Shown here: positions 1-64,000 of the stretch, piece after piece
Layout of the letters: the number at the start of each line of letters is the position of its first letter
Position numbering within the stretch: the stretch's first letter is position 1
Origin: Kangiella marina
GTDB lineage: Bacteria > Pseudomonadota > Gammaproteobacteria > Enterobacterales > Kangiellaceae
Reading direction: 5' to 3'
Length of the DNA stretch: 64,000 nt
Assembly: GCF_039541235.1 (NCBI RefSeq)
Contig: NZ_BAABFV010000001.1
Span: forward strand, 930,001 to 994,000
Notes under the pieces: generated by a model
Database searches by the model: none
What the model saw: only the letters and a program-made list of their open reading frames with translations
What the model was told of the DNA's origin: nothing
Program-made: the position numbers and the translations under genes

Positions 1-219
1 GTTGAGTTAACGGCTCAACAAGCGAGCGAGTATTACCAAGGGAAAGATATTTTTCTACCTGCCCCCGAAGAACCACCGAAACACAAAGAAGTGATCGTAA
101 CGTATCAGCAAAACCCTCTCGGCTTAGCCAAACATTTGGGTAATAAGCTCAAAAACAACTTACCTAGGGAACTGGTTAGAGATAAGGCCTTTTCAGAGTT
201 GAGTGACCATGCTCGCTAG
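1..219 (+). CDS. rsmF: C-terminal end of 16S rRNA (cytosine-C5) methyltransferase RsmF (partial)
   Basis: Only the last 72 codons are inside the window; the frame is open from base 1 and stops at 217-219. The tail contains VIVTYQQNPLGLAKHLGN followed by LKNNLPRELVRD. This is the characteristic C-terminal PUA-like segment of RsmF (YebU), which methylates a 16S rRNA cytosine using S-adenosylmethionine. The catalytic Rossmann domain lies outside the window. The stop codon shares bases CTAG with the stop of the convergent gspB. The family call rests on recalled C-terminal conservation, so it is good but not certain. Confidence 0.75.
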   Translation, partial: VELTAQQASEYYQGKDIFLPAPEEPPKHKEVIVTYQQNPLGLAKHLGNKLKNNLPRELVRDKAFSELSDHAR

Positions 220-932
220 TTATCGACGTTAACGTCTTCTAAATTTGGTAACACAAACTCTTGCCCTTTATAAATCACCACCAGATCATTCTCTAAAATT
301 TCTTTAATTTTAAAGTCCTTGCTGATGGTATCGCCTTCAGCGTAAGCACGTCCATTCAGCATCACAAAACGATCTTTCGGCTGCGTTGCATAAATGTGCG
401 TGGTATAGATCAAAGATGGTAAATCTGCTTTCGTGATTTGCACCGAGCCAGAAGACTCGACTGGAGTCGCTGCTTGCTTTTCGTTACGGCGGGGAGGTCT
501 TGTCATCGTCGAACGCTGAACTTTTTGCACCACAGGCTCTGCCACTTCTAACGGTTTGGAGATTATTTGCGGTGAACTATTGTTAACTGGAGTGTTGGCA
601 CTCACTTTCGAGTTCGATTGTTGTTCAGTCTCCGTCGTCAACGCTGTTACACTTGGCGATTCTTGTGCCGAATGGTTAGCGTCAGTCGCTACGCTAGAAG
701 GCGAACTTTGGGTCCATTGCTGTGAAATATGTGACGCAGAAGGATTCAGTAGCATAAAGACCAACACGCCAATGGTCAGCACCAAAATCATAACGACCAA
801 CGGCCAAACCCATCGAGTTAAGCTTTTTTCTTCCTCAAACTCTTGATAAGCGTGCTCACTAGACAAATCAGGAACGTCACTTTTTTCATCACCGGATTTA
901 TTCTTTTTGAGCGCATCGAGAATATAAGACAT
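216..932 (-). CDS. gspB: Type II secretion accessory protein GspB (ExeB/PulB-like)
   Basis: A 238-residue inner-membrane protein. It begins MSYILDALKK, the standard GspB opening, and has one transmembrane segment at about residues 41-62 (WVWPLVVMILVLTIGVLVFML). A Ser/Thr/Gln-rich periplasmic linker leads to a C-terminal T2SSB domain near residues 170-235 (LPSLIYTTHIYA, RFVMLNGRAYAEGD). GspB works with the ATPase GspA in placing the secretin through peptidoglycan. The ATG overlaps the gspA stop as TGATG, implying translational coupling. A TTG immediately upstream is a possible but less likely start. No other type II secretion genes lie in the window. Confidence 0.88.
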   Translation of the reverse strand: MSYILDALKKNKSGDEKSDVPDLSSEHAYQEFEEEKSLTRWVWPLVVMILVLTIGVLVFMLLNPSASHISQQWTQSSPSSVATDANHSAQESPSVTALTTETEQQSNSKVSANTPVNNSSPQIISKPLEVAEPVVQKVQRSTMTRPPRRNEKQAATPVESSGSVQITKADLPSLIYTTHIYATQPKDRFVMLNGRAYAEGDTISKDFKIKEILENDLVVIYKGQEFVLPNLEDVNVDN

Positions 933-2638
933 CAACGCTCCCCCTGCTGCATATTTTTTACCTGTGATACAAGCTTCGGAATGTTGGTTACGACTTTATT
1001 ATTAATCATAATCACAGAATGCTTACCTAAAATGCCATCGGCAACTAAACCACTTTCAATTTGAAATAACATTAACCAGTCTTCAACTTCTTTCGAAAAA
1101 CGATCCGTTGGTGTTAAATTAATATTATCAATGTCGTAAATCGCATCCGTTAACCACCTCACAGCCGGTCCACTATCACCAACTTTGGTGTGCTCAACAA
1201 ATCCGTCCGGCATTTTCCAGAATAGATGGTATTCTCCTTGCCACAGCGGGTTTAAGTCCTTCTGCAACATTTTTACTTCGTTATCACCAAACTGCAGTAC
1301 CAAACGCTCACCCTCAATCGATTTCAGTGTTCCCCAAAATTCGCCGGACTCTTTGGTCGAAAACTTTAAATTCAGCGGTCGGTTAAGCTGCTTGATATAA
1401 CTCCAGTCTGCGACGCCACTGTCACAGCTCAGGTTGTAATTATAGGCTAACTCACATGGCTCTGGTGATTGGTACGGATAATAACTCACGCCCCAGATGG
1501 CGAATAAATTTCTGGCCGAAACTAAACCTTTACGATCCCAGCTTTGGTCGCCCCACAACTCTTGTGCCAGCTCATCGTTTGACTGAGGTTCACTGGTGGC
1601 TTGGATTGTCTCTTGTTGAGTATTTTGAGGTTGGTTGCTTTTCTCTTCTACAGGTTCTTGCTGCTTCGCAACCTCGCTTGGAGTATTTTGAGCCGATGCG
1701 TCAACAGTTTGCGCTTTAATAACTTGTGGGTATTGGGTAATCACGAGGTAGCCTAAGCTAAGCAATAAAGCTGTAGCTGCAATACCAAACCACCAGCGTT
1801 TAGGACGTCTAGGACTCTCTAACAGATGGCTATCCCCGAGCACTTCTGGAATTGCTCTTTTTACGATAGGCTCGGTTACGACATTTTTTTTCTCAACAAA
1901 TGTTCCTAAAAGTGCTCTATCAGAAATCACATTGATCAAACGCGGTATGCCGCCGCTGGCTTGATGAATGCGCTTTACCGCGGCAGGTTTAAAAAGCGGG
2001 CGCTGTAAGCCGGCAATGCGTAACCTGTGCTCTATATACGAAGCGGTTTCATTCAAGTTTAACGGTCTAAGGTGGTAACGCGCAGTGATTCGTTGTGCTA
2101 ATTGACGCAATTCCTTCTTAGCCAAAAGCTCTTGCAGCTCCGGTTGGCCAATCAGAATAATTTGTAGCAGCTTCTTATCGTTGGTTTCCAAGTTGGTCAA
2201 TAAACGGATCTGCTCCATCACTTCAACGCTGAGGTTTTGCGCCTCATCAATCATCAGAACGGTCTTTAAGCCCTTCTCATGATTCTCCAACAAATAATCC
2301 CGTAAACGATCAGTAAAGGCTTTTAAGCTTTGCTCACCCTCTTGATAGTGAATGCCCAGCTCATCACACATCGTTGCCATCAGCTCAATCGCATTCAATT
2401 TTGGGTTCAGAATATAGGCTAAACGAACATCACTGGAGAGTTGCTCGAGTAAACATCGACAGACCGTTGTTTTGCCAGTACCAACCTCCCCGGTCAGCAT
2501 CACAAAGCCGCCACCTGAACCAATGCCGTACAACAAATGGGCCAATGCATCACGATGACGCTCGCTCATAAATAAAAAGCGAGGATCCGGTGCAATGGTA
2601 AAAGGTGTACTTTTTAGTCCAAAAAAATCGTTATACAT
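932..2638 (-). CDS. gspA: Type II secretion ATPase GspA (ExeA-like) with peptidoglycan-binding domain
   Basis: The start chosen is the ATG giving MYNDFFGLKSTPF, the family's normal beginning. The frame is open for 26 more codons, to 2716, but those look untranslated. An AAA ATPase domain occupies about residues 30-270, with Walker A GEVGTGKTT and Walker B VLMIDEAQ. A transmembrane helix near 280-300 follows (FGIAATALLLSLGYLVI), then a Gln-rich linker and a C-terminal peptidoglycan-binding domain (VGDSGPAVRWLTDAIY, DGILGKHSVIMIN). Known ExeA/GspA binds peptidoglycan and helps the secretin assemble. It is divergent from the gene at 2724 and coupled to gspB downstream. Confidence 0.88.
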   Translation of the reverse strand: MYNDFFGLKSTPFTIAPDPRFLFMSERHRDALAHLLYGIGSGGGFVMLTGEVGTGKTTVCRCLLEQLSSDVRLAYILNPKLNAIELMATMCDELGIHYQEGEQSLKAFTDRLRDYLLENHEKGLKTVLMIDEAQNLSVEVMEQIRLLTNLETNDKKLLQIILIGQPELQELLAKKELRQLAQRITARYHLRPLNLNETASYIEHRLRIAGLQRPLFKPAAVKRIHQASGGIPRLINVISDRALLGTFVEKKNVVTEPIVKRAIPEVLGDSHLLESPRRPKRWWFGIAATALLLSLGYLVITQYPQVIKAQTVDASAQNTPSEVAKQQEPVEEKSNQPQNTQQETIQATSEPQSNDELAQELWGDQSWDRKGLVSARNLFAIWGVSYYPYQSPEPCELAYNYNLSCDSGVADWSYIKQLNRPLNLKFSTKESGEFWGTLKSIEGERLVLQFGDNEVKMLQKDLNPLWQGEYHLFWKMPDGFVEHTKVGDSGPAVRWLTDAIYDIDNINLTPTDRFSKEVEDWLMLFQIESGLVADGILGKHSVIMINNKVVTNIPKLVSQVKNMQQGER

Positions 2639-2723
2639 AAATAAGTGGCTCACATTGTGCGCGAACACATATTGTCTAAATTTGAGGCTTTGCTTATTAT
2701 GAGTAATATATGACAAAGCCTCA

Positions 2724-3203
2724 ATGGGTACAATTACTATGACAACTCGATGGCTTACAGCCAGCCGAATATTATTTTTATTAATGTTGTGCTTGGCGGT
2801 ATTCGAAGCTCCGGCAAAAATCTACAAGTGGGTCGATAAAGAGGGGAATACCCACTACTCTGACAAACCGCCTAAAGACAAGCACATCAAGGCCAGTCAG
2901 CAAGATTTAAACAATATGAACGTGATCAAAATGCCAAGACCGGTCAAAACTCAAGTGTTGAGTAATAATGACTGCCAGAGAGCCGTCGACAACTTTAACA
3001 GCAATTACTCCAACCATAAGCGGAGCATCGAAAAAGAGTTGTCACAGGGTAACATCAACGACATGCAGTTTGCAGAAAAACTGACCGCCCTGGAGGAATT
3101 AAAGACCATAGTGACATTGGAGAATTGTCACAAGGCTGATCCAAAACTCAATACCCTGTTACACTGTATGGCTAAGAATCCAAATACTCAGGTTTGTAGC
3201 TAA
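2724..3203 (+). CDS. Exported DUF4124 domain protein
   Basis: A 159-residue protein with an N-terminal signal peptide (hydrophobic ILFLLMLCLAVF, likely cut after EAPA). A DUF4124 domain follows at about residues 30-60 (KIYKWVDKEGNTHYSDKPP), then a charged, helical C-terminal part with four cysteines that could form disulfides in the periplasm. A second ATG five codons in (2739) is equally plausible as the start; neither has a strong ribosome binding site. The stop is three bases before cca, so the two are probably cotranscribed. The function of DUF4124 is unknown. The window holds a second DUF4124 protein at 52333. Confidence 0.8.
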   Translation: MGTITMTTRWLTASRILFLLMLCLAVFEAPAKIYKWVDKEGNTHYSDKPPKDKHIKASQQDLNNMNVIKMPRPVKTQVLSNNDCQRAVDNFNSNYSNHKRSIEKELSQGNINDMQFAEKLTALEELKTIVTLENCHKADPKLNTLLHCMAKNPNTQVCS

Positions 3204-3206
3204 TTT

Positions 3207-4442
3207 ATGGATATTTACCTTGTTGGGGGCGCGGTACGCGATAAGCTGCTTGGCTTAACGGTTGTCGATCACGACTATGTGGTGGTAGGAAGCTCTCCTG
3301 CGCAGATGAAGCAGCAAGGTTTTAAGGAAGTTGGCAAAGACTTCCCCGTGTTCCTACACCCAGAAACAGGCGATGAATACGCACTGGCACGCACAGAAAG
3401 AAAGTCGGGGCGTGGCTACAAAGGTTTTGATGTCGATTTTTCCTCTGACATAACTCTGGAGCAGGATCTTGAGCGGCGCGACTTAACCATAAACGCTATC
3501 GCACAAGATGAAACCGGCACCCTATTTGATCCCTACCAAGGTCAGGAGGATCTTAATAATAAGGTTTTGCGCCACATATCGCCTGCCTTTGCAGAAGACC
3601 CATTGCGTGTTCTTCGGGTCGCCCGCTTCGCTGCCCGCTTTCACCACCTCGGCTTCAGCGTTGCACCAGAAACTCTCTCTCTGATGACCGAGCTTTCCAA
3701 TCAAGGCGAGCTGGAATACTTAACTGCTGAACGTGTATGGGTAGAGACTCACAAAGCCCTTTCAACAAAATCACCACAGGTTTACTTTGAGGTTCTTCGA
3801 GAGTGTGGCGCTTTAAAGGTGCTTTTCCCTGAGATTGACCAGCTTTGGGGGATTCCTAACCCTGAAAAGTGGCACCCAGAAATAGATACCGGCGTTCACA
3901 CCATGATGGTACTTGAGCAAGCGGCTCGAAAAACTGAGGACGTCTGCGTACGCTTTGCTGCAGCGGTTCACGATCTCGGAAAAGGTGTCACGCCCAAAGA
4001 TCAATGGCCACAACACCGTGGGCATGAAGAAGCTGGCGTACCTTTAATCAAAAATCTCTGTCGGCGCATAAAAGCGCCTAAAGATTATGAAAACTTAGCG
4101 GTTCACGTATCGCGCTTTCACCTCCACAGCCACAAGATGTTTGAGTTAAGAGCAAAGACCGTACACAAAGTTTTAAAGTCTATCGGCGCTTATAAAAAAG
4201 AAGCCATTCTTGAACAGTTTTCACTCGCTTGCGAAGCTGACTTTAACGGACGACTAGGCTTAGAAGATAAGCCCTACCCGCAGAAAGCGCTATTGCATCA
4301 GTGCTACACAGCCTCGAATAAAATTGACGCACAACCGCTCATCGAAAGGGGTTATGAAGGAGCAAAACTGGGCGACGCGATTGAACGAGAGCGGATTCGC
4401 CGCATAAAGTCAGTCCTAGAAAAAGAAAAAGCGGCTCAATAA
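3207..4442 (+). CDS. cca: Multifunctional CCA-adding tRNA nucleotidyltransferase
   Basis: Adds or repairs the 3' CCA of tRNAs using CTP and ATP. At 411 residues it matches the E. coli enzyme in length. The nucleotidyltransferase head opens with YLVGGAVRDKLLG, and the metal-binding DHDYVVVG follows. RRDLTINAIA and the RNA-binding core (EDPLRVLRVARFAARF) come next. A C-terminal HD phosphohydrolase domain is marked by FAAAVHDLGKG, as in the bacterial multifunctional class with phosphatase and phosphodiesterase activities. It follows the DUF4124 gene with almost no gap and ends inside a rho-independent terminator. Confidence 0.96.
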   Translation: MDIYLVGGAVRDKLLGLTVVDHDYVVVGSSPAQMKQQGFKEVGKDFPVFLHPETGDEYALARTERKSGRGYKGFDVDFSSDITLEQDLERRDLTINAIAQDETGTLFDPYQGQEDLNNKVLRHISPAFAEDPLRVLRVARFAARFHHLGFSVAPETLSLMTELSNQGELEYLTAERVWVETHKALSTKSPQVYFEVLRECGALKVLFPEIDQLWGIPNPEKWHPEIDTGVHTMMVLEQAARKTEDVCVRFAAAVHDLGKGVTPKDQWPQHRGHEEAGVPLIKNLCRRIKAPKDYENLAVHVSRFHLHSHKMFELRAKTVHKVLKSIGAYKKEAILEQFSLACEADFNGRLGLEDKPYPQKALLHQCYTASNKIDAQPLIERGYEGAKLGDAIERERIRRIKSVLEKEKAAQ

Positions 4443-4452
4443 GCCGCTTTTT
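4426..4452. terminator. Bidirectional terminator between cca and uppP
   Basis: An 11-bp perfect stem, AAAAAGCGGCT / AGCCGCTTTTT, encloses a five-base loop. The cca stop codon lies inside it. The A-tract and T-tract flanks allow termination from both convergent genes. Confidence 0.85.
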
Positions 4453-4473
4453 CTATTAACTGTAAACCATATC

Positions 4474-5295
4474 TTAACTATAAAAGAGTATCAGCAAACC
4501 AATACCCAGGGCCAATCGATACCAAACGAAAGGCATAAAGCCAATTTTCTCAAGCCACTTCAAGAAAAAGTGGATACAGGCAAAAGCACTGACGGCTGAA
4601 ACAATAATGCCGAGAATCAAAAAGCTCCAATCAAACTTCGCACCTTCTTCGACTAGCTGATACCCCTTTAATCCGCCCGGAAGCAGGATCGCTGGGATGG
4701 ATAGTAAGAACGAATAACGTGCGGCTGCGGTTCTTGAAAAACCCAACATCGCCGCAGCAGTCATGGTAATTCCCGAGCGAGACGTCCCCGGGATAAGAGC
4801 CAATGCCTGTGCCATACCAATAGCGAAAACATCACGCAAACGTAAGTCATATTCATTCTTAAAATCGCGACGTTTCTTGCCGTTATATTGAGTTTCAGCA
4901 TAGCCCAGCAACAAACCGAAAATAATCGTGGTCGCCGCAATAACAGGAATCGAGCGCAAATAATTATCAACAATATCGAAAGCCTCAAGGAATAAACCAA
5001 AAAGACCAACAGGAATGGTTCCCCAAATCACCGCCCACGCCAAGCGAGAATTTGGACTCGATCCCTTCCCCGTTACCGAACCAAACCAAGCAACAACCAT
5101 CTCCACAATTTCTTTACGGAAATAAATCATCACCGCCGTCAAAGTACCCACATGCACCGCAACATCAAACGCCAACCCTTGATCCTGCCAACCCAACACC
5201 TTCGACGTCAAAATCAAATGCGCCGAACTCGAAATCGGCAAAAACTCAGTTAACCCCTGAATTAATGCTAAAAATACCGCCTGAAGCCAATCCAT
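4474..5295 (-). CDS. uppP: Undecaprenyl-diphosphatase UppP (BacA)
   Basis: Removes a phosphate from undecaprenyl diphosphate to recycle the lipid carrier for peptidoglycan and other envelope polymers; overexpression gives bacitracin resistance. With the start at MDWLQAVFLALIQG the protein is 273 residues, the same length as E. coli UppP. The frame runs 27 codons further upstream into repeat-like DNA, which I treat as untranslated. Both family motifs are present: LTEFLPISSSAHL near the N-terminus and PGTSRSGIT in the middle. There are about eight hydrophobic helices. It is convergent with cca and shares the region's terminator. Confidence 0.95.
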   Translation of the reverse strand: MDWLQAVFLALIQGLTEFLPISSSAHLILTSKVLGWQDQGLAFDVAVHVGTLTAVMIYFRKEIVEMVVAWFGSVTGKGSSPNSRLAWAVIWGTIPVGLFGLFLEAFDIVDNYLRSIPVIAATTIIFGLLLGYAETQYNGKKRRDFKNEYDLRLRDVFAIGMAQALALIPGTSRSGITMTAAAMLGFSRTAAARYSFLLSIPAILLPGGLKGYQLVEEGAKFDWSFLILGIIVSAVSAFACIHFFLKWLEKIGFMPFVWYRLALGIGLLILFYS

Positions 5296-5333
5296 ATTTA
5301 TTACTCTGTATTGTTTATATTGATAATTCCTTA

Positions 5334-5385
5334 CCCTTTTCTTTGCGTCTGACCACCGGGAATCCCTGCGGGGCAAAGAAAAGGG
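5334..5385. repeat. 13-bp inverted repeat
   Basis: CCCTTTTCTTTGC at 5334-5346 is exactly complementary to GCAAAGAAAAGGG at 5373-5385, with 26 bases between. AAAGAAAAG-type arms are often seen in intergenic repeats of gammaproteobacteria (recollection, not tested). It lies beside the nested palindrome at 5434-5525. Confidence 0.7.
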
Positions 5386-5433
5386 CGAAAAGAAAAGACG
5401 CCCCTGTCGTTAGGTCTTCGACTCCCTTCACTC

Positions 5434-5525
5434 ATTAAAGGTTAAAAACATGCCGCCAAACGAAACATCCTGTTTCGTCTTGCCTAAATTGGGCTTCCTG
5501 CCCAATTTGCATGATAACCTTTAAT
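5434..5525. repeat. Nested multi-hairpin palindromic element
   Basis: An outer perfect 11-bp stem pairs ATTAAAGGTTA (5434-5444) with TAACCTTTAAT (5515-5525), continued by CATGC (5449-5453) / GCATG (5509-5513). Inside are two separate perfect hairpins: CGAAACA-TCC-TGTTTCG (5461-5477) and AAATTGGGC-TTCCT-GCCCAATTT (5486-5508). The whole can fold into a three-way junction. The gene-free stretch 5296-5707 otherwise holds only this element, the inverted repeat at 5334-5385 and AT-rich sequence. It may be a dispersed structured repeat. Confidence 0.7.
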
Positions 5526-5707
5526 TCTTTCAGCTAACTCCAAAGGGGCCAATAACTTGCCTGAAAGCCTGTGCTTTAACAAACACATAGGATTTTTTAT
5601 TTTAGACAAGGCAAAAATGCACGGAGATGAGGAGTTTATTATTTATAAATGACGAATTCGAGTACATTTTTAACACAGTATAAAATAAAAAAGGCATGTG
5701 TACTGAT

Positions 5708-5968
5708 TTACTTAGTGAGACCTACATAGAAACCGTAAATCATAACCTCAATAAAAATAATAAACCAAAACCAAGCCCCGAATCCGACAGCCTTTAAAGT
5801 AAAGGTATTAAGTTTTTTGCTGCGCCAAACCAGAAAGGTCGATAAACAAATCGAAATCACTACGGCAAGCGCTAGCAACCAATACCAACTATCGTCTTTG
5901 CCAGCAGCAGCACCGAAGGCTAGTGGCGAGAACAGTCCTAAAAAACCTGCAAAAATTAGTTTCTTCAT
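5708..5968 (-). CDS. Small membrane protein, function unknown
   Basis: An 86-residue protein I do not recognise. It has an N-terminal signal-like segment (MKKLIFAGFLGLFSPLAFG, possibly cleaved after AFGA). Two hydrophobic helices follow, near residues 29-47 (WYWLLALAVVISICLSTFLVW) and 62-82 (GFGAWFWFIIFIEVMIYGF), separated by a short basic loop. Its ATG overlaps the end of the upstream midA-like gene (ATGA), so it is probably translated as the last cistron of the fol operon. It could be a membrane partner of nothing specific that the sequence reveals. Confidence 0.65.
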   Translation of the reverse strand: MKKLIFAGFLGLFSPLAFGAAAGKDDSWYWLLALAVVISICLSTFLVWRSKKLNTFTLKAVGFGAWFWFIIFIEVMIYGFYVGLTK

Positions 5969-7200
5969 ACCTTATTCATTCCAAGGGAAGCAAAACCTGA
6001 CAGTGAGCCATTAAAGTTTTTGGACAAGCCTAAAACCTTAATGCTTTGCCCCATCTCGTTTGGCATCAATAATGTTTGTAGCTGTTGCGCTACCGATAGG
6101 CTCGACATTGTATCAGAATCTTCTACCTGCGCCACAAACTGCTCAATCCCGCTTTGAGTCAGAAACTCCGCTTGAGTGGTAAAGCCAAGTACGACGGCAT
6201 CCGAATCCAGTGCGGTTTGCGCCAGCTGAGTAAAGTTGACGGAACTGGTGATATCTTGCAAACCAAGCAAAGCCAAGGGCATAGAGTGCTTCTTTTGACG
6301 GTAATAGCACTGCAAAGAACCCTGTGGTCGGTAAGGCGAGTAGAGCTCTTCTTCTTCAAAACCATAATCAATCAATAACACAATGCCCTGCTCAACCTCA
6401 GCCAGCAAACCTTTTAGCCAGTCTCTCCGGTGTTCACAACTCTCAGCAAGATAGCCTTCTCTCCAGTCTGCACAGACGTTTGCATGTCGTTTCTGCCACC
6501 CTTGGCTAAAGTCATTGACTTGAAACTCAAGCTTAAAGCCTTGCTCGGTTTGCCCGACAAAACCTTGGGTTAGCCCTTGCTCCGTTTGCATCAACAACTC
6601 AACAGGGATGGCATCGGCAACTTCATTGGCCAAGACAACGCCTTCGAAGTTTTTCGGTAACCTGTCCAACCAAACAACCTTGGTGCTGAGTTCTGGCAAA
6701 CGCTCGTTGAGCAGGCGCTGTTGTCGTTGCTTTAAATCGGCCGAAACCTCAAGGATATAGTAAGTATCAGGAAGCATCTTGTCTTGTTGACACTGCTTGA
6801 GAATGTCGCACATCAACTTGCCCGAGCCTGCGCCTAATTCGAGAACTTTAGGTTCAGTACTGCGCCACGCCTGCTGCAAACTTTTTGCGATCGTTTGACC
6901 AAACATGGGCGAGATTTCTGGCGCGGTCACAAAATCACCGGCGGCTCCTAACTTGTGACTACCAGCGCTGTAATAGCCTAGGCCCGGCGAATAGAGCGCT
7001 TGATGCATAAACTCTGAGAATGGCATTTTGCCTTTAAAGTAAATATATTCAGCGATCTTTTGTGCTAACTGAAAACTGATTTCAGCTGCAGCTGATTCAG
7101 GAGCTGGCACTTCCAGAGCGCGAGACTGTTGCTCCAATAGCTTCAGATAATCATCAAAGTTTCGGCAGAAGTCGGGCAGTGCAGCTGGTTCAACGGACAT
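5965..7200 (-). CDS. SAM-dependent methyltransferase, MidA/NDUFAF7 family
   Basis: A 411-residue protein of the COG1565 (DUF185) family. Mitochondrial members (NDUFAF7/MidA) methylate an arginine of a complex I subunit; the bacterial substrate is not established. The N-terminal part carries MPFSEFMHQALYSPGLGYY and GDFVTAPEISPMFG, typical of the family. The SAM-binding motif is VLELGAGSGKLMCDIL, and VVLANEVADAIPVE follows. The start overlaps the stop of the SDR gene as TAATG and the end overlaps the next cistron by four bases. It is therefore embedded in a tightly packed folate-pathway operon. Confidence 0.85.
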   Translation of the reverse strand: MSVEPAALPDFCRNFDDYLKLLEQQSRALEVPAPESAAAEISFQLAQKIAEYIYFKGKMPFSEFMHQALYSPGLGYYSAGSHKLGAAGDFVTAPEISPMFGQTIAKSLQQAWRSTEPKVLELGAGSGKLMCDILKQCQQDKMLPDTYYILEVSADLKQRQQRLLNERLPELSTKVVWLDRLPKNFEGVVLANEVADAIPVELLMQTEQGLTQGFVGQTEQGFKLEFQVNDFSQGWQKRHANVCADWREGYLAESCEHRRDWLKGLLAEVEQGIVLLIDYGFEEEELYSPYRPQGSLQCYYRQKKHSMPLALLGLQDITSSVNFTQLAQTALDSDAVVLGFTTQAEFLTQSGIEQFVAQVEDSDTMSSLSVAQQLQTLLMPNEMGQSIKVLGLSKNFNGSLSGFASLGMNKV

Positions 7201-7913
7201 TACAAAAACTCACCACCATCGATGGGTAGAACCACGCCAGTGATAAACTCTTGCGCGACCAGAAAGGCAACCGCATCACCAATGGCTTTGGGCGTGCCGG
7301 TTCGAGCCAAGGGGATCTTTTCGGCCATACGCTCAAAATGATCTTGGCTCGCTCCCGGTGGCGCCATAATGGCCCCTAGTGCCAAACCATTAACTTGTAT
7401 ATTCGGTGCTAACTCCTGCGCCAACGACTCGGTTAAATGCCATAAGCCCGCTTTGGATAAGCGGTACACTAAATGGTCACCCGCTGGGCGATTTATCCTT
7501 GCATCAAGGATATTAATAATATGGCCGGATAAAGGCGTGTTATCCACGAACGCTTTTGACAACTCCAAGGGCGCTCTTAAGTTCAGCCCCATCACAGCAT
7601 CCCAATCCGCGAGCCCCTCCATAATAGAGTCAGTTTCAGGGAAAACGGCTGCGCTATTCACCAGCACCGATAAATCATTCTCTTTAAACACTCGTCCAAT
7701 CAAGTCACGGCACTGTTCAGGCTGACTCAGATTGGCTTGATACAAGGTCGCATCAACACCAAATTTTCTAACCGCTTCAGCAGTTTTCACGGCTTCTTGG
7801 GAGGACTGATTATAATGCAATGCAATATCAAAACCCTGTTCTGCCAGTGCTACGGCGATGGCTTTACCAACACGGATTGCGCTCCCAGTAATTAAAGCAG
7901 TACGTCTAGTCAT
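7200..7913 (-). CDS. Pteridine reductase / FolM-like short-chain dehydrogenase
   Basis: An SDR-fold NAD(P)H oxidoreductase of about 237 residues. The cofactor motif is TGSAIRVGKAIA, the TGxxxRxG variant typical of pteridine reductases and FolM. VNSAAVFPE and the catalytic YRLSK (Y-x-x-x-K) follow, and the C-terminus reads VVLPIDGGEFL. It likely reduces dihydrobiopterin- or dihydromonapterin-type substrates, which fits its place directly after folK. The ATG chosen overlaps the folK stop (ATGA). A TTG five codons upstream is possible but unlikely. Confidence 0.85.
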   Translation of the reverse strand: MTRRTALITGSAIRVGKAIAVALAEQGFDIALHYNQSSQEAVKTAEAVRKFGVDATLYQANLSQPEQCRDLIGRVFKENDLSVLVNSAAVFPETDSIMEGLADWDAVMGLNLRAPLELSKAFVDNTPLSGHIINILDARINRPAGDHLVYRLSKAGLWHLTESLAQELAPNIQVNGLALGAIMAPPGASQDHFERMAEKIPLARTGTPKAIGDAVAFLVAQEFITGVVLPIDGGEFL

Positions 7914-8410
7914 TGTGATGTATCCCAATCAAAGTTTATTGGCCATAGCTGCTGTTCATCCCTTTTATCAAAGTCTTGCCACAACTGCTGGTACGTTTTT
8001 TGTTGTATAGGATGTTTGAGTTGAGGTGCTATTTCTGCCAGTGGTAGTAATACAAACGCATGATGCAATACTTCTCCACGCGGCAGTTTTATCGGCGTAT
8101 CGCAAACCAAGTTATCGTACAGCAATAAGTCGATGTCCAAGGTTCGGTTACTGAATTTAGCCTCGCCACGAACACGGCCAGCCTCTTTTTCAATCTGCTT
8201 AAAGGCTTGATCGACCTGTGAAATCGTCAGCTGAGTATCCGCTGATGCCACCAAGTTTAAAAAATTATCGCCATCAAAACCGACTGCTTCACTCTCATAC
8301 ACTTTAGAAACGGCAACGTTTGAAAAATAATACTTCAACTGCATTAACCCAAAGCGAATTTGTCGCTCCGCATCTTGATTACTGCCAATGCTGATATAAA
8401 TTTTTGGCAT
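7910..8410 (-). CDS. folK: 6-hydroxymethyl-7,8-dihydropterin pyrophosphokinase (HPPK)
   Basis: Transfers pyrophosphate from ATP to 6-hydroxymethyldihydropterin in folate synthesis. It has 166 residues, the usual size. It begins MPKIYISIGSNQ and contains RTLDIDLLLYD, the metal- and ATP-binding HPPK signature, followed by LPRGEVLHHAFVLLPLAEIAP. It lies 12 bases after folB and overlaps the reductase gene by four bases, giving a folB-folK-folM-like order. Confidence 0.95.
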   Translation of the reverse strand: MPKIYISIGSNQDAERQIRFGLMQLKYYFSNVAVSKVYESEAVGFDGDNFLNLVASADTQLTISQVDQAFKQIEKEAGRVRGEAKFSNRTLDIDLLLYDNLVCDTPIKLPRGEVLHHAFVLLPLAEIAPQLKHPIQQKTYQQLWQDFDKRDEQQLWPINFDWDTSQ

Positions 8411-8422
8411 AACACATTTACT

Positions 8423-8782
8423 CTAAGCAGCCTTAGTACCACGTTCGATTAAAACGCCGACATTCTTTGAACCACGAACCGCACCCGGTTTACTCAATTT
8501 TAATTTTAACCAGGGGACATTGAACTCCGTTTGAATAATCTGCGCTATTTTTTCAGCCAACGTTTCCACCAGTTGGAATTCAGACTCTTCAACAAAGCTG
8601 ATGATTCGCTTTGCCACAGACTTATAGTCGAGACACTTATCGATGGTATCTTCTTCGGCAGCCGGGCGAATGTCATGCGCCATTTCTAAGTCAATACTAA
8701 TGGTTTGGCGAATTTGTCGCTCCCAGTCATAAATCCCAATGACCGTATCGACTTTTAAATCTTCAATAAAAACAATATCCAC
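8423..8782 (-). CDS. folB: Dihydroneopterin aldolase
   Basis: Cleaves dihydroneopterin to 6-hydroxymethyldihydropterin plus glycolaldehyde, the step before FolK. It has 119 residues. MDIVFIEDLKVDTVIGIYDWER is the family opening, and FQLVETLAEKIA carries the conserved glutamate and LAEKIA signature. The C-terminal KLSKPGAVRGSKNVGV includes the catalytic lysine region. It is the first gene of the leftward fol operon and is divergent from plsY across a 198-base intergenic region. Confidence 0.94.
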   Translation of the reverse strand: MDIVFIEDLKVDTVIGIYDWERQIRQTISIDLEMAHDIRPAAEEDTIDKCLDYKSVAKRIISFVEESEFQLVETLAEKIAQIIQTEFNVPWLKLKLSKPGAVRGSKNVGVLIERGTKAA

Positions 8783-8980
8783 GCTTTTCTCTAAATTCGT
8801 GTTAATAGCTCGTTAGAATATCAAATTCCAGCCAATTTGTTATCAATAGCGTAATTTTTTGTATAAACTACACTTAATAGCGGACTTAGACAGAGTTCTG
8901 CTTAAACACTGACAAGATGGAGTTGCATGTCTTCGATGGCACACAAAGTAATATTTACAGACAAGGGAATAGAATAACTC

Positions 8981-9607
8981 ATGGAGTGGGACGTTGTAGG
9001 GTTATGGATATTAGCTTATCTGACAGGCTCGATATCCAGTGCCGTTATTGTCTGTCGTATTATGCAACTACCCGATCCCCGGGACTTTGGCTCGCACAAT
9101 CCGGGCGCGACTAACGTCCTCAGACTCGGTGGAAAAAAAGCAGCCTTATTCACCCTTCTCGGCGATATGCTCAAAGCCATTATCCCTATCTTGATAGGCT
9201 ATGCTTTAGATCTGCACAACCGGAATCTTGGCTGGGTCGGCTTTATGGCTTTCATCGGCCACCTTTACCCGCTGTACTTCAATTTCAAAGGTGGCAAAGG
9301 CATGGCGACCTATTTCGGTGCGCTGGTTGCCTTATCGCCTCTATTATTGGCCTTCTGCGTTGTCACTTGGGCCGTTACTGCTTTCTTCAGCCGCTATTCG
9401 TCTCTTGCATCTCTACTATCCAGTTTTGCTGTTGCAGCCTTTGGCTTCTACATGGATCATAGGTACTTCTTCCCGCTTTTCGCCATGTTTTTAATACTGA
9501 CCTGGCGTCACCGCCAAAACATCAAAAACTTATGGCACGGTACTGAGCGAAAAATTACCGACAAGAAAATGTCGGACAGGAAAGAACCGCCTAAGGTCAA
9601 CGAATGA
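8981..9607 (+). CDS. plsY: Glycerol-3-phosphate acyltransferase PlsY
   Basis: Acylates glycerol 3-phosphate at position 1 using acyl phosphate, the first step of phospholipid synthesis. It has 208 residues and several membrane helices. Conserved motifs are GSHNPGATNVLR and the glycine-rich KGGKGMAT loop on the cytoplasmic side. The charged tail (about 25 residues) is longer than strictly needed for the fold. The stop overlaps the start of the following MFS gene. folB-plsY divergence is the arrangement seen in E. coli. Confidence 0.94.
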   Translation: MEWDVVGLWILAYLTGSISSAVIVCRIMQLPDPRDFGSHNPGATNVLRLGGKKAALFTLLGDMLKAIIPILIGYALDLHNRNLGWVGFMAFIGHLYPLYFNFKGGKGMATYFGALVALSPLLLAFCVVTWAVTAFFSRYSSLASLLSSFAVAAFGFYMDHRYFFPLFAMFLILTWRHRQNIKNLWHGTERKITDKKMSDRKEPPKVNE

Positions 9608-10803
9608 GCAAAGCCCACATTAAGAATCCTCTGCGGCTACTGCCGCTTTTGGCGTCTATCGTCGCTATCTCACCGCTGGCGATTGATATGTACCTGCCGG
9701 CGATGCCGACCATTGCCAAAGAATTTTCCACCACGCCAACGGCGGTTCAAAACTCACTGAGTATTTACATGGCTGGATACGCATTAGGCATGCTGTTTTT
9801 TGGGCCTATTGCGGATCGTATTGGCCGTCGTCGCGTGGTTATCATTGGTCTGTTGGGGTTTGCTGTTTTTTCAGTAGCCCTAGCGTTTTCAAAATCCATT
9901 GAAGGCTTCCTGACCTTACGCTTTTTCCAAGCAGCCATTAGTAGCGGCGCAACCGTGGTCGTACCCGGCGTAATCCGTGACATGTACGGTAAACATACGG
10001 CTAAAGGCTTGTCTTACGTCAGTATGATCATGATGATCGCACCGATGATTGCGCCGACTATCGGCAGTTTTATTCTCCACTTTACTGGCTGGCGAAGCAT
10101 ATTTTTAGTATTAGCCGTTTATGCCATGTTAATTCTCGCGCTGGTGCTGTGGAAACTGCCGAGCAGTATGCCCAAGAAGAAAAACCGACAATGGCTCAGA
10201 GAGTTTGCCAATAATTACAAATCCGTTTTCACAAACAAAACCGTGCGCTTGGATATTTTCACTTCCATGTTCGCGACTTTTGCGTTTTTCTGTTACTTAA
10301 CCTCGATTTCATACCTTTACATCACGCACTTTGGTGCCAGCGAGAAATCTTTCAGTATTCTTTTCGCTATTAATGTTATCGGCCTCTTCGTCAGCAACAT
10401 CGTCAATAGCCGCATTGTCGAACGTTTTGGCTCGCGTAAGCTGCTACGCTTCGGTTCAGTCTACGCACTGTTTACCGGCACAATTTTCTTCACCGTGTTG
10501 CAACTTGATTTAGGCCTGTACGCCACAGCGGCCTCCATTTTCTTGCTGCTCGGCTCACTCGCTTTTATCACTACCAACTCCGACGCGCTTGTACTCAACA
10601 CCTTCGCCGAAAAAAGTGGCACCGCCACAGCAGTTATTGGCACCCTCCGCTTCGGCTCAGGTGCCCTCGCCGGCCCACTACTCGCCCTACTGTTCGACGA
10701 CACACCGAGTAATTTTGCGTGGCTGGTGCTGGGCTCGGTTGTTTTGGTTTTATTGATGCAAATATTGAATGTCCAGAAGCAAACTAATGGAGAATGTAGA
10801 TAA
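9604..10803 (+). CDS. MFS drug exporter, Bcr/CflA family
   Basis: A 399-residue proton-coupled exporter with about twelve transmembrane helices. The opening LLPLLASIVAISPLAIDMYLPAMPTIAKEF is typical of the Bcr/CflA group of drug/H+ antiporters (cited here for family recognition; key parts are SPLAIDMYLPAMP). The MFS loop motif appears as GPIADRIGRRRV. It overlaps plsY by four bases at its start and the next gene by one base at its end, so plsY, this gene and the orphan downstream are probably one transcript. The substrate cannot be told from sequence. Confidence 0.88.
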   Translation: MSKAHIKNPLRLLPLLASIVAISPLAIDMYLPAMPTIAKEFSTTPTAVQNSLSIYMAGYALGMLFFGPIADRIGRRRVVIIGLLGFAVFSVALAFSKSIEGFLTLRFFQAAISSGATVVVPGVIRDMYGKHTAKGLSYVSMIMMIAPMIAPTIGSFILHFTGWRSIFLVLAVYAMLILALVLWKLPSSMPKKKNRQWLREFANNYKSVFTNKTVRLDIFTSMFATFAFFCYLTSISYLYITHFGASEKSFSILFAINVIGLFVSNIVNSRIVERFGSRKLLRFGSVYALFTGTIFFTVLQLDLGLYATAASIFLLLGSLAFITTNSDALVLNTFAEKSGTATAVIGTLRFGSGALAGPLLALLFDDTPSNFAWLVLGSVVLVLLMQILNVQKQTNGECR

Positions 10804-11627
10804 TGCAAAGTTTATTTGAGGCAAACCCCACCATCTTGGCAGCACTAATAGGCGCTCTAATAACATTAACAGGTGTAATCATAGCTGGGGTAATCCAATA
10901 CAAAACTCATAGCAACAAACTTAAGCATGAAGCTAAAAGTGCAGATAAGCAGCAAAGTTTAAATATGAAAAAAGATGTCTACTTGAAAGCCATCGAGGAG
11001 CTATATGCAACGCAAAGTCAACTTACTGCTTTAGGAGATATAAATTTAGCTCAAGAAAACCCAAGCCATCGTCTAAATGATTTTTTTCGTTCTATTTATA
11101 GAGTATATATGGTTGCTTCAGATGAAACTATGTTTGCTACGCAAGATTTCTTACTAAAATATATGAAGTCGTACTTCGACCTTTTACTAGAGAGCAGTAC
11201 AGTCCAAAATAGCTTAACCCACAAAAACATTAGCGAACAAACCTACAAAAGATACGAAAATGAAGTAAACAGGCTCTTAGAAACTATAAAACAACTCAAC
11301 GAAGAAAATAAAATGACACCTGAAACTTGGGAAACCCTTACTCAAAGCCTGCATTTTAATCAAGAGCAACTAGATGTCGCTGCGACAAATAGAGATCTTG
11401 CTTGGAAAGCATTAAATGAGAATAAAAGAGACTTTTATATTAAAGCCTATCAAAAACATAAGGAGCACTCAGAGTCATTCGTAAAAGTATTAGCCTGTAT
11501 ACGTGGTGAAATTTTCATTTCAACAGACATACCAAAACATATCGAGCAATTAAATGAAAACAATAAAAAAATTGAACAAATGATGACCAGTATGTTTGAC
11601 CATATTGAGTCTCAGGAAAATAAATAA
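10803..11627 (+). CDS. Membrane-anchored coiled-coil protein, function unknown
   Basis: A 274-residue protein I do not recognise. It has one N-terminal transmembrane helix (about residues 10-31, TILAALIGALITLTGVIIAGVI). A largely helical, Lys/Glu/Asn-rich cytoplasmic domain follows with long heptad-like stretches (for example 150-190 and 225-270). No catalytic motif is visible. Its DNA is clearly more AT-rich, and its codons more A-ending, than the flanking plsY, MFS and TSUP genes, suggesting acquisition. The start shares one base with the MFS stop (TAATG). Confidence 0.7.
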   Translation: MQSLFEANPTILAALIGALITLTGVIIAGVIQYKTHSNKLKHEAKSADKQQSLNMKKDVYLKAIEELYATQSQLTALGDINLAQENPSHRLNDFFRSIYRVYMVASDETMFATQDFLLKYMKSYFDLLLESSTVQNSLTHKNISEQTYKRYENEVNRLLETIKQLNEENKMTPETWETLTQSLHFNQEQLDVAATNRDLAWKALNENKRDFYIKAYQKHKEHSESFVKVLACIRGEIFISTDIPKHIEQLNENNKKIEQMMTSMFDHIESQENK

Positions 11628-11685
11628 GTCACAACTTCTTCAGCCTGGAATATTCTTTATCAAATAGTCCATACTAGGTTTATCT

Positions 11686-12465
11686 ATGTTTGAACTGCTT
11701 CTTCTTTTTAGTGCCGGACTTCTTGGCGGTATGGTTAACTCGATCGCCGGTGGCGGTAGTTTTATCACCTTCCCGGCATTGATGTTTGTGGGTATACCGC
11801 CCGTTAGTGCCAACGCTACCAATACTTTTGCTTCCTGTGGCGGTTACTTAAGTGGCGCTTATGCTTTTAAGGACGATTTACGCGCCCACAAAAAAGAATT
11901 ACCCAAGCTCATCTTTATTGCTCTGCTCGGCGGTGTTTTGGGCGCTTGGCTGCTACTGCAAATTCCTGAAGACATGTTCCGGACATCAATCCCATGGTTA
12001 TTATTATTCGCGACACTCTTGTTTATTTTTGGTGGCCGCATTAACGCTTCATTGAAAAAACTCGGCACTCGTCATCGTCACGCCTCGGCAGTAGGAAAGG
12101 TTTTGCTGGCGCTAACTTTATTTGGAATTTGTGTGTACGGCGGCTTTTTTAACGCAGGACAAGGCATTATTACGTTGAGTTACTTGGCGCTCGCAGGTTA
12201 CACCAATATCAACGCAATGAATGGTATTAAGCTGCTACTTTCGACGGTTGTGGCGTTAGTCGCCATTGCCTTATTCATCTACAACGATGCCATAGCTTGG
12301 TTTGAAGGGTTGATTGTCCTAGCTGGGGCGCTAGTCGGCGGTTTTATTGCCGCCAACCTATCCAAAAAGCTGTCTCAACACCACGTGAGGCTTTTTGTGA
12401 TTGTTGCCAGCATCGGCATAACGATTTATTTCTTTATCGATACTTATACAAAGGTAAGCTCATAG
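11686..12465 (+). CDS. TSUP family permease (TauE/SafE-like)
   Basis: A 259-residue membrane protein with about eight hydrophobic helices. The N-terminal repeat GGMVNSIAGGGSFITFPAL and PPVSANATNTFA are diagnostic for the sulfite exporter TauE/SafE family, and the second half repeats the pattern (YGGFFNAGQGIITL, NAMNGIKLL). Family members move sulfur-containing anions or small organic acids; the substrate here is unknown. A palindromic hairpin begins at the base after its stop codon. It converges on tsaD. Confidence 0.9.
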   Translation: MFELLLLFSAGLLGGMVNSIAGGGSFITFPALMFVGIPPVSANATNTFASCGGYLSGAYAFKDDLRAHKKELPKLIFIALLGGVLGAWLLLQIPEDMFRTSIPWLLLFATLLFIFGGRINASLKKLGTRHRHASAVGKVLLALTLFGICVYGGFFNAGQGIITLSYLALAGYTNINAMNGIKLLLSTVVALVAIALFIYNDAIAWFEGLIVLAGALVGGFIAANLSKKLSQHHVRLFVIVASIGITIYFFIDTYTKVSS

Positions 12466-12494
12466 GATGGGTTAGGCGCAAGCCGTAACCCATC
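12466..12494. repeat. REP-like palindrome with GCAA tetraloop
   Basis: GATGGGTTA (12466-12474) pairs exactly with TAACCCATC (12486-12494). An inner GGC-GCAA-GCC hairpin completes it, with one unpaired G. Similar GATGGGTTA...TAACCCATC palindromes recur between genes in many bacterial genomes (recollection). It sits between convergent genes and could also stop transcription, although no T-tract follows. Confidence 0.7.
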
Positions 12495-12528
12495 GGAGAG
12501 TCGCTTGCCAAAAGGCGAAACTTTAAAG

Positions 12529-13602
12529 TTACCCCAACTCGACAATCGGCCAGCGGGGCTTTGCTCGTACCGCTGGCTCTTCAAACTGATCTTTGCCTTC
12601 CAAAATAGCTTGATAACGACAGTAACCGGCATAAGCAATCATGGCGCCGTTATCAGTACAAAACTTAGGGCGAGGATAATAGGCTTTGCCACCCTTTGAT
12701 TCGAGTAAGCCTGAGAGCTTAGCCCGCAAGGCAACATTAGCACTTACGCCACCAGCGACCACCAGGGAAGGTGGGAGTGCCGAAAATGCAGGATGCGATT
12801 TTCGGTCGACACCTAATCGTTTATGACCCGTTTGCTCTAAGGCTCTACGGCATTTGATAAAAATGGTATCAACCACAGCTTCTTGGAACGCGTAAGCGAT
12901 ATCGGCCATTGATTGCTCAGACTGATCAGAGTCGTTATATAAGTTCGCCACAGCGGTTTTTAATCCACTGAAACTAAAATCTAAGCCAGGTCTGTCGGTC
13001 ATGGGTCGTGGTAACTTGTAAATACCAGCGCGGCCTTTTTCTGCAAGCGCGGCCAGTGCAGGGCCACCGGGATAACCCAACCCCATGATTTTTGCGGTTT
13101 TATCAAAAGCCTCGCCAGCAGCATCGTCGATTGATTCGCCAAGAATTTCATACTGACCTAAGCCTTGCACATCGACTAATAACGTATGGCCTCCGGATAC
13201 CAGTAATGCCACAAACGGAAAGTCTGGTTTGTCATCTTCAAGCATTGGCGCAAGTAGGTGCCCTTCCATGTGATGCACACCAATCGCAGGAATATCCCAT
13301 GCATAAGCAAGACTCCTGCCAACGCCAACACCAACAAACAAAGCACCGATTAAACCTGGGCCTTTGGTGTAAGCTATGGCGTCAATATCCTCTTTAGTAC
13401 AGTTGGCCTGCTTTAATACTTCTTTAACCAACGGAATCGTCTTTCGGACATGGTCTCGCGAAGCTAGCTCAGGCACTACGCCACCATATTCCGCATGCAG
13501 TTCAACTTGACTGTACAATGCATCACCAATGATTCCTCGTTCAGAATCGTAGATAGCCACACCAGTCTCATCACAAGACGTTTCAATACCGAGTATTTTC
13601 AA
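12529..13602 (-). CDS. tsaD: tRNA N6-adenosine threonylcarbamoyltransferase TsaD
   Basis: Transfers threonylcarbamoyl to A37 of ANN-decoding tRNAs, with TsaB and TsaE as partners. It has 357 residues. It opens [17 protein letters not shown]. The metal-binding histidines are in [20 protein letters not shown] follows, and the C-terminal [10 protein letters not shown] and [13 protein letters not shown] motifs are intact. It is divergent from the TonB receptor. In E. coli tsaD stands directly opposite rpsU; here the receptor is interposed. Confidence 0.97.
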
Positions 13603-13783
13603 TGCAAATTCGCTTTAAATGTTCACCAATACAATGCAGGAATTATATAGAAATAATGCTTCTTAAGCGAGTCGCCGCTATGACACAAAAAATTGCTCAT
13701 CAGATGTTATAAACTAGAACGATTTCATAGTTTATCGCGCATCTTCTCGTTACCTTAGCCCTCTACCATATAGGGGGAACAAC

Positions 13784-16354
13784 ATGAAAAAAACCATAAT
13801 ACACGCGGCTGTCGTGGCAACACTTGCAGCCAGCTACTCTACAAGCGTCCAATCTGCGGAAGACGCAAAAGCCGCCCAAGGCAAAGAGGAAAGCAAAAAA
13901 GCTGAAACCATGATCGTCACCGGTACTCGCGTTAGCGGTCGTACGATTGAGGATACGGCAGTTCCAGTCGACATCATCACCAGCGAGATTATTCTTGAAT
14001 CTGGCGCCAGCGAAGTCGGCGAACTGCTACAAAAGCTCGCACCATCCTTCAACTTCTCACGCACCACGGTGAGTGACGGTACCGATATCATTCGCCCAGC
14101 CACTTTGCGCGGTCTTGGGCCTGACCAAGTGTTAATTCTGGTCAACGGTAAACGTCGTCACAGCCAAGCTTGGGTCAATATCCAACAGACCATCGGTCGT
14201 GGCTCTGCCGGTACCGATATTAACTCAATTCCAGTATCTGCGATTGAGCATATCGAAGTGCTACGCGATGGCGCGGCAGCCCAGTACGGCTCTGATGCGA
14301 TCGCTGGTGTGATCAATATCATCCTCAAAGGTGGCGGTGCAGGAACCACACTGTCTGGCAAGTGGGGCGAAACCAAACAAGGCGATGGCCAAGTCAACCA
14401 AGTATCTGCCAACAGCACCATCGAGCTGGGCGATACTGGCTTTTTAAACCTTACTGCCGAATTCCGAGATCGTGGGGCTACTAATCGTGCTGGCATCAGT
14501 AACCGCAAAGATCGCGTGATCATGCGCTTAGGTGACTCGTCTTCTGAAAATAAATACCTATTCTTTAATGGTGAAGCCGGCATTGCCTACTTCTTCGGCG
14601 GCGTTTCAAACCGTTCTGGTCAGTCAGGCGGCTTCTATCGTTTTGAAGATCGCGCCGATCGTAACGTGCCACAAGTCTATCCTGATGGGTTCTTGCCGCT
14701 GCAAAACACAACGGTAAAAGATACCTCGCTGGCGTTTGGTATCCGTAACTTCATCGGCGACTCATCGTGGGAGTATGATATCAGCGCCGTTTATGGCGAT
14801 AACCAATTCTCCTTCGCGGCGTCAAACTCACTTAACGCATCAATCGCTGCCGAGTACCTACAAAATAACCCAGGCGCAACTGATGCAGACATTCGTGCCA
14901 ACGCTGGCCCTACTTCGGCAGACAGCGGTAACATTAATTTCACACAGCGTACCTATAACTTCGACTTAAATGGCGCTCTCGACTGGGGCTGGTATGACGA
15001 TATTTATCTCGCCACTGGTTTAGAGTATCGCGAAGAAGACTATGGCATCAGAGCCGGTGATCTCGTCTCTTACTCCTGCGGTTATACTGGCGATACCAAC
15101 AATCCCTTCCCATCAGTCATTGATCCAAGCGTTGCCGCGGCCTGTGGTATGCAAGGCTTCCCAGGCTATAGCCCAGAAATCGCAGCCTCAAGCCAGCGTG
15201 AACGCGACAATTATGCAGTATATTTAGACGTTGAAACGAATTTAAGCGACAATTTCTTGCTTGGAGTCGCCACTCGCTACGAAGATTTTAGCGATGCCGG
15301 CGACGCGACCACGGGCAAAGTGTCCGCTCGTTGGGATGTCACAGAATCCTTAGGTTTGCGCGGCGCCGTATCGACGGGATTCCGCGCCCCAAGTTTAGCT
15401 CAGCGCTCTTTCACCACGGTATTTACGGATGTTGATGGTACGGAACTGTCTCAAACTTTCCATGCCCCTGAAGGGAGTGTCTTCGCTTCCGCCTACGGCG
15501 TTGATCAGCTTGAGCATGAATCATCAGAGAACATCAGCTTAGGTATGGTGTACAGCCCTGGTAATGGTTTGAGCGTGTCTTTAGACGCTTACCAAATCGA
15601 TATCGAGGATCGCATTGTGCTTGGAGGCGGTCTCAACGGACAGAATGCCGACGCCAATGGTAATCCTGTCGTCAATCAAGAAGCCTTAGATTTTCTTAAC
15701 GCTAATGGCTACAACAAAGGTCAGTTCTTCTCTAACGCCATTGACACTGAAACCTTTGGGGCGGACTTAGTCTTGACCTATGACTGGGCGACGGATCAAT
15801 GGGGTGACTTCACCTTTACATGGCTAACTCACTACAACCGAACCGAGATTAAAGAGATTAATGCTCCAGAAGGCGTCTTACCTGAAACCTTATTCTCGCA
15901 AGCACAGGTTGATAATGTTGAAACGGGGCAACCGCGTCAACGTTTATTGCTTGGCTTAGACTGGGACATCAATAACTGGTCAACCTCCCTCAAGGTTAAT
16001 CGTTACGGTAAGGTTAAGACGTCGTTCTTCACCTGTCAGGGCCTTGGTATTCCAACGGAGAACCCAGACGTGTGTAATGGCGCTCTTGGAATCGACCCAT
16101 CGCCAGCCGTTCGCTCAAGTGCAAAGTGGTTAGCCGATCTAGAAGTGCGTTATAACTTCGATAATGGCGTCAAGTTGACCATCGGAGGCAATAACATAAC
16201 CGACCAATACCCAGATAGATTACCTGACAATGCGGTTCACCGTTTCATCAGTGATGCCCCTGAATTTGGTAATTACATCTACCCGTGGGAGTCGACTCCA
16301 TTCGGAATTAACGGTGCTTTTTACTACGTAAAACTCGACTACAGCATCCAATAA
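13784..16354 (+). CDS. TonB-dependent outer-membrane receptor
   Basis: An 856-residue outer-membrane receptor. A signal peptide (cleavage likely after SVQSA) is followed by a TonB-box-like AETMIVTGTR. A plug domain at about residues 50-170 contains RGLGPDQVLILVNGKRRH and IEHIEVLRDGAAAQYGSDAIAGVINI. A long beta-barrel with alternating aromatic strands completes it (STGFRAPSLAQRSF is the usual barrel motif). It imports an unknown ligand using TonB-ExbB-ExbD energy. RBS GGGGGA precedes the ATG. No Fur-box-like sequence was seen upstream, so iron control is not supported. It is a standalone gene between tsaD and rpsU with its own terminator. Confidence 0.93.
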   Translation: MKKTIIHAAVVATLAASYSTSVQSAEDAKAAQGKEESKKAETMIVTGTRVSGRTIEDTAVPVDIITSEIILESGASEVGELLQKLAPSFNFSRTTVSDGTDIIRPATLRGLGPDQVLILVNGKRRHSQAWVNIQQTIGRGSAGTDINSIPVSAIEHIEVLRDGAAAQYGSDAIAGVINIILKGGGAGTTLSGKWGETKQGDGQVNQVSANSTIELGDTGFLNLTAEFRDRGATNRAGISNRKDRVIMRLGDSSSENKYLFFNGEAGIAYFFGGVSNRSGQSGGFYRFEDRADRNVPQVYPDGFLPLQNTTVKDTSLAFGIRNFIGDSSWEYDISAVYGDNQFSFAASNSLNASIAAEYLQNNPGATDADIRANAGPTSADSGNINFTQRTYNFDLNGALDWGWYDDIYLATGLEYREEDYGIRAGDLVSYSCGYTGDTNNPFPSVIDPSVAAACGMQGFPGYSPEIAASSQRERDNYAVYLDVETNLSDNFLLGVATRYEDFSDAGDATTGKVSARWDVTESLGLRGAVSTGFRAPSLAQRSFTTVFTDVDGTELSQTFHAPEGSVFASAYGVDQLEHESSENISLGMVYSPGNGLSVSLDAYQIDIEDRIVLGGGLNGQNADANGNPVVNQEALDFLNANGYNKGQFFSNAIDTETFGADLVLTYDWATDQWGDFTFTWLTHYNRTEIKEINAPEGVLPETLFSQAQVDNVETGQPRQRLLLGLDWDINNWSTSLKVNRYGKVKTSFFTCQGLGIPTENPDVCNGALGIDPSPAVRSSAKWLADLEVRYNFDNGVKLTIGGNNITDQYPDRLPDNAVHRFISDAPEFGNYIYPWESTPFGINGAFYYVKLDYSIQ

Positions 16355-16360
16355 GCAAAA

Positions 16361-16384
16361 AAAAGGCCCTAAATGGGGCCTTTT
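16361..16384 (+). terminator. Rho-independent terminator after the TonB receptor gene
   Basis: AAAAGGCCC (16361-16369) pairs with GGGCCTTTT (16376-16384), a 9-bp stem with a six-base loop, followed by CTTTG. Confidence 0.85.
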
Positions 16385-16386
16385 CT

Positions 16387-16415
16387 TTGATCTTTGCCGC
16401 AAAAATGTTTAAAAT
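16387..16415 (+). promoter_or_regulatory. Candidate sigma-70 promoter for rpsU
   Basis: A -35-like TTGATC (16387-16392) and a -10-like TAAAAT (16410-16415) are separated by 17 bases. They lie just after the upstream terminator and about 90 bases before rpsU. Placed by eye. Confidence 0.45.
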
Positions 16416-16501
16416 TTGCGCCCTTCTTGAGTTGTTTTATATAGCTCAAAAGGATAACACTTTGATTTTATTAACATTAACTTAAGGTTAGGTGATTTTT
16501 A

Positions 16502-16717
16502 ATGCCAAGCGTAAGAGTAAAAGATAACGAGCCATTTGACGTTGCATTACGTCGCTTCAAGCGCTCATGCGAAAAAGCAGGTATTTTGGCTGAAGTTCGT
16601 AAGCGTGAACACTACGAAAAGCCAACATCTGTACGCAAGCGTGAAAAAGCAGCGGCGGTTAAGCGTGCAGCGAAAAAAGTAGCTCGCGAAAACGCTCGTC
16701 GCATTCGCTTGTATTAA
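16502..16717 (+). CDS. rpsU: 30S ribosomal protein S21
   Basis: A 71-residue basic ribosomal protein of the small subunit, involved in mRNA binding during initiation. It begins [21 protein letters not shown] and ends in a Lys/Arg-rich tail ([13 protein letters not shown]), the standard S21 pattern and length. It is the first gene of the rpsU-yqeY-dnaG-rpoD macromolecular synthesis cluster. RBS AGGT stands upstream. Confidence 0.97.
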
Positions 16718-16749
16718 GAGCTTATTTTATAAATAAGTAGAGGGTAGCC

Positions 16750-17196
16750 GTGTCAGCAATACATGATCGTCTTAAAGAGGCAATGAAAGATGCCATGCGC
16801 GCTAAAGCAAAAGAGCGCTTGAGCACCATTCGCCTGGCTTTATCTGCTATTAAGCAGGTTGAAGTCGATACTCGTGAAACGCTAGATGACACGGCCGTTC
16901 TTGCTATCTTAGACAAGCTCGTTAAACAACGTCGCGACTCAATTACACAATACGAAGATGCTGGACGCCAAGAGCTAGCAGACGTCGAAAAAGCTGAAAT
17001 CGACGTACTTCAAGAATTCCTTCCTCAACCTCTGACTGACGATGAAGTCAATGCCTTGATCGATGATGCTGTCGCCAAGACAGGTGCTGAGTCGATGAAA
17101 GATATGGGCAAAGTCATGGGGATGTTAAAACCACAGCTTCAAGGTCGTGCCGACATGGGTGCGGTGAGTGGTAAAATTAAGGCTCGTCTGTCTTAA
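16750..17196 (+). CDS. GatB/YqeY domain protein
   Basis: A 148-residue protein of the YqeY family, related to the tRNA-binding C-terminal domain of the amidotransferase subunit GatB; its own function is unproven. Features are LKEAMKDAMRAKAKERLSTIR at the start, LQEFLPQPLTDDEV in the middle, and MGKVMGMLKPQLQGRADM near the end, all typical. It starts at GTG with RBS AGAGGG. It stands between rpsU and dnaG, a common arrangement in gammaproteobacteria outside the Enterobacteriaceae. Confidence 0.92.
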   Translation: MSAIHDRLKEAMKDAMRAKAKERLSTIRLALSAIKQVEVDTRETLDDTAVLAILDKLVKQRRDSITQYEDAGRQELADVEKAEIDVLQEFLPQPLTDDEVNALIDDAVAKTGAESMKDMGKVMGMLKPQLQGRADMGAVSGKIKARLS

Positions 17197-17300
17197 TAAG
17201 ACTTTTCTATTTACAAACTAGGTAAAGTTTCTAGGCTCTGCTATGATTGAGTCAGTAAACATTATTGTCTCATAAAACGTTACTCTCTAAGTAAAACTAA

Positions 17301-19079
17301 ATGGCCCTGATCCCTCAGCAGTTTATCCAAGAACTCCTGGCTCGAATCGATATTGTCGATTTGATTGATTCTCGTGTGCCTTTAAAAAAAGCTGGCACCA
17401 ACTACAAAGCCTGCTGTCCATTTCATGGTGAAAAAACACCTTCCTTTACCGTAAGCCAAGACAAACAGTTCTATCACTGTTTTGGTTGCGGTATGCATGG
17501 CAACGCGATTGGCTTTGTCATGGAGTATGACCGCCTGGAATTCCCAGACGCTGTTGAAGAACTCGCTTCCAGTTTAGGGATGGAGGTGCCGCGTGATGAA
17601 AGCGCTCCAAACCGCCCCAAAGTAGATGTCAGCCTCTATGAACTGATGGAAAAAATCGCTAAGTTCTATCATCGACAATTAAGTGCCCCTAAGGGCAAAG
17701 AAGCCGTGGAGTACCTTAAAAAGCGAGGTCTAAGTGGCGAAATCGCCAAGCAATTTACCATTGGTTATGTGCCGGGCGAATGGCGCAACTTAGAACAAAT
17801 ATTCCCTAAGCTCGGTACTGATCAGAAGTTGCAGAAACAATTAATCGACTGTGGAATGCTAATTAAGAAGGAAAACTCTGTCTATGATCGTTTTCGTGAT
17901 CGCATCATGTTCCCGATTAAGGATAAACGAGGACGAGTGATAGCCTTTGGCGGACGCATCATTAACGACGGCGAGCCGAAATACCTCAACTCTCCCGAGA
18001 CCCCAATTTTCCATAAAAGTAATGAACTGTATGGACTCTATCAGGCACGTCAAGCTAACCGTAAATTAAAGCGACTACTCATCGTTGAAGGCTATATGGA
18101 TGTTGTGGCTCTGGCGCAGTTTGGCATCACTAATGCCGTTGCGACACTGGGAACAGCGACCACAGAGAGTCACTTGCAGCAACTTTTTCGGACCACTCGT
18201 GAACTTGTTTTATGCTTTGATGGTGACAGAGCCGGGCGTGACGCAGCGCTTAGAGCTTTAGAGCATGGCTTGTCACAACTGCGCGATGGCCGTGAAATTA
18301 AATTGATGTTCTTACCCGATGGCGAAGATCCTGATTCCATGGTACGCCAGGTCGGCAAAGAAGAATTTATTGAGCAGGTCGAAGCCTCTACCCCGCTTTT
18401 CGAGTTTTTATTGGACCATTTGGCTGGTCAGGTCGATTTAGACTCCGTATCAGGCAGAGGCCAATTAGTTCATCTTGCAAAACCGTACTTGGAAAAAGTC
18501 ACCGACCCGATTTATCATGAATTTTTTAGTAATGCTTTAGCTAACAGAGCTCAGCTGTCTGTTGAGAAATTAGAAAAAATCATCGCCCAGCCGAAACAAG
18601 AGCCGCGCAAAGAAGTTAAGCCTCAACCTCAGCAAAACTCTGCTAAAGCGAATAAAACCATACAGTTAGCACTTACTTTACTGCTACAAAAGCCCTCTTT
18701 GGGCCTACAAGTTAGCAACTTTGCCTGGTTAAAAACTTTGCCTGAAAAAGGGCCAGCACTGTTACAGCAACTCCTTGAAATTATTCATAACAACCCCAAT
18801 ATCACTACAGGAACCTTGCTTGAACATTGGCGCCAGCATGAAAAGCTGTATGACAGGCTTTCTCAGCTCGCTATCACTGAACGTGAAGAACGCATGCAGG
18901 GCAACGAACAGGCGGAACTTCAGGATTGCATGAAGCAACTGTTACGCCAAGCCCAGACCCAACGTCTGGACTACCTCAGGTTAAAGGATAAACAGTCAGG
19001 TCAAAAGCTAACGGCTACAGAAAAGTCCGAATACCAGCAATTACTATTGTTGGCCAAACAAAAGCCCCGCAAAGACTAG
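17301..19079 (+). CDS. dnaG: DNA primase
   Basis: Synthesises RNA primers for Okazaki fragments. It has 592 residues. The N-terminal CHC2 zinc domain is seen as CPFHGEKTPSFTV followed by YHCFGCGMHGN. The RNA polymerase core includes FRDRIMFPIKDKRGRVIAFGGR, and the TOPRIM domain includes LLIVEGYMDVVAL and LCFDGDRAGRDAA. The C-terminal helicase-binding region after about residue 430 is Gln-rich and less conserved, as usual. It is preceded by about 100 bases after yqeY and followed by the rpoD promoter. Confidence 0.97.
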   Translation: MALIPQQFIQELLARIDIVDLIDSRVPLKKAGTNYKACCPFHGEKTPSFTVSQDKQFYHCFGCGMHGNAIGFVMEYDRLEFPDAVEELASSLGMEVPRDESAPNRPKVDVSLYELMEKIAKFYHRQLSAPKGKEAVEYLKKRGLSGEIAKQFTIGYVPGEWRNLEQIFPKLGTDQKLQKQLIDCGMLIKKENSVYDRFRDRIMFPIKDKRGRVIAFGGRIINDGEPKYLNSPETPIFHKSNELYGLYQARQANRKLKRLLIVEGYMDVVALAQFGITNAVATLGTATTESHLQQLFRTTRELVLCFDGDRAGRDAALRALEHGLSQLRDGREIKLMFLPDGEDPDSMVRQVGKEEFIEQVEASTPLFEFLLDHLAGQVDLDSVSGRGQLVHLAKPYLEKVTDPIYHEFFSNALANRAQLSVEKLEKIIAQPKQEPRKEVKPQPQQNSAKANKTIQLALTLLLQKPSLGLQVSNFAWLKTLPEKGPALLQQLLEIIHNNPNITTGTLLEHWRQHEKLYDRLSQLAITEREERMQGNEQAELQDCMKQLLRQAQTQRLDYLRLKDKQSGQKLTATEKSEYQQLLLLAKQKPRKD

Positions 19080-19091
19080 AAAACCTAGTGC

Positions 19092-19121
19092 TTGCTGAGA
19101 TGGGGGCTAATTCTGTATAAT
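19092..19121 (+). promoter_or_regulatory. Sigma-70 promoter upstream of rpoD
   Basis: TTGCTG (19092-19097), an 18-base spacer and a perfect TATAAT (19116-19121) lie about 100 bases before the rpoD ATG. This would give rpoD its own transcript within the operon. Confidence 0.65.
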
Positions 19122-19222
19122 TTGCGGTTCGCCATGCGTCAACCGCAAGGGTTTATTGCGTCTTACGCAACCCCCAAGATTTTGTTCGCAAATGGTGTGT
19201 GATCACAACAAAGGTATTCTAG

Positions 19223-21088
19223 ATGTCAGAGAATTCGCAACAGTCACAGCAGTCGCAGTTAAAACTACTCATTGCGCGTGGTAAAGAACAAGGCTTTTTA
19301 ACGTACGCCGAGGTCAATGACCATTTACCGCCGGATATCGTTGATCCTGAACAGATCGAAGATATCATCCGCATGATTAACGACATGGGGATTCAGGTCT
19401 ATGAAACAACGCCTGATGCCGATGAGTTAATTATCAACGACGAGTCTGTTACTGATGAAGAAGCAGCTGAAGAAGCAGCCGCCGCCTTAGCCAGCGTTGA
19501 TGGCGAGTTTGGCCGTACTACAGACCCAGTGCGCATGTACATGCGTGAGATGGGTAGCGTTGAGCTCCTAACGCGTGAAGGTGAGATTGATATCGCCAAG
19601 CGTATTGAAGAAGGCATTCGCCAAGTTCTAACGGCTGTCGGTAACTACCCTGACACGGTTCGTATCTTGCTTGAAGAGTACGAGCAGTATAAAAATGAAT
19701 TTATTCGACTCACTGACATCGTCACTGGTTTCCTTGATGGTGAAGAGGCGGAGTTCGTCCAAGAAGAATCCGAAGCAGCTCAAATTGCTAATGCTAATGC
19801 CGCCGAAGCTGATGACGACGACATCGATGACGATGAAGACGACGATGATGATGATGATTCGACAGAAGTTGATACTGGACCAGATCCAGAGGAAGCGGAG
19901 CAACGCTTCTCTGAGCTGTCCAAGCAGTATGACAAAACCGTAAAAGCTATTAAGCGTTACGGCCGTGATCACAAATCATCAGCAAAACAGCTTGAAGCGA
20001 TGCGTGAACACTTCATGAACATCAAACTTGCGCCACGCATGTTTGAATACTTAGTACAAAACCTTCGTACTAAGATGGATGGTATCCGTGAGCAAGAGCG
20101 CTACATCATGCACCTTGCTATTAAGAAATCACGCATGCCTCGCAAGACCTTTATCTCAACCTTCTCAGGCGCAGAAACAAACCCTGAGTGGTTAGATGGT
20201 CACTTGGCGAAAAAGAGTAAGTACTCGGAAGCACTAGCCGAGTTCGCAGAAGATATTCGCAAAGCTCAACGCAAGATGCAGCTAGTCGAAGAAAGCTGTG
20301 ATTTATCCGTGCTTGAGATTAAAGAAGCCAACCGTGAAATGTCCATCGGCGAAGCTAAAGCTCGTCGTGCAAAGAAAGAAATGGTTGAAGCCAACCTTCG
20401 TCTGGTTATTTCAATTGCTAAGAAATACACAAACCGCGGCTTACAATTCTTGGATCTTATCCAGGAAGGTAACATCGGCTTAATGAAAGCGGTTGATAAG
20501 TTTGAATACCGTCGTGGTTATAAGTTTTCGACCTATGCAACTTGGTGGATTCGTCAGGCCATTACGCGTTCGATCGCTGACCAAGCACGAACTATTCGTA
20601 TCCCGGTGCACATGATCGAAACCATTAACAAGCTAAACCGTATTTCTCGCCAGATGCTTCAGGAAATGGGCCGTGAGCCACAACCGGAAGAATTGGCAGA
20701 ACGTATGGAAATGCCGGAAGACAAAATCCGCAAAGTCTTGAAGATTGCCAAAGAGCCAATCTCGATGGAAACACCAATTGGTGATGATGAAGATTCACAT
20801 CTTGGTGACTTTATTGAAGACTCGACGATCGACTCTCCAGTAGATGCCGCTACAGGCGAAAGCTTAAAAGAAGTAACGGACGAAATCCTTGCGGGCCTAA
20901 CAGCACGTGAAGCGAAAGTTCTTCGTATGCGCTTCGGTATTGATATGAATACTGACCATACGCTCGAAGAAGTCGGTAAACAGTTCGATGTCACTCGTGA
21001 GCGTATTCGTCAGATTGAAGCAAAAGCGTTACGAAAATTGCGTCATCCAAGTCGTTCTGAAAAGTTACGTACTTATATTGACGAGTAG
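19223..21088 (+). CDS. rpoD: RNA polymerase primary sigma factor (sigma-70)
   Basis: A 621-residue housekeeping sigma factor. Region 1.1 occupies the N-terminal 80 residues. Region 1.2 contains [12 protein letters not shown] very acidic stretch near residues 195-215, mostly Asp, lies in the non-conserved region. Region 2 carries [20 protein letters not shown] and [15 protein letters not shown] for -10 recognition. Region 4 ends in the helix-turn-helix [20 protein letters not shown] for -35 recognition. It is the last gene of the macromolecular synthesis cluster and is followed by a hairpin and a tRNA, as in E. coli. Confidence 0.98.
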
Positions 21089-21129
21089 TACTCTTTAATC
21101 AATCGGATTTATACCGATTTGATATTGCA

Positions 21130-21161
21130 CGCGCAGGCGTTTTCTCGTAAACTCCTGCGCG
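21130..21161 (+). terminator. Probable rpoD terminator hairpin
   Basis: CGCGCAGG (21130-21137) pairs with CCTGCGCG (21154-21161), an 8-bp GC-rich stem, with inner GTTT/AAAC complementarity. TTAACATTTTT follows; the T-tract is imperfect. Confidence 0.55.
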
Positions 21162-21206
21162 TTAACATTTTTAGCGTCACTGTTTCTCAGTTGACCTACT
21201 CAAAAT

Positions 21207-21283
21207 GGGCCCATAGCTCAGTTGGTTAGAGCATCCGACTCATAATCGGCAGGTCCCCCGTTCAAGTCGGGGTGGGCCCACCA
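21207..21283 (+). tRNA. tRNA with CAU anticodon, probably tRNA-Ile2 (lysidine-modified)
   Basis: A 77-base cloverleaf read directly. The acceptor GGGCCCA pairs with TGGGCCC, and the encoded ACCA end follows. The D arm is GCTC...GAGC, the anticodon loop CTCATAA has CAT at 21241-21243, and the T arm CCCCG-TTCAAGT-CGGGG is intact. CAU can be Met or Ile2. The GGGCCC acceptor, the TTCAAGT loop and the position after rpoD (the ileX site in E. coli) favour Ile2. Elongator tRNA-Met remains possible. Confidence 0.88.
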
Positions 21284-21351
21284 TTTAAAATCATTGATCC
21301 TTCCCTGACTTTCCATAACAATGAACGAAAACAAAGGGAGCACACCACGCC

Positions 21352-22659
21352 ATGCAGTCATGGGCATCAAAACTCTATAATCTATGGGAGCTGACAAGAA
21401 GTAGCTTATTTTATGTTCCTGTCATCATATCGTTAATGTTTATTGGTGGGATTCTTCTAATATTCAGGCTTGAGCTTTCTTATACCGAGTATGTACAAAA
21501 GCTAGACTTCCTTTACGCAGGTTCCACCGAAGACGCGAAAACCATTCTTCAAACGATACTCTCTGCGCTTATTACCATGACCACCTTAGTGATATCAATA
21601 ACCATGGTGGTGCTCAGTTTATCCGCTTCCCAGCTAGGGCCAAGACTGATAAAAATCTTTATGAGTAGTCGCCTAACTCAAATCTATATCGGTGTTTTCT
21701 TTGGCAGTATTGCGCTAACGCTAACCCTACTGATTTTACTGCATGATCAATCTACCTTTGAACAACCACCCAAACTCACTATTAGTTGCTGCTTTGTTTT
21801 AACCTTTATCAACCTTTTTGTATTGCTTGGATACGTTAACCATGTTGCTCGCTCAGGAATTGCCGACACGACGATCGAACGAGTTACTCAAGAGCTGGAG
21901 CATTCGCTTTCACGACTGACTGACAGCGCAAGAGACCATACAGAACATTCAACCGCCCCCCAAATACCAAAGCATTACTCAGAGAATCAACGTGATATTT
22001 ATAGTTCATGCAGCGGCTATATTCAAAATATACAGTACCCAGCGTTGGTTGAGCTGGCTAACAAGCATGACCTTCTGATCAACATTGAATGTCGCGCTGG
22101 AGACTATGTATTTACTGGGCAAAAAGTTGGGACTCTCTTTCCCAAAGAGCATGCTCAGGCAGAGGTTGAGATCTGTATTGTCGAATGTATTGATGTTGGC
22201 TCCAACAAAACAGGCACTCAAGATATTGAGTATTCTATAAGACACTTAGCAGAAATTGGGTTACGAGCCCTGTCACCTGGTATTAACGACAACTTCACAG
22301 CCATCACTGTCTTGGATAAATTATCAGGGGTATTGAGCAAAGCCCTAAGCAAAGACTTACCACAACACATTTATCATGATCAGAAAAATCAATTAAGGCT
22401 CATCGGTAAATCTGTGACTCAATCAGATATTGTTGATAGCGCCCTTTCACAAATCAGAGACGCTGGAAAAACGAAACCTGACGTCTTACACCACCTGATT
22501 CAGTTAATAGGAACTATCAGTCAAACATTAAAGTCAGAAAGCGCTCAACAAGCTCTAAACCAACAGGTAGATCTTATTAAGCAACATATCCATGATCATT
22601 TTCATAACAAAGAAGAAGAAACTTACCTTTTAGAAACATTAGAAAAGTATTCACTGTAA
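21352..22659 (+). CDS. DUF2254 family membrane protein
   Basis: A 435-residue predicted inner-membrane protein of the DUF2254 family; the role is unknown. Four hydrophobic segments lie in the first 175 residues (near 18-38, 63-90, 106-130 and 140-165). A soluble C-terminal half follows, containing GYIQNIQYPALVELA and LRALSPGINDNFTAITVLD, both recognisable DUF2254 features. RBS AAGGGAG precedes the ATG. It is a single gene after the tRNA, convergent with the amidohydrolase. Confidence 0.82.
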   Translation: MQSWASKLYNLWELTRSSLFYVPVIISLMFIGGILLIFRLELSYTEYVQKLDFLYAGSTEDAKTILQTILSALITMTTLVISITMVVLSLSASQLGPRLIKIFMSSRLTQIYIGVFFGSIALTLTLLILLHDQSTFEQPPKLTISCCFVLTFINLFVLLGYVNHVARSGIADTTIERVTQELEHSLSRLTDSARDHTEHSTAPQIPKHYSENQRDIYSSCSGYIQNIQYPALVELANKHDLLINIECRAGDYVFTGQKVGTLFPKEHAQAEVEICIVECIDVGSNKTGTQDIEYSIRHLAEIGLRALSPGINDNFTAITVLDKLSGVLSKALSKDLPQHIYHDQKNQLRLIGKSVTQSDIVDSALSQIRDAGKTKPDVLHHLIQLIGTISQTLKSESAQQALNQQVDLIKQHIHDHFHNKEEETYLLETLEKYSL

Positions 22660-22718
22660 CTAACCTGCCCCTAAAAAGGCATCGAATACAAGCATGGCGC
22701 TCAGCCATAACGATTAAT

Positions 22719-22734
22719 TTTGAGCTAGCTCAAA
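22719..22734. repeat. Perfect 16-bp palindrome
   Basis: TTTGAGCTAGCTCAAA reads the same on both strands. It lies between convergent genes, with a smaller hairpin (ATGGC-GCTCA-GCCAT) just before it. It could act as a weak terminator or a protein-binding site. Confidence 0.5.
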
Positions 22735-22842
22735 CGTTCCTTCATACCTACGCTAGACATAAGCGCCGCCGACAACCCGATATCACCCAACGATCTATTT
22801 ATCCTCCACCGCTACACGCTGATAATAGAGTCGATAGAAGTG

Positions 22843-24198
22843 CTAAAACTGTCCATGGAGGCTTTGTAGGAGCTTTGAAGCGTTATACCCTACCCCTTGC
22901 TTAAAGACATAGAGCACATCTCTTATAGAGCGACTTTTCCTTAAGTCACCATCGAGTATGACAAAATCTGCTCGCGCACCTTTCTTGATCGATCCAATGT
23001 CATCTCTTTTTAAAATTTTCGCACCATTCGAAGTCATGACTTGTACCGCTTCGCTAGTACTAAAACCAGCCTCAAGTAGCAACTCATAATTTCTCTGATC
23101 ACCGAAGCCAGGCAATACAAACCGTCCAGCATCAACCCCTGCGCCAAGCAAGCCTCCTTGCTTGTAAAAAAGGTATTCAAACTCCATAATTCGACTGAGC
23201 CTCTTCTCACGTTGTACGTCTTTTTCTCCTTTAGCATTCTCTCGCATAGCTTCATATCGCCGCTTCATTACATCGCTCATAACAGTTAAACTTTGTCTGT
23301 CCGCTACGGCTCGGTGTGAAATGCTTGACTCATAAATGGCAAGCGTAGAGGTCATGAATGTTTTGTTTGAAACCATCAACTCAATTAGTGAACTGACGGC
23401 ATCATTACCTAGGTCCAAACGGTCAATATATCCCCGACTTCCATTGCACTGCCCAGGCTCTTTATCTTTTCTAAAATCGCTGACACTATTGAAGCCATGC
23501 TGTACACCATCAATTCCCATGTCTACAGCTTGCCTATAAGTCACTGAGCACAAGTGCCCTGTGACAAAGCCTCCTCTTTGATGCACCTCTGTAATAATGG
23601 TTCTTAACTGCTTTGGCGTAATATGACGGTATACTTTGAACCACTTAACACCACGCTCCATCCAGTTTTCGATAATGTCACTTATGTTATCGTCATCGGT
23701 AGCATTAACCATACTTTGATGACCTTTAGGTCCATCAAAATACGGACCACTAGGTACAATTTCAGGACCAATATCTTGCCGCGACTCAATGCTTTGAGCT
23801 AGAGCAAGTTCTTGCTCAGGAAATGCCGCTCCTACGGTCTGAATGGTCGTCACTCCTGAGGCTAGGTAAAGTTTGGCTAGAGTCTTTCCTTTAAAATCCT
23901 GTCCGGGAGTTTGCAAATGGTTGTGCACACCAACAATACCCGGAATAACCGTTTTATTCTTTACATCAATAACCTTGTAACCATCAGGTATCGCTGTGTG
24001 ATTGTCGTTACCAACACTCTGAAACTTGCCACCTTTGATCAATATGGTTTGATTTTCTTTTATTTCACCACCTTGGCCATCAAGTAGCGTGGCATGAATC
24101 AGTGCCAGTTTCGTCTGATTATACTCAACAAATTCACCAGCATTCGCAGTGAGTGACAGCCACAGCAACACGATGAAATATCGCAACTGATTAATCAT
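22843..24198 (-). CDS. Exported amidohydrolase (imidazolonepropionase-like)
   Basis: A 451-residue metal-dependent hydrolase with a signal peptide (cut probably after TANA, residue 20). All expected metal ligands can be placed: HxH at His92/His94 (VHNH), a carboxylatable Lys188 (WFKVY), His215 (VTGHL), His234 (VQHGF) and Asp356 (GAGVDAG). This supports a binuclear amidohydrolase. The closest relatives in the superfamily include periplasmic Xaa-Pro/Xaa-Arg dipeptidases, so a peptide substrate is plausible but not shown. It lies 17 bases after the polysaccharide deacetylase gene and is probably cotranscribed with it. Confidence 0.85.
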   Translation of the reverse strand: MINQLRYFIVLLWLSLTANAGEFVEYNQTKLALIHATLLDGQGGEIKENQTILIKGGKFQSVGNDNHTAIPDGYKVIDVKNKTVIPGIVGVHNHLQTPGQDFKGKTLAKLYLASGVTTIQTVGAAFPEQELALAQSIESRQDIGPEIVPSGPYFDGPKGHQSMVNATDDDNISDIIENWMERGVKWFKVYRHITPKQLRTIITEVHQRGGFVTGHLCSVTYRQAVDMGIDGVQHGFNSVSDFRKDKEPGQCNGSRGYIDRLDLGNDAVSSLIELMVSNKTFMTSTLAIYESSISHRAVADRQSLTVMSDVMKRRYEAMRENAKGEKDVQREKRLSRIMEFEYLFYKQGGLLGAGVDAGRFVLPGFGDQRNYELLLEAGFSTSEAVQVMTSNGAKILKRDDIGSIKKGARADFVILDGDLRKSRSIRDVLYVFKQGVGYNASKLLQSLHGQF

Positions 24199-24215
24199 GC
24201 TTTTTCCTTAGCCTG

Positions 24216-25151
24216 TTAGTTTTCATTGCTTAGATTCGGCTTGCTTAAGACTTCTTGCTCAAAGCGTTGCTGTAAATACTTTTCATCCAAAGTTTTATGC
24301 CACAAACCTTTTCTCTGCCCTTTACCTATAGCCACTTCACCGATCCTACCTGGATTAAATTTAAGAACAGTATCCGTTTCGAAGTGAGCAATATCATCTG
24401 TGTAGGCTTCTTCGGGAGTAATAATTTTCCAACCACGCTGACGGAGCTCATCAACTAGATCTCCAATAAACAACGCAGAAATATCCATCTCGTGCAACAA
24501 CAAAACATGCTTTGGTGATCGCTCTAGGTGTTTTTCCGCTAATTCATCGTAATACTCAATCCCCTCCATGAGAACACTCACATAGAAACGACTCATGCGA
24601 TCCATATCAATATTCATGCTTTGTTTTATTGATTCCTGGAATAGCGACTCAATATACCAGTCATAATTATTTAAGGTAATGTAAGCATTTCGATACCCGT
24701 GCTCATACAAAAGACTTCTCATGCCATCACGCTTATCTTTTGTATCGCCTTCCCTTAGATAAGGAAAACGAAACCACTTTTCGAAGTTATCAAACTGACT
24801 CAAACGTTTATCTGCTTTTAAAAAATCAGCAGAATATTCATCAAGCGACAATTTATTGATATCTGGATGGCTATGAGTATGGTTAGCAATAATATGCCCA
24901 GCATCATTGTATGACTTAAGCCTTTTTATGCCCTCATCATCCAAGCGCTTACTCACTGAAAAGAATGCAACCTGCTCAACCTTGTGGTCTTTGAGTGCTT
25001 TTATTAAGGTTTTTGCTCTCGTGGGCCCATCGAAATAACCTGAAGCTCCTCGTGGTGAGTCATCAAAGGTAATAGCTATCTCTTTTGAAAAAAGAGCAAA
25101 GCTCAGTAAATAGCTCAATAATAAGACAGAGATTTTATAATAGTATGACAT
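24216..25151 (-). CDS. Exported polysaccharide deacetylase (NodB domain)
   Basis: A 311-residue protein with an N-terminal signal segment. The NodB motifs are complete: TFDDSP (Asp30/Asp31), NHTHSH (His91/His95), RFPY (Arg128), DW at 164-165 and VLLLHEMD near 225. These are the metal site and catalytic base of CE4 deacetylases acting on N- or O-acetylated glycans. The substrate (peptidoglycan, chitooligosaccharide or other) cannot be told. It is the first of a two-gene leftward unit with the amidohydrolase and is divergent from the secreted orphan at 25275. Confidence 0.88.
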   Translation of the reverse strand: MSYYYKISVLLLSYLLSFALFSKEIAITFDDSPRGASGYFDGPTRAKTLIKALKDHKVEQVAFFSVSKRLDDEGIKRLKSYNDAGHIIANHTHSHPDINKLSLDEYSADFLKADKRLSQFDNFEKWFRFPYLREGDTKDKRDGMRSLLYEHGYRNAYITLNNYDWYIESLFQESIKQSMNIDMDRMSRFYVSVLMEGIEYYDELAEKHLERSPKHVLLLHEMDISALFIGDLVDELRQRGWKIITPEEAYTDDIAHFETDTVLKFNPGRIGEVAIGKGQRKGLWHKTLDEKYLQQRFEQEVLSKPNLSNEN

Positions 25152-25190
25152 CCGTATTCTCGATTAATAATTATTAAGTAGTTGGAGCAA

Positions 25191-25220
25191 TTGATTGTAC
25201 TTAAGTTCCTGTGCTAGCAT
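25191..25220 (+). promoter_or_regulatory. Candidate promoter for the secreted orphan gene
   Basis: TTGATT (25191-25196), an 18-base spacer and TAGCAT (25215-25220) lie about 55 bases before the ATG. Placed by eye only. Confidence 0.35.
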
Positions 25221-25274
25221 CTTTACGCTTTCACATATCAGGAAATATTAAAACAATCACATAAGGAGATACAC

Positions 25275-26108
25275 ATGAGAGCTTTTAAAGCTTTACTTTC
25301 CACCCTATTGCTGTGCTTATTCACTCTATCTGCACAAGCAGGCACTGCACAATACGAAATCTACCACCCAGTCCATGGCTCTACCGTTCCTTTTCCTAAC
25401 TTAGATCTTAACGGAGTAGAAACGATAAAGGTGCACACCTCTAATTCGATCCATGATCCAATGGAAAACATCGACTACCTAGAGCTGGTATTCAAGAATG
25501 CAACTAACTTGGTCGCAAAAAACTTTAAGAAGGAAGATGACTCCTATAGTGGCTCACAGGTGTATAGAGCCGTAGTACAGGATGCTTGGGTTTACAGCAA
25601 AGTTATCGTGAAAGTGACTACTGACGGTCCAATTTCTGGAGGTAAGAACTTATTCATTGAGCTCGAAGTCGCCGAACTAACCTATGAGTTAAACGACCCA
25701 GTTTATTCTCATGGAGTGGTCATATTTAATGCGGACGGCATTTTGAGTGACGTCACCCCGACGGTTGTAGCTGATGTAGAAACTGTAACCCATCAAAACG
25801 ACGAGTTATCATTGACTCTTCATCAAAAACCAAAGTTTGACGAGTTCACCGGTGAAGGTTTTAAGATTAAAGCCAACTGGATGGGCCATGGTGAAAGAAC
25901 TCTAACAATTCCTGCACCATTTTCTTCTGAAGAATACTCTTTCTTTAGGGCAGCAGGTATCGAAGTTCAGTCAGAGACGTTCCCTGATGGTTTTGTCGAA
26001 CATCAATTCAGAATAAAGTACGAAGATGCTTTTGGCGGATATACACAGTACACTCCATTCGAGTCACTCAATATGTATATCGATCAAGCTTACCAAGCAA
26101 CCCCATAA
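25275..26108 (+). CDS. Secreted protein, function unknown
   Basis: A 277-residue protein I do not recognise. It has a clear signal peptide (MRAFKALLSTLLLCLFTLSAQA, cut after AQA) and a strong RBS AAGGAG. The mature part is rich in alternating hydrophobic residues and aromatics, suggesting beta-sandwich domains, one near 25-140 and another near 165-270. No cysteine remains in the mature protein and no catalytic signature is visible. It stands alone between a divergent deacetylase and a convergent RND pump. Confidence 0.7.
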   Translation: MRAFKALLSTLLLCLFTLSAQAGTAQYEIYHPVHGSTVPFPNLDLNGVETIKVHTSNSIHDPMENIDYLELVFKNATNLVAKNFKKEDDSYSGSQVYRAVVQDAWVYSKVIVKVTTDGPISGGKNLFIELEVAELTYELNDPVYSHGVVIFNADGILSDVTPTVVADVETVTHQNDELSLTLHQKPKFDEFTGEGFKIKANWMGHGERTLTIPAPFSSEEYSFFRAAGIEVQSETFPDGFVEHQFRIKYEDAFGGYTQYTPFESLNMYIDQAYQATP

Positions 26109-26129
26109 ACAACCTCATATGTGGAAGCA

Positions 26130-26149
26130 GGCGTAGGATATCCTACGCC
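26130..26149. terminator. Perfect 20-bp palindrome, probable terminator hairpin
   Basis: GGCGTAGGATATCCTACGCC is its own reverse complement and can form an 8-bp stem with an ATAT loop. It lies between convergent genes. There is no clear T-tract, so an operator or repeat role is possible. Confidence 0.5.
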
Positions 26150-26191
26150 ACTGATCCCTTCATTAATTTTAGTTAAAGCTCTCAGGCCTTC

Positions 26192-29100
26192 CTATTTCAC
26201 AAAAGCTTTTTTCACCCAATGCTTAACGTGTGTGGCTTTATAGTACATCAATGGTACTAGCACTAGGGTTACTGCTGTGGACAGCAAGATACCAAACCCT
26301 AGCGATACGCCCATTGGAATCAAGAATTGTGCTTGAGTGGACTTCTCGAAAATTAATGGCATCAAACCAGCAAAAGTCGTTAATGAGGTCAGCATCACTG
26401 GACGTAAACGTCGAACTCCAGCATGTAGAACCGCATCCAACAATGACTCTCCGTACTTGCGACGCTGTTGGTTGATATAGTCGACCAACACTAACGAGTC
26501 ATTAACCACAACTCCCGTTAGCGCCAACATTCCCATCATACTCATGATTGATAAAGGCATTCCCATGATCCAGTGACCAATGGTAGCCATCGCTGCTCCA
26601 AAAGGAATCACAGCCATCACAACGAAGGGCTGTACGTAAGACTTGAAAGGGATGGCTAACAGTATGTATATCGCGAAGAGCACGAAGCCGAGACTGATCA
26701 GTAAATTATAGTTTGACTCTTCTTGATCCCTAGCCTCACCTTCTAAACTAAAGGCCACGCCAGGATACTTTGACACTATGTTGGTGGCGTCGGTGATAAT
26801 TCGACGCTTGATCGCTTCAATATCGGCATTTTCTTTATCGACATCCGCAGTAATATTTAGCGTTCTCTGACGATCAATGCGATAAATCGTTGCGGGACTT
26901 TTGCCATAGGATAACTCTGCTAACTGTGACAGAGGAATTTTTGCCCCCGAAGGCGTATTGATCAGTAAGCTATTCAATCCCTCCAAGCTTCCGCGCTCCT
27001 CTTGCGCCAGTCGCAACATTACCCGCACATCTTCACGACCACGCTGGATTCGCTGGACCTCCACTCCAAAGTAGGAGCTTCGCACTTGTCTCGCTAAATC
27101 ACTGAGACTTAACCCCAGAGTTTCCGCCTGCGGCTTAAGGTTAAACTGAATTTCTTGTTTACCCTTACTAAAACTATCAGCGATATCAAACACCCCAGAA
27201 ACCGTAGACAAACTCTCCTTGACCTCGGTAGCAGCCGCATTTAATCGGTTAATATCCGAGCCACGCAGTTGCACATCAATGGGGTCGCTGCTGCGGCCAA
27301 TCTCAGCTCTAAAAGTCAGCGTTTCAACACCGGGCAAAGGGCCGATCAATTCACGCCACTCGGCGACCAAGCCGGTACTGGTAATTGACTCATCACGTTG
27401 CTCTGGCGGCTTCATTTCCAACATCACGCGACCAATATTTGAAGATGCCGAACCACCGCCCCAAGTTGATCCGCTCGATGAAAAAATGTGTTCAATAACG
27501 GAGTCACCTTCGTCGTTGCGATACTTTTCCTGTAAGCGCAACGCAGCGTTGGTAATGGTCTCAATGTAGGAGTCAGTAACTTCAAACGGAGTTCCTTCCG
27601 GCATTTGTAGCGACACACGTGCAATTTCACTTTGAATGCGTGGGAAGTAAACAAACCGAGTAATCCCACTCGAAATCGTCGCCCAGACTATCAGCAGAAT
27701 CGATACAAAAATAACTAAACTCAAGAACCAGCGATGCAACACAAAAGCGAGAACAGGCTTATAAAACTTTAAAATCGCACTTTCAAAACCCTTAGCGAAT
27801 TTCTGTTGATAGTGAATAATTATATTGGGTTTCTTGCGTTCGCTCTTCGGCTTTGTATGACCAATATGGGCCGGTAAAATTAACTTCGATTCTATCAAAG
27901 AGAAAATCAACACCGGTATGACAATGTACGGGATCTGAGAATAAAAGACGCCCCAGCCGCCGCCCATAAAAGCCAGCGGCAAGAATGCGACCATCGTCGT
28001 GATCACACCAAAGGTGACAGGAACCGCCACCTCTTTGGTTCCATTGATAGCGGCATCTAAAGGTTTGTCACCTTTATTCAGATGGTTATAAATATTTTCA
28101 CCCGTAACGATAGCATCATCAACCACAATGCCAAGGACCAGGATAAACGCAAACAAACTAATAAGGTTTACACTAATACCAAGCTCGGGCATGAAAATCA
28201 TGCCTCCGGCAAAGGCGATGGGGATACCTAAGCTAACCCATAAAGCAATACTCGGTCTCAAGAATAACGCCAGTAGCAAAATAACCAATAACCCACCTTG
28301 GATGGCGGAACTGACCAAGGTGCTCAACCGAGCCTCTAACGGCTCCGATCGATCACGCCATACCGACAAGCTGACTCCCGCTGGAAGTTCCTCCACTTTA
28401 TTGTCTACGTAATCCGTAACGCGCTTCGAAACATCAATGGTACTTTGCGTGCCGGTACGATAAATTTCCAGCTCAATTGATGGTTTTCCATCAAAACGAG
28501 TATTGATATTTTCCTCTTCAAACCCATCCCGAACTTCTGCTAAATCACCGAGCTCTAATATGGTGCCATCAGTGCGAGTTAAAATCGGTATGCGCGTAAA
28601 CTGCTCTCGCGTATAGGACTGCCCTTTAAGACGCAACAAAATATCACCACGCTCTGACCGTACCTGTCCCGCTGATAAGTCGAGCGATCGTTGATTCACT
28701 GCATTGGCGACATCTTGTAGCGTTAAGTTATACTCATTTAATTGAGCTTGGTTAAATTCAATAGCGATTTCATAGGAACGAACGCCAGAGGTTTCGATCT
28801 GGGATAAGCCAGGCAACGATGCTATTTCTTGTTGAATAATTTCAGCATAACGTCTTAAATCTTTTTCCGGCAAGTCGCCACTAACAACCACGCTAATCGC
28901 TTCGCGGCGTCTGATGGACTGCGAAATAATCGGTTTTTCAGCTTCCAACGGTAAAGTGTTTAAGGCATCAACACGACTTTTTACTTGATCGAGTAAATCT
29001 TTGACGTCATAGCCTTCTTCCACTTCGATGCTAACTCTGCCCATGCCTTCCGACGATACCGAGGATAACTGCTTGATCCCTTCTAGGTCGTATATCGCTT

Positions 29101-29302
29101 CCTCGACTCGGGTAGAGACCGTTTGCTCAACCTCCTCCGGCGTCGAGCCTCTAAATGGCACCGATACATTGATGTAATCAAATTCGATGCTAGGGAAGGT
29201 TTCGACAGTGACTCTTTGCCACATGGTGAAAGCGCCCGCAATCAGAATGACGAACATTAACAAGTTCGCCGCCACAGAATTTTTAGCAAACCAACTGATC
29301 AT
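26192..29302 (-). CDS. RND efflux transporter permease subunit
   Basis: A 1036-residue inner-membrane proton-driven pump of the AcrB/MexB superfamily, with twelve helices and two large periplasmic loops. The N-terminus FAKNSVAANLLMFVILIAG, the TM4 proton-relay aspartates in LGIVVDDAIVTGEN and the repeat-related GVVVNDSLVLVDY in TM10 are visible. It lies immediately downstream of its adaptor, and no outer-membrane TolC-type gene is adjacent. Substrates are not predictable. The second-half helices and C-terminal VTLVLVPLMYY look intact. Confidence 0.93.
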   Translation of the reverse strand: MISWFAKNSVAANLLMFVILIAGAFTMWQRVTVETFPSIEFDYINVSVPFRGSTPEEVEQTVSTRVEEAIYDLEGIKQLSSVSSEGMGRVSIEVEEGYDVKDLLDQVKSRVDALNTLPLEAEKPIISQSIRRREAISVVVSGDLPEKDLRRYAEIIQQEIASLPGLSQIETSGVRSYEIAIEFNQAQLNEYNLTLQDVANAVNQRSLDLSAGQVRSERGDILLRLKGQSYTREQFTRIPILTRTDGTILELGDLAEVRDGFEEENINTRFDGKPSIELEIYRTGTQSTIDVSKRVTDYVDNKVEELPAGVSLSVWRDRSEPLEARLSTLVSSAIQGGLLVILLLALFLRPSIALWVSLGIPIAFAGGMIFMPELGISVNLISLFAFILVLGIVVDDAIVTGENIYNHLNKGDKPLDAAINGTKEVAVPVTFGVITTMVAFLPLAFMGGGWGVFYSQIPYIVIPVLIFSLIESKLILPAHIGHTKPKSERKKPNIIIHYQQKFAKGFESAILKFYKPVLAFVLHRWFLSLVIFVSILLIVWATISSGITRFVYFPRIQSEIARVSLQMPEGTPFEVTDSYIETITNAALRLQEKYRNDEGDSVIEHIFSSSGSTWGGGSASSNIGRVMLEMKPPEQRDESITSTGLVAEWRELIGPLPGVETLTFRAEIGRSSDPIDVQLRGSDINRLNAAATEVKESLSTVSGVFDIADSFSKGKQEIQFNLKPQAETLGLSLSDLARQVRSSYFGVEVQRIQRGREDVRVMLRLAQEERGSLEGLNSLLINTPSGAKIPLSQLAELSYGKSPATIYRIDRQRTLNITADVDKENADIEAIKRRIITDATNIVSKYPGVAFSLEGEARDQEESNYNLLISLGFVLFAIYILLAIPFKSYVQPFVVMAVIPFGAAMATIGHWIMGMPLSIMSMMGMLALTGVVVNDSLVLVDYINQQRRKYGESLLDAVLHAGVRRLRPVMLTSLTTFAGLMPLIFEKSTQAQFLIPMGVSLGFGILLSTAVTLVLVPLMYYKATHVKHWVKKAFVK

Positions 29303-29307
29303 TTCGG

Positions 29308-30522
29308 CTACTCCACAGTAGAGTTTGTGGTGGCATTGGCTTCTGGATCACCCTCAGCCTTCATCGCGGCATCTTTCAAGCGAGCTTTTGCGCCATCTGC
29401 GACAAAAGTTAAGCGGGAAGTCACCAACTGCTCGCCCTCTTCGATTATTGGCTCTGACTTATTTGGCGCTATGACCGTATGTTTTTCATCTTGCCATAAG
29501 ATATGAATGTCACGTCGACTAACGCTTTCATTGGCATAAAAGAATACCTGATCATCGGCGGTTAATACGGTTGAAGGCACGACCAGCACATCAGACAGCA
29601 ACTCGCCCTCAATCTCGGCACTGACAAACTGTCCTACCTTTATTTTAGGGTTAGCGCTTAAAAAATCGGAGGGTAACTTAGCGGTGATATACCACTGGCG
29701 CGTTTGCTCATCAATCACACTATCACTTCTATCAAGGGGAACAATCCAAGACTCGGTTTCTCCAGCGAAGTCAGCTTCTAATTTAACTTGAGCAGCTTTC
29801 TTGTTAGGTGACTTTAAAAACTGAACTTTGTTACTTGGTACAGGCAGCCTAACTTCGAGCGAGTCACTCGAAAATATTGTCGCAACCGGAGTATTGCTAT
29901 TTATCAACTCGCCAACGCTGACTAAGCGCTCAACAATATAGCCATCATATGGTGCTACCACGGTCGAGCGACTCAATGTGAGCTTGGCTTTTTCTAAACG
30001 AGCAATTGCCGCGTCCAGTTTAGCTTGTGCCGAAGCTAACTGCGGCTCACGTAAAACGAGGGCATTTGCCGTTTTATTAGGATTAATTTTTTTCCAGTCT
30101 TTTAGCGCCTGCTCTGAACGCGCTTTTTCTTCATTAAGTGCAAGCTGAGCGTTAGCAACTTCAGCTCTGGCGATACGGACTTCAATCTGATAATCCCTAG
30201 CGTCAATCCTTAATAACTCCTGTCCTTTAGCAATTGGCAGGCCGGTTTTAAAGTTTTCGGCAACTGACATCACTTGCCCAGAAACCTGCGCCACGAGCTG
30301 ACTGGATGTTGAGGCTTCAATGTTACCGTAAGAGTCTATAAACACTTGATAATCTTCAAACTGTACCGGCCTAACCTCTACCGTTTCGACAGTTTCCGGA
30401 GCTTTGCGATTAAAGGCTTTAGGCTTACTACTCGTCATCACCTTGAATAAAACGATAACTCCAGCAAGGATGATGATGGGTAAAATAACCGATAACCAAA
30501 GATTTTTCTTTTTACTGTTCAT
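29308..30522 (-). CDS. RND efflux periplasmic adaptor subunit
   Basis: A membrane-fusion protein of about 404 residues linking the RND pump to an outer-membrane channel. The start chosen is MNSKKKNLWLS, which places the signal-anchor helix (LWLSVILPIIILAGVIVLF) at the N-terminus. The frame extends 28 codons further upstream without a good start. A barrel-sandwich half-motif (SSQLVAQVSGQVMSVAENFK), a coiled-coil hairpin with Ala/Glu/Lys heptads around residues 115-180, and YDGYIVERLVSVGELI follow. It precedes the pump gene by five bases. Confidence 0.92.
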   Translation of the reverse strand: MNSKKKNLWLSVILPIIILAGVIVLFKVMTSSKPKAFNRKAPETVETVEVRPVQFEDYQVFIDSYGNIEASTSSQLVAQVSGQVMSVAENFKTGLPIAKGQELLRIDARDYQIEVRIARAEVANAQLALNEEKARSEQALKDWKKINPNKTANALVLREPQLASAQAKLDAAIARLEKAKLTLSRSTVVAPYDGYIVERLVSVGELINSNTPVATIFSSDSLEVRLPVPSNKVQFLKSPNKKAAQVKLEADFAGETESWIVPLDRSDSVIDEQTRQWYITAKLPSDFLSANPKIKVGQFVSAEIEGELLSDVLVVPSTVLTADDQVFFYANESVSRRDIHILWQDEKHTVIAPNKSEPIIEEGEQLVTSRLTFVADGAKARLKDAAMKAEGDPEANATTNSTVE

Positions 30523-30741
30523 AGACTTTTTCGTAAATAGTTGAAATAAATAGGTTTTTCTAAAAACCACATAAGCACAAAATTCTAGCCTGCTTAGTGT
30601 AAACATTTCGTCAAAGACGCACTCTTAAGTGTAGCTTTATAAATGTAACAAGATGTTACTCTGATCCCATAATGAAACTATTAATATATGCCTTTAAACC
30701 ATGTATGCTATGGAGCATCTTCTACTATAAAAGGTCGTAAA

Positions 30742-33564
30742 ATGAATAAAGTAGGACTTATTCTTATAAGATTTGCTGTAACTTTATGTGGGTTAACATT
30801 AATCGCAGCCTGCCAACAAGAGTCAGAAACGAACCAGAAAACCACTGACAATACCAAAGTGGTTCAGTCGTTGGCACAGAAAAATGGCAATGATAAAAAC
30901 GAGCAACAAGATGCAGAGCTACTTAAGGCGTCAAACTACCCCAGCGACTTACCCACGGGGCGACTTCCTTCATCTATAAAGCCGACCAGTTACGACATCA
31001 ACCTCAAGGTTGATCCTAATGAGCCGACGTTTACTGGCAAGGTCGTGATTCAATTGCAACTTGATGAGGCGACGTCTCATATCTGGTTACACGGTAAAGA
31101 TATCATCGCCAAGAGCGTCACCCTAACCGCTAAAGGCCAGCAGCCGTTATCAGGGAACTATGAACAGCTCGACGATACCGGCGTGGTTAAACTGTCTTTT
31201 GAACAACCAATAACGCAGCAATCAGCCAAACTAGTGATTGAGTATGAAGCCCCGTTTAACGAAGCTTTAGAAGGGTTGTACCGTGTTAAAGATGGTGAAT
31301 TAAATTATGCTTTTACTCAATTTGAAGCCACCGCAGCTCGACTGGCTTTCCCGAGTTTTGATGAACCAGCATTTAAAGTGCCGTTTACCTACAGCATGAC
31401 AGTTCGTAACGAACACCGAGCGTTCACTAATACACCAGCAGTATCAGAAACGGATCTTGGTAACGGCTGGAAAACAATCGTTTTCGCTCAATCAAAACCG
31501 CTACCCACGTACCTCATTGCTTTCGCGGTGGGTGACTTTGATGTTGTTGAGTGGCAGGACATTCCTAGCTCAGAAGTTCGAGACTTCAGCATTCCTTTAC
31601 GAGGCATTGCAACCAAAGGCAAAGGACACCGTTTGACCTATGCCTTAAAAAATACCAAGGATATTCTGAACGGCCTTGAACAATACTTCCAGATCCCCTA
31701 CCCATACAAGAAGCTTGATATTGTAGCGGTACCAGACTTTAACGCTGGCGCTATGGAAAATGCTGGCTTGATTACTTATCGTGAGCAGCTCCTATTGTTC
31801 GATAACACCATATCACTTGATCAGAAGCGCGCTTACATGAATGTGCATGCCCATGAGCTTGCGCATCAGTGGTTCGGTAATCTTGTCACTCCAGTCTGGT
31901 GGGATGATATTTGGTTAAATGAAGCCTTCGCCACATGGATGGCTCACGTCTCTAATAACACGGTTTATCCAAAACAAAAATTCCGGCAGGCGTTGCTTGA
32001 GCGGTCATTGAATGTGATGGCTTCGGACAGCTTAATTACTGCTCGTCAAATTCGTCAGCCCATTGAAAGCAATCATGATATTCAATCAGCTTTTGACGGC
32101 ATTACTTACTCAAAAGGTGGCGGCGTGCTCAGCATGCTAGAGGCCTTCCTCGGCCCTGAAAATTTCAGAGCTGGTATTCAGCACTACATGAAAAAGTTTG
32201 AGTTTGAGAATGCTACGGCTCAAGACTTCATCACGGCTATTGGCGAAAAGTCACCCCACATTCCCTTGGAAACCATTCAAGATGCTTTTAATAGCTTCTT
32301 GGAACAGCCTGGTATTCCATTATTAAGTGTTGAGTTAACCTGTAAAGAGAACGCAAAAGCTAGCGTTTCAGTGTCTCAATCACGCTACCTGCCAATTGGT
32401 TCTAAAGGCTCAACAGCCCAAACGTGGAAGGTTCCGGCCTGCTTTAAATATGCTATTGATGGTAACCAACACCAAGTTTGTAGAGTTTTAGAGGGCCAAC
32501 AACAAAGCTTTGAACTTAACGAAGCTGGTTGCCCGGCCTTTGTTATGCCGAATGCTAATGGTGCAGGCTATTATCGCTTTAGTATGGAAAGCGAGGGCTG
32601 GCAGTCTCTGTTGAGTCATAAAGCAGCTCTAAGTACTGAAGAGATGATGTCGCTCAATAACAGCCTTCAAGGCGCGATTAATGCTGGCAAAATGTCTTTT
32701 ACAGACTTAGTTGAGATAGCTCCTCAGATCATTGCTTCAGAATCAGAAGCTATTGCGATGGGGCCTAGTAAATTATTAAGCTTTGTTTATAGCAGGGTCG
32801 CCAAGACAGACGAACAAAAAGCTAAACTAGCCAGTTTAAACCGATCTCTTTATGGACAGAAACTGACGGAGCTTGGCCTTGAAACCCAAAAAGAAGATTC
32901 GGTTAATACCATTCGAATGAGAACGGGCTTAATTAACTTTCTATCTGATCAGGGTGAAGATAAAGCGGTACGACAATACCTGACGGATATGGCGATTGCT
33001 TATACAGGTTATAAAGTTGATGGCAATATGCATCCTGAAAAAGCCGACAGCAATGTGATTAGTACTGCACTACAAGTAGCGGTTGAAGATTTAGGAACTC
33101 CTTTCGCTAAACACTTAAAAATGCAACTTGATTCGTCCAATGATGGCACAGTTCGCGGTCGTCTTTTAGGAGGCTTAGGAGCGGTGCAGGATCCTGAATA
33201 TGCTGCTGAGTTAAGAGAACTGATCCTGTCCGAGGAGCTACGTGATAATGAAATTTATTCCATTATGGTTGGCCAGCTCAATGACGACGAACTCCAACAG
33301 CCTATGTGGGAGTGGTTCAAAACCAATATCGAAGGGATTAAATCGCGTATTCCCCCCTTTGGCCAGAATCGCCTACCAGTAGTCGGGCAGTTTTTTTGTT
33401 CAAGCACAATGAAGGCAGACTATAAAGCATTCTTTAAACCCATTGTTGAAGAGTTAGCCGGAGCTCCGAGGCCTTACCAACAAAGCTTAGAATCCATCGA
33501 GCTTTGTATGGCACAAGCCAAGTTCCACCGAGATAACGTGCAACAATACTTAAGCAATCAATAA
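30742..33564 (+). CDS. M1 family aminopeptidase, predicted lipoprotein
   Basis: A zinc aminopeptidase of about 940 residues. The start at MNKVGLIL places a lipoprotein signal with lipobox LIAAC, so the mature protein should be lipid-anchored; the frame runs 18 codons further upstream. Substrate-recognition GAMENAG and zinc-binding HELAHQWFGN with the downstream NEAFATW glutamate are all present. An ERAP1-like C-terminal helical domain occupies the last 330 residues. It removes N-terminal amino acids from peptides in the periplasm (inference from the signal). It is a single gene with a strong terminator. Confidence 0.92.
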   Translation: MNKVGLILIRFAVTLCGLTLIAACQQESETNQKTTDNTKVVQSLAQKNGNDKNEQQDAELLKASNYPSDLPTGRLPSSIKPTSYDINLKVDPNEPTFTGKVVIQLQLDEATSHIWLHGKDIIAKSVTLTAKGQQPLSGNYEQLDDTGVVKLSFEQPITQQSAKLVIEYEAPFNEALEGLYRVKDGELNYAFTQFEATAARLAFPSFDEPAFKVPFTYSMTVRNEHRAFTNTPAVSETDLGNGWKTIVFAQSKPLPTYLIAFAVGDFDVVEWQDIPSSEVRDFSIPLRGIATKGKGHRLTYALKNTKDILNGLEQYFQIPYPYKKLDIVAVPDFNAGAMENAGLITYREQLLLFDNTISLDQKRAYMNVHAHELAHQWFGNLVTPVWWDDIWLNEAFATWMAHVSNNTVYPKQKFRQALLERSLNVMASDSLITARQIRQPIESNHDIQSAFDGITYSKGGGVLSMLEAFLGPENFRAGIQHYMKKFEFENATAQDFITAIGEKSPHIPLETIQDAFNSFLEQPGIPLLSVELTCKENAKASVSVSQSRYLPIGSKGSTAQTWKVPACFKYAIDGNQHQVCRVLEGQQQSFELNEAGCPAFVMPNANGAGYYRFSMESEGWQSLLSHKAALSTEEMMSLNNSLQGAINAGKMSFTDLVEIAPQIIASESEAIAMGPSKLLSFVYSRVAKTDEQKAKLASLNRSLYGQKLTELGLETQKEDSVNTIRMRTGLINFLSDQGEDKAVRQYLTDMAIAYTGYKVDGNMHPEKADSNVISTALQVAVEDLGTPFAKHLKMQLDSSNDGTVRGRLLGGLGAVQDPEYAAELRELILSEELRDNEIYSIMVGQLNDDELQQPMWEWFKTNIEGIKSRIPPFGQNRLPVVGQFFCSSTMKADYKAFFKPIVEELAGAPRPYQQSLESIELCMAQAKFHRDNVQQYLSNQ

Positions 33565-33576
33565 TTCATGGTCACT

Positions 33577-33604
33577 AAAAAGCGCTCCTCGGAGCGCTTT
33601 TTTT
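33577..33604. terminator. Terminator after the M1 peptidase gene
   Basis: AAAAAGCGCTCC-TC-GGAGCGCTTTTTTT: a stem of at least 8 bp of GC-rich pairs plus A/T flanks, between convergent genes, so it may work in both directions. Confidence 0.88.
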
Positions 33605-33626
33605 ATCTCTGATAAAGCGATGACTA

Positions 33627-34826
33627 TCAGTTCTTTTCAGCAAGCAGTTTCTTCTGAATCACCACCATGGCGAAAACACCATAACTAATCGCGAACGTTA
33701 AGAAGGTTTCAACACTGTCAAATAATGAAAAGAGGTAAGGCGCTATCCCCGTCGAGATAATCATGGTTGCGGAAACCAGCGCACGAATCGCGCCGAGATG
33801 AGTATTACCAAAAACTTCCGCGTAAAACGAATTAATAACAGGGCCACTGGATGCCACTGTCATTCCGGCTAAAAACATAAATGCCAACAACCAAGCTTTA
33901 TGGTCGCCAATATACAAACACACCATCCCTAACACCAGTGGAAGTAAATACCACCTCATATAAACCCGAGGGTGCGTAGCATCGACTAATGGCCCAGTAA
34001 GAATAGCGCCTAAAAAGTGGATAAATCCGTAAAGCATTAACCCAATCGAAAGCCAATCCAATGTCCAGCCTTTACCATCAATTAATATTGTCTGATGAAA
34101 AAAGATGCCGGTGATTAAAAACGCTGGGCCAATGATTGCAGGTAATATTAACCAAAAGCGCCAATCAGACATCACTTCCGACCGTGACCAGTCTTTTGCG
34201 TCAGAAGCTTGCTCGGTCTTTTCAGACATTTCATGAACCGGTACCAGATCCGCCTTTTTCAATAACCACAGTAATAATGGAAAAACTAGGACCAACGCAA
34301 CAATGGCATAACTGTGCCAACTGGTGGTATGACCGTAATTTTTCAATAATCCAACGGCAATCGCTGGCATGATCATCTCACCAAATGCCATGCCCTGTAA
34401 CGATAAACTCACCGCTTTTCCACGGTGCTGTGGGATGTAGCGCATCAGAGTTGTCACTGCAATGTGTGTCATTAAACCTTGCCCACACAAGCGTATCCCC
34501 AGATAGGAAAAGAACAGCATGATTAGGTTGGAACTATTGGCGAACAAGATACAGGAGCCGATCAAGCCCAGGATAACGATAGTCGTAAATGTCTTAACGT
34601 CAATATCATCAATCTTGGCGCCGACAAAAAAGATGGTAAAACCACTGATCAAAGTGGCAACGGAATACACCAAACTCAGGTTATCTTTTTCCAGTAAGAG
34701 ATTACCGATCAAGTCTTTGTTGAATAGTGAGATAAAGAAGGTTTGCCCAAGGTTTCCAACAAAAACACAAAGAAAACCGAATAACAGCAAATACTTATTA
34801 CTTTTGACAAAACTGAGGTAATTCAT
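33627..34826 (-). CDS. MFS transporter
   Basis: A 399-residue major facilitator protein with about twelve helices. It shows MFS features such as the loop after helix 2 (VGAKIDDIDVKTF, a poor match to the consensus), RYIPQHRGKAVSLSLQG in the helix 4-5 region, and a second-half counterpart (GPLVDATHPRVY). The pattern resembles oxalate/formate-type or monocarboxylate-type MFS permeases, but the substrate is unknown. It is 76 bases downstream of another MFS gene on the same strand. Confidence 0.82.
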   Translation of the reverse strand: MNYLSFVKSNKYLLLFGFLCVFVGNLGQTFFISLFNKDLIGNLLLEKDNLSLVYSVATLISGFTIFFVGAKIDDIDVKTFTTIVILGLIGSCILFANSSNLIMLFFSYLGIRLCGQGLMTHIAVTTLMRYIPQHRGKAVSLSLQGMAFGEMIMPAIAVGLLKNYGHTTSWHSYAIVALVLVFPLLLWLLKKADLVPVHEMSEKTEQASDAKDWSRSEVMSDWRFWLILPAIIGPAFLITGIFFHQTILIDGKGWTLDWLSIGLMLYGFIHFLGAILTGPLVDATHPRVYMRWYLLPLVLGMVCLYIGDHKAWLLAFMFLAGMTVASSGPVINSFYAEVFGNTHLGAIRALVSATMIISTGIAPYLFSLFDSVETFLTFAISYGVFAMVVIQKKLLAEKN

Positions 34827-34902
34827 GGCAAACGCCGTGACGCTAGAAATTTGGAGGCATTATACTCCTCGCAGTTAGAAGTTACAGCCTAGCCAACTCC
34901 GG

Positions 34903-36213
34903 CTAGTGTTGAACTTCTTTTAACCCAAGCGCTAAGATTGCAGCAATCAAACACATTACCGCCATTAACCCCAAAACCACAATTTGCCCGAAGTACTGAG
35001 CAATGGCGCTAAAGCCTACGCCCGTTAATAAAATTAGGCCGATGATAGTGTTGGATAAAGCCGTATAGGCGGCACGATTATCCGCTGTCGCCATATCCAC
35101 TAGATGGGTCGAACGGCCTAGCCTAACACCATGGTACGCCACCATTAAAACAAATAATAACGCAGGTAATACAATGCTATGAGCTATCAGTTGGTACTTC
35201 GCCAAAACCACGGTTGCGGCTAACGCTACCATCGCCACCACTGACGAAAAAATAAGGACCTTACGACTGGATTTATCCGCCAACCAGCCCCACACATAAC
35301 TGCTCAGGAAACTGGCAAGCGATGACGCTAAGACCAATGCCCCTAAACCGCCCAGCATCGAGTCAAGCTTGTCGACGCCACCTTCACCATTTAGCGTCAC
35401 CATAAAGGGCGGTGCCAACGCCGTTGCAATCAGTAACGCTCTAACGCTTATAAACAGTAATAGCTGCTTATCCTTTAATAGCGATAAATTCTGCTTCGCC
35501 ACGGCTAACGGGTTACCACCACCCTCCGTCGATCCTGATGCCTCTTCTAATTTAGTGAACATCAAGCTGGCAAAGATCCACAAAAGTGCAGCAATGGAAA
35601 GCGCTATGAGCACTAGCGTCATGCGGTCAACATAGTCTGACGCCAGTATTAAGCCAAAGCCAACAACTGCTGCTGACGCGACTGAGGCAGCCAAGCCCGT
35701 GACTTTCCCTCGCATCGACTTAGAAACCGTTTTGCCAAGAACATCTTTATAAGAAACGGAGCACACACTCCGCGCAACGGCAAGAATGCCTAGCAAAATG
35801 ACAATAGCAACTCCGGCTTGTTTACCTTCTAGCAATACAGCACTCACCACCATACCGGCTACCGACAAGCCTTGTACCAAGCATCCCAGCGCCCAAGCCC
35901 ACTTTCTTTGCGGTAAACGTCTCAAGGCGCCCGCTGTGAACAACTGGGGTAACAAAGCTCCCGCTTCTCTAATAGGCACTAATAAGCCCACCAGAAAAGT
36001 CGACGCGCCTAGCGCTGACAGCAACCAGCTGAGGATTAGCTTTGGATCAATAAGGCCATCGGCAATCTTGGTCGATGCCAACGAAATGATATGAGTCGAG
36101 ACATTTTTTGGTTGATGATCGCAGGCCTGCTCAGGAATATCTTTACAGACCCGCCCATCATCACCACTGTTGATTGCCTCATAGACTTGCTCAACAGTGG
36201 TTCGCTTTGACAC
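34903..36213 (-). CDS. MFS transporter, coupled to acnA
   Basis: A 436-residue protein with about twelve helices. It has an unusual soluble N-terminal extension of about 50 residues (including ACDHQPKN) before the first helix (WLLSALGASTFLVGLLVP). The start is GTG, and its ribosome-binding AAGGA overlaps the end of acnA eight bases upstream, suggesting one transcript. The helix 2-3 loop has RRLPQRKWAW instead of the canonical MFS motif. No substrate can be assigned. Confidence 0.8.
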   Translation of the reverse strand: MSKRTTVEQVYEAINSGDDGRVCKDIPEQACDHQPKNVSTHIISLASTKIADGLIDPKLILSWLLSALGASTFLVGLLVPIREAGALLPQLFTAGALRRLPQRKWAWALGCLVQGLSVAGMVVSAVLLEGKQAGVAIVILLGILAVARSVCSVSYKDVLGKTVSKSMRGKVTGLAASVASAAVVGFGLILASDYVDRMTLVLIALSIAALLWIFASLMFTKLEEASGSTEGGGNPLAVAKQNLSLLKDKQLLLFISVRALLIATALAPPFMVTLNGEGGVDKLDSMLGGLGALVLASSLASFLSSYVWGWLADKSSRKVLIFSSVVAMVALAATVVLAKYQLIAHSIVLPALLFVLMVAYHGVRLGRSTHLVDMATADNRAAYTALSNTIIGLILLTGVGFSAIAQYFGQIVVLGLMAVMCLIAAILALGLKEVQH

Positions 36214-36221
36214 TGAGTAAC

Positions 36222-38933
36222 TTATCCTTGATTAATAAAGTTTCTAAGGACGTAGTGTAAAATACCACCGTTTTTGTAGTATTCCAATTCAACTTTAGAA
36301 TCTAAGCGCGATAACACTTTAAAGTTCTTTGTTGAGCCATCGCTACTCTTAGCCTCAACCTCAAAAGTTTGATTAACTTCAAGACCATCAGCGATACCTT
36401 TAATAGTGAAGCTTTCTTCGCCACTTAAGCCCAGTGTTTCAGCATCTTCGCCATCCACGAACTCTAAAGGCATCACGCCCATACCCACTAAGTTACTGCG
36501 GTGAATACGCTCGTAGCTTTCTGCGATGACTGCTTTAATGCCTAGTAGCGTCGTACCTTTAGCAGCCCAGTCTCGCGATGAGCCACTACCGTACTCTTTT
36601 CCGGCGAGAACAATCAGTGGCGTACCTTCGGTTTGATACTTTTGTGACGCATCAAACACCGTCATGGTTTCGCCGCTAGGGATATAGCGAGTGTATCCAC
36701 CCTCTTTATCCACCAGTTGGTTTTTAATACGGACGTTAGCGAAGGTACCGCGCACCATCACTTCATCGTTACCACGACGCGAACCGTATGAGTTGAACAT
36801 TCTTGGTTCAATACCACGACCTTTTAGGTATTTACCTGCAGGGCTATTTTCAGAGAAACCACCTGCTGGCGAAATATGGTCGGTAGTAATGGAGTCACCC
36901 AGTTTTAATAGAACGCTAGCGCCTTCGATATCTTTTGGCTGCTCAACTTCTGGCTTTAAGCCTTGGAAGAACGGTGCCTGCTTAATATAGGTAGAAGAGT
37001 CATCCCACTGATACACCTTATCAGTAGAGACCTTCATATCACGCCATTGCTCATTACCGTCGAAAATCTTACCGTAGTTTTTCGCGAAATCAGCAGGCGT
37101 TAGCACCTTGTTCATGATCTCCTGAATCTCTTCATTCGATGGCCACAAGTCTTTAAAGTAAACGGGCTTGCCATCCGGTGTATGCGCCACTGGCTCTTGA
37201 TCAAAATCAATATCGACACGACCGGCCAATGCATAAACCACCACCAACATTGGTGACATCAAGAAATTCATTTTCACATCAGGGTGAACACGCGCTTCGA
37301 AGTTACGGTTACCAGATAATACCGAAGCCACCACCAAGTCATTATCCTTAACCGCTTTGCCGATGGCGTCTGGTAATGGACCTGAGTTACCGATACAAGA
37401 CGTACAACCGTACCCGACCAAGAAGAAGTCTAGCGCCTCTAAATCACTCAAAAGACCAGAGTGCTCAAGGTAGTCAGTAACGACCTTTGAACCTGGAGCC
37501 AATGATGTTTTAACCCAAGGCTTCACGGTTAAGCCTAAGTCGTTCGCTTTTTTCGCGACCAAACCAGCACCAATCATCACGCTTGGGTTTGAAGTGTTGG
37601 TACAAGAAGTAATCGCTGCAATCGAAATGGAACCATCGTGCAGTTCATAGTCTTGATCACTATCTTTATCATCAACTTTGATCGTTTTTAGCAAGCCGTT
37701 GTCGTTATCCGCTGGACTACGATCTTCAAGCGGCTGATAACCACGACCGTAATTTAACTCCATCAGCGACTTAAACTGTGATTTCAAATTACTAATAGCA
37801 ATCTTATCTTGTGGGCGCTTTGGACCCGACGCCGTAGGAACAACTGTGCTTAAGTCAAGCTCAACCACACTGCTGTACTCAATATCGTCTTCGTTCTCAC
37901 GCCACAGCATGTTGTTCTTCGTATAAGCTTCAACACGCTCAATGGTTTCTTTACTACGGTTCGTATCGCGCATGTAATCAAGCGTACGATCATCAATCGG
38001 GAAATACGTTACGGTACAACCGAACTCTGGCGACATGTTCGAAATCGTCGCACGGTCAGTGACCGTCAAGTGATCCAAACCTTCCCCAAAGACTTCAACG
38101 AACTTACCGACCACACCATGCTTACGCAGGAGCTCCGTAATCGTTAACACCATATCTGTGGCTGTCGTACCGACTGGCAACTTGCCCGTCAATTTTAGGC
38201 CCACCACTTCCGGCATGATAAAGAAGATCGGCTGACCAAGAATCGCCGCCTCGGCTTCAATACCACCAACGCCCCAACCAACAACACCAATACCGTTGAC
38301 CATTGGCGTGTGTGAATCGGTACCTACTAAGGTATCAGGGAATAAGGCGCCATCGCGCTCGACAATGCCTTGAGCCAAATACTCTAAGTTCACCTGGTGA
38401 CAAATACCCATGCCCGGCGGCACTACGGTGAAGTTATTGAACGCGGTTTGCGCCCACTTGAGGAATTGGTAACGCTCTTCGTTGCGCTCATACTCAATTT
38501 GAATATTCTTATCCAGCGAGTCTTTGTCGCCATAAAAATCAACCTGCACCGAATGGTCAATGACCAGGTCCACAGGAATCAATGGATTCACTTTTGAACC
38601 TTCGACGCCATGCTTGGCCGCTTCAGCTCGAACCGACGCTAAATCCACCACCGCAGGAACACCTGTGAAATCCTGCATCAGGACACGCGCAGGCTTGTAC
38701 GGAACCTCTTTTTTCTCTGGATTCGGCTTCCACTGCAATAAAGTGTCCACATGATCGCTAGTTACAGCTAGCCCATCATGGTTTCTTAATGCATTCTCAA
38801 GAAGGATACGAATAGAAAATGGCATTTTCTTAATGCCATGGCCTTGTGCCTCTAGATCTTTCAGGCTCCAAATGTCGAACTCTTTACCGCCAACCGATAA
38901 AGACTTCTTACAATCAATAACCTTGTCGCTCAT
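36222..38933 (-). CDS. acnA: Aconitate hydratase AcnA
   Basis: Interconverts citrate and isocitrate in the TCA cycle through a 4Fe-4S cluster. It has 903 residues, as for AcnA/IRP-type enzymes. Cluster cysteines are visible in ITSCTNTSNPSVM and in GYGCTSCIGNSGPL, and the swivel-domain GSGSSRDWAAKG is intact. Of two adjacent ATGs, the second is chosen because GGGAG stands six bases before it. It is divergent from purC across a 268-base intergenic region and is followed closely by an MFS gene. Confidence 0.96.
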   Translation of the reverse strand: MSDKVIDCKKSLSVGGKEFDIWSLKDLEAQGHGIKKMPFSIRILLENALRNHDGLAVTSDHVDTLLQWKPNPEKKEVPYKPARVLMQDFTGVPAVVDLASVRAEAAKHGVEGSKVNPLIPVDLVIDHSVQVDFYGDKDSLDKNIQIEYERNEERYQFLKWAQTAFNNFTVVPPGMGICHQVNLEYLAQGIVERDGALFPDTLVGTDSHTPMVNGIGVVGWGVGGIEAEAAILGQPIFFIMPEVVGLKLTGKLPVGTTATDMVLTITELLRKHGVVGKFVEVFGEGLDHLTVTDRATISNMSPEFGCTVTYFPIDDRTLDYMRDTNRSKETIERVEAYTKNNMLWRENEDDIEYSSVVELDLSTVVPTASGPKRPQDKIAISNLKSQFKSLMELNYGRGYQPLEDRSPADNDNGLLKTIKVDDKDSDQDYELHDGSISIAAITSCTNTSNPSVMIGAGLVAKKANDLGLTVKPWVKTSLAPGSKVVTDYLEHSGLLSDLEALDFFLVGYGCTSCIGNSGPLPDAIGKAVKDNDLVVASVLSGNRNFEARVHPDVKMNFLMSPMLVVVYALAGRVDIDFDQEPVAHTPDGKPVYFKDLWPSNEEIQEIMNKVLTPADFAKNYGKIFDGNEQWRDMKVSTDKVYQWDDSSTYIKQAPFFQGLKPEVEQPKDIEGASVLLKLGDSITTDHISPAGGFSENSPAGKYLKGRGIEPRMFNSYGSRRGNDEVMVRGTFANVRIKNQLVDKEGGYTRYIPSGETMTVFDASQKYQTEGTPLIVLAGKEYGSGSSRDWAAKGTTLLGIKAVIAESYERIHRSNLVGMGVMPLEFVDGEDAETLGLSGEESFTIKGIADGLEVNQTFEVEAKSSDGSTKNFKVLSRLDSKVELEYYKNGGILHYVLRNFINQG

Positions 38934-39201
38934 CATGGGCTCCCTTTGGATTAAAATGTTTTTAAAACAATAAAATCAATGAATTAAACTATTTTCACGC
39001 TACTCTTCACTATACAACAGATAATCAATAACATAAAACTTAGACCGTTAAGATCCTGTAAAATTGCCGATTAACCATGCAAACCGTGGAGAAATTCACC
39101 AATTCTGGTATCATTTCGCAGCGATATTTTGTATTCAACTGGTGTTGTCGCACAACACTGTAACCTTTGAATTTAACTGCATGACACAATAGGTCACATC
39201 C

Positions 39202-40308
39202 ATGAGCCTTGCTGATAAAGTTTTAGCCGTTAATGACGATCTCCCGATCCGTACCAACCAACCAGTACACAGCGGTAAAGTTCGCTCAGTTTACTGGTTA
39301 ACCGAAGACGATAGCGCACGTTTAATCAAAGAACGTGGCTATGACGTAGCTGCTGACACGCCGTTAGCGATTATGGTCATCAGCGACCGTATCTCTGCGT
39401 TTGACGCCATCTGGCATGGTGAAGGCGGCATGAACGGCGTACCCGGTAAAGGCGCTGCGTTAAACGCTATCTCAAACCACTGGTTCAAGTGTTTCAGCGA
39501 GAATGGGCTGGCAGACAGCCACATCCTTGAAATCCCGCATCCTTTTGTGTGGATTGTACAAAAAGCCAAGCCAGTTAAAATCGAAGCGATCGCCCGTCAA
39601 TACATCACCGGCTCAATGTGGCGCGCCTACGCCAAAGGCGAACGTGAATTTTGCGGCATCCGCCTTCCTGATGGCCTAGAAAAAGATCAAAAACTTGATG
39701 AGCTGTTAATCACGCCATCAACCAAAGGTATCTTAAAAGGCATCCCTGACGTACCAGAAGCTGACGACGTCAACGTAACTCGACAAAACATCGAAGATAA
39801 CTACCAAGCCTTCGCGTTCCGCAGTAAAGACGATATCGACTTATACGAAAAGCTACTGAAAGAAGGTTTCGACTTAATCAGCGACGAACTCGCAAAGCTT
39901 GACCAGATGTTTGTCGATACAAAGTTCGAGTTTGGATATGTCACTGATAAAGATGGCAACGAAAAACTGATCTACATGGACGAAGTCGGCACGCCTGACT
40001 CATCACGTATTTGGGATGGTTCAGCCTTCCGCGACAACGGCAAAGTCGTCGAAAACTCAAAAGAAGGTTTCCGTCAGTTCTTACTGAACCATTTTGAAGA
40101 CCCAGACATTCTACTAAACAAAGATCGCATGGACGAACGCCAGACACTCGCTCGTGACAACGACCTACCGACAGAAGCTTTAATGAACCTGTCAAAAACT
40201 TACACAGGAATTGCTGAAAAGATTACTGGTAAGAAAATTCAATTGTCAGACAACCCCAAAGCAGAAATCACCCAAATCTTAAAAGACGAATTTAAGCTGG
40301 TTGATTAA
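39202..40308 (+). CDS. purC: SAICAR synthetase (long form)
   Basis: Ligates aspartate to CAIR with ATP in purine synthesis. It has 368 residues, the long type found in Vibrio and Shewanella rather than the 237-residue E. coli type. [11 protein letters not shown] (nucleotide-binding), [13 protein letters not shown] and [15 protein letters not shown] are the family signatures. A C-terminal extension after about residue 280 ([16 protein letters not shown]) is characteristic of the long form. Paired palindromic repeats follow the stop codon. Confidence 0.95.
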
Positions 40309-40321
40309 AAGTCAAAAGACA

Positions 40322-40351
40322 CTGGATCCCGCGATTAAATCGCGGGATGAC
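40322..40351 (+). repeat. 30-bp palindromic repeat, unit 1
   Basis: The unit has the form CTGGAT...ATGAC around a perfect hairpin, ATCCCGCGAT-TAA-ATCGCGGGAT. It is followed after 27 bases by a second copy in the opposite orientation (40379-40408). Confidence 0.8.
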
Positions 40352-40378
40352 AGAAATGAGATTCAAACTAGAATGCTC

Positions 40379-40408
40379 GTCATTCCGTGGCTTGACCACG
40401 GAATCCAG
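40379..40408 (-). repeat. 30-bp palindromic repeat, unit 2 (inverted)
   Basis: The unit has the form GTCAT...ATCCAG around a perfect hairpin, ATTCCGTGG-CTTGA-CCACGGAAT. Read on the minus strand it matches unit 1 in length, in both ends (CTGGAT...ATGAC) and in stem layout. The pair is arranged like a BIME of inverted REP units. It ends five bases from the stop of the GIY-YIG nuclease gene. Confidence 0.8.
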
Positions 40409-40413
40409 CGACT

Positions 40414-40704
40414 TCAAATAATTGTTTCGTATAAATCGTTCCAGTAAGGATTCACCGATTCGATCAAGTCTAGCTTCCACTTCCTTTGCCATTCTTTTAA
40501 ACGCTTTTCTCTTTGAATAGCAGAATAGGAACTTTCATGTTTTTCGAAATAAACTAAGTCATGAATTTGGTACTTATAAGTAAACCCTTCAGTACTGTCA
40601 TATTTATGTTGCCAGACTCGTTTAATTAAGTTGGAAGTTACGCCGGTATATAGAGCTCCATTCCTATGATTCGCCATGATATAAACGTAAAACTCCTTTT
40701 CCAT
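40414..40704 (-). CDS. Single-domain GIY-YIG nuclease
   Basis: A 96-residue protein consisting of little more than a GIY-YIG (URI) domain. VYIMANH and LYTGVT give the paired GIY/YIG strands. The conserved arginine is in LIKRVWQHK, and the metal-binding glutamate is probably in AIQREKRLKEW. Family members cut DNA; small stand-alone ones have no settled role and are often multicopy. It converges on purC, and two inverted palindromic units occupy the space between them. RBS AGGAT precedes the ATG. Confidence 0.88.
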   Translation of the reverse strand: MEKEFYVYIMANHRNGALYTGVTSNLIKRVWQHKYDSTEGFTYKYQIHDLVYFEKHESSYSAIQREKRLKEWQRKWKLDLIESVNPYWNDLYETII

Positions 40705-40771
40705 TGCAATCCTTTGCTTTTTATTGTTAATGAAGACTCTGGTTCCTGAGATCCAGCCACGTGATCACAGT

Positions 40772-41506
40772 TTAAATATTCAAGGTTTTAAAAACTTCTC
40801 CAGCCTTACCCTCAATACAATAATCCACCACCGAACTTTCCGTCGGCTCTGGATTAACTTCTATCACAGTCGCGCCTTGGCTTTTGGCAAGTGCGGCGAG
40901 TCCTGCGGCGGGATAAACTTGACTGGAAGTCCCGACGGATAAAAATAAGTCGCAGGAGTAAGAAGCGCTTTCAGCGTCGCGCCAAGCTTGTTCGGGTAAG
41001 GCTTCGCTAAACCAGACGACGGAGGGGCGAATTTGTCCGCCACATTCAGGGCATTCGATAACAGTCTCCACTCCATCAACGTCACCGTTATAGTCTGCAA
41101 GACATTGCAGGCAGTGATTGCGCCAGATATTGCCGTGAAGTTCGATAACGTCTTTAGAGCCACCAGCTTGATGTAAGCCGTCAACGTTTTGGGTAATTAG
41201 CGTAACGTTTTGTGTTTTAGATTGTTGCCACTTGGCAATGGCTTTGTGAGCATCGTTTGGTTCTTTATTTTTTAACTCATTGCGACGCCACTGATACCAC
41301 TGCCAGACGCGATTAGGGTTTTCTCTAAACCCATCAATGCTCGCCATCTTTTGTGGATCGTATTGGCTCCACAAGCTTTCTTGGGTTTCTTCTTTGTAGG
41401 CTCTAAAAGTAGCGACGCCGGACTCTGCGGAGACTCCAGCGCCAGTTAGAATGGTCACACGTTTAGCATGCTGAATTAACGCTAAAACTTCAGGCTCGAT
41501 ATCCAT
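40772..41506 (-). CDS. cobB: NAD-dependent sirtuin deacylase (CobB-like)
   Basis: Removes acyl groups from lysines using NAD+. It has 244 residues. The Rossmann motif GAGVSAESGVATFR, TQNVDGLHQAGG and a four-cysteine zinc site (CLQC, CPECGG) are present. The Y-x-x-R pair in WYQWRRNE marks the class III sirtuins, which prefer succinyl/malonyl lysine in addition to acetyl. VWFSEALP and VGTSSQVYPAAGL complete the family. It lies 13 bases after the small protein gene and is probably cotranscribed with it. Confidence 0.93.
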   Translation of the reverse strand: MDIEPEVLALIQHAKRVTILTGAGVSAESGVATFRAYKEETQESLWSQYDPQKMASIDGFRENPNRVWQWYQWRRNELKNKEPNDAHKAIAKWQQSKTQNVTLITQNVDGLHQAGGSKDVIELHGNIWRNHCLQCLADYNGDVDGVETVIECPECGGQIRPSVVWFSEALPEQAWRDAESASYSCDLFLSVGTSSQVYPAAGLAALAKSQGATVIEVNPEPTESSVVDYCIEGKAGEVFKTLNI

Positions 41507-41519
41507 ATCGTCAATCCTA

Positions 41520-41792
41520 TCACTCTAAAGAAAGACTGCTAAAGTCATAACGAGTATCAACTACTTCACCGATTGCGCCAGTTTTCTTCAGTGCTTTTAA
41601 GTAGCGCTCTGCTGTATTGGAATCCACATTAGTTTTAACTGTTCTTGCGTTCTCAGCCGATGCTTCAAGTAACTTTTTAGCAACTTTATCATCGATACCA
41701 AAAAGCTCGGCAAGCGCATGTTCAATGTAATACTTTCCTTTGTCTAAATCTCCATATCCTTTTAATATCACTTTGTTGGAACCTTCAGACAT
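41520..41792 (-). CDS. Small soluble protein, function unknown
   Basis: A 90-residue protein I do not recognise. It is charged and probably alpha/beta. The layout VILKGYGDLDKGKYYIEHALAE, a helix ending KKLLEAS, a strand TVKTNVD and the helix AERYLKALKKTGAIGEVVD resembles small L7/L12-C-terminal-like folds. That is a shape impression only. It is sandwiched between the dimeric dUTPase and the sirtuin genes on the same strand, with short gaps on both sides. Confidence 0.6.
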   Translation of the reverse strand: MSEGSNKVILKGYGDLDKGKYYIEHALAELFGIDDKVAKKLLEASAENARTVKTNVDSNTAERYLKALKKTGAIGEVVDTRYDFSSLSLE

Positions 41793-41816
41793 ATTGTCTC
41801 CAATGTTTATTGTTAA

Positions 41817-42449
41817 TTACTTTAGTACTGAATACCTATCGGCGAGACCTTGGTAAACACGATGTTTGAAATCGTCATGTGTAGGATCAAGTTGCTCTAA
41901 AATTTCGACCAAGACTTCATTATCTTCGAGGCCATCCCACTCTTTAATGTAAGAACCATCTTTGTAGCCATTGTCTTGGCGGAAAAAATTCAAGGTATTT
42001 TTACCAACATAGTTTTTGAATAATTCTTCGAATGGCATCTCGATCTGCTCCATACAGCCAGCAAAACTCGCACCATCAAAGTGCTGATACATCACCGCTT
42101 GTCCCGCTAAAATTTCTAGCGTTTGTTTAAAGTCATCTTTTAGGATGGGCTCTAACATTTCGTCGGCTAACTCTTCCGCGATTTCATCAAACGACAACTC
42201 GCCATCAATTCGAGAGCTTAAACCGAAGTGAAAAATATCCACCAGCTCCATTTTTACTTGTTCAACGTCAGGCTTCTGGTGCTTCCACCACTTCCAACCA
42301 TGATGCTCCAACATCTCAGCACACTCGATCCAAATCGCACGATACCACTCGTAATTTTGGTCGAACCATTTCTCATGAACTTTCGTGTTCATCGCATGCT
42401 GCATTTCCAGCATCACCGCAATTTGCTTTACCATCAATTCTTTATTCAT
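41817..42449 (-). CDS. Dimeric all-alpha dUTP diphosphatase (dUTPase_2 family)
   Basis: Hydrolyses dUTP to dUMP, keeping uracil out of DNA and feeding dTMP synthesis. It has about 210 residues. The MazG-like metal motifs are ECAE (E-x-x-E) in WIECAEMLEHHGWKWWK and ELVD (E-x-x-D) in MELVDIFHF. A third set of acidic residues lies in the C-terminal half (FRQDNGYKDGSYIKEWDG). The start is taken at MNKELMVKQI; the frame runs 13 codons further. The usual trimeric dut gene is missing from its normal site beside coaBC. Confidence 0.88.
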   Translation of the reverse strand: MNKELMVKQIAVMLEMQHAMNTKVHEKWFDQNYEWYRAIWIECAEMLEHHGWKWWKHQKPDVEQVKMELVDIFHFGLSSRIDGELSFDEIAEELADEMLEPILKDDFKQTLEILAGQAVMYQHFDGASFAGCMEQIEMPFEELFKNYVGKNTLNFFRQDNGYKDGSYIKEWDGLEDNEVLVEILEQLDPTHDDFKHRVYQGLADRYSVLK

Positions 42450-42502
42450 TCTAATCTCTATACTTTTAAGTTTTTTTACGCTACTCAATAATCATTTAAT
42501 TA

Positions 42503-42637
42503 CGCTCGTAAAACGTCACGAGCGAAGAAAGTGCGAGGCAAAAAAGTTAGTTTAATAGGCGCGTTTACTCTAGTAAATAAGCTGATTAAATAACTTTTTT
42601 AACAAAGCAATTTCAAGCGCAGTAGTTTTACAACTAG
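42503..42637. repeat. Structured intergenic element with three hairpins
   Basis: There are three hairpins. The first is CGCTCGT...ACGAGCG (42503-42524). The long one at 42541-42601 pairs AAAAAAGTTA with TAACTTTTTT, continues through GTTTAAT/ATTAAAT, and encloses a perfect TTTACT-CT-AGTAAA. The third is TAGTT-TTAC-AACTA (42624-42637). The middle hairpin with its A/T tracts could terminate transcription after djlA on the minus strand. The mixture of elements suggests a dispersed structured repeat. Confidence 0.6.
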
Positions 42638-42642
42638 CTCAA

Positions 42643-43467
42643 CTACCAATTTTTGCTTTTTTTGATCAACTCATACGCAGACTTAATCTCCTGCGTCTTC
42701 TCCGTCGCCATCTTAATCATCTCTTCCGGCAAGCCTTTTGCCACTAGCTTGTCAGGATGGTGCTGCGACATTAATCGGCGGTAAGCACGCTTCACCGTTT
42801 TTTCATCGTCTGAACTTTTTACACCGAGCACTTGATAGGCTTGTTCAACGCTTGGGCCACTTGGTGCTTCTTGGTAAGTACCGCCATGACCACCAGCTTG
42901 TCTTTGGGAGTGACGATGAAAACCTTGTTGTGCCTGCACCATCTTAATCAACTGATCGATCATGAAGCCAGCGAAGCCTAAGTGCTTACCGACGCGGTGC
43001 AATATCGCTCGTTCATATTCATGAATAGTGCCATCGGCTAAGGCCATGGTGATTTGCACTTCAAGGAACATTTGCATTAAGTTGCGGCGTCGCTGACATT
43101 CTTTTTTAAACTGAGCCAATACCGCTTCTAAATCAAAGTCGTTACCCTTGCCCTGTTGGAATAAATCAATAGCGAACTTACGAGCGTCTTCATCAAGCCC
43201 CATTCGGCGCATGACATTTTCCGCATGACGAATTTCGTTCTGCGTAACACGACCATCGGCTTTAGCAATATGGCCCATAACCGAGAACGTCGCTGTGAAA
43301 AATGCAGCCTGCACACGCTCTTGATCGCCCGGTGCATAACGCTCTTGGTAATCTTCTGCTTTCTTATCCAACTGATGCCCAAGCACCGCACCAATAATGG
43401 CACCAATAGGCCCTCCCGCTAAGGAGAATCCAAGAACACCACCAATAACTTTACCGAACCAGCTCAT
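42643..43467 (-). CDS. djlA: DnaJ-like membrane co-chaperone DjlA
   Basis: A membrane-anchored J-domain protein that stimulates DnaK. It has 274 residues. The N-terminal glycine-rich helix (GKVIGGVLGFSLAGGPIGAIIGAVLG) is the DjlA anchor. A TerB domain follows (AFFTATFSVMGHIAKADGRV), and the C-terminal J domain carries the HPD tripeptide in SQHHPDKL. It follows murU by two bases in the order amgK-murU-djlA. Confidence 0.93.
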   Translation of the reverse strand: MSWFGKVIGGVLGFSLAGGPIGAIIGAVLGHQLDKKAEDYQERYAPGDQERVQAAFFTATFSVMGHIAKADGRVTQNEIRHAENVMRRMGLDEDARKFAIDLFQQGKGNDFDLEAVLAQFKKECQRRRNLMQMFLEVQITMALADGTIHEYERAILHRVGKHLGFAGFMIDQLIKMVQAQQGFHRHSQRQAGGHGGTYQEAPSGPSVEQAYQVLGVKSSDDEKTVKRAYRRLMSQHHPDKLVAKGLPEEMIKMATEKTQEIKSAYELIKKSKNW

Positions 43468-43469
43468 TG

Positions 43470-44168
43470 TTATAATTTACCGTCATATTCAATTGTTTTT
43501 ATTCGGCGCTGAAAACTCAGGTTCAACGCCTCTAATCGTTCTGGAGTGCCGATATCATGCCAACGGCCCTGATACAGTTCTCCCGTAACCTCAGCCTCAA
43601 CCATCAACTCGCGCAACAGTGGCGCCAATGGTGCGGGCTCATCAAGGGGTACCTCTTTAAAAACGTCAGGATGGTAAACCCCTATTCCAGAAAAGGTTTT
43701 GCAGTCATTGCCTTCGGCGACAACCAAACCATCATCCCGTAGTAAAAAATCCCCTTTAGTGTTGTGCTCTGGATTATCGACTAAGACGATATGAGCCGAC
43801 TTACTCGGCTGTTTAAGTAATTTGTCGTAACTAAATTCCGTCCAAACGTCGCCATTGACCACGATAAAAGGCTCGTTCTCAAAAAAATCGATTGCTTTGC
43901 GGATACCGCCAGCGGTTTCTAATGCTTGGGGTTCGTGCGAATAAGTGAGCTTTACTCCCCAGTAAGCTCCATCACCCAGGTATTCTGGAATTTGCTCACC
44001 TAGCCACGAGGTATTGATTAAAATCTCTTTAATTCCAGCCTCTTTTAAAGCTTCGATGTGCCACTCGATTAATGCACGGCCATCCACCTTCAACAACGGC
44101 TTAGGGTGGCGGTCCGTTAATGGACGCATTCTCTGCCCACGACCTGCGGCTAAGATCATCGCCTTCAT
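43470..44168 (-). CDS. murU: MurNAc alpha-1-phosphate uridylyltransferase MurU
   Basis: Makes UDP-MurNAc from MurNAc 1-phosphate and UTP in the peptidoglycan-recycling route that bypasses de novo MurA/MurB. It has 232 residues. The nucleotidyltransferase signature LAAGRGQRMRPLTDRHPKPL and FIVVNGDVWTEF are clear. Similar proteins can be glucose- or mannose-1-phosphate transferases. The assignment to MurU comes from the overlap with amgK upstream and from the known Pseudomonas arrangement beside lptD. Confidence 0.88.
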   Translation of the reverse strand: MKAMILAAGRGQRMRPLTDRHPKPLLKVDGRALIEWHIEALKEAGIKEILINTSWLGEQIPEYLGDGAYWGVKLTYSHEPQALETAGGIRKAIDFFENEPFIVVNGDVWTEFSYDKLLKQPSKSAHIVLVDNPEHNTKGDFLLRDDGLVVAEGNDCKTFSGIGVYHPDVFKEVPLDEPAPLAPLLRELMVEAEVTGELYQGRWHDIGTPERLEALNLSFQRRIKTIEYDGKL

Positions 44169-45205
44169 GCGAGTTCACCCTGCTTTTTCTCATACACAGG
44201 CATGACCTTTTCTTTGAGCCATCGATAGAACTCTGACATTTCAGGGTATTTTTCTGCTTGCTGAAGAATATAAGTGAGGGTTAAAGGGATATCTTTCAAG
44301 TAGCCCTCTTTACCATCTCGGTACTTCAAGCGACAAAAAATCCCAGCAACTTTAATATGCCTTTGCAGCCCCATCCAATCAAACCACTGCATCAGCTGCT
44401 CTTTATCCAAAACAGCTGGTGATTGTTTTAAATAGTAATCAACCCAGTCTTCAACCTGTTCTGGGGTCCATTGGATATAACAATCTCTTAACAAGGACAG
44501 TAAGTCGTAAGTCAACGGGCCTCGAACAGCATCTTGAAAATCAATGATGCCTGGCTGCTCCGTGCCCTTGCAACGCATGATGTTTCTAGAATGGTAATCA
44601 CGATGAACGAACACTTGTGGCTGTTGCTGCGCGCTTTCGATCAAATGCTCAAAAGTAGCATCCAGCAGTCGATGCTCAATCGCCGATAAATCGTAGTTCA
44701 AATGCTCGCCTAGAAACCAGTCCCGAAAAAGCTCCATTTCTGCGCGCAATAGCGCTTCATCATAATCCGGTAAGCGACTGGCAGGAATTTCCTGCATCTC
44801 AACCAAGCTATCTATAGCAGCATGATAAAGCTCATCGGCTCGCTGTTGGTCTTGATTCGCTTGAGCTTGCTTCAGTAATGGTAACAACAGTTGATCACCC
44901 AGATCACTCAACAGCATGTAGCCCTGCTCAAGATCGTGAGCAAGTACACGCGGAGCATTGACCTGTTGCAGCATGTTAGCAACCTTTATAAATTGCTCGC
45001 TATTCTCATGCTTCGGAGGCGCGTCTACCGCAATCCAGCTATTTCCTTCGCTAATTGACCATCTAAAATAACGACGGAAGCTAGCGTCACCAGAGACCAC
45101 ACTCCAATCCATCGTTTGCTGAGAGGTCACGCTAGAACCTTCAAGTTGTTCTATTTGCTGGCGAGACCATGCCTTTAGCGCTAATTGTCGGCTATCTTTT
45201 GTCAT
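44165..45205 (-). CDS. amgK: Anomeric MurNAc/GlcNAc kinase AmgK
   Basis: Phosphorylates the anomeric carbon of MurNAc (and GlcNAc), feeding MurU. It has 346 residues with an aminoglycoside-phosphotransferase fold. The catalytic loop VHRDYHSRNIM and metal-binding IDFQDA are visible, and the N-terminal lobe includes WIAVDAPPKHEN. It overlaps murU by four bases (ATGA). It is divergent from lptD across a 132-base region with a 16-bp palindrome. Confidence 0.9.
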   Translation of the reverse strand: MTKDSRQLALKAWSRQQIEQLEGSSVTSQQTMDWSVVSGDASFRRYFRWSISEGNSWIAVDAPPKHENSEQFIKVANMLQQVNAPRVLAHDLEQGYMLLSDLGDQLLLPLLKQAQANQDQQRADELYHAAIDSLVEMQEIPASRLPDYDEALLRAEMELFRDWFLGEHLNYDLSAIEHRLLDATFEHLIESAQQQPQVFVHRDYHSRNIMRCKGTEQPGIIDFQDAVRGPLTYDLLSLLRDCYIQWTPEQVEDWVDYYLKQSPAVLDKEQLMQWFDWMGLQRHIKVAGIFCRLKYRDGKEGYLKDIPLTLTYILQQAEKYPEMSEFYRWLKEKVMPVYEKKQGELA

Positions 45206-45251
45206 TATTAATTTTCAATCTGTGGCGTAAGCGTTTATCATTAGGACTTTA

Positions 45252-45267
45252 TAACTGATGTCAGTTA
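45252..45267. promoter_or_regulatory. Palindrome in the amgK-lptD divergent region
   Basis: TAACTGA-TG-TCAGTTA: perfect 7-bp arms around two bases. It lies between divergent genes where an operator would be expected. No factor can be named. Confidence 0.35.
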
Positions 45268-45337
45268 CAAATCGTAAGCCCTTGAATCGACGGGCTGTTT
45301 ATTTTGTGACCAACCCGTAGAAAAACACGAAAAGTAC

Positions 45338-47707
45338 ATGGTAAGCAAGAAAGTCCGTTGGGTAAAATCTTTTTTAGCATCAACGGTCAGCGCAACGCTG
45401 GCTATTGCTGCTCTCCCGAGTGTTGCAGACGATGCGGCATCTGTGACTGATTCCGAAGAAAACACCTCGCAGCAAGACTCAGCCTCTAGCGACTCAAGCA
45501 ACGACTCAGTTCGACGCTACCAGTTTCCAGAGTTTAAAACCTGCCCCAGCCAAGCCGTGGAACCGATTCGCTATCAAGCGGGGATCAGTAACCCCCATGA
45601 GCCGATTCGCGTTTATTCGGATGAAGCGTCTCGCGAAGGCGATATGGCTTACCTCTCGGGCAACGTTAGAGTATCTCAGGATCAGCAAGAACTGACCGCT
45701 AATAGACTCATTGCCAACAATGTTGATAAGTCCTACCGCGCTGAAGGTGACTTATTATTCACCAACCAAAACTTTGTGGTCGGCGCGGATAGCCTCGATT
45801 ATTACTCCATCAAAGGCTCAACTGAAATTCAAAACACTCGCTATCACTTGTACAGTAACAATGCTAACGGTGAGGCTGATAATATTCGTGTTGATAATAA
45901 GCAATTATTAACATTGACTGATTCTGACTTTTCGACCTGTCCAGACGATCAGAAGAGCTGGGTCTTTGAGTCTGATGAAATCATTATCGACCGTGAAAGT
46001 GGTTGGGGGAAAGCGTACAACAGTGTGGTCAAGGTCGCTGGCATTCCAGTGTTTTATTTACCTTATATTACGTTCCCTGTGGACGACCGCCGCAAAACAG
46101 GTCTATTACCGCCCTCTTTTAGCAACTCTAACCGTAATGGTAGAGATCTCAGCGCCCCTTACTATATCAACTTGGCGCCTAATTACGATTTAACGCTGAC
46201 TCCACGCTACATGACCTCGCGTGGCTCAATGCTAGGCTCAGAGTTTCGTTATTTAACGGAACAGAATTCTGGCGAGCTGTTTTTTGAGTACCTGCCCGAT
46301 GATAAAGCTGCAACAGATAGTAATCCTGAGAATATCCCGGATCAACGTTGGCAGTACGATGTTAAACATTTAACTCAGTTTAGCGATAACTGGTCTAGCG
46401 GCATCGCAGCTCGAAAAGTCAGCGACGACGCTTTTTTTCAGGACTTCGGCGGCAGCATTCAAGACAGTAACCAAGACATACTGAGCCAAAATTTATACGT
46501 GCAATACCTCAGCAACGAATGGCTAATGCGCACAGAGTATCAAGACTGGCAGCTTCTCAACAGCCCGGTTGAGCGCTATACCATAGCACCCCGCGTTAAA
46601 CTGACGCGCTTTTTCGAACCCAATGAAAACGACTTTGAGGCAAAAATCCATACCGAATTGACACGTTTCGATAAAGACAATGCTGTCACTGCGGACAGGT
46701 ATCATGTTGAGCCATCTATTGGCTGGAGCCATGAAACCCTATACAGCTTCTTTCGACCTGAGTTGAGTTTCGCCTATACCCAATACGAACAAACCGATAC
46801 AGCAGGCATCGAACAAACCTTCGATCGTAGCCTACCAACACTATCAGTCGACACCGGTTTGTTCTTCGAGCGTACCCTCAACTTTGAAGATGGTGATATC
46901 ACACAAACGCTTGAACCGAGAGTTTTTTACCTCTACACCCCTTTTGAAGATCAACAAGGTATTGGTATTTACGACACCAGCTTGCCAACGTTTAACTTTA
47001 CACAACTATTCAGTCGCAACCGCTTCAGCGGCATCGACCGTATTGGTGACGCCAATCAAGTCAGTGGCGCCATCACCAGCCGCTTCCTCGATGAAGAAGG
47101 AAAAGAAAAAGCTTCGATATCCATTGGCCGAACCGTTTATTTGAAAGATCGTAAAGTCACTTTGTTAAATATGCCAGTTGAAACCAATAAACAATCTGGT
47201 TTATTGGCTGAGGTTAACTGGCGCTGGACAGACAATATTGAAGTCAAATCGGCGATTGAGTGGGACGATCAAACCAATGAAACCCAGCATGGGCTAGTAA
47301 ACCTTCACTATGAACCCAAAACTAACCACATTGTTAATCTTGGTCATCGTTATCGCAAGACCACAACCCGAACTCAGGAAGAGGCAGAGCTTGCATTTGC
47401 TTGGCCGATAGCCCAAGATTGGCGTCTTTTGGGTCGCTACAACCAAGATCTAACTGAAAATCGAACTAACGACTCCTTTCTTGGTCTAGAGTATGAGTCC
47501 TGCTGCTGGGCGGTTCGCGTAGTCGCAAGACGGTACATTAATATTCAACTGGATAGCCAAGGTGGGCTGGTGCCAAACCAACCTGACGAACATAGCTCAG
47601 GTGTGTATATCCAATTTGTTCTTAAAGGTGTGGGCAGTTTACGCGGCAGTACCACAGAATTTTTAGAAGACAGTATCTACGGATACGACGATTTATTAGG
47701 CAAATAG
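45338..47707 (+). CDS. lptD: LPS-assembly outer-membrane protein LptD
   Basis: Inserts lipopolysaccharide into the outer leaflet together with LptE. It has 789 residues. A signal peptide (cut near SVADDA) is followed by FKTCPSQ, an LptA-like N-terminal domain (IRVYSDEASREGDMAYLSGN) and STCPDD. A large beta-barrel follows, then the C-terminal cysteine pair ESCCWAVR. The four cysteines match the disulfide arrangement needed for LptD maturation. It is the first gene of lptD-surA-pdxA-rsmA, an order conserved from E. coli. Confidence 0.95.
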   Translation: MVSKKVRWVKSFLASTVSATLAIAALPSVADDAASVTDSEENTSQQDSASSDSSNDSVRRYQFPEFKTCPSQAVEPIRYQAGISNPHEPIRVYSDEASREGDMAYLSGNVRVSQDQQELTANRLIANNVDKSYRAEGDLLFTNQNFVVGADSLDYYSIKGSTEIQNTRYHLYSNNANGEADNIRVDNKQLLTLTDSDFSTCPDDQKSWVFESDEIIIDRESGWGKAYNSVVKVAGIPVFYLPYITFPVDDRRKTGLLPPSFSNSNRNGRDLSAPYYINLAPNYDLTLTPRYMTSRGSMLGSEFRYLTEQNSGELFFEYLPDDKAATDSNPENIPDQRWQYDVKHLTQFSDNWSSGIAARKVSDDAFFQDFGGSIQDSNQDILSQNLYVQYLSNEWLMRTEYQDWQLLNSPVERYTIAPRVKLTRFFEPNENDFEAKIHTELTRFDKDNAVTADRYHVEPSIGWSHETLYSFFRPELSFAYTQYEQTDTAGIEQTFDRSLPTLSVDTGLFFERTLNFEDGDITQTLEPRVFYLYTPFEDQQGIGIYDTSLPTFNFTQLFSRNRFSGIDRIGDANQVSGAITSRFLDEEGKEKASISIGRTVYLKDRKVTLLNMPVETNKQSGLLAEVNWRWTDNIEVKSAIEWDDQTNETQHGLVNLHYEPKTNHIVNLGHRYRKTTTRTQEEAELAFAWPIAQDWRLLGRYNQDLTENRTNDSFLGLEYESCCWAVRVVARRYINIQLDSQGGLVPNQPDEHSSGVYIQFVLKGVGSLRGSTTEFLEDSIYGYDDLLGK

Positions 47708-47708
47708 T

Positions 47709-49010
47709 ATGACATTGAGACATTTGATTTCGGCTTGCTTGTTGGCTGCTACATTAATGACATTAGCGCCACAAAACGCTGTTAGCGCGGAAACCATCGA
47801 TAAAGTGATCGCACACGTCGACCAAGACGTGATTTTGCAAAGCGAGCTTGATCGTAAAGTCATTCAAGCTCAGGACCAAATTCTAGCCAGAGGCGGTCAA
47901 CTACCGCCTGAAAATATCTTAAAAAAAGAGTTATTAGAACAACTGATCATTCAGAGCCTTCAGTATCAAATGGCCACTCGCGCGGGTATGCAAGTGCAAC
48001 CTGGCGAATTACAACAGTTTGCGACTCAGGTCGCGCAACAAAATAATATGTCCGTTGAAGAGTTTCGCTTACAGATACAAAGTAAGGGGCTTGCTTGGGA
48101 GCTATTTCTCAGCGACTTACATAAAGAAATCATTACGTCGCGCTTCAGAGATGCCTTTGTTCAACGTCGTATCAAAATTAGTGATAAAGAGATCGACTCA
48201 CTGGTTCAAGCGATGAATGCGAAAAGCCAAGTTGAATACAAGCTTGGGCACATCTTACTATCCGTCGATGAGAATGCCTCAGATGCAGAAATAGCAACAG
48301 CAAAGGCTAAGTCCTTAGATATTGCAAACCAGCTTAAACAAGGAGCTGACTTTGAAGCTATGGCTGTCAAGCACTCGGATGGCTCGAACGCGAGTAGCGG
48401 TGGAGATTTTGGTTGGAATAGCGAACAAAGCCTTCCTGAACTTTTTAGAACTCCGGTTTATTATTTAGAGCGCGGTAAAGTATCCACTCCAATCCGCAGT
48501 CCAGCCGGCTTTCATATATTAAAACTATACGACAAGCGTGGCGATCTTGAACATGTGGTGCAACAAACGAAGTCGCGTCATATTTTAGTTCGCCCTGACG
48601 CCATTACCACAGAGCAAGATGCCATAGACCTACTCAACCATATTCGCGAGCAAGTTTTAGCAGGTGAAGTTGAGTTCGCAAACATGGCAAAAAAGCACTC
48701 TGACGATCCTGGCTCTGCGAATGTAGGCGGAGAATTAGGTTGGAATAATGTCGGAGCTTTTGATCCCACTTTTGAAGAAACGTTAAGCAGCTTATCCATT
48801 AACGAGATTAGTGACCCTTTTCAAAGCAGCTTTGGCTGGCACATTGTACAGCTCACAGGTCAGCGCCAAGATGACCAGTCTGAAGATATGAAGCGCCAAC
48901 AAGCTGCGAAAATACTCCGTCAGAGAAAGTTCTCAGAAGAAGTGGAAAACTGGATCCGTGAGATTCGTGATGAAGCCTACGTCAAAAAAGTTGTTGAAGA
49001 AGAGGCTTAA
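47709..49010 (+). CDS. surA: Periplasmic chaperone and peptidyl-prolyl isomerase SurA
   Basis: Escorts outer-membrane proteins, including LptD, to the BAM complex. It has 433 residues. A signal peptide (cut after NAVSA) is followed by an N-terminal chaperone domain (KVIAHVDQDVILQSELDRK). Two parvulin domains are seen as YKLGHILLSVDE...GGDFGWNSEQSLP and SRHILVRPDA...GGELGWNNVGAFDP. A C-terminal helix follows. It lies one base after lptD. Confidence 0.96.
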   Translation: MTLRHLISACLLAATLMTLAPQNAVSAETIDKVIAHVDQDVILQSELDRKVIQAQDQILARGGQLPPENILKKELLEQLIIQSLQYQMATRAGMQVQPGELQQFATQVAQQNNMSVEEFRLQIQSKGLAWELFLSDLHKEIITSRFRDAFVQRRIKISDKEIDSLVQAMNAKSQVEYKLGHILLSVDENASDAEIATAKAKSLDIANQLKQGADFEAMAVKHSDGSNASSGGDFGWNSEQSLPELFRTPVYYLERGKVSTPIRSPAGFHILKLYDKRGDLEHVVQQTKSRHILVRPDAITTEQDAIDLLNHIREQVLAGEVEFANMAKKHSDDPGSANVGGELGWNNVGAFDPTFEETLSSLSINEISDPFQSSFGWHIVQLTGQRQDDQSEDMKRQQAAKILRQRKFSEEVENWIREIRDEAYVKKVVEEEA

Positions 49011-49039
49011 TTTACTCCTCAATGTCCCAAGGACATGGC

Positions 49040-50041
49040 ATGGATAGTGCTAAAATACTGATTACGGCGGGCGAACCCGCCGGCATCGGTCCTGAAATAC
49101 TGGTAAAAATGGCGCAGCTTGAATGCGATGATCAATTAATCGTCTGTGCCGATCCCGCGCTTCTTGAGCAAGCAGCGAACCTTCTTAAGCTCCCTCTAAA
49201 ACTGACAGAGTTTATACCTCAGTCTAAAGCTGTGAAACACCGTCCCGGTCACTTATGGTGTATTCCTCTGTCACTCCACTCAAAAGTGACGTTTGGGCAA
49301 CTCGATGTCTCTAATGCAAACTATGTGCTGGACACTCTAAAAACCGCCAACGATCTGGCGCTGAGCGGTCAAGTCGATGCTATTTTGACTGGTCCTGTAC
49401 ACAAAGGGATCATCAATGATTCTGGATTAAAGTTTTCAGGGCACACTGAATTTTTTGCTGAGCACAGTGGCTGCAAAAAAGTCGTTATGATGCTCGCCTG
49501 CGATGGCTTGAGAGTAACGCTAGCCACCACTCATTTACCATTGCGCGACGTAGCTGACGCTATCACCCCACAGCTATTGACTGAAGTACTAACCGTGGTT
49601 GATACAGAACTCCGCAGTAAGTTTTCAATTCAGCACCCGCGAATTTTAATCTGTGGTCTCAATCCTCATGCCGGTGAAAATGATCACTTAGGCACCGAAG
49701 AGTCTCGCATTATTATCCCAACGCTAGATCAACTTCGAGACACATTAAATGCAGAATTAATTGGCCCATTACCTGCAGATACAGCCTTTCAACCCAATAA
49801 AATTAAAGATATTGACTGCGTATTGGCCATGTATCACGACCAAGGTCTACCGACTCTCAAGTACAAAGGCTTCGGTAATGCTGTTAATGTCACCCTAGGG
49901 TTGCCTTACATACGCACATCTGTCGACCATGGCACCGGCCTTGATATCGCCGGACAAAACATTGCGGATATCGGAAGCATGCAATATACGTTACAATTCA
50001 CTCAAGATCTGATTAGACGCAGCAAACAGCAGTCACACTAA
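49040..50041 (+). CDS. pdxA: 4-hydroxythreonine-4-phosphate dehydrogenase PdxA
   Basis: An NAD-dependent step in pyridoxal phosphate synthesis. It has about 333 residues. Motifs are TAGEPAGIGPEI, GHTEFFAEHSG, ATTHLPLRDVADAI (metal-binding His), CGLNPHAGENDHLG and AMYHDQGLPTLKYKGFG. The start used has AAGGA six bases before it; another ATG lies six codons upstream at 49022. It sits between surA and rsmA as in E. coli. Confidence 0.95.
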   Translation: MDSAKILITAGEPAGIGPEILVKMAQLECDDQLIVCADPALLEQAANLLKLPLKLTEFIPQSKAVKHRPGHLWCIPLSLHSKVTFGQLDVSNANYVLDTLKTANDLALSGQVDAILTGPVHKGIINDSGLKFSGHTEFFAEHSGCKKVVMMLACDGLRVTLATTHLPLRDVADAITPQLLTEVLTVVDTELRSKFSIQHPRILICGLNPHAGENDHLGTEESRIIIPTLDQLRDTLNAELIGPLPADTAFQPNKIKDIDCVLAMYHDQGLPTLKYKGFGNAVNVTLGLPYIRTSVDHGTGLDIAGQNIADIGSMQYTLQFTQDLIRRSKQQSH

Positions 50042-50043
50042 CC

Positions 50044-50853
50044 ATGCCAAACTCAAAAATTGTCCAAGGCCACCAAGCTAGAAAACGCTTTGGTCAAAAC
50101 TTTTTATCCGACAACCACTATATTGATAAGATCATAACGTCTATTGCTCCACAGAAAGATGATCATATTGTCGAGATTGGCCCTGGTCTAGGCGCAATCA
50201 CTGAACACTTAGTTGAACAAGCCGGTAGTCTTGACGTTGTTGAGCTTGATAGGGACTTAATACCAAGGCTGCAAGAGAGGTTTGCTCAACAGGATAACTT
50301 TTCCATTCATCAAAGCGACGCATTAAAGTTCGATTTTACCCAGCTGAAAACCTCAAATGAGAAACTTAGAATTGTTGGCAACTTGCCATATAACATTTCG
50401 ACACCGCTAATATTTCACCTGCTTGATCAGCGCCATGTTATTCATGACATGTATTTTATGCTGCAGAAAGAGGTCGTTGAGCGACTTTGTGCCGCGCCTT
50501 GCAGCAAACAGTATGGCCGTCTTAGTGTCATGACCCAATATTTTTGCCAAACCGCAATGCTATTCGTCGTCCCACCTGGTGCCTTTTCACCAGCACCTAA
50601 AGTTGACTCCGCTATCGTTCGATTGAAGCCCCATGATAGTATTGCTAACCCAGTACAAGATACGAAACTGCTTTCACAAATAGTAACAGCAGCCTTTAAT
50701 CAGCGTAGAAAAACCATTAGAAATAGCCTCAAAGACTGGCTCTCGGCGGATGACTTTGCAACCATCGGACTAAATGCCACAGAAAGAGCTGAGCGCTTAT
50801 CTTTGCAAGACTTCATCACTATTTGCCACTACCTAGAAAATCAAAAGCCATAA
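50044..50853 (+). CDS. rsmA: 16S rRNA dimethyladenosine transferase RsmA (KsgA)
   Basis: Dimethylates two adjacent adenines near the 3' end of 16S rRNA. It has 269 residues. KRFGQNFLSD, the SAM site EIGPGLGAITEHL, and the catalytic GNLPYNISTPLIFHLL are all intact. The gene begins two bases after pdxA and ends at a terminator. In E. coli apaG and apaH follow; here they do not. Confidence 0.96.
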   Translation: MPNSKIVQGHQARKRFGQNFLSDNHYIDKIITSIAPQKDDHIVEIGPGLGAITEHLVEQAGSLDVVELDRDLIPRLQERFAQQDNFSIHQSDALKFDFTQLKTSNEKLRIVGNLPYNISTPLIFHLLDQRHVIHDMYFMLQKEVVERLCAAPCSKQYGRLSVMTQYFCQTAMLFVVPPGAFSPAPKVDSAIVRLKPHDSIANPVQDTKLLSQIVTAAFNQRRKTIRNSLKDWLSADDFATIGLNATERAERLSLQDFITICHYLENQKP

Positions 50854-50881
50854 AAAAAATGTGGACTTCTTCACATTTTTT
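50854..50881 (+). terminator. Rho-independent terminator after rsmA
   Basis: AAAAAATGTG (50854-50863) pairs with CACATTTTTT (50872-50881) around an eight-base loop. It begins right after the stop codon. Confidence 0.85.
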
Positions 50882-50928
50882 GCTTAGTCTAATCTTATAC
50901 AGGGAGCGTTATTGTAGAGGAGCGGGCT

Positions 50929-51252
50929 ATGAGAATCGAACAAGACGGTAAGTCAAAAAAAATCTCTATAAAAGGCCAGGGTCCAAGCGACGCCAGACGT
51001 TTTTTTAGAGTAGCTATACACCTTCCTGTTGCCATTAGGCAACAAAACTCTGATGTGCTTATTTCCGAGAGTGTCGACATTTCTGAAGGCGGGTTATTGG
51101 TCAAAAACAACCAAGTAAGCAAGCTGAAGAAAGGAGATACCGTGAAAGTTCACATAGAAGGTATATTAGGCGAAGATCAGGACCACATGGTTCTTCATCC
51201 AATGCGAGTTATTCGTGTTGAAGAAGACCACATTGCTCTTGAGTTTGTCTAA
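50929..51252 (+). CDS. PilZ domain protein (candidate c-di-GMP receptor)
   Basis: A 107-residue single-domain protein. Both c-di-GMP-binding motifs are present: R-x-x-x-R in ARRFFRVAI and D-x-S-x-x-G in VDISEGGLLV. It is therefore likely to bind the messenger rather than be a degenerate PilZ. The effector target is unknown. RBS AGGAG precedes the ATG. It is monocistronic, between the rsmA terminator and a long gene-free stretch. Confidence 0.88.
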   Translation: MRIEQDGKSKKISIKGQGPSDARRFFRVAIHLPVAIRQQNSDVLISESVDISEGGLLVKNNQVSKLKKGDTVKVHIEGILGEDQDHMVLHPMRVIRVEEDHIALEFV

Positions 51253-51530
51253 TTAATTAGAGATTATTAGAGACTAGAGCAGTTGATGTCTCCCTAATGC
51301 AAGCAGCACTAGGGTAAAGCGTTCTGTATCACTGATACAGTGTACCTATGAGAAGTTCATCACACCCAAACGGTCACCTCTTGGATAAGCTTACGTAGCA
51401 GTATTAAGCTGTGAGCAATAAGCACGACTAATCGGCACCAACAGCTAGCGCTAAGCATTAGATACACTAGGGGTAGTGACAATAACAGAATCTAATAACA
51501 AGTTTGGGCGGCGTACTTAGCCGCTTTTTA
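51253..51530 (+). ncRNA. Possible structured RNA or pyrE leader, unidentified
   Basis: The 390-base stretch 51253-51642 has no plausible gene. CTAATGC (51294-51300) is complementary to GCATTAG (51455-51461) across 154 bases. Inside lies a perfect CTGTATC-ACT-GATACAG hairpin (51324-51340). After it comes CACTA-GGGG-TAGTG (51465-51478), then a terminator-like hairpin with a T-tract (51508-51530). It matches no RNA family I can recognise. It could equally be a pyrE attenuator leader or spacer. Confidence 0.35.
51508..51530 (+). terminator. Terminator or attenuator upstream of pyrE
   Basis: GCGGC (51508-51512), a seven-base loop, GCCGC (51520-51524), then TTTTTA. It stands about 115 bases before the pyrE ATG. 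In E. coli pyrE is controlled by attenuation at a similar leader terminator, so this may be regulatory. Confidence 0.6.
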
Positions 51531-51642
51531 TTTCTGACCTTCTCAGCTTAAGCCCCACCGCTCTCCCATCAGCCCAGTTTTTTTTCATCCGAAATCAGGT
51601 TATTATAGATAACTGAGAACTCTAATCTTCAGCACAAAAGCC

Positions 51643-52287
51643 ATGCATGACTACCAAAAGCAATTTATTGAGCTTGCTCTATCTAAAAATGTTCTTAAAT
51701 TCGGTGAATTCACCTTAAAAAGCGGCAGAAAAAGCCCGTATTTCTTTAACACAGGACTGTTTGATAATGGCGCAGATCTGGCGCAACTAGGGCGTTGTTA
51801 TGCCCAAACCATTGTACAAAACACGATTCCTTTCGACGTTATTTTTGGACCCGCTTATAAAGGCATACCTCTGGTAAGTTGTACAACGATGGCACTATCC
51901 GATCATCATCATATTCATGCTCCTTATAGCTTTAACCGAAAGGAAGCTAAAAAACATGGCGAGGGCGGCAATATTGTGGGTAGCCCATTAAACGGTGACG
52001 TTTTGATTATTGATGATGTCATCAGTGCTGGCACGGCTATCCGTGAGTCTATTGACATTATCAAGCAAAACGGAGCAACTCCAAAAGCCGTTCTGATTGC
52101 GCTTGACCGTCAAGAAAAAGGCACTGGCAACTTATCGGCAGTTCAAGAAGTTGAACAAGATTACGGAATTCCAGTATTTTCTATTATAAAGTTATCGGAT
52201 CTGCTAAATTATTTAAAAAATCACCCGACATTTAGTGACTATTACCCAAAAGTCTTAGCCTACAGAGAGGCTTATGGTGTTGAGTAA
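51643..52287 (+). CDS. pyrE: Orotate phosphoribosyltransferase
   Basis: Converts orotate and PRPP to OMP in pyrimidine synthesis. It has 214 residues. [19 protein letters not shown] at the start, [12 protein letters not shown], the flexible loop [13 protein letters not shown] and the PRPP-binding [18 protein letters not shown] are all present. It lies near slmA and coaBC, as in E. coli. Confidence 0.96.
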
Positions 52288-52332
52288 TCATCTATACGTG
52301 TCGTTGATGCAAGAATCCCCCATTGGAGCACT

Positions 52333-53301
52333 ATGAGTCTGAAGCATATATTATTACTGTTCACTCTCACTTTCATCGCTACAACAGTCGATGCTAAAAA
52401 CTTTTATCGCTACAAAGATAGTAATGGTCGGCTGGTGGTAAAAGATTATCTACCTAATTCGGCTCTCAAGTCTGGGTATGACGTTATTAACGAAAGCGGT
52501 CGGCTAATTGAGCGAGTGCCCCCCGTGATGACGGCTAAAGAAAAACATGCAGAGTTATTACGCCAACAGAAACTAGCTGAGCAAGAAGAAAAAGCCCGTA
52601 AAGCTCGCCAACATGACCGAATGTTATTGCGCCAATACCGTACTATTGAGGATATCAAGCGGACAGAAGATAACCAAACAGCCTCACTAAAAATTAATAT
52701 ATCAATTCTTCAAGGCCATAACAAAACCCTCGAAAAAAAATTAGCAGATCTACAAGCAAGTGCTGCAAATTATGAGCGTGAGGGTAAAGCCGTACCTAAA
52801 GCCACTCTGAATCAGATTGAAGCGACAAAAGAGCAAGAAGCTGAAAATATTGCCTCAATTGAACGCTATCAACAGCAAGAAGCGTCCATTCGAGAGCAAT
52901 TCCAAGCTGACTTAGTTCGCTTTAAAGAGCTTCAAGCAATGAGAATGGTTGAGGAGTACGCACGAGGACAGAGTCAAGATCTGTTAACAACAACCGTTAT
53001 GTGTAATAACTCTAATGAGTGTGAGCGCTCATGGAAATTAGCCCAAATTTTTGCTCACGAAAATGCTTCAAACAAACTGGAAATTGTGACCGACAGTTTG
53101 ATTATCTCCAGCAAACCTCAAGCTGACGATCAACTGGGACTTTCTATCACTAGAATACCAGCTAAAGAGCAGTCGATGCAGATAGTCTTAGAAGTTCAAT
53201 GCATGGACAATGATGCAGGACAAAAGCTCTGCAACAGTGACGCTGTAACAGAGCTAAAACAAGACTTTGTTCAATACGTCTCGCAACAGAACAACATATA
53301 A
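52333..53301 (+). CDS. Exported DUF4124 protein with coiled coil
   Basis: A 322-residue protein. A signal peptide (ILLLFTLTFIATTVDA, cut after VDA) is followed by a DUF4124 domain (NFYRYKDSNGRLVVKDYLP). A long helical region at about residues 60-210 is rich in Lys, Glu and Gln and looks like a coiled coil. A C-terminal globular part with cysteines (MCNNSNECERSW, VQCMDND, LCNSD) follows. The function is unknown; the layout suggests a periplasmic structural role. It ends four bases from the convergent slmA with no visible terminator between. Confidence 0.78.
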   Translation: MSLKHILLLFTLTFIATTVDAKNFYRYKDSNGRLVVKDYLPNSALKSGYDVINESGRLIERVPPVMTAKEKHAELLRQQKLAEQEEKARKARQHDRMLLRQYRTIEDIKRTEDNQTASLKINISILQGHNKTLEKKLADLQASAANYEREGKAVPKATLNQIEATKEQEAENIASIERYQQQEASIREQFQADLVRFKELQAMRMVEEYARGQSQDLLTTTVMCNNSNECERSWKLAQIFAHENASNKLEIVTDSLIISSKPQADDQLGLSITRIPAKEQSMQIVLEVQCMDNDAGQKLCNSDAVTELKQDFVQYVSQQNNI

Positions 53302-53305
53302 AAGA

Positions 53306-53899
53306 TTAGTCGATAGCAGTTGTCGCCTGTAATAGCTGCCACTGGTTTTCCCAGCTTGCCAATGGCGACTGAGTGAAGTCTGTTCTTACATACTGTTGAA
53401 TGCGCCCTTCAACCACAGCCACTAATAAATTGGCACGGCTGCCGATTTCAGGGGTGTACTTACCCATAGTTGCCACTTCATGCTGTCGAAATAACTGTTT
53501 AATTTGTGTCTCGACCCGATTGAATAACTGGCTGATACGCCCACGAAGACGCTCATGCTCACCAGACAAGGCTTCCCCCGTTAACAAACGACAAATCCCA
53601 GGGTTTCGGCTTGCAAAAGTTAAAATCAAGCTTAGTGTTTGCTGGCACTGAGTGTTTATATCGCCCTGTTCCTTTGCAATAAGATTCATGCGAGAAAATA
53701 TTGCTTCCTCAGTAAACTCAATAAGGCCCTCAAACATTCTTGCTTTACTCGGAAAATGTCGATATAAGGCCGCCTCAGAAACGCCCACCTCTTTCGCAAG
53801 TTTCGCCGTTGTAATCCTCTCCCCAGGATCTTTCTCAAGCATTAATGCTAATGCCTGTAAAATTTCATTCTTTCTCTTGGATGAGTTTTTAGTTGTCAT
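53306..53899 (-). CDS. slmA: Nucleoid occlusion factor SlmA
   Basis: A TetR-type DNA-binding protein that blocks FtsZ ring assembly over the chromosome. It has 197 residues. The helix-turn-helix is ITTAKLAKEVGVSEAALYRHFPSKARMFEGL, where the key segment VGVSEAALYRHF is nearly invariant in SlmA. NRVETQIKQLFR further on also fits. Position beside pyrE and coaBC is as in E. coli. The phosphomannomutase gene upstream on the same strand is 33 bases away. Confidence 0.93.
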   Translation of the reverse strand: MTTKNSSKRKNEILQALALMLEKDPGERITTAKLAKEVGVSEAALYRHFPSKARMFEGLIEFTEEAIFSRMNLIAKEQGDINTQCQQTLSLILTFASRNPGICRLLTGEALSGEHERLRGRISQLFNRVETQIKQLFRQHEVATMGKYTPEIGSRANLLVAVVEGRIQQYVRTDFTQSPLASWENQWQLLQATTAID

Positions 53900-53931
53900 G
53901 TGTCTCTCAGATTTCTGTTTAAAATTTAATG

Positions 53932-56460
53932 TTAAAAGTTGAGCTTTAACTTTGGTGCTATTTTTAATAATTGTTCTCTTAATACATTTTTTACAGCATC
54001 CAAAGATGCTTTATTGTCAGCTTCAAACTTGACGACGATACTCGGCGTTGTATTTGATGCTCTTGCTAATAACCAGCGATGCTTATAATCCACACGCAAC
54101 CCATCAATAGTCGTCACATCGCCATCCCCAAAGTCGCCTTTCTTAACCAAGGCTTTTATTAACTTAAACTTTAGTTTGTCCGGTACAGGTACGTTGATCT
54201 CTTCTGAAGTCAACCCTTCTGGTAACTCTTCAAAAACTTCTGAGGCAGTTGAATCAGCTTTACTAAGCATCTCTAAAAGTCTGGCAGCAGCATATAACGC
54301 ATCATCAAAACCGAACCAACGCTCATTAAAATACAAGTGACCACTGCCTTCACCTCCAAACGGAGCTTCAGTTTCGCGCATTTTAGCTTTCATTAAAGAA
54401 TGTCCAGTTTTCCACATAACAGGTTTGCCCCCCGCCTGCTCAACCACATCTTTCAGAAAGCGCGTGCACTTAACGTCATAAACAATTTCTGCGCCAGCAT
54501 TTCTGGATAACACATCTTGTGCGAACAGCATCATAAGGCGATCTGTCCAAATAATTTTACCTTTATTGTCAATGACTCCTAGGCGGTCACCATCACCATC
54601 AAATGCTAATCCAATATCGGCTTTTTCTGATGTCACCATTTTAATCAGAGCTTTTAAGTTGTTTGCAGAGTTAGGATCAGGGTGATGGTTTGGGAAGTTA
54701 CCATCGATATCCGTGTATAAGCCTATGACATCACAGCCTAGGGCTTGTAACATTTTAGGAGCGAAGTCCCCTGTTGCTCCATTGCCGCAGTCAACGGCAA
54801 CCTTTAAAGGCTTATCAAGACTAATATCATCCAACAACTTCGCTAGATAATCCTTCTCAATGGTTGTTTCTTTTAACCTCCCTTTACCATTAAAGAACTC
54901 TTGCATCTGAATTCTTTGCAGTAAATCCTGAATGTCTTTACCAAACAAGGTTTCGCCGGCCAATACCACTTTTAACCCATTATGCTCTGGCGGGTTGTGA
55001 CTTCCAGTGAGCATAACTCCAGAGCGAGAACCTAAGGTATGAGTACCAAAGTAGACCAAAGGAGTCGGCACTAAGCCAAGATCAATGACATCTCGACCAC
55101 TCGCCAGTAAGCCATCGATTAAGGCTTTATGCAGTTCTGGACTCGATAAACGACCGTCTCGTCCAACGATAACGCTTTGTTCACCTCTTGAATAAGCTTC
55201 ACTGCCGATTGCCTTACCGATAACATATACCGTCTCGTAGTTTAGACTTATCCCCATCACTCCACGAATATCGTATTCGCGAAAAATTTCAGGGCGGATG
55301 TTTTGCGAGACTTCATCCTCATTAACATCTTTTGGCGAGTCAGCTTTAGACGTTGTGAACTCCAGGACTTGCGGTTCAGATGACGATTCTGGTATTGGCT
55401 CTAGACCTTCATCTTCAACCTCATTTGTTCCAGTATCTTCTGTATCAGCACCTTCTTTTTCAAGTGTTTCTGGATTAATCAAAGGTCGCGCGCGACGTTT
55501 TCCCTTATTCTTACTTTTGGCTTCATCGACATCATCTAACTCACCAGAAACACCGTTACTCACACCACTCACTCTGGAGTAGCTGGCAGCCAATTCTTTA
55601 AAAAAGTTTAGCTGGTACTTTCTACTGTTTATAGAGTTACTTTTGACTTCCTTAATAAAGCGTCTCGCATCACTGCTGAATAAACGCTTCATACTCAATA
55701 GCGGTAACAATCCAACAATCAAAAAAGCCATGACTGCAGCTATAAATAACAACAGAGGAAGCTTACCGGCATCCGTGGAGAAGGCTCCAACTCGCTGCCA
55801 CAAAGCCAGTGACCAGTTCGCACCAAAACTGCCAGACTCAACCAAAGGGTTACCTTGCGCAGGCTCATTCCCCACAAAGGCTACAACATGTGACGTCCCA
55901 CTAAACTTTTGACGTAACTCCAAGCGGCTTTGATCGTCCGCCTTACCTAATAAGCCTTGTATTTGCTCTAAACTCACTGTAGCTAATACCAGGCGCTCAT
56001 CAGCTAACTTTTCAGTGAAGGCAATATAGCTAGGGTTACCGTTTTGTAAGATCAGCTCAGGTGGCGGCGTGTTGCCTTGCTCGGTTTTCCTAAGTAGATC
56101 AACCACAACGTGAGTAATTGCAGGTGTGGCGTTATCTTGAGGCTGAATATCCGCATCATCAAATACAACGACCTGATCTACTCGAGGCACCTGTTTCTTT
56201 AGCTTGTCGATGACCTCATTGTCATCTTCAGAAAACACAGATTGCGCAGCGAGATCCAGCGACATTTGAATTTGCTGCACTCTTTGCTGGATAAGGTTTG
56301 CGCGCTCAGCAGTTCGCGATGCTAGTAGCTGTTTCGCTTGTTTCTCAAGCGGATCTTGAATCCCCAAATAGTATAGACTTGCTGAAACACCGACTAATAT
56401 CAGTAACCCGATTATTAAAGGTATTATAAAAAAGCTGGCTAAACTCTTACCCTTTGTCAT
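53932..56460 (-). CDS. algC: Phosphomannomutase/phosphoglucomutase with membrane-anchored N-terminal domain (AlgC-type)
   Basis: Interconverts hexose 1- and 6-phosphates for surface glycans. The catalytic part (about residues 380-842) starts RPEIFREYDIRGVMG and carries the phosphoserine loop TGSHNPPEHNG, metal loop DGDGDRLG and sugar-binding GEGSGHLYF. In front is an extra region of about 380 residues. It has TM helices near 8-28 and 235-257, a periplasmic domain between them, and a charged linker. Start: AAGGAG six bases before the ATG at 56460. The long form is known from Pseudomonas and Xanthomonas relatives. Confidence 0.9.
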   Translation of the reverse strand: MTKGKSLASFFIIPLIIGLLILVGVSASLYYLGIQDPLEKQAKQLLASRTAERANLIQQRVQQIQMSLDLAAQSVFSEDDNEVIDKLKKQVPRVDQVVVFDDADIQPQDNATPAITHVVVDLLRKTEQGNTPPPELILQNGNPSYIAFTEKLADERLVLATVSLEQIQGLLGKADDQSRLELRQKFSGTSHVVAFVGNEPAQGNPLVESGSFGANWSLALWQRVGAFSTDAGKLPLLLFIAAVMAFLIVGLLPLLSMKRLFSSDARRFIKEVKSNSINSRKYQLNFFKELAASYSRVSGVSNGVSGELDDVDEAKSKNKGKRRARPLINPETLEKEGADTEDTGTNEVEDEGLEPIPESSSEPQVLEFTTSKADSPKDVNEDEVSQNIRPEIFREYDIRGVMGISLNYETVYVIGKAIGSEAYSRGEQSVIVGRDGRLSSPELHKALIDGLLASGRDVIDLGLVPTPLVYFGTHTLGSRSGVMLTGSHNPPEHNGLKVVLAGETLFGKDIQDLLQRIQMQEFFNGKGRLKETTIEKDYLAKLLDDISLDKPLKVAVDCGNGATGDFAPKMLQALGCDVIGLYTDIDGNFPNHHPDPNSANNLKALIKMVTSEKADIGLAFDGDGDRLGVIDNKGKIIWTDRLMMLFAQDVLSRNAGAEIVYDVKCTRFLKDVVEQAGGKPVMWKTGHSLMKAKMRETEAPFGGEGSGHLYFNERWFGFDDALYAAARLLEMLSKADSTASEVFEELPEGLTSEEINVPVPDKLKFKLIKALVKKGDFGDGDVTTIDGLRVDYKHRWLLARASNTTPSIVVKFEADNKASLDAVKNVLREQLLKIAPKLKLNF

Positions 56461-56496
56461 CAAAGACTCCTTAACTCCCAATGGGTTCGCTAAATA

Positions 56497-57702
56497 TTAC
56501 GACTGGCGAACTTTATTAATTAATTGTATTAACTCTTCTGCTACTAACGCTTTGTTGGCTGGCCCTATGCCTTGAGTTTTCACGTGGTCATTATCACGAT
56601 AAAAAACCTGTAGCTCATTATCATCGCACGAAAAACCAATGTCACAACGACTCACATCGTTAGCACAAATCATGGTGATTCCCTTGCGTTCCATTTTGGC
56701 CTTAGCGTATTCGCTAACATTCTGAGTTTCTGCCGCAAAACCAACACAGAATGCACCGCTTTCTTGCGCCGCCCATTTTAAAATATCAGGGTTTTGAGTC
56801 AGCTCAATAACAAGCCCGTCATCGCCTGATTTCTTCATTTTTTCATCGGCAACTTCCTGCGGGCGATAATCAGCAACCGCCGCACAAGACACAAAAACAG
56901 AGTCTTTGGTAATAGATTTCTGAACGGCATTTAGCATAGTCTCAGCGCTTTCCACTGAAATTCGGTTAACCCCAAAAGGTGCAGCCAAACAAACAGGCCC
57001 ACTAATCAGCGTTACCTTTGCTCCGGCTCGGGCTGCCATTTCCGCAATCGCATACCCCATTTTCCCCGAACTTCGGTTAGCCAAATACCTCACAGGATCA
57101 ATGGCTTCAACCGTTGGCCCCGCGGTAATAACCCAATGCTGACCTTTTAACGTTTTGGGGTGAAAGAATTGCTCAACTTGTGAGACTAAATGCTGTGGTT
57201 CCATCATTCTGCCAGGCCCAACATCTCCACACGCTTGGTCCCCTGAGTCAGGCCCCCAAATTGTAATGTCACGCTCAGTTAATGTCGCTGCATTCGCTTG
57301 GGTTGCTTTATTGGCCCACATTTGCTGATTCATCGCCGGCGCTATGGCCACCGGCGAGGCGGTAGCCAAGCATAATGTGCTGAGAAGGTCATCAGCAGCA
57401 CCCGCCACCAACTTTGCCATCACGTCAGCTGTCGCGGGCGCAATCAGCACCAAGTCCGCCCAACGGGCTAATTCGATATGCCCCATAGCCGCTTCGGCAT
57501 CGGTATCAAGCAAATGTTCATGCACAGGGTTGCCTGTCAGCGCTTGAAATGTCATCGGGGTAATAAAAGCCTGCGCCCCTCTTGTCATCACGCAGCGAAC
57601 CTCGGCGCCCGCCTTAATCAGCAAACGACTTAGTTCAGCGCTTTTGTACGCAGCGATTCCGCCCGTTATCCCCAACAGGATTTTTTTACCTTGCAAACTC
57701 AT
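56497..57702 (-). CDS. coaBC: Bifunctional phosphopantothenoylcysteine decarboxylase / synthetase
   Basis: Performs two steps of coenzyme A synthesis. It has 401 residues. The N-terminal flavoprotein CoaC domain has [18 protein letters not shown], the catalytic His in [11 protein letters not shown] and the substrate loop APAMNQQMW. The C-terminal CoaB domain has [31 protein letters not shown] and ICANDVS. It lies directly upstream of algC with no dut between, and is divergent from radC. Confidence 0.96.
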
Positions 57703-57859
57703 GCTAACCGATTGATTTAACTTATAATGAGTTACAAGTTTACGCTTTTACGCACAAAAATTATAGTCATATTCTTAATTACAGATATTCCTACAAGCTC
57801 TACACTCAGCAACAATCGATAACAATTCTCAACGCAAATACATTCACAAGGAAGTGAGC

Positions 57860-58534
57860 ATGAAAATCATGGAGTGGCCCCAACAAGAAAGACCTCGCGA
57901 ACGCTTATTAAAGCAAGGGGCTGCTAGCCTCTCAGACGCTGAACTGTTGGCTATTTTTTTAAGAACCGGCACCAAAAACCGAAATGTCGTCGATTTATCG
58001 CGCCACCTGCTTAGAGAGTTTGGTGGGTTACGCCAATTACTCGAAGCGAGTCTAGCCGACTTTACCCAACAGCCGGGCATGGGTAATGCCAAGTATTGCC
58101 AACTGCAGGCTAGCCTAGAACTTTCAAAACGATACTTGCAACAAAGCCTCCAGCAAAATCAAAGCTTTAGCTCTCCAGACGAAGTAAAACACTTCCTGAC
58201 ATCGCTCCTCAGCCATCACAAGCGAGAACAGTTTGTGGTGCTTTTTTTGAATAACCAACATCAACTACTGGTTCAAGAAACCTTGTTTCAAGGCACAATA
58301 AATAGCGCCGAAGTCCATCCAAGGGTTGTGGTTGAGAAAGCGCTGAGTTATCATTCCGCCGCAGTGATATTGGCGCACAACCACCCTAGTGGTTGCTTGG
58401 AACCCAGTCCCTCCGATCGGCACATTACCGACCGCATCCAACAAGCATTACAGCTGGTGGATATCAGAACACTGGATCACATCATTATCGCGCAAAATCA
58501 AAGCTACTCCTTCGTGGAGAACGGCTTAATTTAA
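57860..58534 (+). CDS. radC: RadC family JAMM-domain protein
   Basis: A 224-residue protein named RadC. Its original DNA-repair role is doubtful. An N-terminal helix-hairpin-helix-like region (LADFTQQPGMGNAKYCQLQ) is followed by an MPN/JAMM domain. Its metal motif is EVHPR and LAHNHPSGCLEPSPSD (H-x-H-x7-S-x2-D), so a metalloprotease or other hydrolase is expected. The ATG with AAGGA seven bases away is chosen over a GTG two codons upstream. It stands between coaBC and rpmB as in E. coli. Confidence 0.93.
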   Translation: MKIMEWPQQERPRERLLKQGAASLSDAELLAIFLRTGTKNRNVVDLSRHLLREFGGLRQLLEASLADFTQQPGMGNAKYCQLQASLELSKRYLQQSLQQNQSFSSPDEVKHFLTSLLSHHKREQFVVLFLNNQHQLLVQETLFQGTINSAEVHPRVVVEKALSYHSAAVILAHNHPSGCLEPSPSDRHITDRIQQALQLVDIRTLDHIIIAQNQSYSFVENGLI

Positions 58535-58603
58535 ACGAATTCGTCATTTACTTTCGGTTTGACCAAAAAACCGGAGTAAATTGGGCTTTTATTGCCAGTT
58601 TAG

Positions 58604-58632
58604 TTGTCAAAGCAGCGGCTTTCTGGTATAAA
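58604..58632 (+). promoter_or_regulatory. Sigma-70 promoter for rpmB-rpmG
   Basis: TTGTCA (58604-58609), a 17-base spacer and TATAAA (58627-58632) with TGG just before lie 80 bases upstream of rpmB. This is a strong match to consensus, as expected for ribosomal protein genes. Confidence 0.7.
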
Positions 58633-58711
58633 GTGCGCCCTAATTGAAGAGTCGCGTTAGGAAAGGCATTATCCTCTCGCAATGTAATGATTATTTTTTG
58701 GAGGCTATATC

Positions 58712-58948
58712 ATGGCTAAAGTTTGTCAGGTAACAGGCAAGCGTCCAGTGACAGGTAACAACGTGTCACACGCAAAAAACCGTACAAAACGTCGTTTTTT
58801 ACCGAACTTGCACACTCACCGTTTTTGGGTTGAGTCTGAGAAGCGTTTCGTCAAACTACGCGTATCAGCAAAAGGTATGCGCATTATCGATAAGAAAGGT
58901 ATCGAGACTGTGCTAACTGAATTGCGTGCTCGTGGCGAAAAAGTATAA
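58712..58948 (+). CDS. rpmB: 50S ribosomal protein L28
   Basis: A 78-residue basic protein of the large subunit. [29 protein letters not shown] is the standard N-terminus (the key part is CQVTGKRP...NVSHAKN), and [15 protein letters not shown] follows. It has a strong RBS, GGAGG. It is cotranscribed with rpmG 11 bases on. Confidence 0.97.
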
Positions 58949-58959
58949 GGAGCTGAAAG

Positions 58960-59115
58960 ATGCGCGATAAAATCCGTTTAGTGTCAAGTGCTGGTACAGG
59001 TCACTTCTATACCACTGACAAGAACAAGAAAAACATGCCAGGCAAGATGGAAATCAAAAAATTTGATCCAACTATCCGTAAGCATGTGATCTATAAAGAA
59101 GCAAAAATTAAGTAA
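58960..59115 (+). CDS. rpmG: 50S ribosomal protein L33
   Basis: A 51-residue protein read directly from sequence: [19 protein letters not shown], then [17 protein letters not shown] and [12 protein letters not shown] to the stop. This is the cysteine-free L33 form typical of gammaproteobacteria, so it does not bind zinc. RBS AAGGAG overlaps the end of rpmB. A strong terminator follows. Confidence 0.96.
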
Positions 59116-59166
59116 TATAAACCACTTAATCTAGCTTTATAGTTTTCTGCCTCCAAGAAAACGATT

Positions 59167-59195
59167 AAAAAGCCCAGCTAATTGCTGGGCTTTTT
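59167..59195 (+). terminator. Rho-independent terminator after rpmG
   Basis: AAAAAGCCCAGC (59167-59178), loop TAATT, GCTGGGCTTTTT (59184-59195): a perfect 12-bp stem. Confidence 0.93.
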
Positions 59196-59242
59196 GCTAT
59201 TCTTAGCACCATCAATCTTAATTAAACTATCCCCTAACCGTT

Positions 59243-60052
59243 ATGCCCGAGTTACCCGAAGTTGAAACAACGACCCGCGGTTTAGCCCCTCATATCACTG
59301 GGCAAACGATTAAAGCGGTTAACATTCATCATCCTCAACTTCGTTGGCCGATACCGCCAGAGCTAAAGCTGTTGCAAGGCACCGTTAGCGGCAACATAAT
59401 TCGTAGAGCCAAGTACATGCTCTGGCATTTCGACTCAGGCTCTGTGGTCATGCATCTTGGCATGTCAGGCGCTATGCGGGTTGTGGACGCAGAAACGCCT
59501 TTAAAAAAACACGATCACTTTGAAGTTATCTTCACCAATGGTACTGCCTTTCGCCTTAATGACCCTCGTCGCTTTGGCGCTATTTTATGGCAGCCGCATG
59601 GTGAAACCCTTGATATTATTGAATCGTTAGGCCCTGAGCCTCTGGATGATGAATTTCACGGTGATTACCTCCATCAAAAACTGAGTAAACGCAAAGGGTC
59701 AATTAAAAACGCCATCATGACCAACGCTGTGGTGGTTGGTGTGGGTAATATTTATGCCAGTGAATCGCTTTTTCTTAGTGGCATCCACCCCAAAAGAGCC
59801 GCCAATCGCGTGAGTAAAGAACGCTGTCAGGTATTAGCTAATAATATTAAGCTGGTGCTGACAAAAGCGATTCAACAAGGCGGCACTACCCTGAAAGACT
59901 TTACGCAGGCTGACGGCTCACCAGGCTACTTTGCGCAACAGCTGAACGTTTATGGGCGCGAAGGCGAAGCTTGCTATCAATGCCAATCCATCATTAAAAA
60001 CATCACCCTCGGACAGCGCTCCAGTTTTTACTGCCCTCACTGTCAGCACTAG
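59243..60052 (+). CDS. mutM: Formamidopyrimidine-DNA glycosylase
   Basis: Excises 8-oxoguanine and formamidopyrimidines and nicks the abasic site. It has 269 residues. The mature N-terminus PELPEVETTTRGL contains the catalytic Pro2 and Glu3. LNDPRRFGAI, NIYASESLF and the C-terminal zinc finger CYQCQSIIKN...FYCPHCQ are all present. It follows the L28/L33 operon as in many gammaproteobacteria. Confidence 0.97.
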   Translation: MPELPEVETTTRGLAPHITGQTIKAVNIHHPQLRWPIPPELKLLQGTVSGNIIRRAKYMLWHFDSGSVVMHLGMSGAMRVVDAETPLKKHDHFEVIFTNGTAFRLNDPRRFGAILWQPHGETLDIIESLGPEPLDDEFHGDYLHQKLSKRKGSIKNAIMTNAVVVGVGNIYASESLFLSGIHPKRAANRVSKERCQVLANNIKLVLTKAIQQGGTTLKDFTQADGSPGYFAQQLNVYGREGEACYQCQSIIKNITLGQRSSFYCPHCQH

Positions 60053-60182
60053 CGCCAAATAGCCATCTAAATTGCCAAGGCTGATTTTTAGCGCTATAGT
60101 AAACTTAAGTGCTGGTCAGATGACTGATATTCCAGTCACCGGCGGCGCTCTAAGAAAGTATAAAACTGCTAAGGGGTGTCTC

Positions 60183-60596
60183 ATGAAAAAAACACGTCGA
60201 AGACTCAGAAATCATCTAGAAAACAGCAAAGTCGACATGACGTCCATGCTCGATATCATATTCATTTTATTACTCTTTTTTATTGTCACTACCAGCTTCA
60301 TCACCACTGACTCACTGGTTATCGCTCAACCCACCACTCACTGTGCTAAAGACTGCAAAAGCAAGACACAGCCGCTGATTTTAACCATCAACGGCCACAA
60401 CGAGATTAGCTTTAATGACCGAATCATTGATATTGAAGCCATTCAAGCCAACCTAGAAAGTCAGCTGATTAAGGACATTAAGACGCCATTAATCGTCAGA
60501 GTTCATGCTGATGCCCATAACTACACGATGGTCTCAGCGGTTGATCAGGCAAACAAAGCGGGGATATCCAGCGTCAGCGTCGCTCCTTGGCGTTAA
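60183..60596 (+). CDS. ExbD-like protein, divergent copy 1
   Basis: A 137-residue ExbD/TolR family protein. The start at MKKTRRRLRN has AAGGGG upstream; the frame runs 37 codons further. A short cytoplasmic N-terminus is followed by the single helix with its essential aspartate (DMTSMLDIIFILLLFFIVTT) and a periplasmic C-terminal domain. Unlike its neighbour it has a Cys pair (HCAKDCKSK) just after the helix. ExbD works with ExbB and TonB to use proton force; no exbB or tonB lies nearby. Confidence 0.88.
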   Translation: MKKTRRRLRNHLENSKVDMTSMLDIIFILLLFFIVTTSFITTDSLVIAQPTTHCAKDCKSKTQPLILTINGHNEISFNDRIIDIEAIQANLESQLIKDIKTPLIVRVHADAHNYTMVSAVDQANKAGISSVSVAPWR

Positions 60597-60785
60597 CCGC
60601 CTGACTGTTCACAGTTAGAGGTATGATTTGTCCTTTTTTACACAAATTAGGGTAGACATTTAATACTGGATCACATTTAATGTGGCGGTTATACTTTAAC
60701 GATTACATTAAACAATGCCGCCTTTGTGGGCCAAATACTTTTATTCGCTAAAAGTAGCAAGAAGTGCGACAGGATAAGATATATT

Positions 60786-61199
60786 ATGCGTAGAAAACAT
60801 AGAGAAGACGAAGATACGGCGATTGACATGACACCGATGCTAGACATCGTATTCATCATGTTGATCTTCTTCATTGTTACAACCTCGTTCGTGAGAGAAG
60901 ACACCGTTGAGATTTCACGTCCAACGACGAACCAAGATACAACGCCTCCGAAGAACCCACCACCATTGATCGTGGTGTCAATCGATGAGCAAAGCAACGT
61001 TTTTATGGATGAGCGCTCTATTGATCCTGAGGCCATTCGTGCCAACATCGAAACCCAGCTTGCAGCGGACCCACGCTCGCCAGTATTGGTTCGTGTACAC
61101 GAAGAAGCGATTAACGACGTTCTCGTAACGGCGGTTGACCAAGCCAACGCCGCTGGAGTTTCCAAAGTTAACGTGGCGCGCTGGATTACTGGTAAGTAA
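60786..61199 (+). CDS. ExbD-like protein, copy 2
   Basis: Also 137 residues and clearly paralogous to the gene before it. DMTPMLDIVFIMLIFFIVTT carries the conserved aspartate and proline of ExbD. The periplasmic part (VVSIDEQSNVFMDERSID, VLVRVHEEAINDVLVTAVDQAN) aligns end to end with copy 1. The start at MRRKHREDED is chosen; a longer GTG start is open. The 189 bases between the copies may include a promoter (TATACT at 60690). A terminator follows. Confidence 0.9.
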   Translation: MRRKHREDEDTAIDMTPMLDIVFIMLIFFIVTTSFVREDTVEISRPTTNQDTTPPKNPPPLIVVSIDEQSNVFMDERSIDPEAIRANIETQLAADPRSPVLVRVHEEAINDVLVTAVDQANAAGVSKVNVARWITGK

Positions 61200-61215
61200 T
61201 CCTAGAAAAGCTTAT

Positions 61216-61240
61216 AAAAGGCGGCTTTGGTCGCCTTTTT
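61216..61240 (+). terminator. Terminator after the second exbD
   Basis: AAAAGGCG (61216-61223), an eight-base loop, CGCCTTTT (61232-61239) and a further T. It shows that the longer open frame at 61227 is not the start of the next gene. Confidence 0.8.
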
Positions 61241-61256
61241 TATTGCCGATAACTTA

Positions 61257-61652
61257 ATGGAAAAACAGCCAAAGATGTTCGCTCACCTAGAACAATTTAG
61301 CAGTAACCTCAAAGGCGCTGAGTTTGATCTTAAGTGGGAGACTGAGCGTACTTACTGCGTTGCCGGCAAAATGTTCGTGGTTTTTTACTCCGATTCGAAA
61401 GATAGCAGTAAAGATAATGGCAGCATGGACCGGGCATCCTTTAAAGTCACGCCAGCCGATTTCATGGCTCTCACTGACCGCGACGGTATCATTCCTGCGC
61501 CCTACCTCGCTCGGTACCACTGGGTATCTGTTGAGAGCTGCGATGCTTTAACACAACAAGAATTTGAGCAACTGATTCAACAATCTTACGATATGGTCTT
61601 TTCGAAACTCACAAAGAAAAAGCAACAGGAAATCCTGAACAAGGCACCATGA
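61257..61652 (+). CDS. MmcQ/YjbR family protein
   Basis: A protein of about 131 residues. Sequence features KMFAHLEQF, YCVAGKMFVVF, ASFKVTPADFMALTD, APYLARYHWVSV fit the MmcQ/YjbR fold, a small alpha/beta protein related to DNA-binding CyaY-like folds, with no established role. The start is placed after the terminator hairpin. It overlaps the next gene by four bases (ATGA). Confidence 0.75.
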   Translation: MEKQPKMFAHLEQFSSNLKGAEFDLKWETERTYCVAGKMFVVFYSDSKDSSKDNGSMDRASFKVTPADFMALTDRDGIIPAPYLARYHWVSVESCDALTQQEFEQLIQQSYDMVFSKLTKKKQQEILNKAP

Positions 61653-61948
61653 CAAATTTACTGGTTATTTTACTGATCGCACTAGCTGTAGGCACTTGGG
61701 TCAATATTCGACGCGTGCAAGAATCTGCATACAAAGCGGCGCAAAAGGCATGCCAAGAAGCATCAGTGCAAAACCTTGACGGTTACGTCGCCTTAAAGAA
61801 AGTGTACTTTGACAGGGATGATAAAGGCCGAATTCGATTTCTTAGGCGTTATCAATTTGAGTTCGCCACCGATGGCGCTCAGCGCTACAAAGGCTACCTT
61901 GTGATGCAAGGAAAGTGGCCCGTTATCGTAGAAATGGAGTCAGTTTAA
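61649..61948 (+). CDS. DUF3301 membrane-anchored protein
   Basis: A 99-residue protein with an N-terminal helix (LLVILLIALAVGTWVNI) and a cytoplasmic DUF3301 domain (ACQEASVQNLDGYVALKKV, RRYQFEFATDGAQRYKGYLVMQGKW). Unknown function. It is coupled to the YjbR-like gene upstream. Its stop overlaps the stop of the convergent patatin gene within TTAA. Confidence 0.85.
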   Translation: MTNLLVILLIALAVGTWVNIRRVQESAYKAAQKACQEASVQNLDGYVALKKVYFDRDDKGRIRFLRRYQFEFATDGAQRYKGYLVMQGKWPVIVEMESV

Positions 61949-62700
61949 ACGGCAAGCTCAACTTGGTCGTTTTTATCAATGGGGCGTTGTAGCGCCCTCT
62001 TGGTGGCTTGATAAGCCGCATGAAAGGCCTCAGGCCCCTTTTCTAACTTAGTTGGGCCGCAGCGCGGTAAATCATACAACTGTAACGCCACCATATTGTC
62101 TTTACGCGGCACCTCTAAGGCCTTAGAGCCTTTTTTTCGCCAAGGAGAGACCGAAACGATATGGTGATAAAAAACGCGCTCATCAGCCCTCACGTCCGCT
62201 AACGCAGGTCGATCTTTAATGCCACCATCTAACAGGCAGTAGCCATTGTACTTTAAAGGCTGGAATAAAAAGGGAATCGCACACGAAGCATAAATCGCCG
62301 GAATCAGCCCACCGCTATTAATGATGATGGTAGACTTGGACTTGGTGTCATAAGCAGACAGTGATAGTTCAGCACGACACGTTTCAAACGTTTTAGCTGG
62401 CAAAATATCACTGAGAATGGCTCGGAATTTTTCACCCTTAAGCAACCCCCAACCAAATCCAGGATCCCAAAAGTCTTTCCGCTCTAACTTAAAAAGAATA
62501 TCTTTGAGCTGAGCAGTATTAATGCCCGCCGCCCAACAGGATGCAACCAAAGCTCCGGCGCTAGTTCCGGTTAAGCGGCGCGGTAATAAATGCTCTTCTT
62601 CGAGCGCACTGAGCATGCCCGTATGAGCATAGAAGCTGAAAAAGCCAGACGATAGCGTTAACGTGAAAGGGGCGGCCGAAAGCCATTCTTTTAGAGTCAT
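61945..62700 (-). CDS. Patatin-like phospholipase family protein
   Basis: A 251-residue predicted lipid acyl hydrolase. The nucleophile elbow G-x-S-x-G is GTSAG (in RRLTGTSAGALVASCWAAG), and the dyad aspartate is in LLDGGIKDRP. The oxyanion glycine-rich motif seems to be SGFFSFYAHTGML. At this size it is only the catalytic domain. Its substrate is unknown. It may be cotranscribed with the ferredoxin gene upstream (37-base gap). Confidence 0.87.
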   Translation of the reverse strand: MTLKEWLSAAPFTLTLSSGFFSFYAHTGMLSALEEEHLLPRRLTGTSAGALVASCWAAGINTAQLKDILFKLERKDFWDPGFGWGLLKGEKFRAILSDILPAKTFETCRAELSLSAYDTKSKSTIIINSGGLIPAIYASCAIPFLFQPLKYNGYCLLDGGIKDRPALADVRADERVFYHHIVSVSPWRKKGSKALEVPRKDNMVALQLYDLPRCGPTKLEKGPEAFHAAYQATKRALQRPIDKNDQVELAV

Positions 62701-62737
62701 GTGTTGAGATTGTGGCAGAAGCCACCTTGAGAGTGGC

Positions 62738-63007
<270 letters not shown>

Positions 63008-63105
63008 CTACACCAAATACTCTTTCTACACCAATTTACAAAAGCTCGCTAAGAGCTGATGAACAGTTGTTTCTATTATCGCTTATATAGTAAGCAAGTT
63101 CGAGG

Positions 63106-63594
<489 letters not shown>

Positions 63595-63660
63595 TTACGT
63601 TACGCTATTAACTCAAAATAAGCACTTGGCAAACTAAAACGCCCGTTTTGGAAAGCCATA

Positions 63661-64000
63661 TCACACTTCTTTAATTCTAAAGTCAAACCCTAAATACTTT
63701 TGCCCTGAAGTGGAGATAAGCTGACCGGAAGCATCAAAAGCTTTTATATTGTATACATAGTAACCAGGCTCAAGGTTTAAATCCAAATCAGTTAAGCTAA
63801 TATTAGTGATATTTCTGTCTAGATCATGTGTTGGCAATACCTTTTCAAATTCTATTTTATTTTGTCTCTTGTTTTTCAGTATTTCAATACTGTACCGCTC
63901 AGCCCCTGGATATTTATCCCACTCAAGAATGACATCCTGACTACGCTCGAACTCTTTCCGCTTCAGCACCTTTTTCACGGTCGACACAAATGCCAAATCT
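63661..64000 (-). CDS. Fibronectin III-like protein, incomplete at right edge
   Basis: The minus-strand frame is open to the edge of the window, so the N-terminus is missing. A TTG near the edge is not a convincing start. The visible 111 residues (VILEWDKYPGAERYSIEI, YYVYNIKAFDASGQLISTSG) suggest an immunoglobulin-like/fibronectin type III domain. No other domain can be seen. The function is unknown, and the whole protein may be larger. Confidence 0.6.
   Translation of the reverse strand, partial: DLAFVSTVKKVLKRKEFERSQDVILEWDKYPGAERYSIEILKNKRQNKIEFEKVLPTHDLDRNITNISLTDLDLNLEPGYYVYNIKAFDASGQLISTSGQKYLGFDFRIKEV

Follow-up and report, generated by a model that had tools for sequence, protein, structure and literature searches.

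Within a window of 64,000 nucleotides of the Kangiella marina genome, the whole stretch of DNA that was analysed, a single-domain GIY-YIG nuclease gene and several palindromic units form a short block between purC and a Sir2-family gene. Below, G000 stands for the K. marina genome, other G numbers for comparison genomes and L numbers for loci. The features, in window coordinates, are as follows.

39202-40308, + strand: purC, left neighbour of the block (PF01259, SAICAR synthetase)
40322-40351, + strand: unit 1, CTGGATCCCGCGATTAAATCGCGGGATGAC, CGTC-type REP, found at the same place in G001, G002 and G005
40379-40408, - strand: unit 2, CTGGATTCCGTGGTCAAGCCACGGAATGAC, CGTC-type REP inverted to unit 1, found at the same place in G001, G002 and G005
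40414-40704, - strand: single-domain GIY-YIG nuclease gene, 96 aa, residue 71 = E (PF01541, 49.3 bits)
40739-40768, + strand: third unit, decayed, on the 5' side of the nuclease gene and oriented as unit 1, placed by alignment with G001, G002 and G005
40772-41506, - strand: Sir2-family gene, right neighbour of the block (PF02146)

Units 1 and 2 are 30 bp each, mutually inverted and 27 bases apart; they sit between convergent genes, and five bases separate unit 2 from the stop codon of the nuclease gene. This arrangement, described in the initial annotation of the window, was confirmed. Unit 1 carries a TGTC tag (on the other strand) and a CCA tail, and can pair either as an 11-bp stem with a 1-base loop or as a 9-bp stem with a 5-base loop. 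Unit 2 carries a CGTC tag, a 9-bp stem, a 5-base loop and a CCA tail. Folded as single-stranded DNA, units 1 and 2 reached -11.6 and -9.7 kcal/mol, respectively, and 0 of 200 shuffles of either folded as well. The third unit has lost its good folding (the segment was folded one base off), and the alignment showed its counterparts to be better preserved in G001 and G002 and partly decayed in G005. The annotation had also suggested looking for the unit throughout its own genome, and this search recovered seven copies of the exact frame CTGGATNCCG..CGGNATGAC in the 2.51-Mb K. marina genome and 0 copies of a control pattern written backwards. Two further stem classes, whose outer frame is similar, are present in nine copies (GATCCTGA..TCAGGATGAC) and 14 copies (GATTCCC..GGGAATGAC). 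Readings of these hairpins as terminators or structured RNAs found no support: 0 terminator-like sites (a G+C-rich stem followed by a T run) were detected in 40250-40850, and there was no match in Rfam.

The units closely resemble the CGTC REP superfamily, whose members, as described in its defining paper, have 8-9 bp stems starting with AT, loops of 4-5 bases, CCA tails and a CGTC, TGTC or CCTC tag, form inverted dimers, and include Neisseria dRS3 (CGTC-1) and the Rickettsia RPE repeats (Di Nocera, De Gregorio and Rocco 2013, PMC3733652). Both window units carry one of these tags at one end, a stem starting with AT and a CCA tail, and together they form an inverted dimer; unit 2 also has the stem and the loop of 5, and unit 1 pairs further (11 bp, 1-base loop). 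The 7, 9 and 14 copies of the three stem classes show that the units are repeated in the genome. According to that paper, CGTC REPs apparently have no dedicated transposase, and it does not mention GIY-YIG, whereas here such repeats are tied to a GIY-YIG gene (PMC3733652).

GIY-YIG was the sole Pfam match of the window protein (PF01541 cut-off, 22.6 bits), which matched no PADLOC entry and no NCBIfam family. Residues Y19, R29, H33, E66 and N85 are invariant among 42 aligned sequences and presumably have the catalytic role of their counterparts in other GIY-YIG enzymes. A structure model, which served for fold and secondary structure only, had a mean pLDDT of 94; its closest solved folds were UPF0213 protein BH0048 and Slx1, BH0048 (1zg2) being the best solved structure by both sequence and fold. 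Upstream of a second K. marina gene of the same subfamily (G000:C1:637106-637478; L009, L031), at 31-110 bp from its start, lies an inverted pair that belongs to another stem class (CCTGA). The third stand-alone GIY-YIG gene of this genome (G000:C1:415983-416228; L008, L139) is YhbQ-like and was used as a control. This gene is present in 20 of 20 Kangiella genomes, without adjoining hairpins.

We scanned a genome collection with an alignment of 17 relatives, which yielded at least 578 confirmed stretches, and kept the best 80. The record titles of the best 80 of these at least 578 stretches name Proteobacteria, Nitrospira, Planctomycetes, Patescibacteria, Anaerolineae, Bipolaricaulota, a Rickettsia symbiont and further taxa. 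Hairpins whose arms reach at least 8 bp were 13 times as dense near the nuclease gene as further out in the best 80 of at least 578 loci (4.32/kb within 250 bp of the gene vs 0.33/kb beyond 500 bp). The initial annotation had proposed counting units beside GIY-YIG genes against other genes and had named the lack of an excess as the outcome that would speak against it. An excess was found: among the 76 testable loci, those with 250 bp on both sides out of the best 80 of at least 578, one or more such hairpins lay within 250 bp of 68 nuclease genes vs 160 of 591 other ORFs at the same loci, and two or more beside 58 of 76 vs 46 of 591 (Fisher p ~1e-38). YhbQ/UPF0213-like proteins share the domain and a similar size with the window protein, but their genes behave differently. 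In the same 41 genomes, a hairpin adjoined 24 of 25 genes of the window subfamily (an orientable unit, 22 of 25), and none lay within 250 bp of any of 27 YhbQ-like genes (these 25 and 27 loci being taken from 30 each after exclusion of contig ends, out of 34 matches each). The only miss among the 25, L029, resembles L038 and L041 in sequence; no adjoining units were seen at these three loci, two of which are at contig ends.

The layout of the units is also regular. An orientable unit (arms of 7 bp or more) occurred within 300 bp at 74 of the best 80 of at least 578 loci and on both sides at 49; at the other six, none was present within 300 bp. In the same 80 loci, the nearest unit turned its CCA tail toward the gene in 45 of 57 cases upstream and 51 of 66 downstream, and neighbouring units on the same side were mutually inverted in 39 of 45. 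The nearest units thus face the gene with their tails, so that it is bracketed by inverted units, an orientation rule drawn up post hoc with part of the locus data already seen. Both marks (a GTC tag and a CC or CT tail) were found on 145 of 172 near hairpins vs 59 of 349 at distances above 1 kb, again for the best 80 of at least 578 loci; among near hairpins with at least one mark, 98 tags were CGTC and 43 TGTC, and the commonest tail was CCA (139). Relatives of the nuclease are also encoded on 60 IMG/VR contigs classed as viral (L181-L240), and 31 of the 47 loci tested there had hairpins with arms of 8 bp or more beside the gene, some short or partial loci having been dropped by hand. In a phage collection, 10 records, all from Rhizobium, contained distant GIY-YIG matches at 36-37% identity. 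At the level of sequence, co-occurrence of gene and hairpins was confirmed as general across phyla.

Having established this association, we asked how unit type relates to the protein. Mapped on the protein tree, unit length required 13 changes, where 200 shuffles gave 30 on average and never fewer than 27 (91 loci), and the core motif 20 changes, where 200 shuffles gave 40.4 on average and never fewer than 35 (92 loci). As judged from these comparisons, unit type tracks nuclease phylogeny. A single residue shortly after the conserved glutamate E66 followed a single base of the unit. At 54 loci whose units are 20 bases long, K71 accompanied 33 of 35 units with C at base 6 and 0 of 19 with G. 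Over all scored loci (109 for base 6 and 87 for base 9, after exclusion of ties, loci lacking a unit with 8-bp arms and loci with another base), base 6 was C at 56 of 58 K71 loci, the remainder being one G and one T, and G at 26 of 27 E71 loci. C/G loci without K71 had 46 G and 6 C at base 6. The K71 rule is broken at seven C/G loci. The window locus conforms to the rule, with E71 in the protein and G at base 6 of both intact units.

Phylogenetically independent pairs for residue 71 and base 6 were concordant in 16 and discordant in 0 of 19 cases (median of 300 pairings), a count that uses all branches, supported or not, of a quick protein tree built without alignment columns 72-84 (residues 71 and 73 are columns 74 and 76); well-supported branches alone give one pair. 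Residue 73 also tracked base 6 (11:1 of 19 pairs). Base 9, the first loop base of units with 8-bp stems, followed residue 79 by a rule weaker than that of residue 71: among C/T loci, R79 went with C at 21 of 22 and E79 with T at 31 of 31, five further loci combined E79 with A or G, and of 22 pairs R79/C9 gave 10:0 and E79/T9 9:0. We ran 105 residue-base tests in a first scan and 3,569 in a wider one, and the wider scan alone fails the Bonferroni limit. Given this number of tests, the pair counts alone are not proof. The IMG/VR loci provided a separate set that had not been used to find the residue-71 rule, although it is not fully independent, since it came through the same gathering alignment and its hairpins had been listed beforehand. 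In that set (52 of 60 loci used, 20 scorable), residue 71 and base 6 paired as K with C at 15 of 15 loci, E with G at 1 of 1, H with C at three and T with A at one. Because separate locus sets agree, we judged the covariation persuasive. We infer that the rule, read on the 3' arm, reflects ordinary chemical preference, lysine matching guanine and glutamate matching cytosine. Predicted recognition of the hairpins by the nuclease is well supported by comparison.

We also compared the distribution of gene and units among genomes. In 20 Kangiella genomes, class-1 units numbered 6-12 in the seven with a class-1 gene and 0-16 in the other 13 (one-sided p 0.0025), and the corresponding comparison for class 2 gave p 0.0087; gene classes were assigned by hand, and both p values ignore relatedness. 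G011 contains 16 class-1 units, and no class-1 gene was found in it. G008 has eight class-1 units without an intact class-1 gene, and its purC locus shows a decayed unit and, judged by eye, may hold a nuclease remnant. G003, G005 and G011 carry 15, 8 and 12 class-2 units, respectively, and no class-2 gene was assigned in them. In a set of 185 genomes of the class, a single broad unit pattern was present in 23 of 39 with the gene (counted as present at E <= 1e-25) vs 24 of 146 without it (Fisher p 3.6e-7); 16 of the 39 gene-bearing genomes had none of the one pattern searched. When the 13 of the 24 gene-less genomes that have at least four units were re-examined at E <= 1e-5, five gave no match and eight only distant GIY-YIG genes, at whose loci no exact unit was found; 13 control genomes with neither gene nor units gave three distant matches in this re-search. 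Genomes that have many units and lack the gene count against a strict dependence. Genome by genome, the dependence of units on the gene, as read from these counts, is real, not strict. In G108, G110, G120, G122, G123, G150, G166, G192 and G217, we observed 14-40 broad-pattern units and no close relative of the nuclease. These nine genomes might have lost the partner, use another mobiliser or contain a gene that was missed.

Comparison of syntenic sites bears on mobility. The gene had a match in 15 of 20 Kangiella genomes (E <= 1e-8), and 27 Kangiella loci, with fragments and divergent copies counted, fell into 10 groups by shared flanking ORFs. All seven class-1 copies (7/7) belong to one flank group; since one flanking gene is common to all of them, the class-1 copy has not moved recently. 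The block lies between purC and sir2 in G000, G001, G002 and G005, purC is followed directly by sir2 in G010 and G012, and other Kangiella species have unrelated sequence or genes in this interval. The interval from purC to the next gene at L123, L126-L128, L130 and L133 holds differing unrelated sequence and resembles a hot spot of gene turnover. At a second site, G013 and G019 carry the gene with units on both sides, the site being 887 bp in G013 vs 66 bp in G005, and G011 has other sequence there. Such occupied and empty sites fit insertion or deletion alike, and no target-site duplication could be defined at the occupied and near-empty sites compared. The initial annotation had proposed that the nuclease recognises or spreads the hairpins. 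Recognition gained support from the excess at nuclease loci, the 0 of 27 YhbQ-like controls and the 16:0 covariation; with spreading, the occupied and empty sites are consistent.

A homologue of the window protein with 52% identity over 90 residues is encoded in N. gonorrhoeae, with nine dRS3 repeats within 500 bp. NZ_CP119142.1 and NZ_CP119140.1, N. gonorrhoeae records of ~2.17 Mb that are labelled plasmids, look by their size like mislabelled chromosomes. Ssn proteins, described by Chenal et al. in Nat Commun in 2025, are reportedly site-specific single-strand GIY-YIG nucleases that act on Neisseria NTS repeats, and are said to modulate transformation and to have thousands of homologues. The N. 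gonorrhoeae homologue is presumably Ssn, and we take the window nuclease to belong to the same Ssn/NTS nuclease family, the homology to the Neisseria protein and the cognate repeats near the gene both being present. If that report holds, the pairing of nuclease and repeat is already known, as it probably is, and the window locus is a new member with another stem class. The two systems share a single-domain GIY-YIG protein beside its own repeats, but the Kangiella units have stems of 9-11 bp with a CCG core, whereas dRS3 has the pattern ATTCCC(N8)GGGAAT (PMC3898611, PMC2911385). A literature search for GIY-YIG with REP or palindrome terms revealed no linking paper among the matches listed, and in the literature surveyed we came across no naming of this family as the partner of CGTC REPs and no account of the bracketing geometry or of a residue-base code. 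The code and the general link to CGTC REPs may be new.

The initial annotation had drawn an analogy to REP elements and their RAYT transposases, which held for layout and failed for the enzyme. REPtrons likewise consist of a nuclease gene flanked by its palindromes, with a repeat type specific to the enzyme (PMC3733652). By contrast, RAYTs are HUH enzymes of the IS200/IS605 group with GTAG-tagged repeats, and the window has a GIY-YIG enzyme and CGTC-type tags. Identity with a RAYT REPtron was rejected, as Pfam detected only GIY-YIG and no HUH transposase, and the tags are CGTC and TGTC, not GTAG.

Our findings make it likely that the block is a module resembling a mobile element, in which a GIY-YIG nuclease gene is bracketed by CGTC-tagged REPs that its product would recognise and probably cut. 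The hairpin might be recognised as folded single-stranded DNA on the lagging strand, at a resected end or in incoming DNA. The nuclease would then cut the hairpin near its base, and repair would follow; we infer cutting from the intact GIY-YIG residues, with the roles they have in other enzymes of this kind, and from the reported Ssn activity. With less certainty, we conjecture that repair of the cut could place copies of units, and sometimes of the entire unit-gene-unit block, at new sites, by analogy with the handling of GTAG REPs by RAYTs but without transposase chemistry. A nuclease encircled by its own sites would keep gene and repeats together, and the window block may be one such case, standing between purC and sir2 with one of its three units decayed.

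How far such a module acts for itself depends on the later steps. The nuclease and its recognition sites could instead be kept by the host, with the enzyme cutting single-stranded DNA at the repeats, for example incoming DNA in natural transformation, and thus tuning gene exchange, self-spread now being minor. We regard this as quite possible, given the reported role of Ssn, the Neisseria homologue among dRS3 repeats and the class-1 gene at one site in all seven Kangiella copies; on the other hand, the patchy presence of the gene (15 of 20 Kangiella genomes), its ten sites and its decayed or absent copies look more mobile or dispensable. Recognition is common to this explanation and to the mobile-element-like module, and the two differ only in the later steps.

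Explanations that leave the nuclease out of account fare worse. That the hairpins serve the flanking genes as transcription terminators or RNA elements, the nuclease being nearby by chance, would suit the position of the window units between convergent genes and the tendency of REPs to lie mostly downstream of genes (PMC3733652). We nevertheless consider it improbable, as units occur upstream too and on both sides at 49 of the best 80 of at least 578 loci, control ORFs and YhbQ-like genes show no excess, and covariation with protein residues would be unexpected. It is more improbable still that variable intergenic hot spots merely gather REPs together with small stand-alone genes, which would make the association functionally meaningless. 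Several other Kangiella genomes do have unrelated sequence or genes in the purC-sir2 interval, and the second site of G011 holds other sequence, but the fixed orientation of the nearest units, the match of unit type to the protein tree and a residue-base covariation with 0 discordant pairs all argue against such passive accumulation.

Taking the module of nuclease gene and bracketing REPs further, we tentatively propose, as an idea that may well be right but that we place short of probable, that GIY-YIG REPtrons are the missing partner of CGTC REPs. Each nuclease would spread its own hairpin family, and sometimes also the gene that encodes it, via single-stranded intermediates, and its choice of repeat would be set by a code after the glutamate, with residue 71 reading base 6 and residue 79 base 9, that point changes can rewrite. 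Di Nocera et al. left open what mobilises CGTC REPs (PMC3733652), and one protein family is now indicated. The residue-base rule yields a prediction for individual bases that one oligonucleotide cleavage assay could check. Should the enzymes copy their own sites, they would provide a second route, beside HUH transposases, to short palindromic repeats; should their action be confined to incoming or exposed single strands, this would give a reason for repeat retention. A compact nuclease family whose specificity can be read as a code could also be useful for single-strand DNA tools.

At one further locus, L179 in G192, a distant GIY-YIG gene is followed downstream, within 250 bp, by two mutually inverted hairpins (GGCCGAAT..ATTCGGCC) that have GTAG, not CGTC, at one end.
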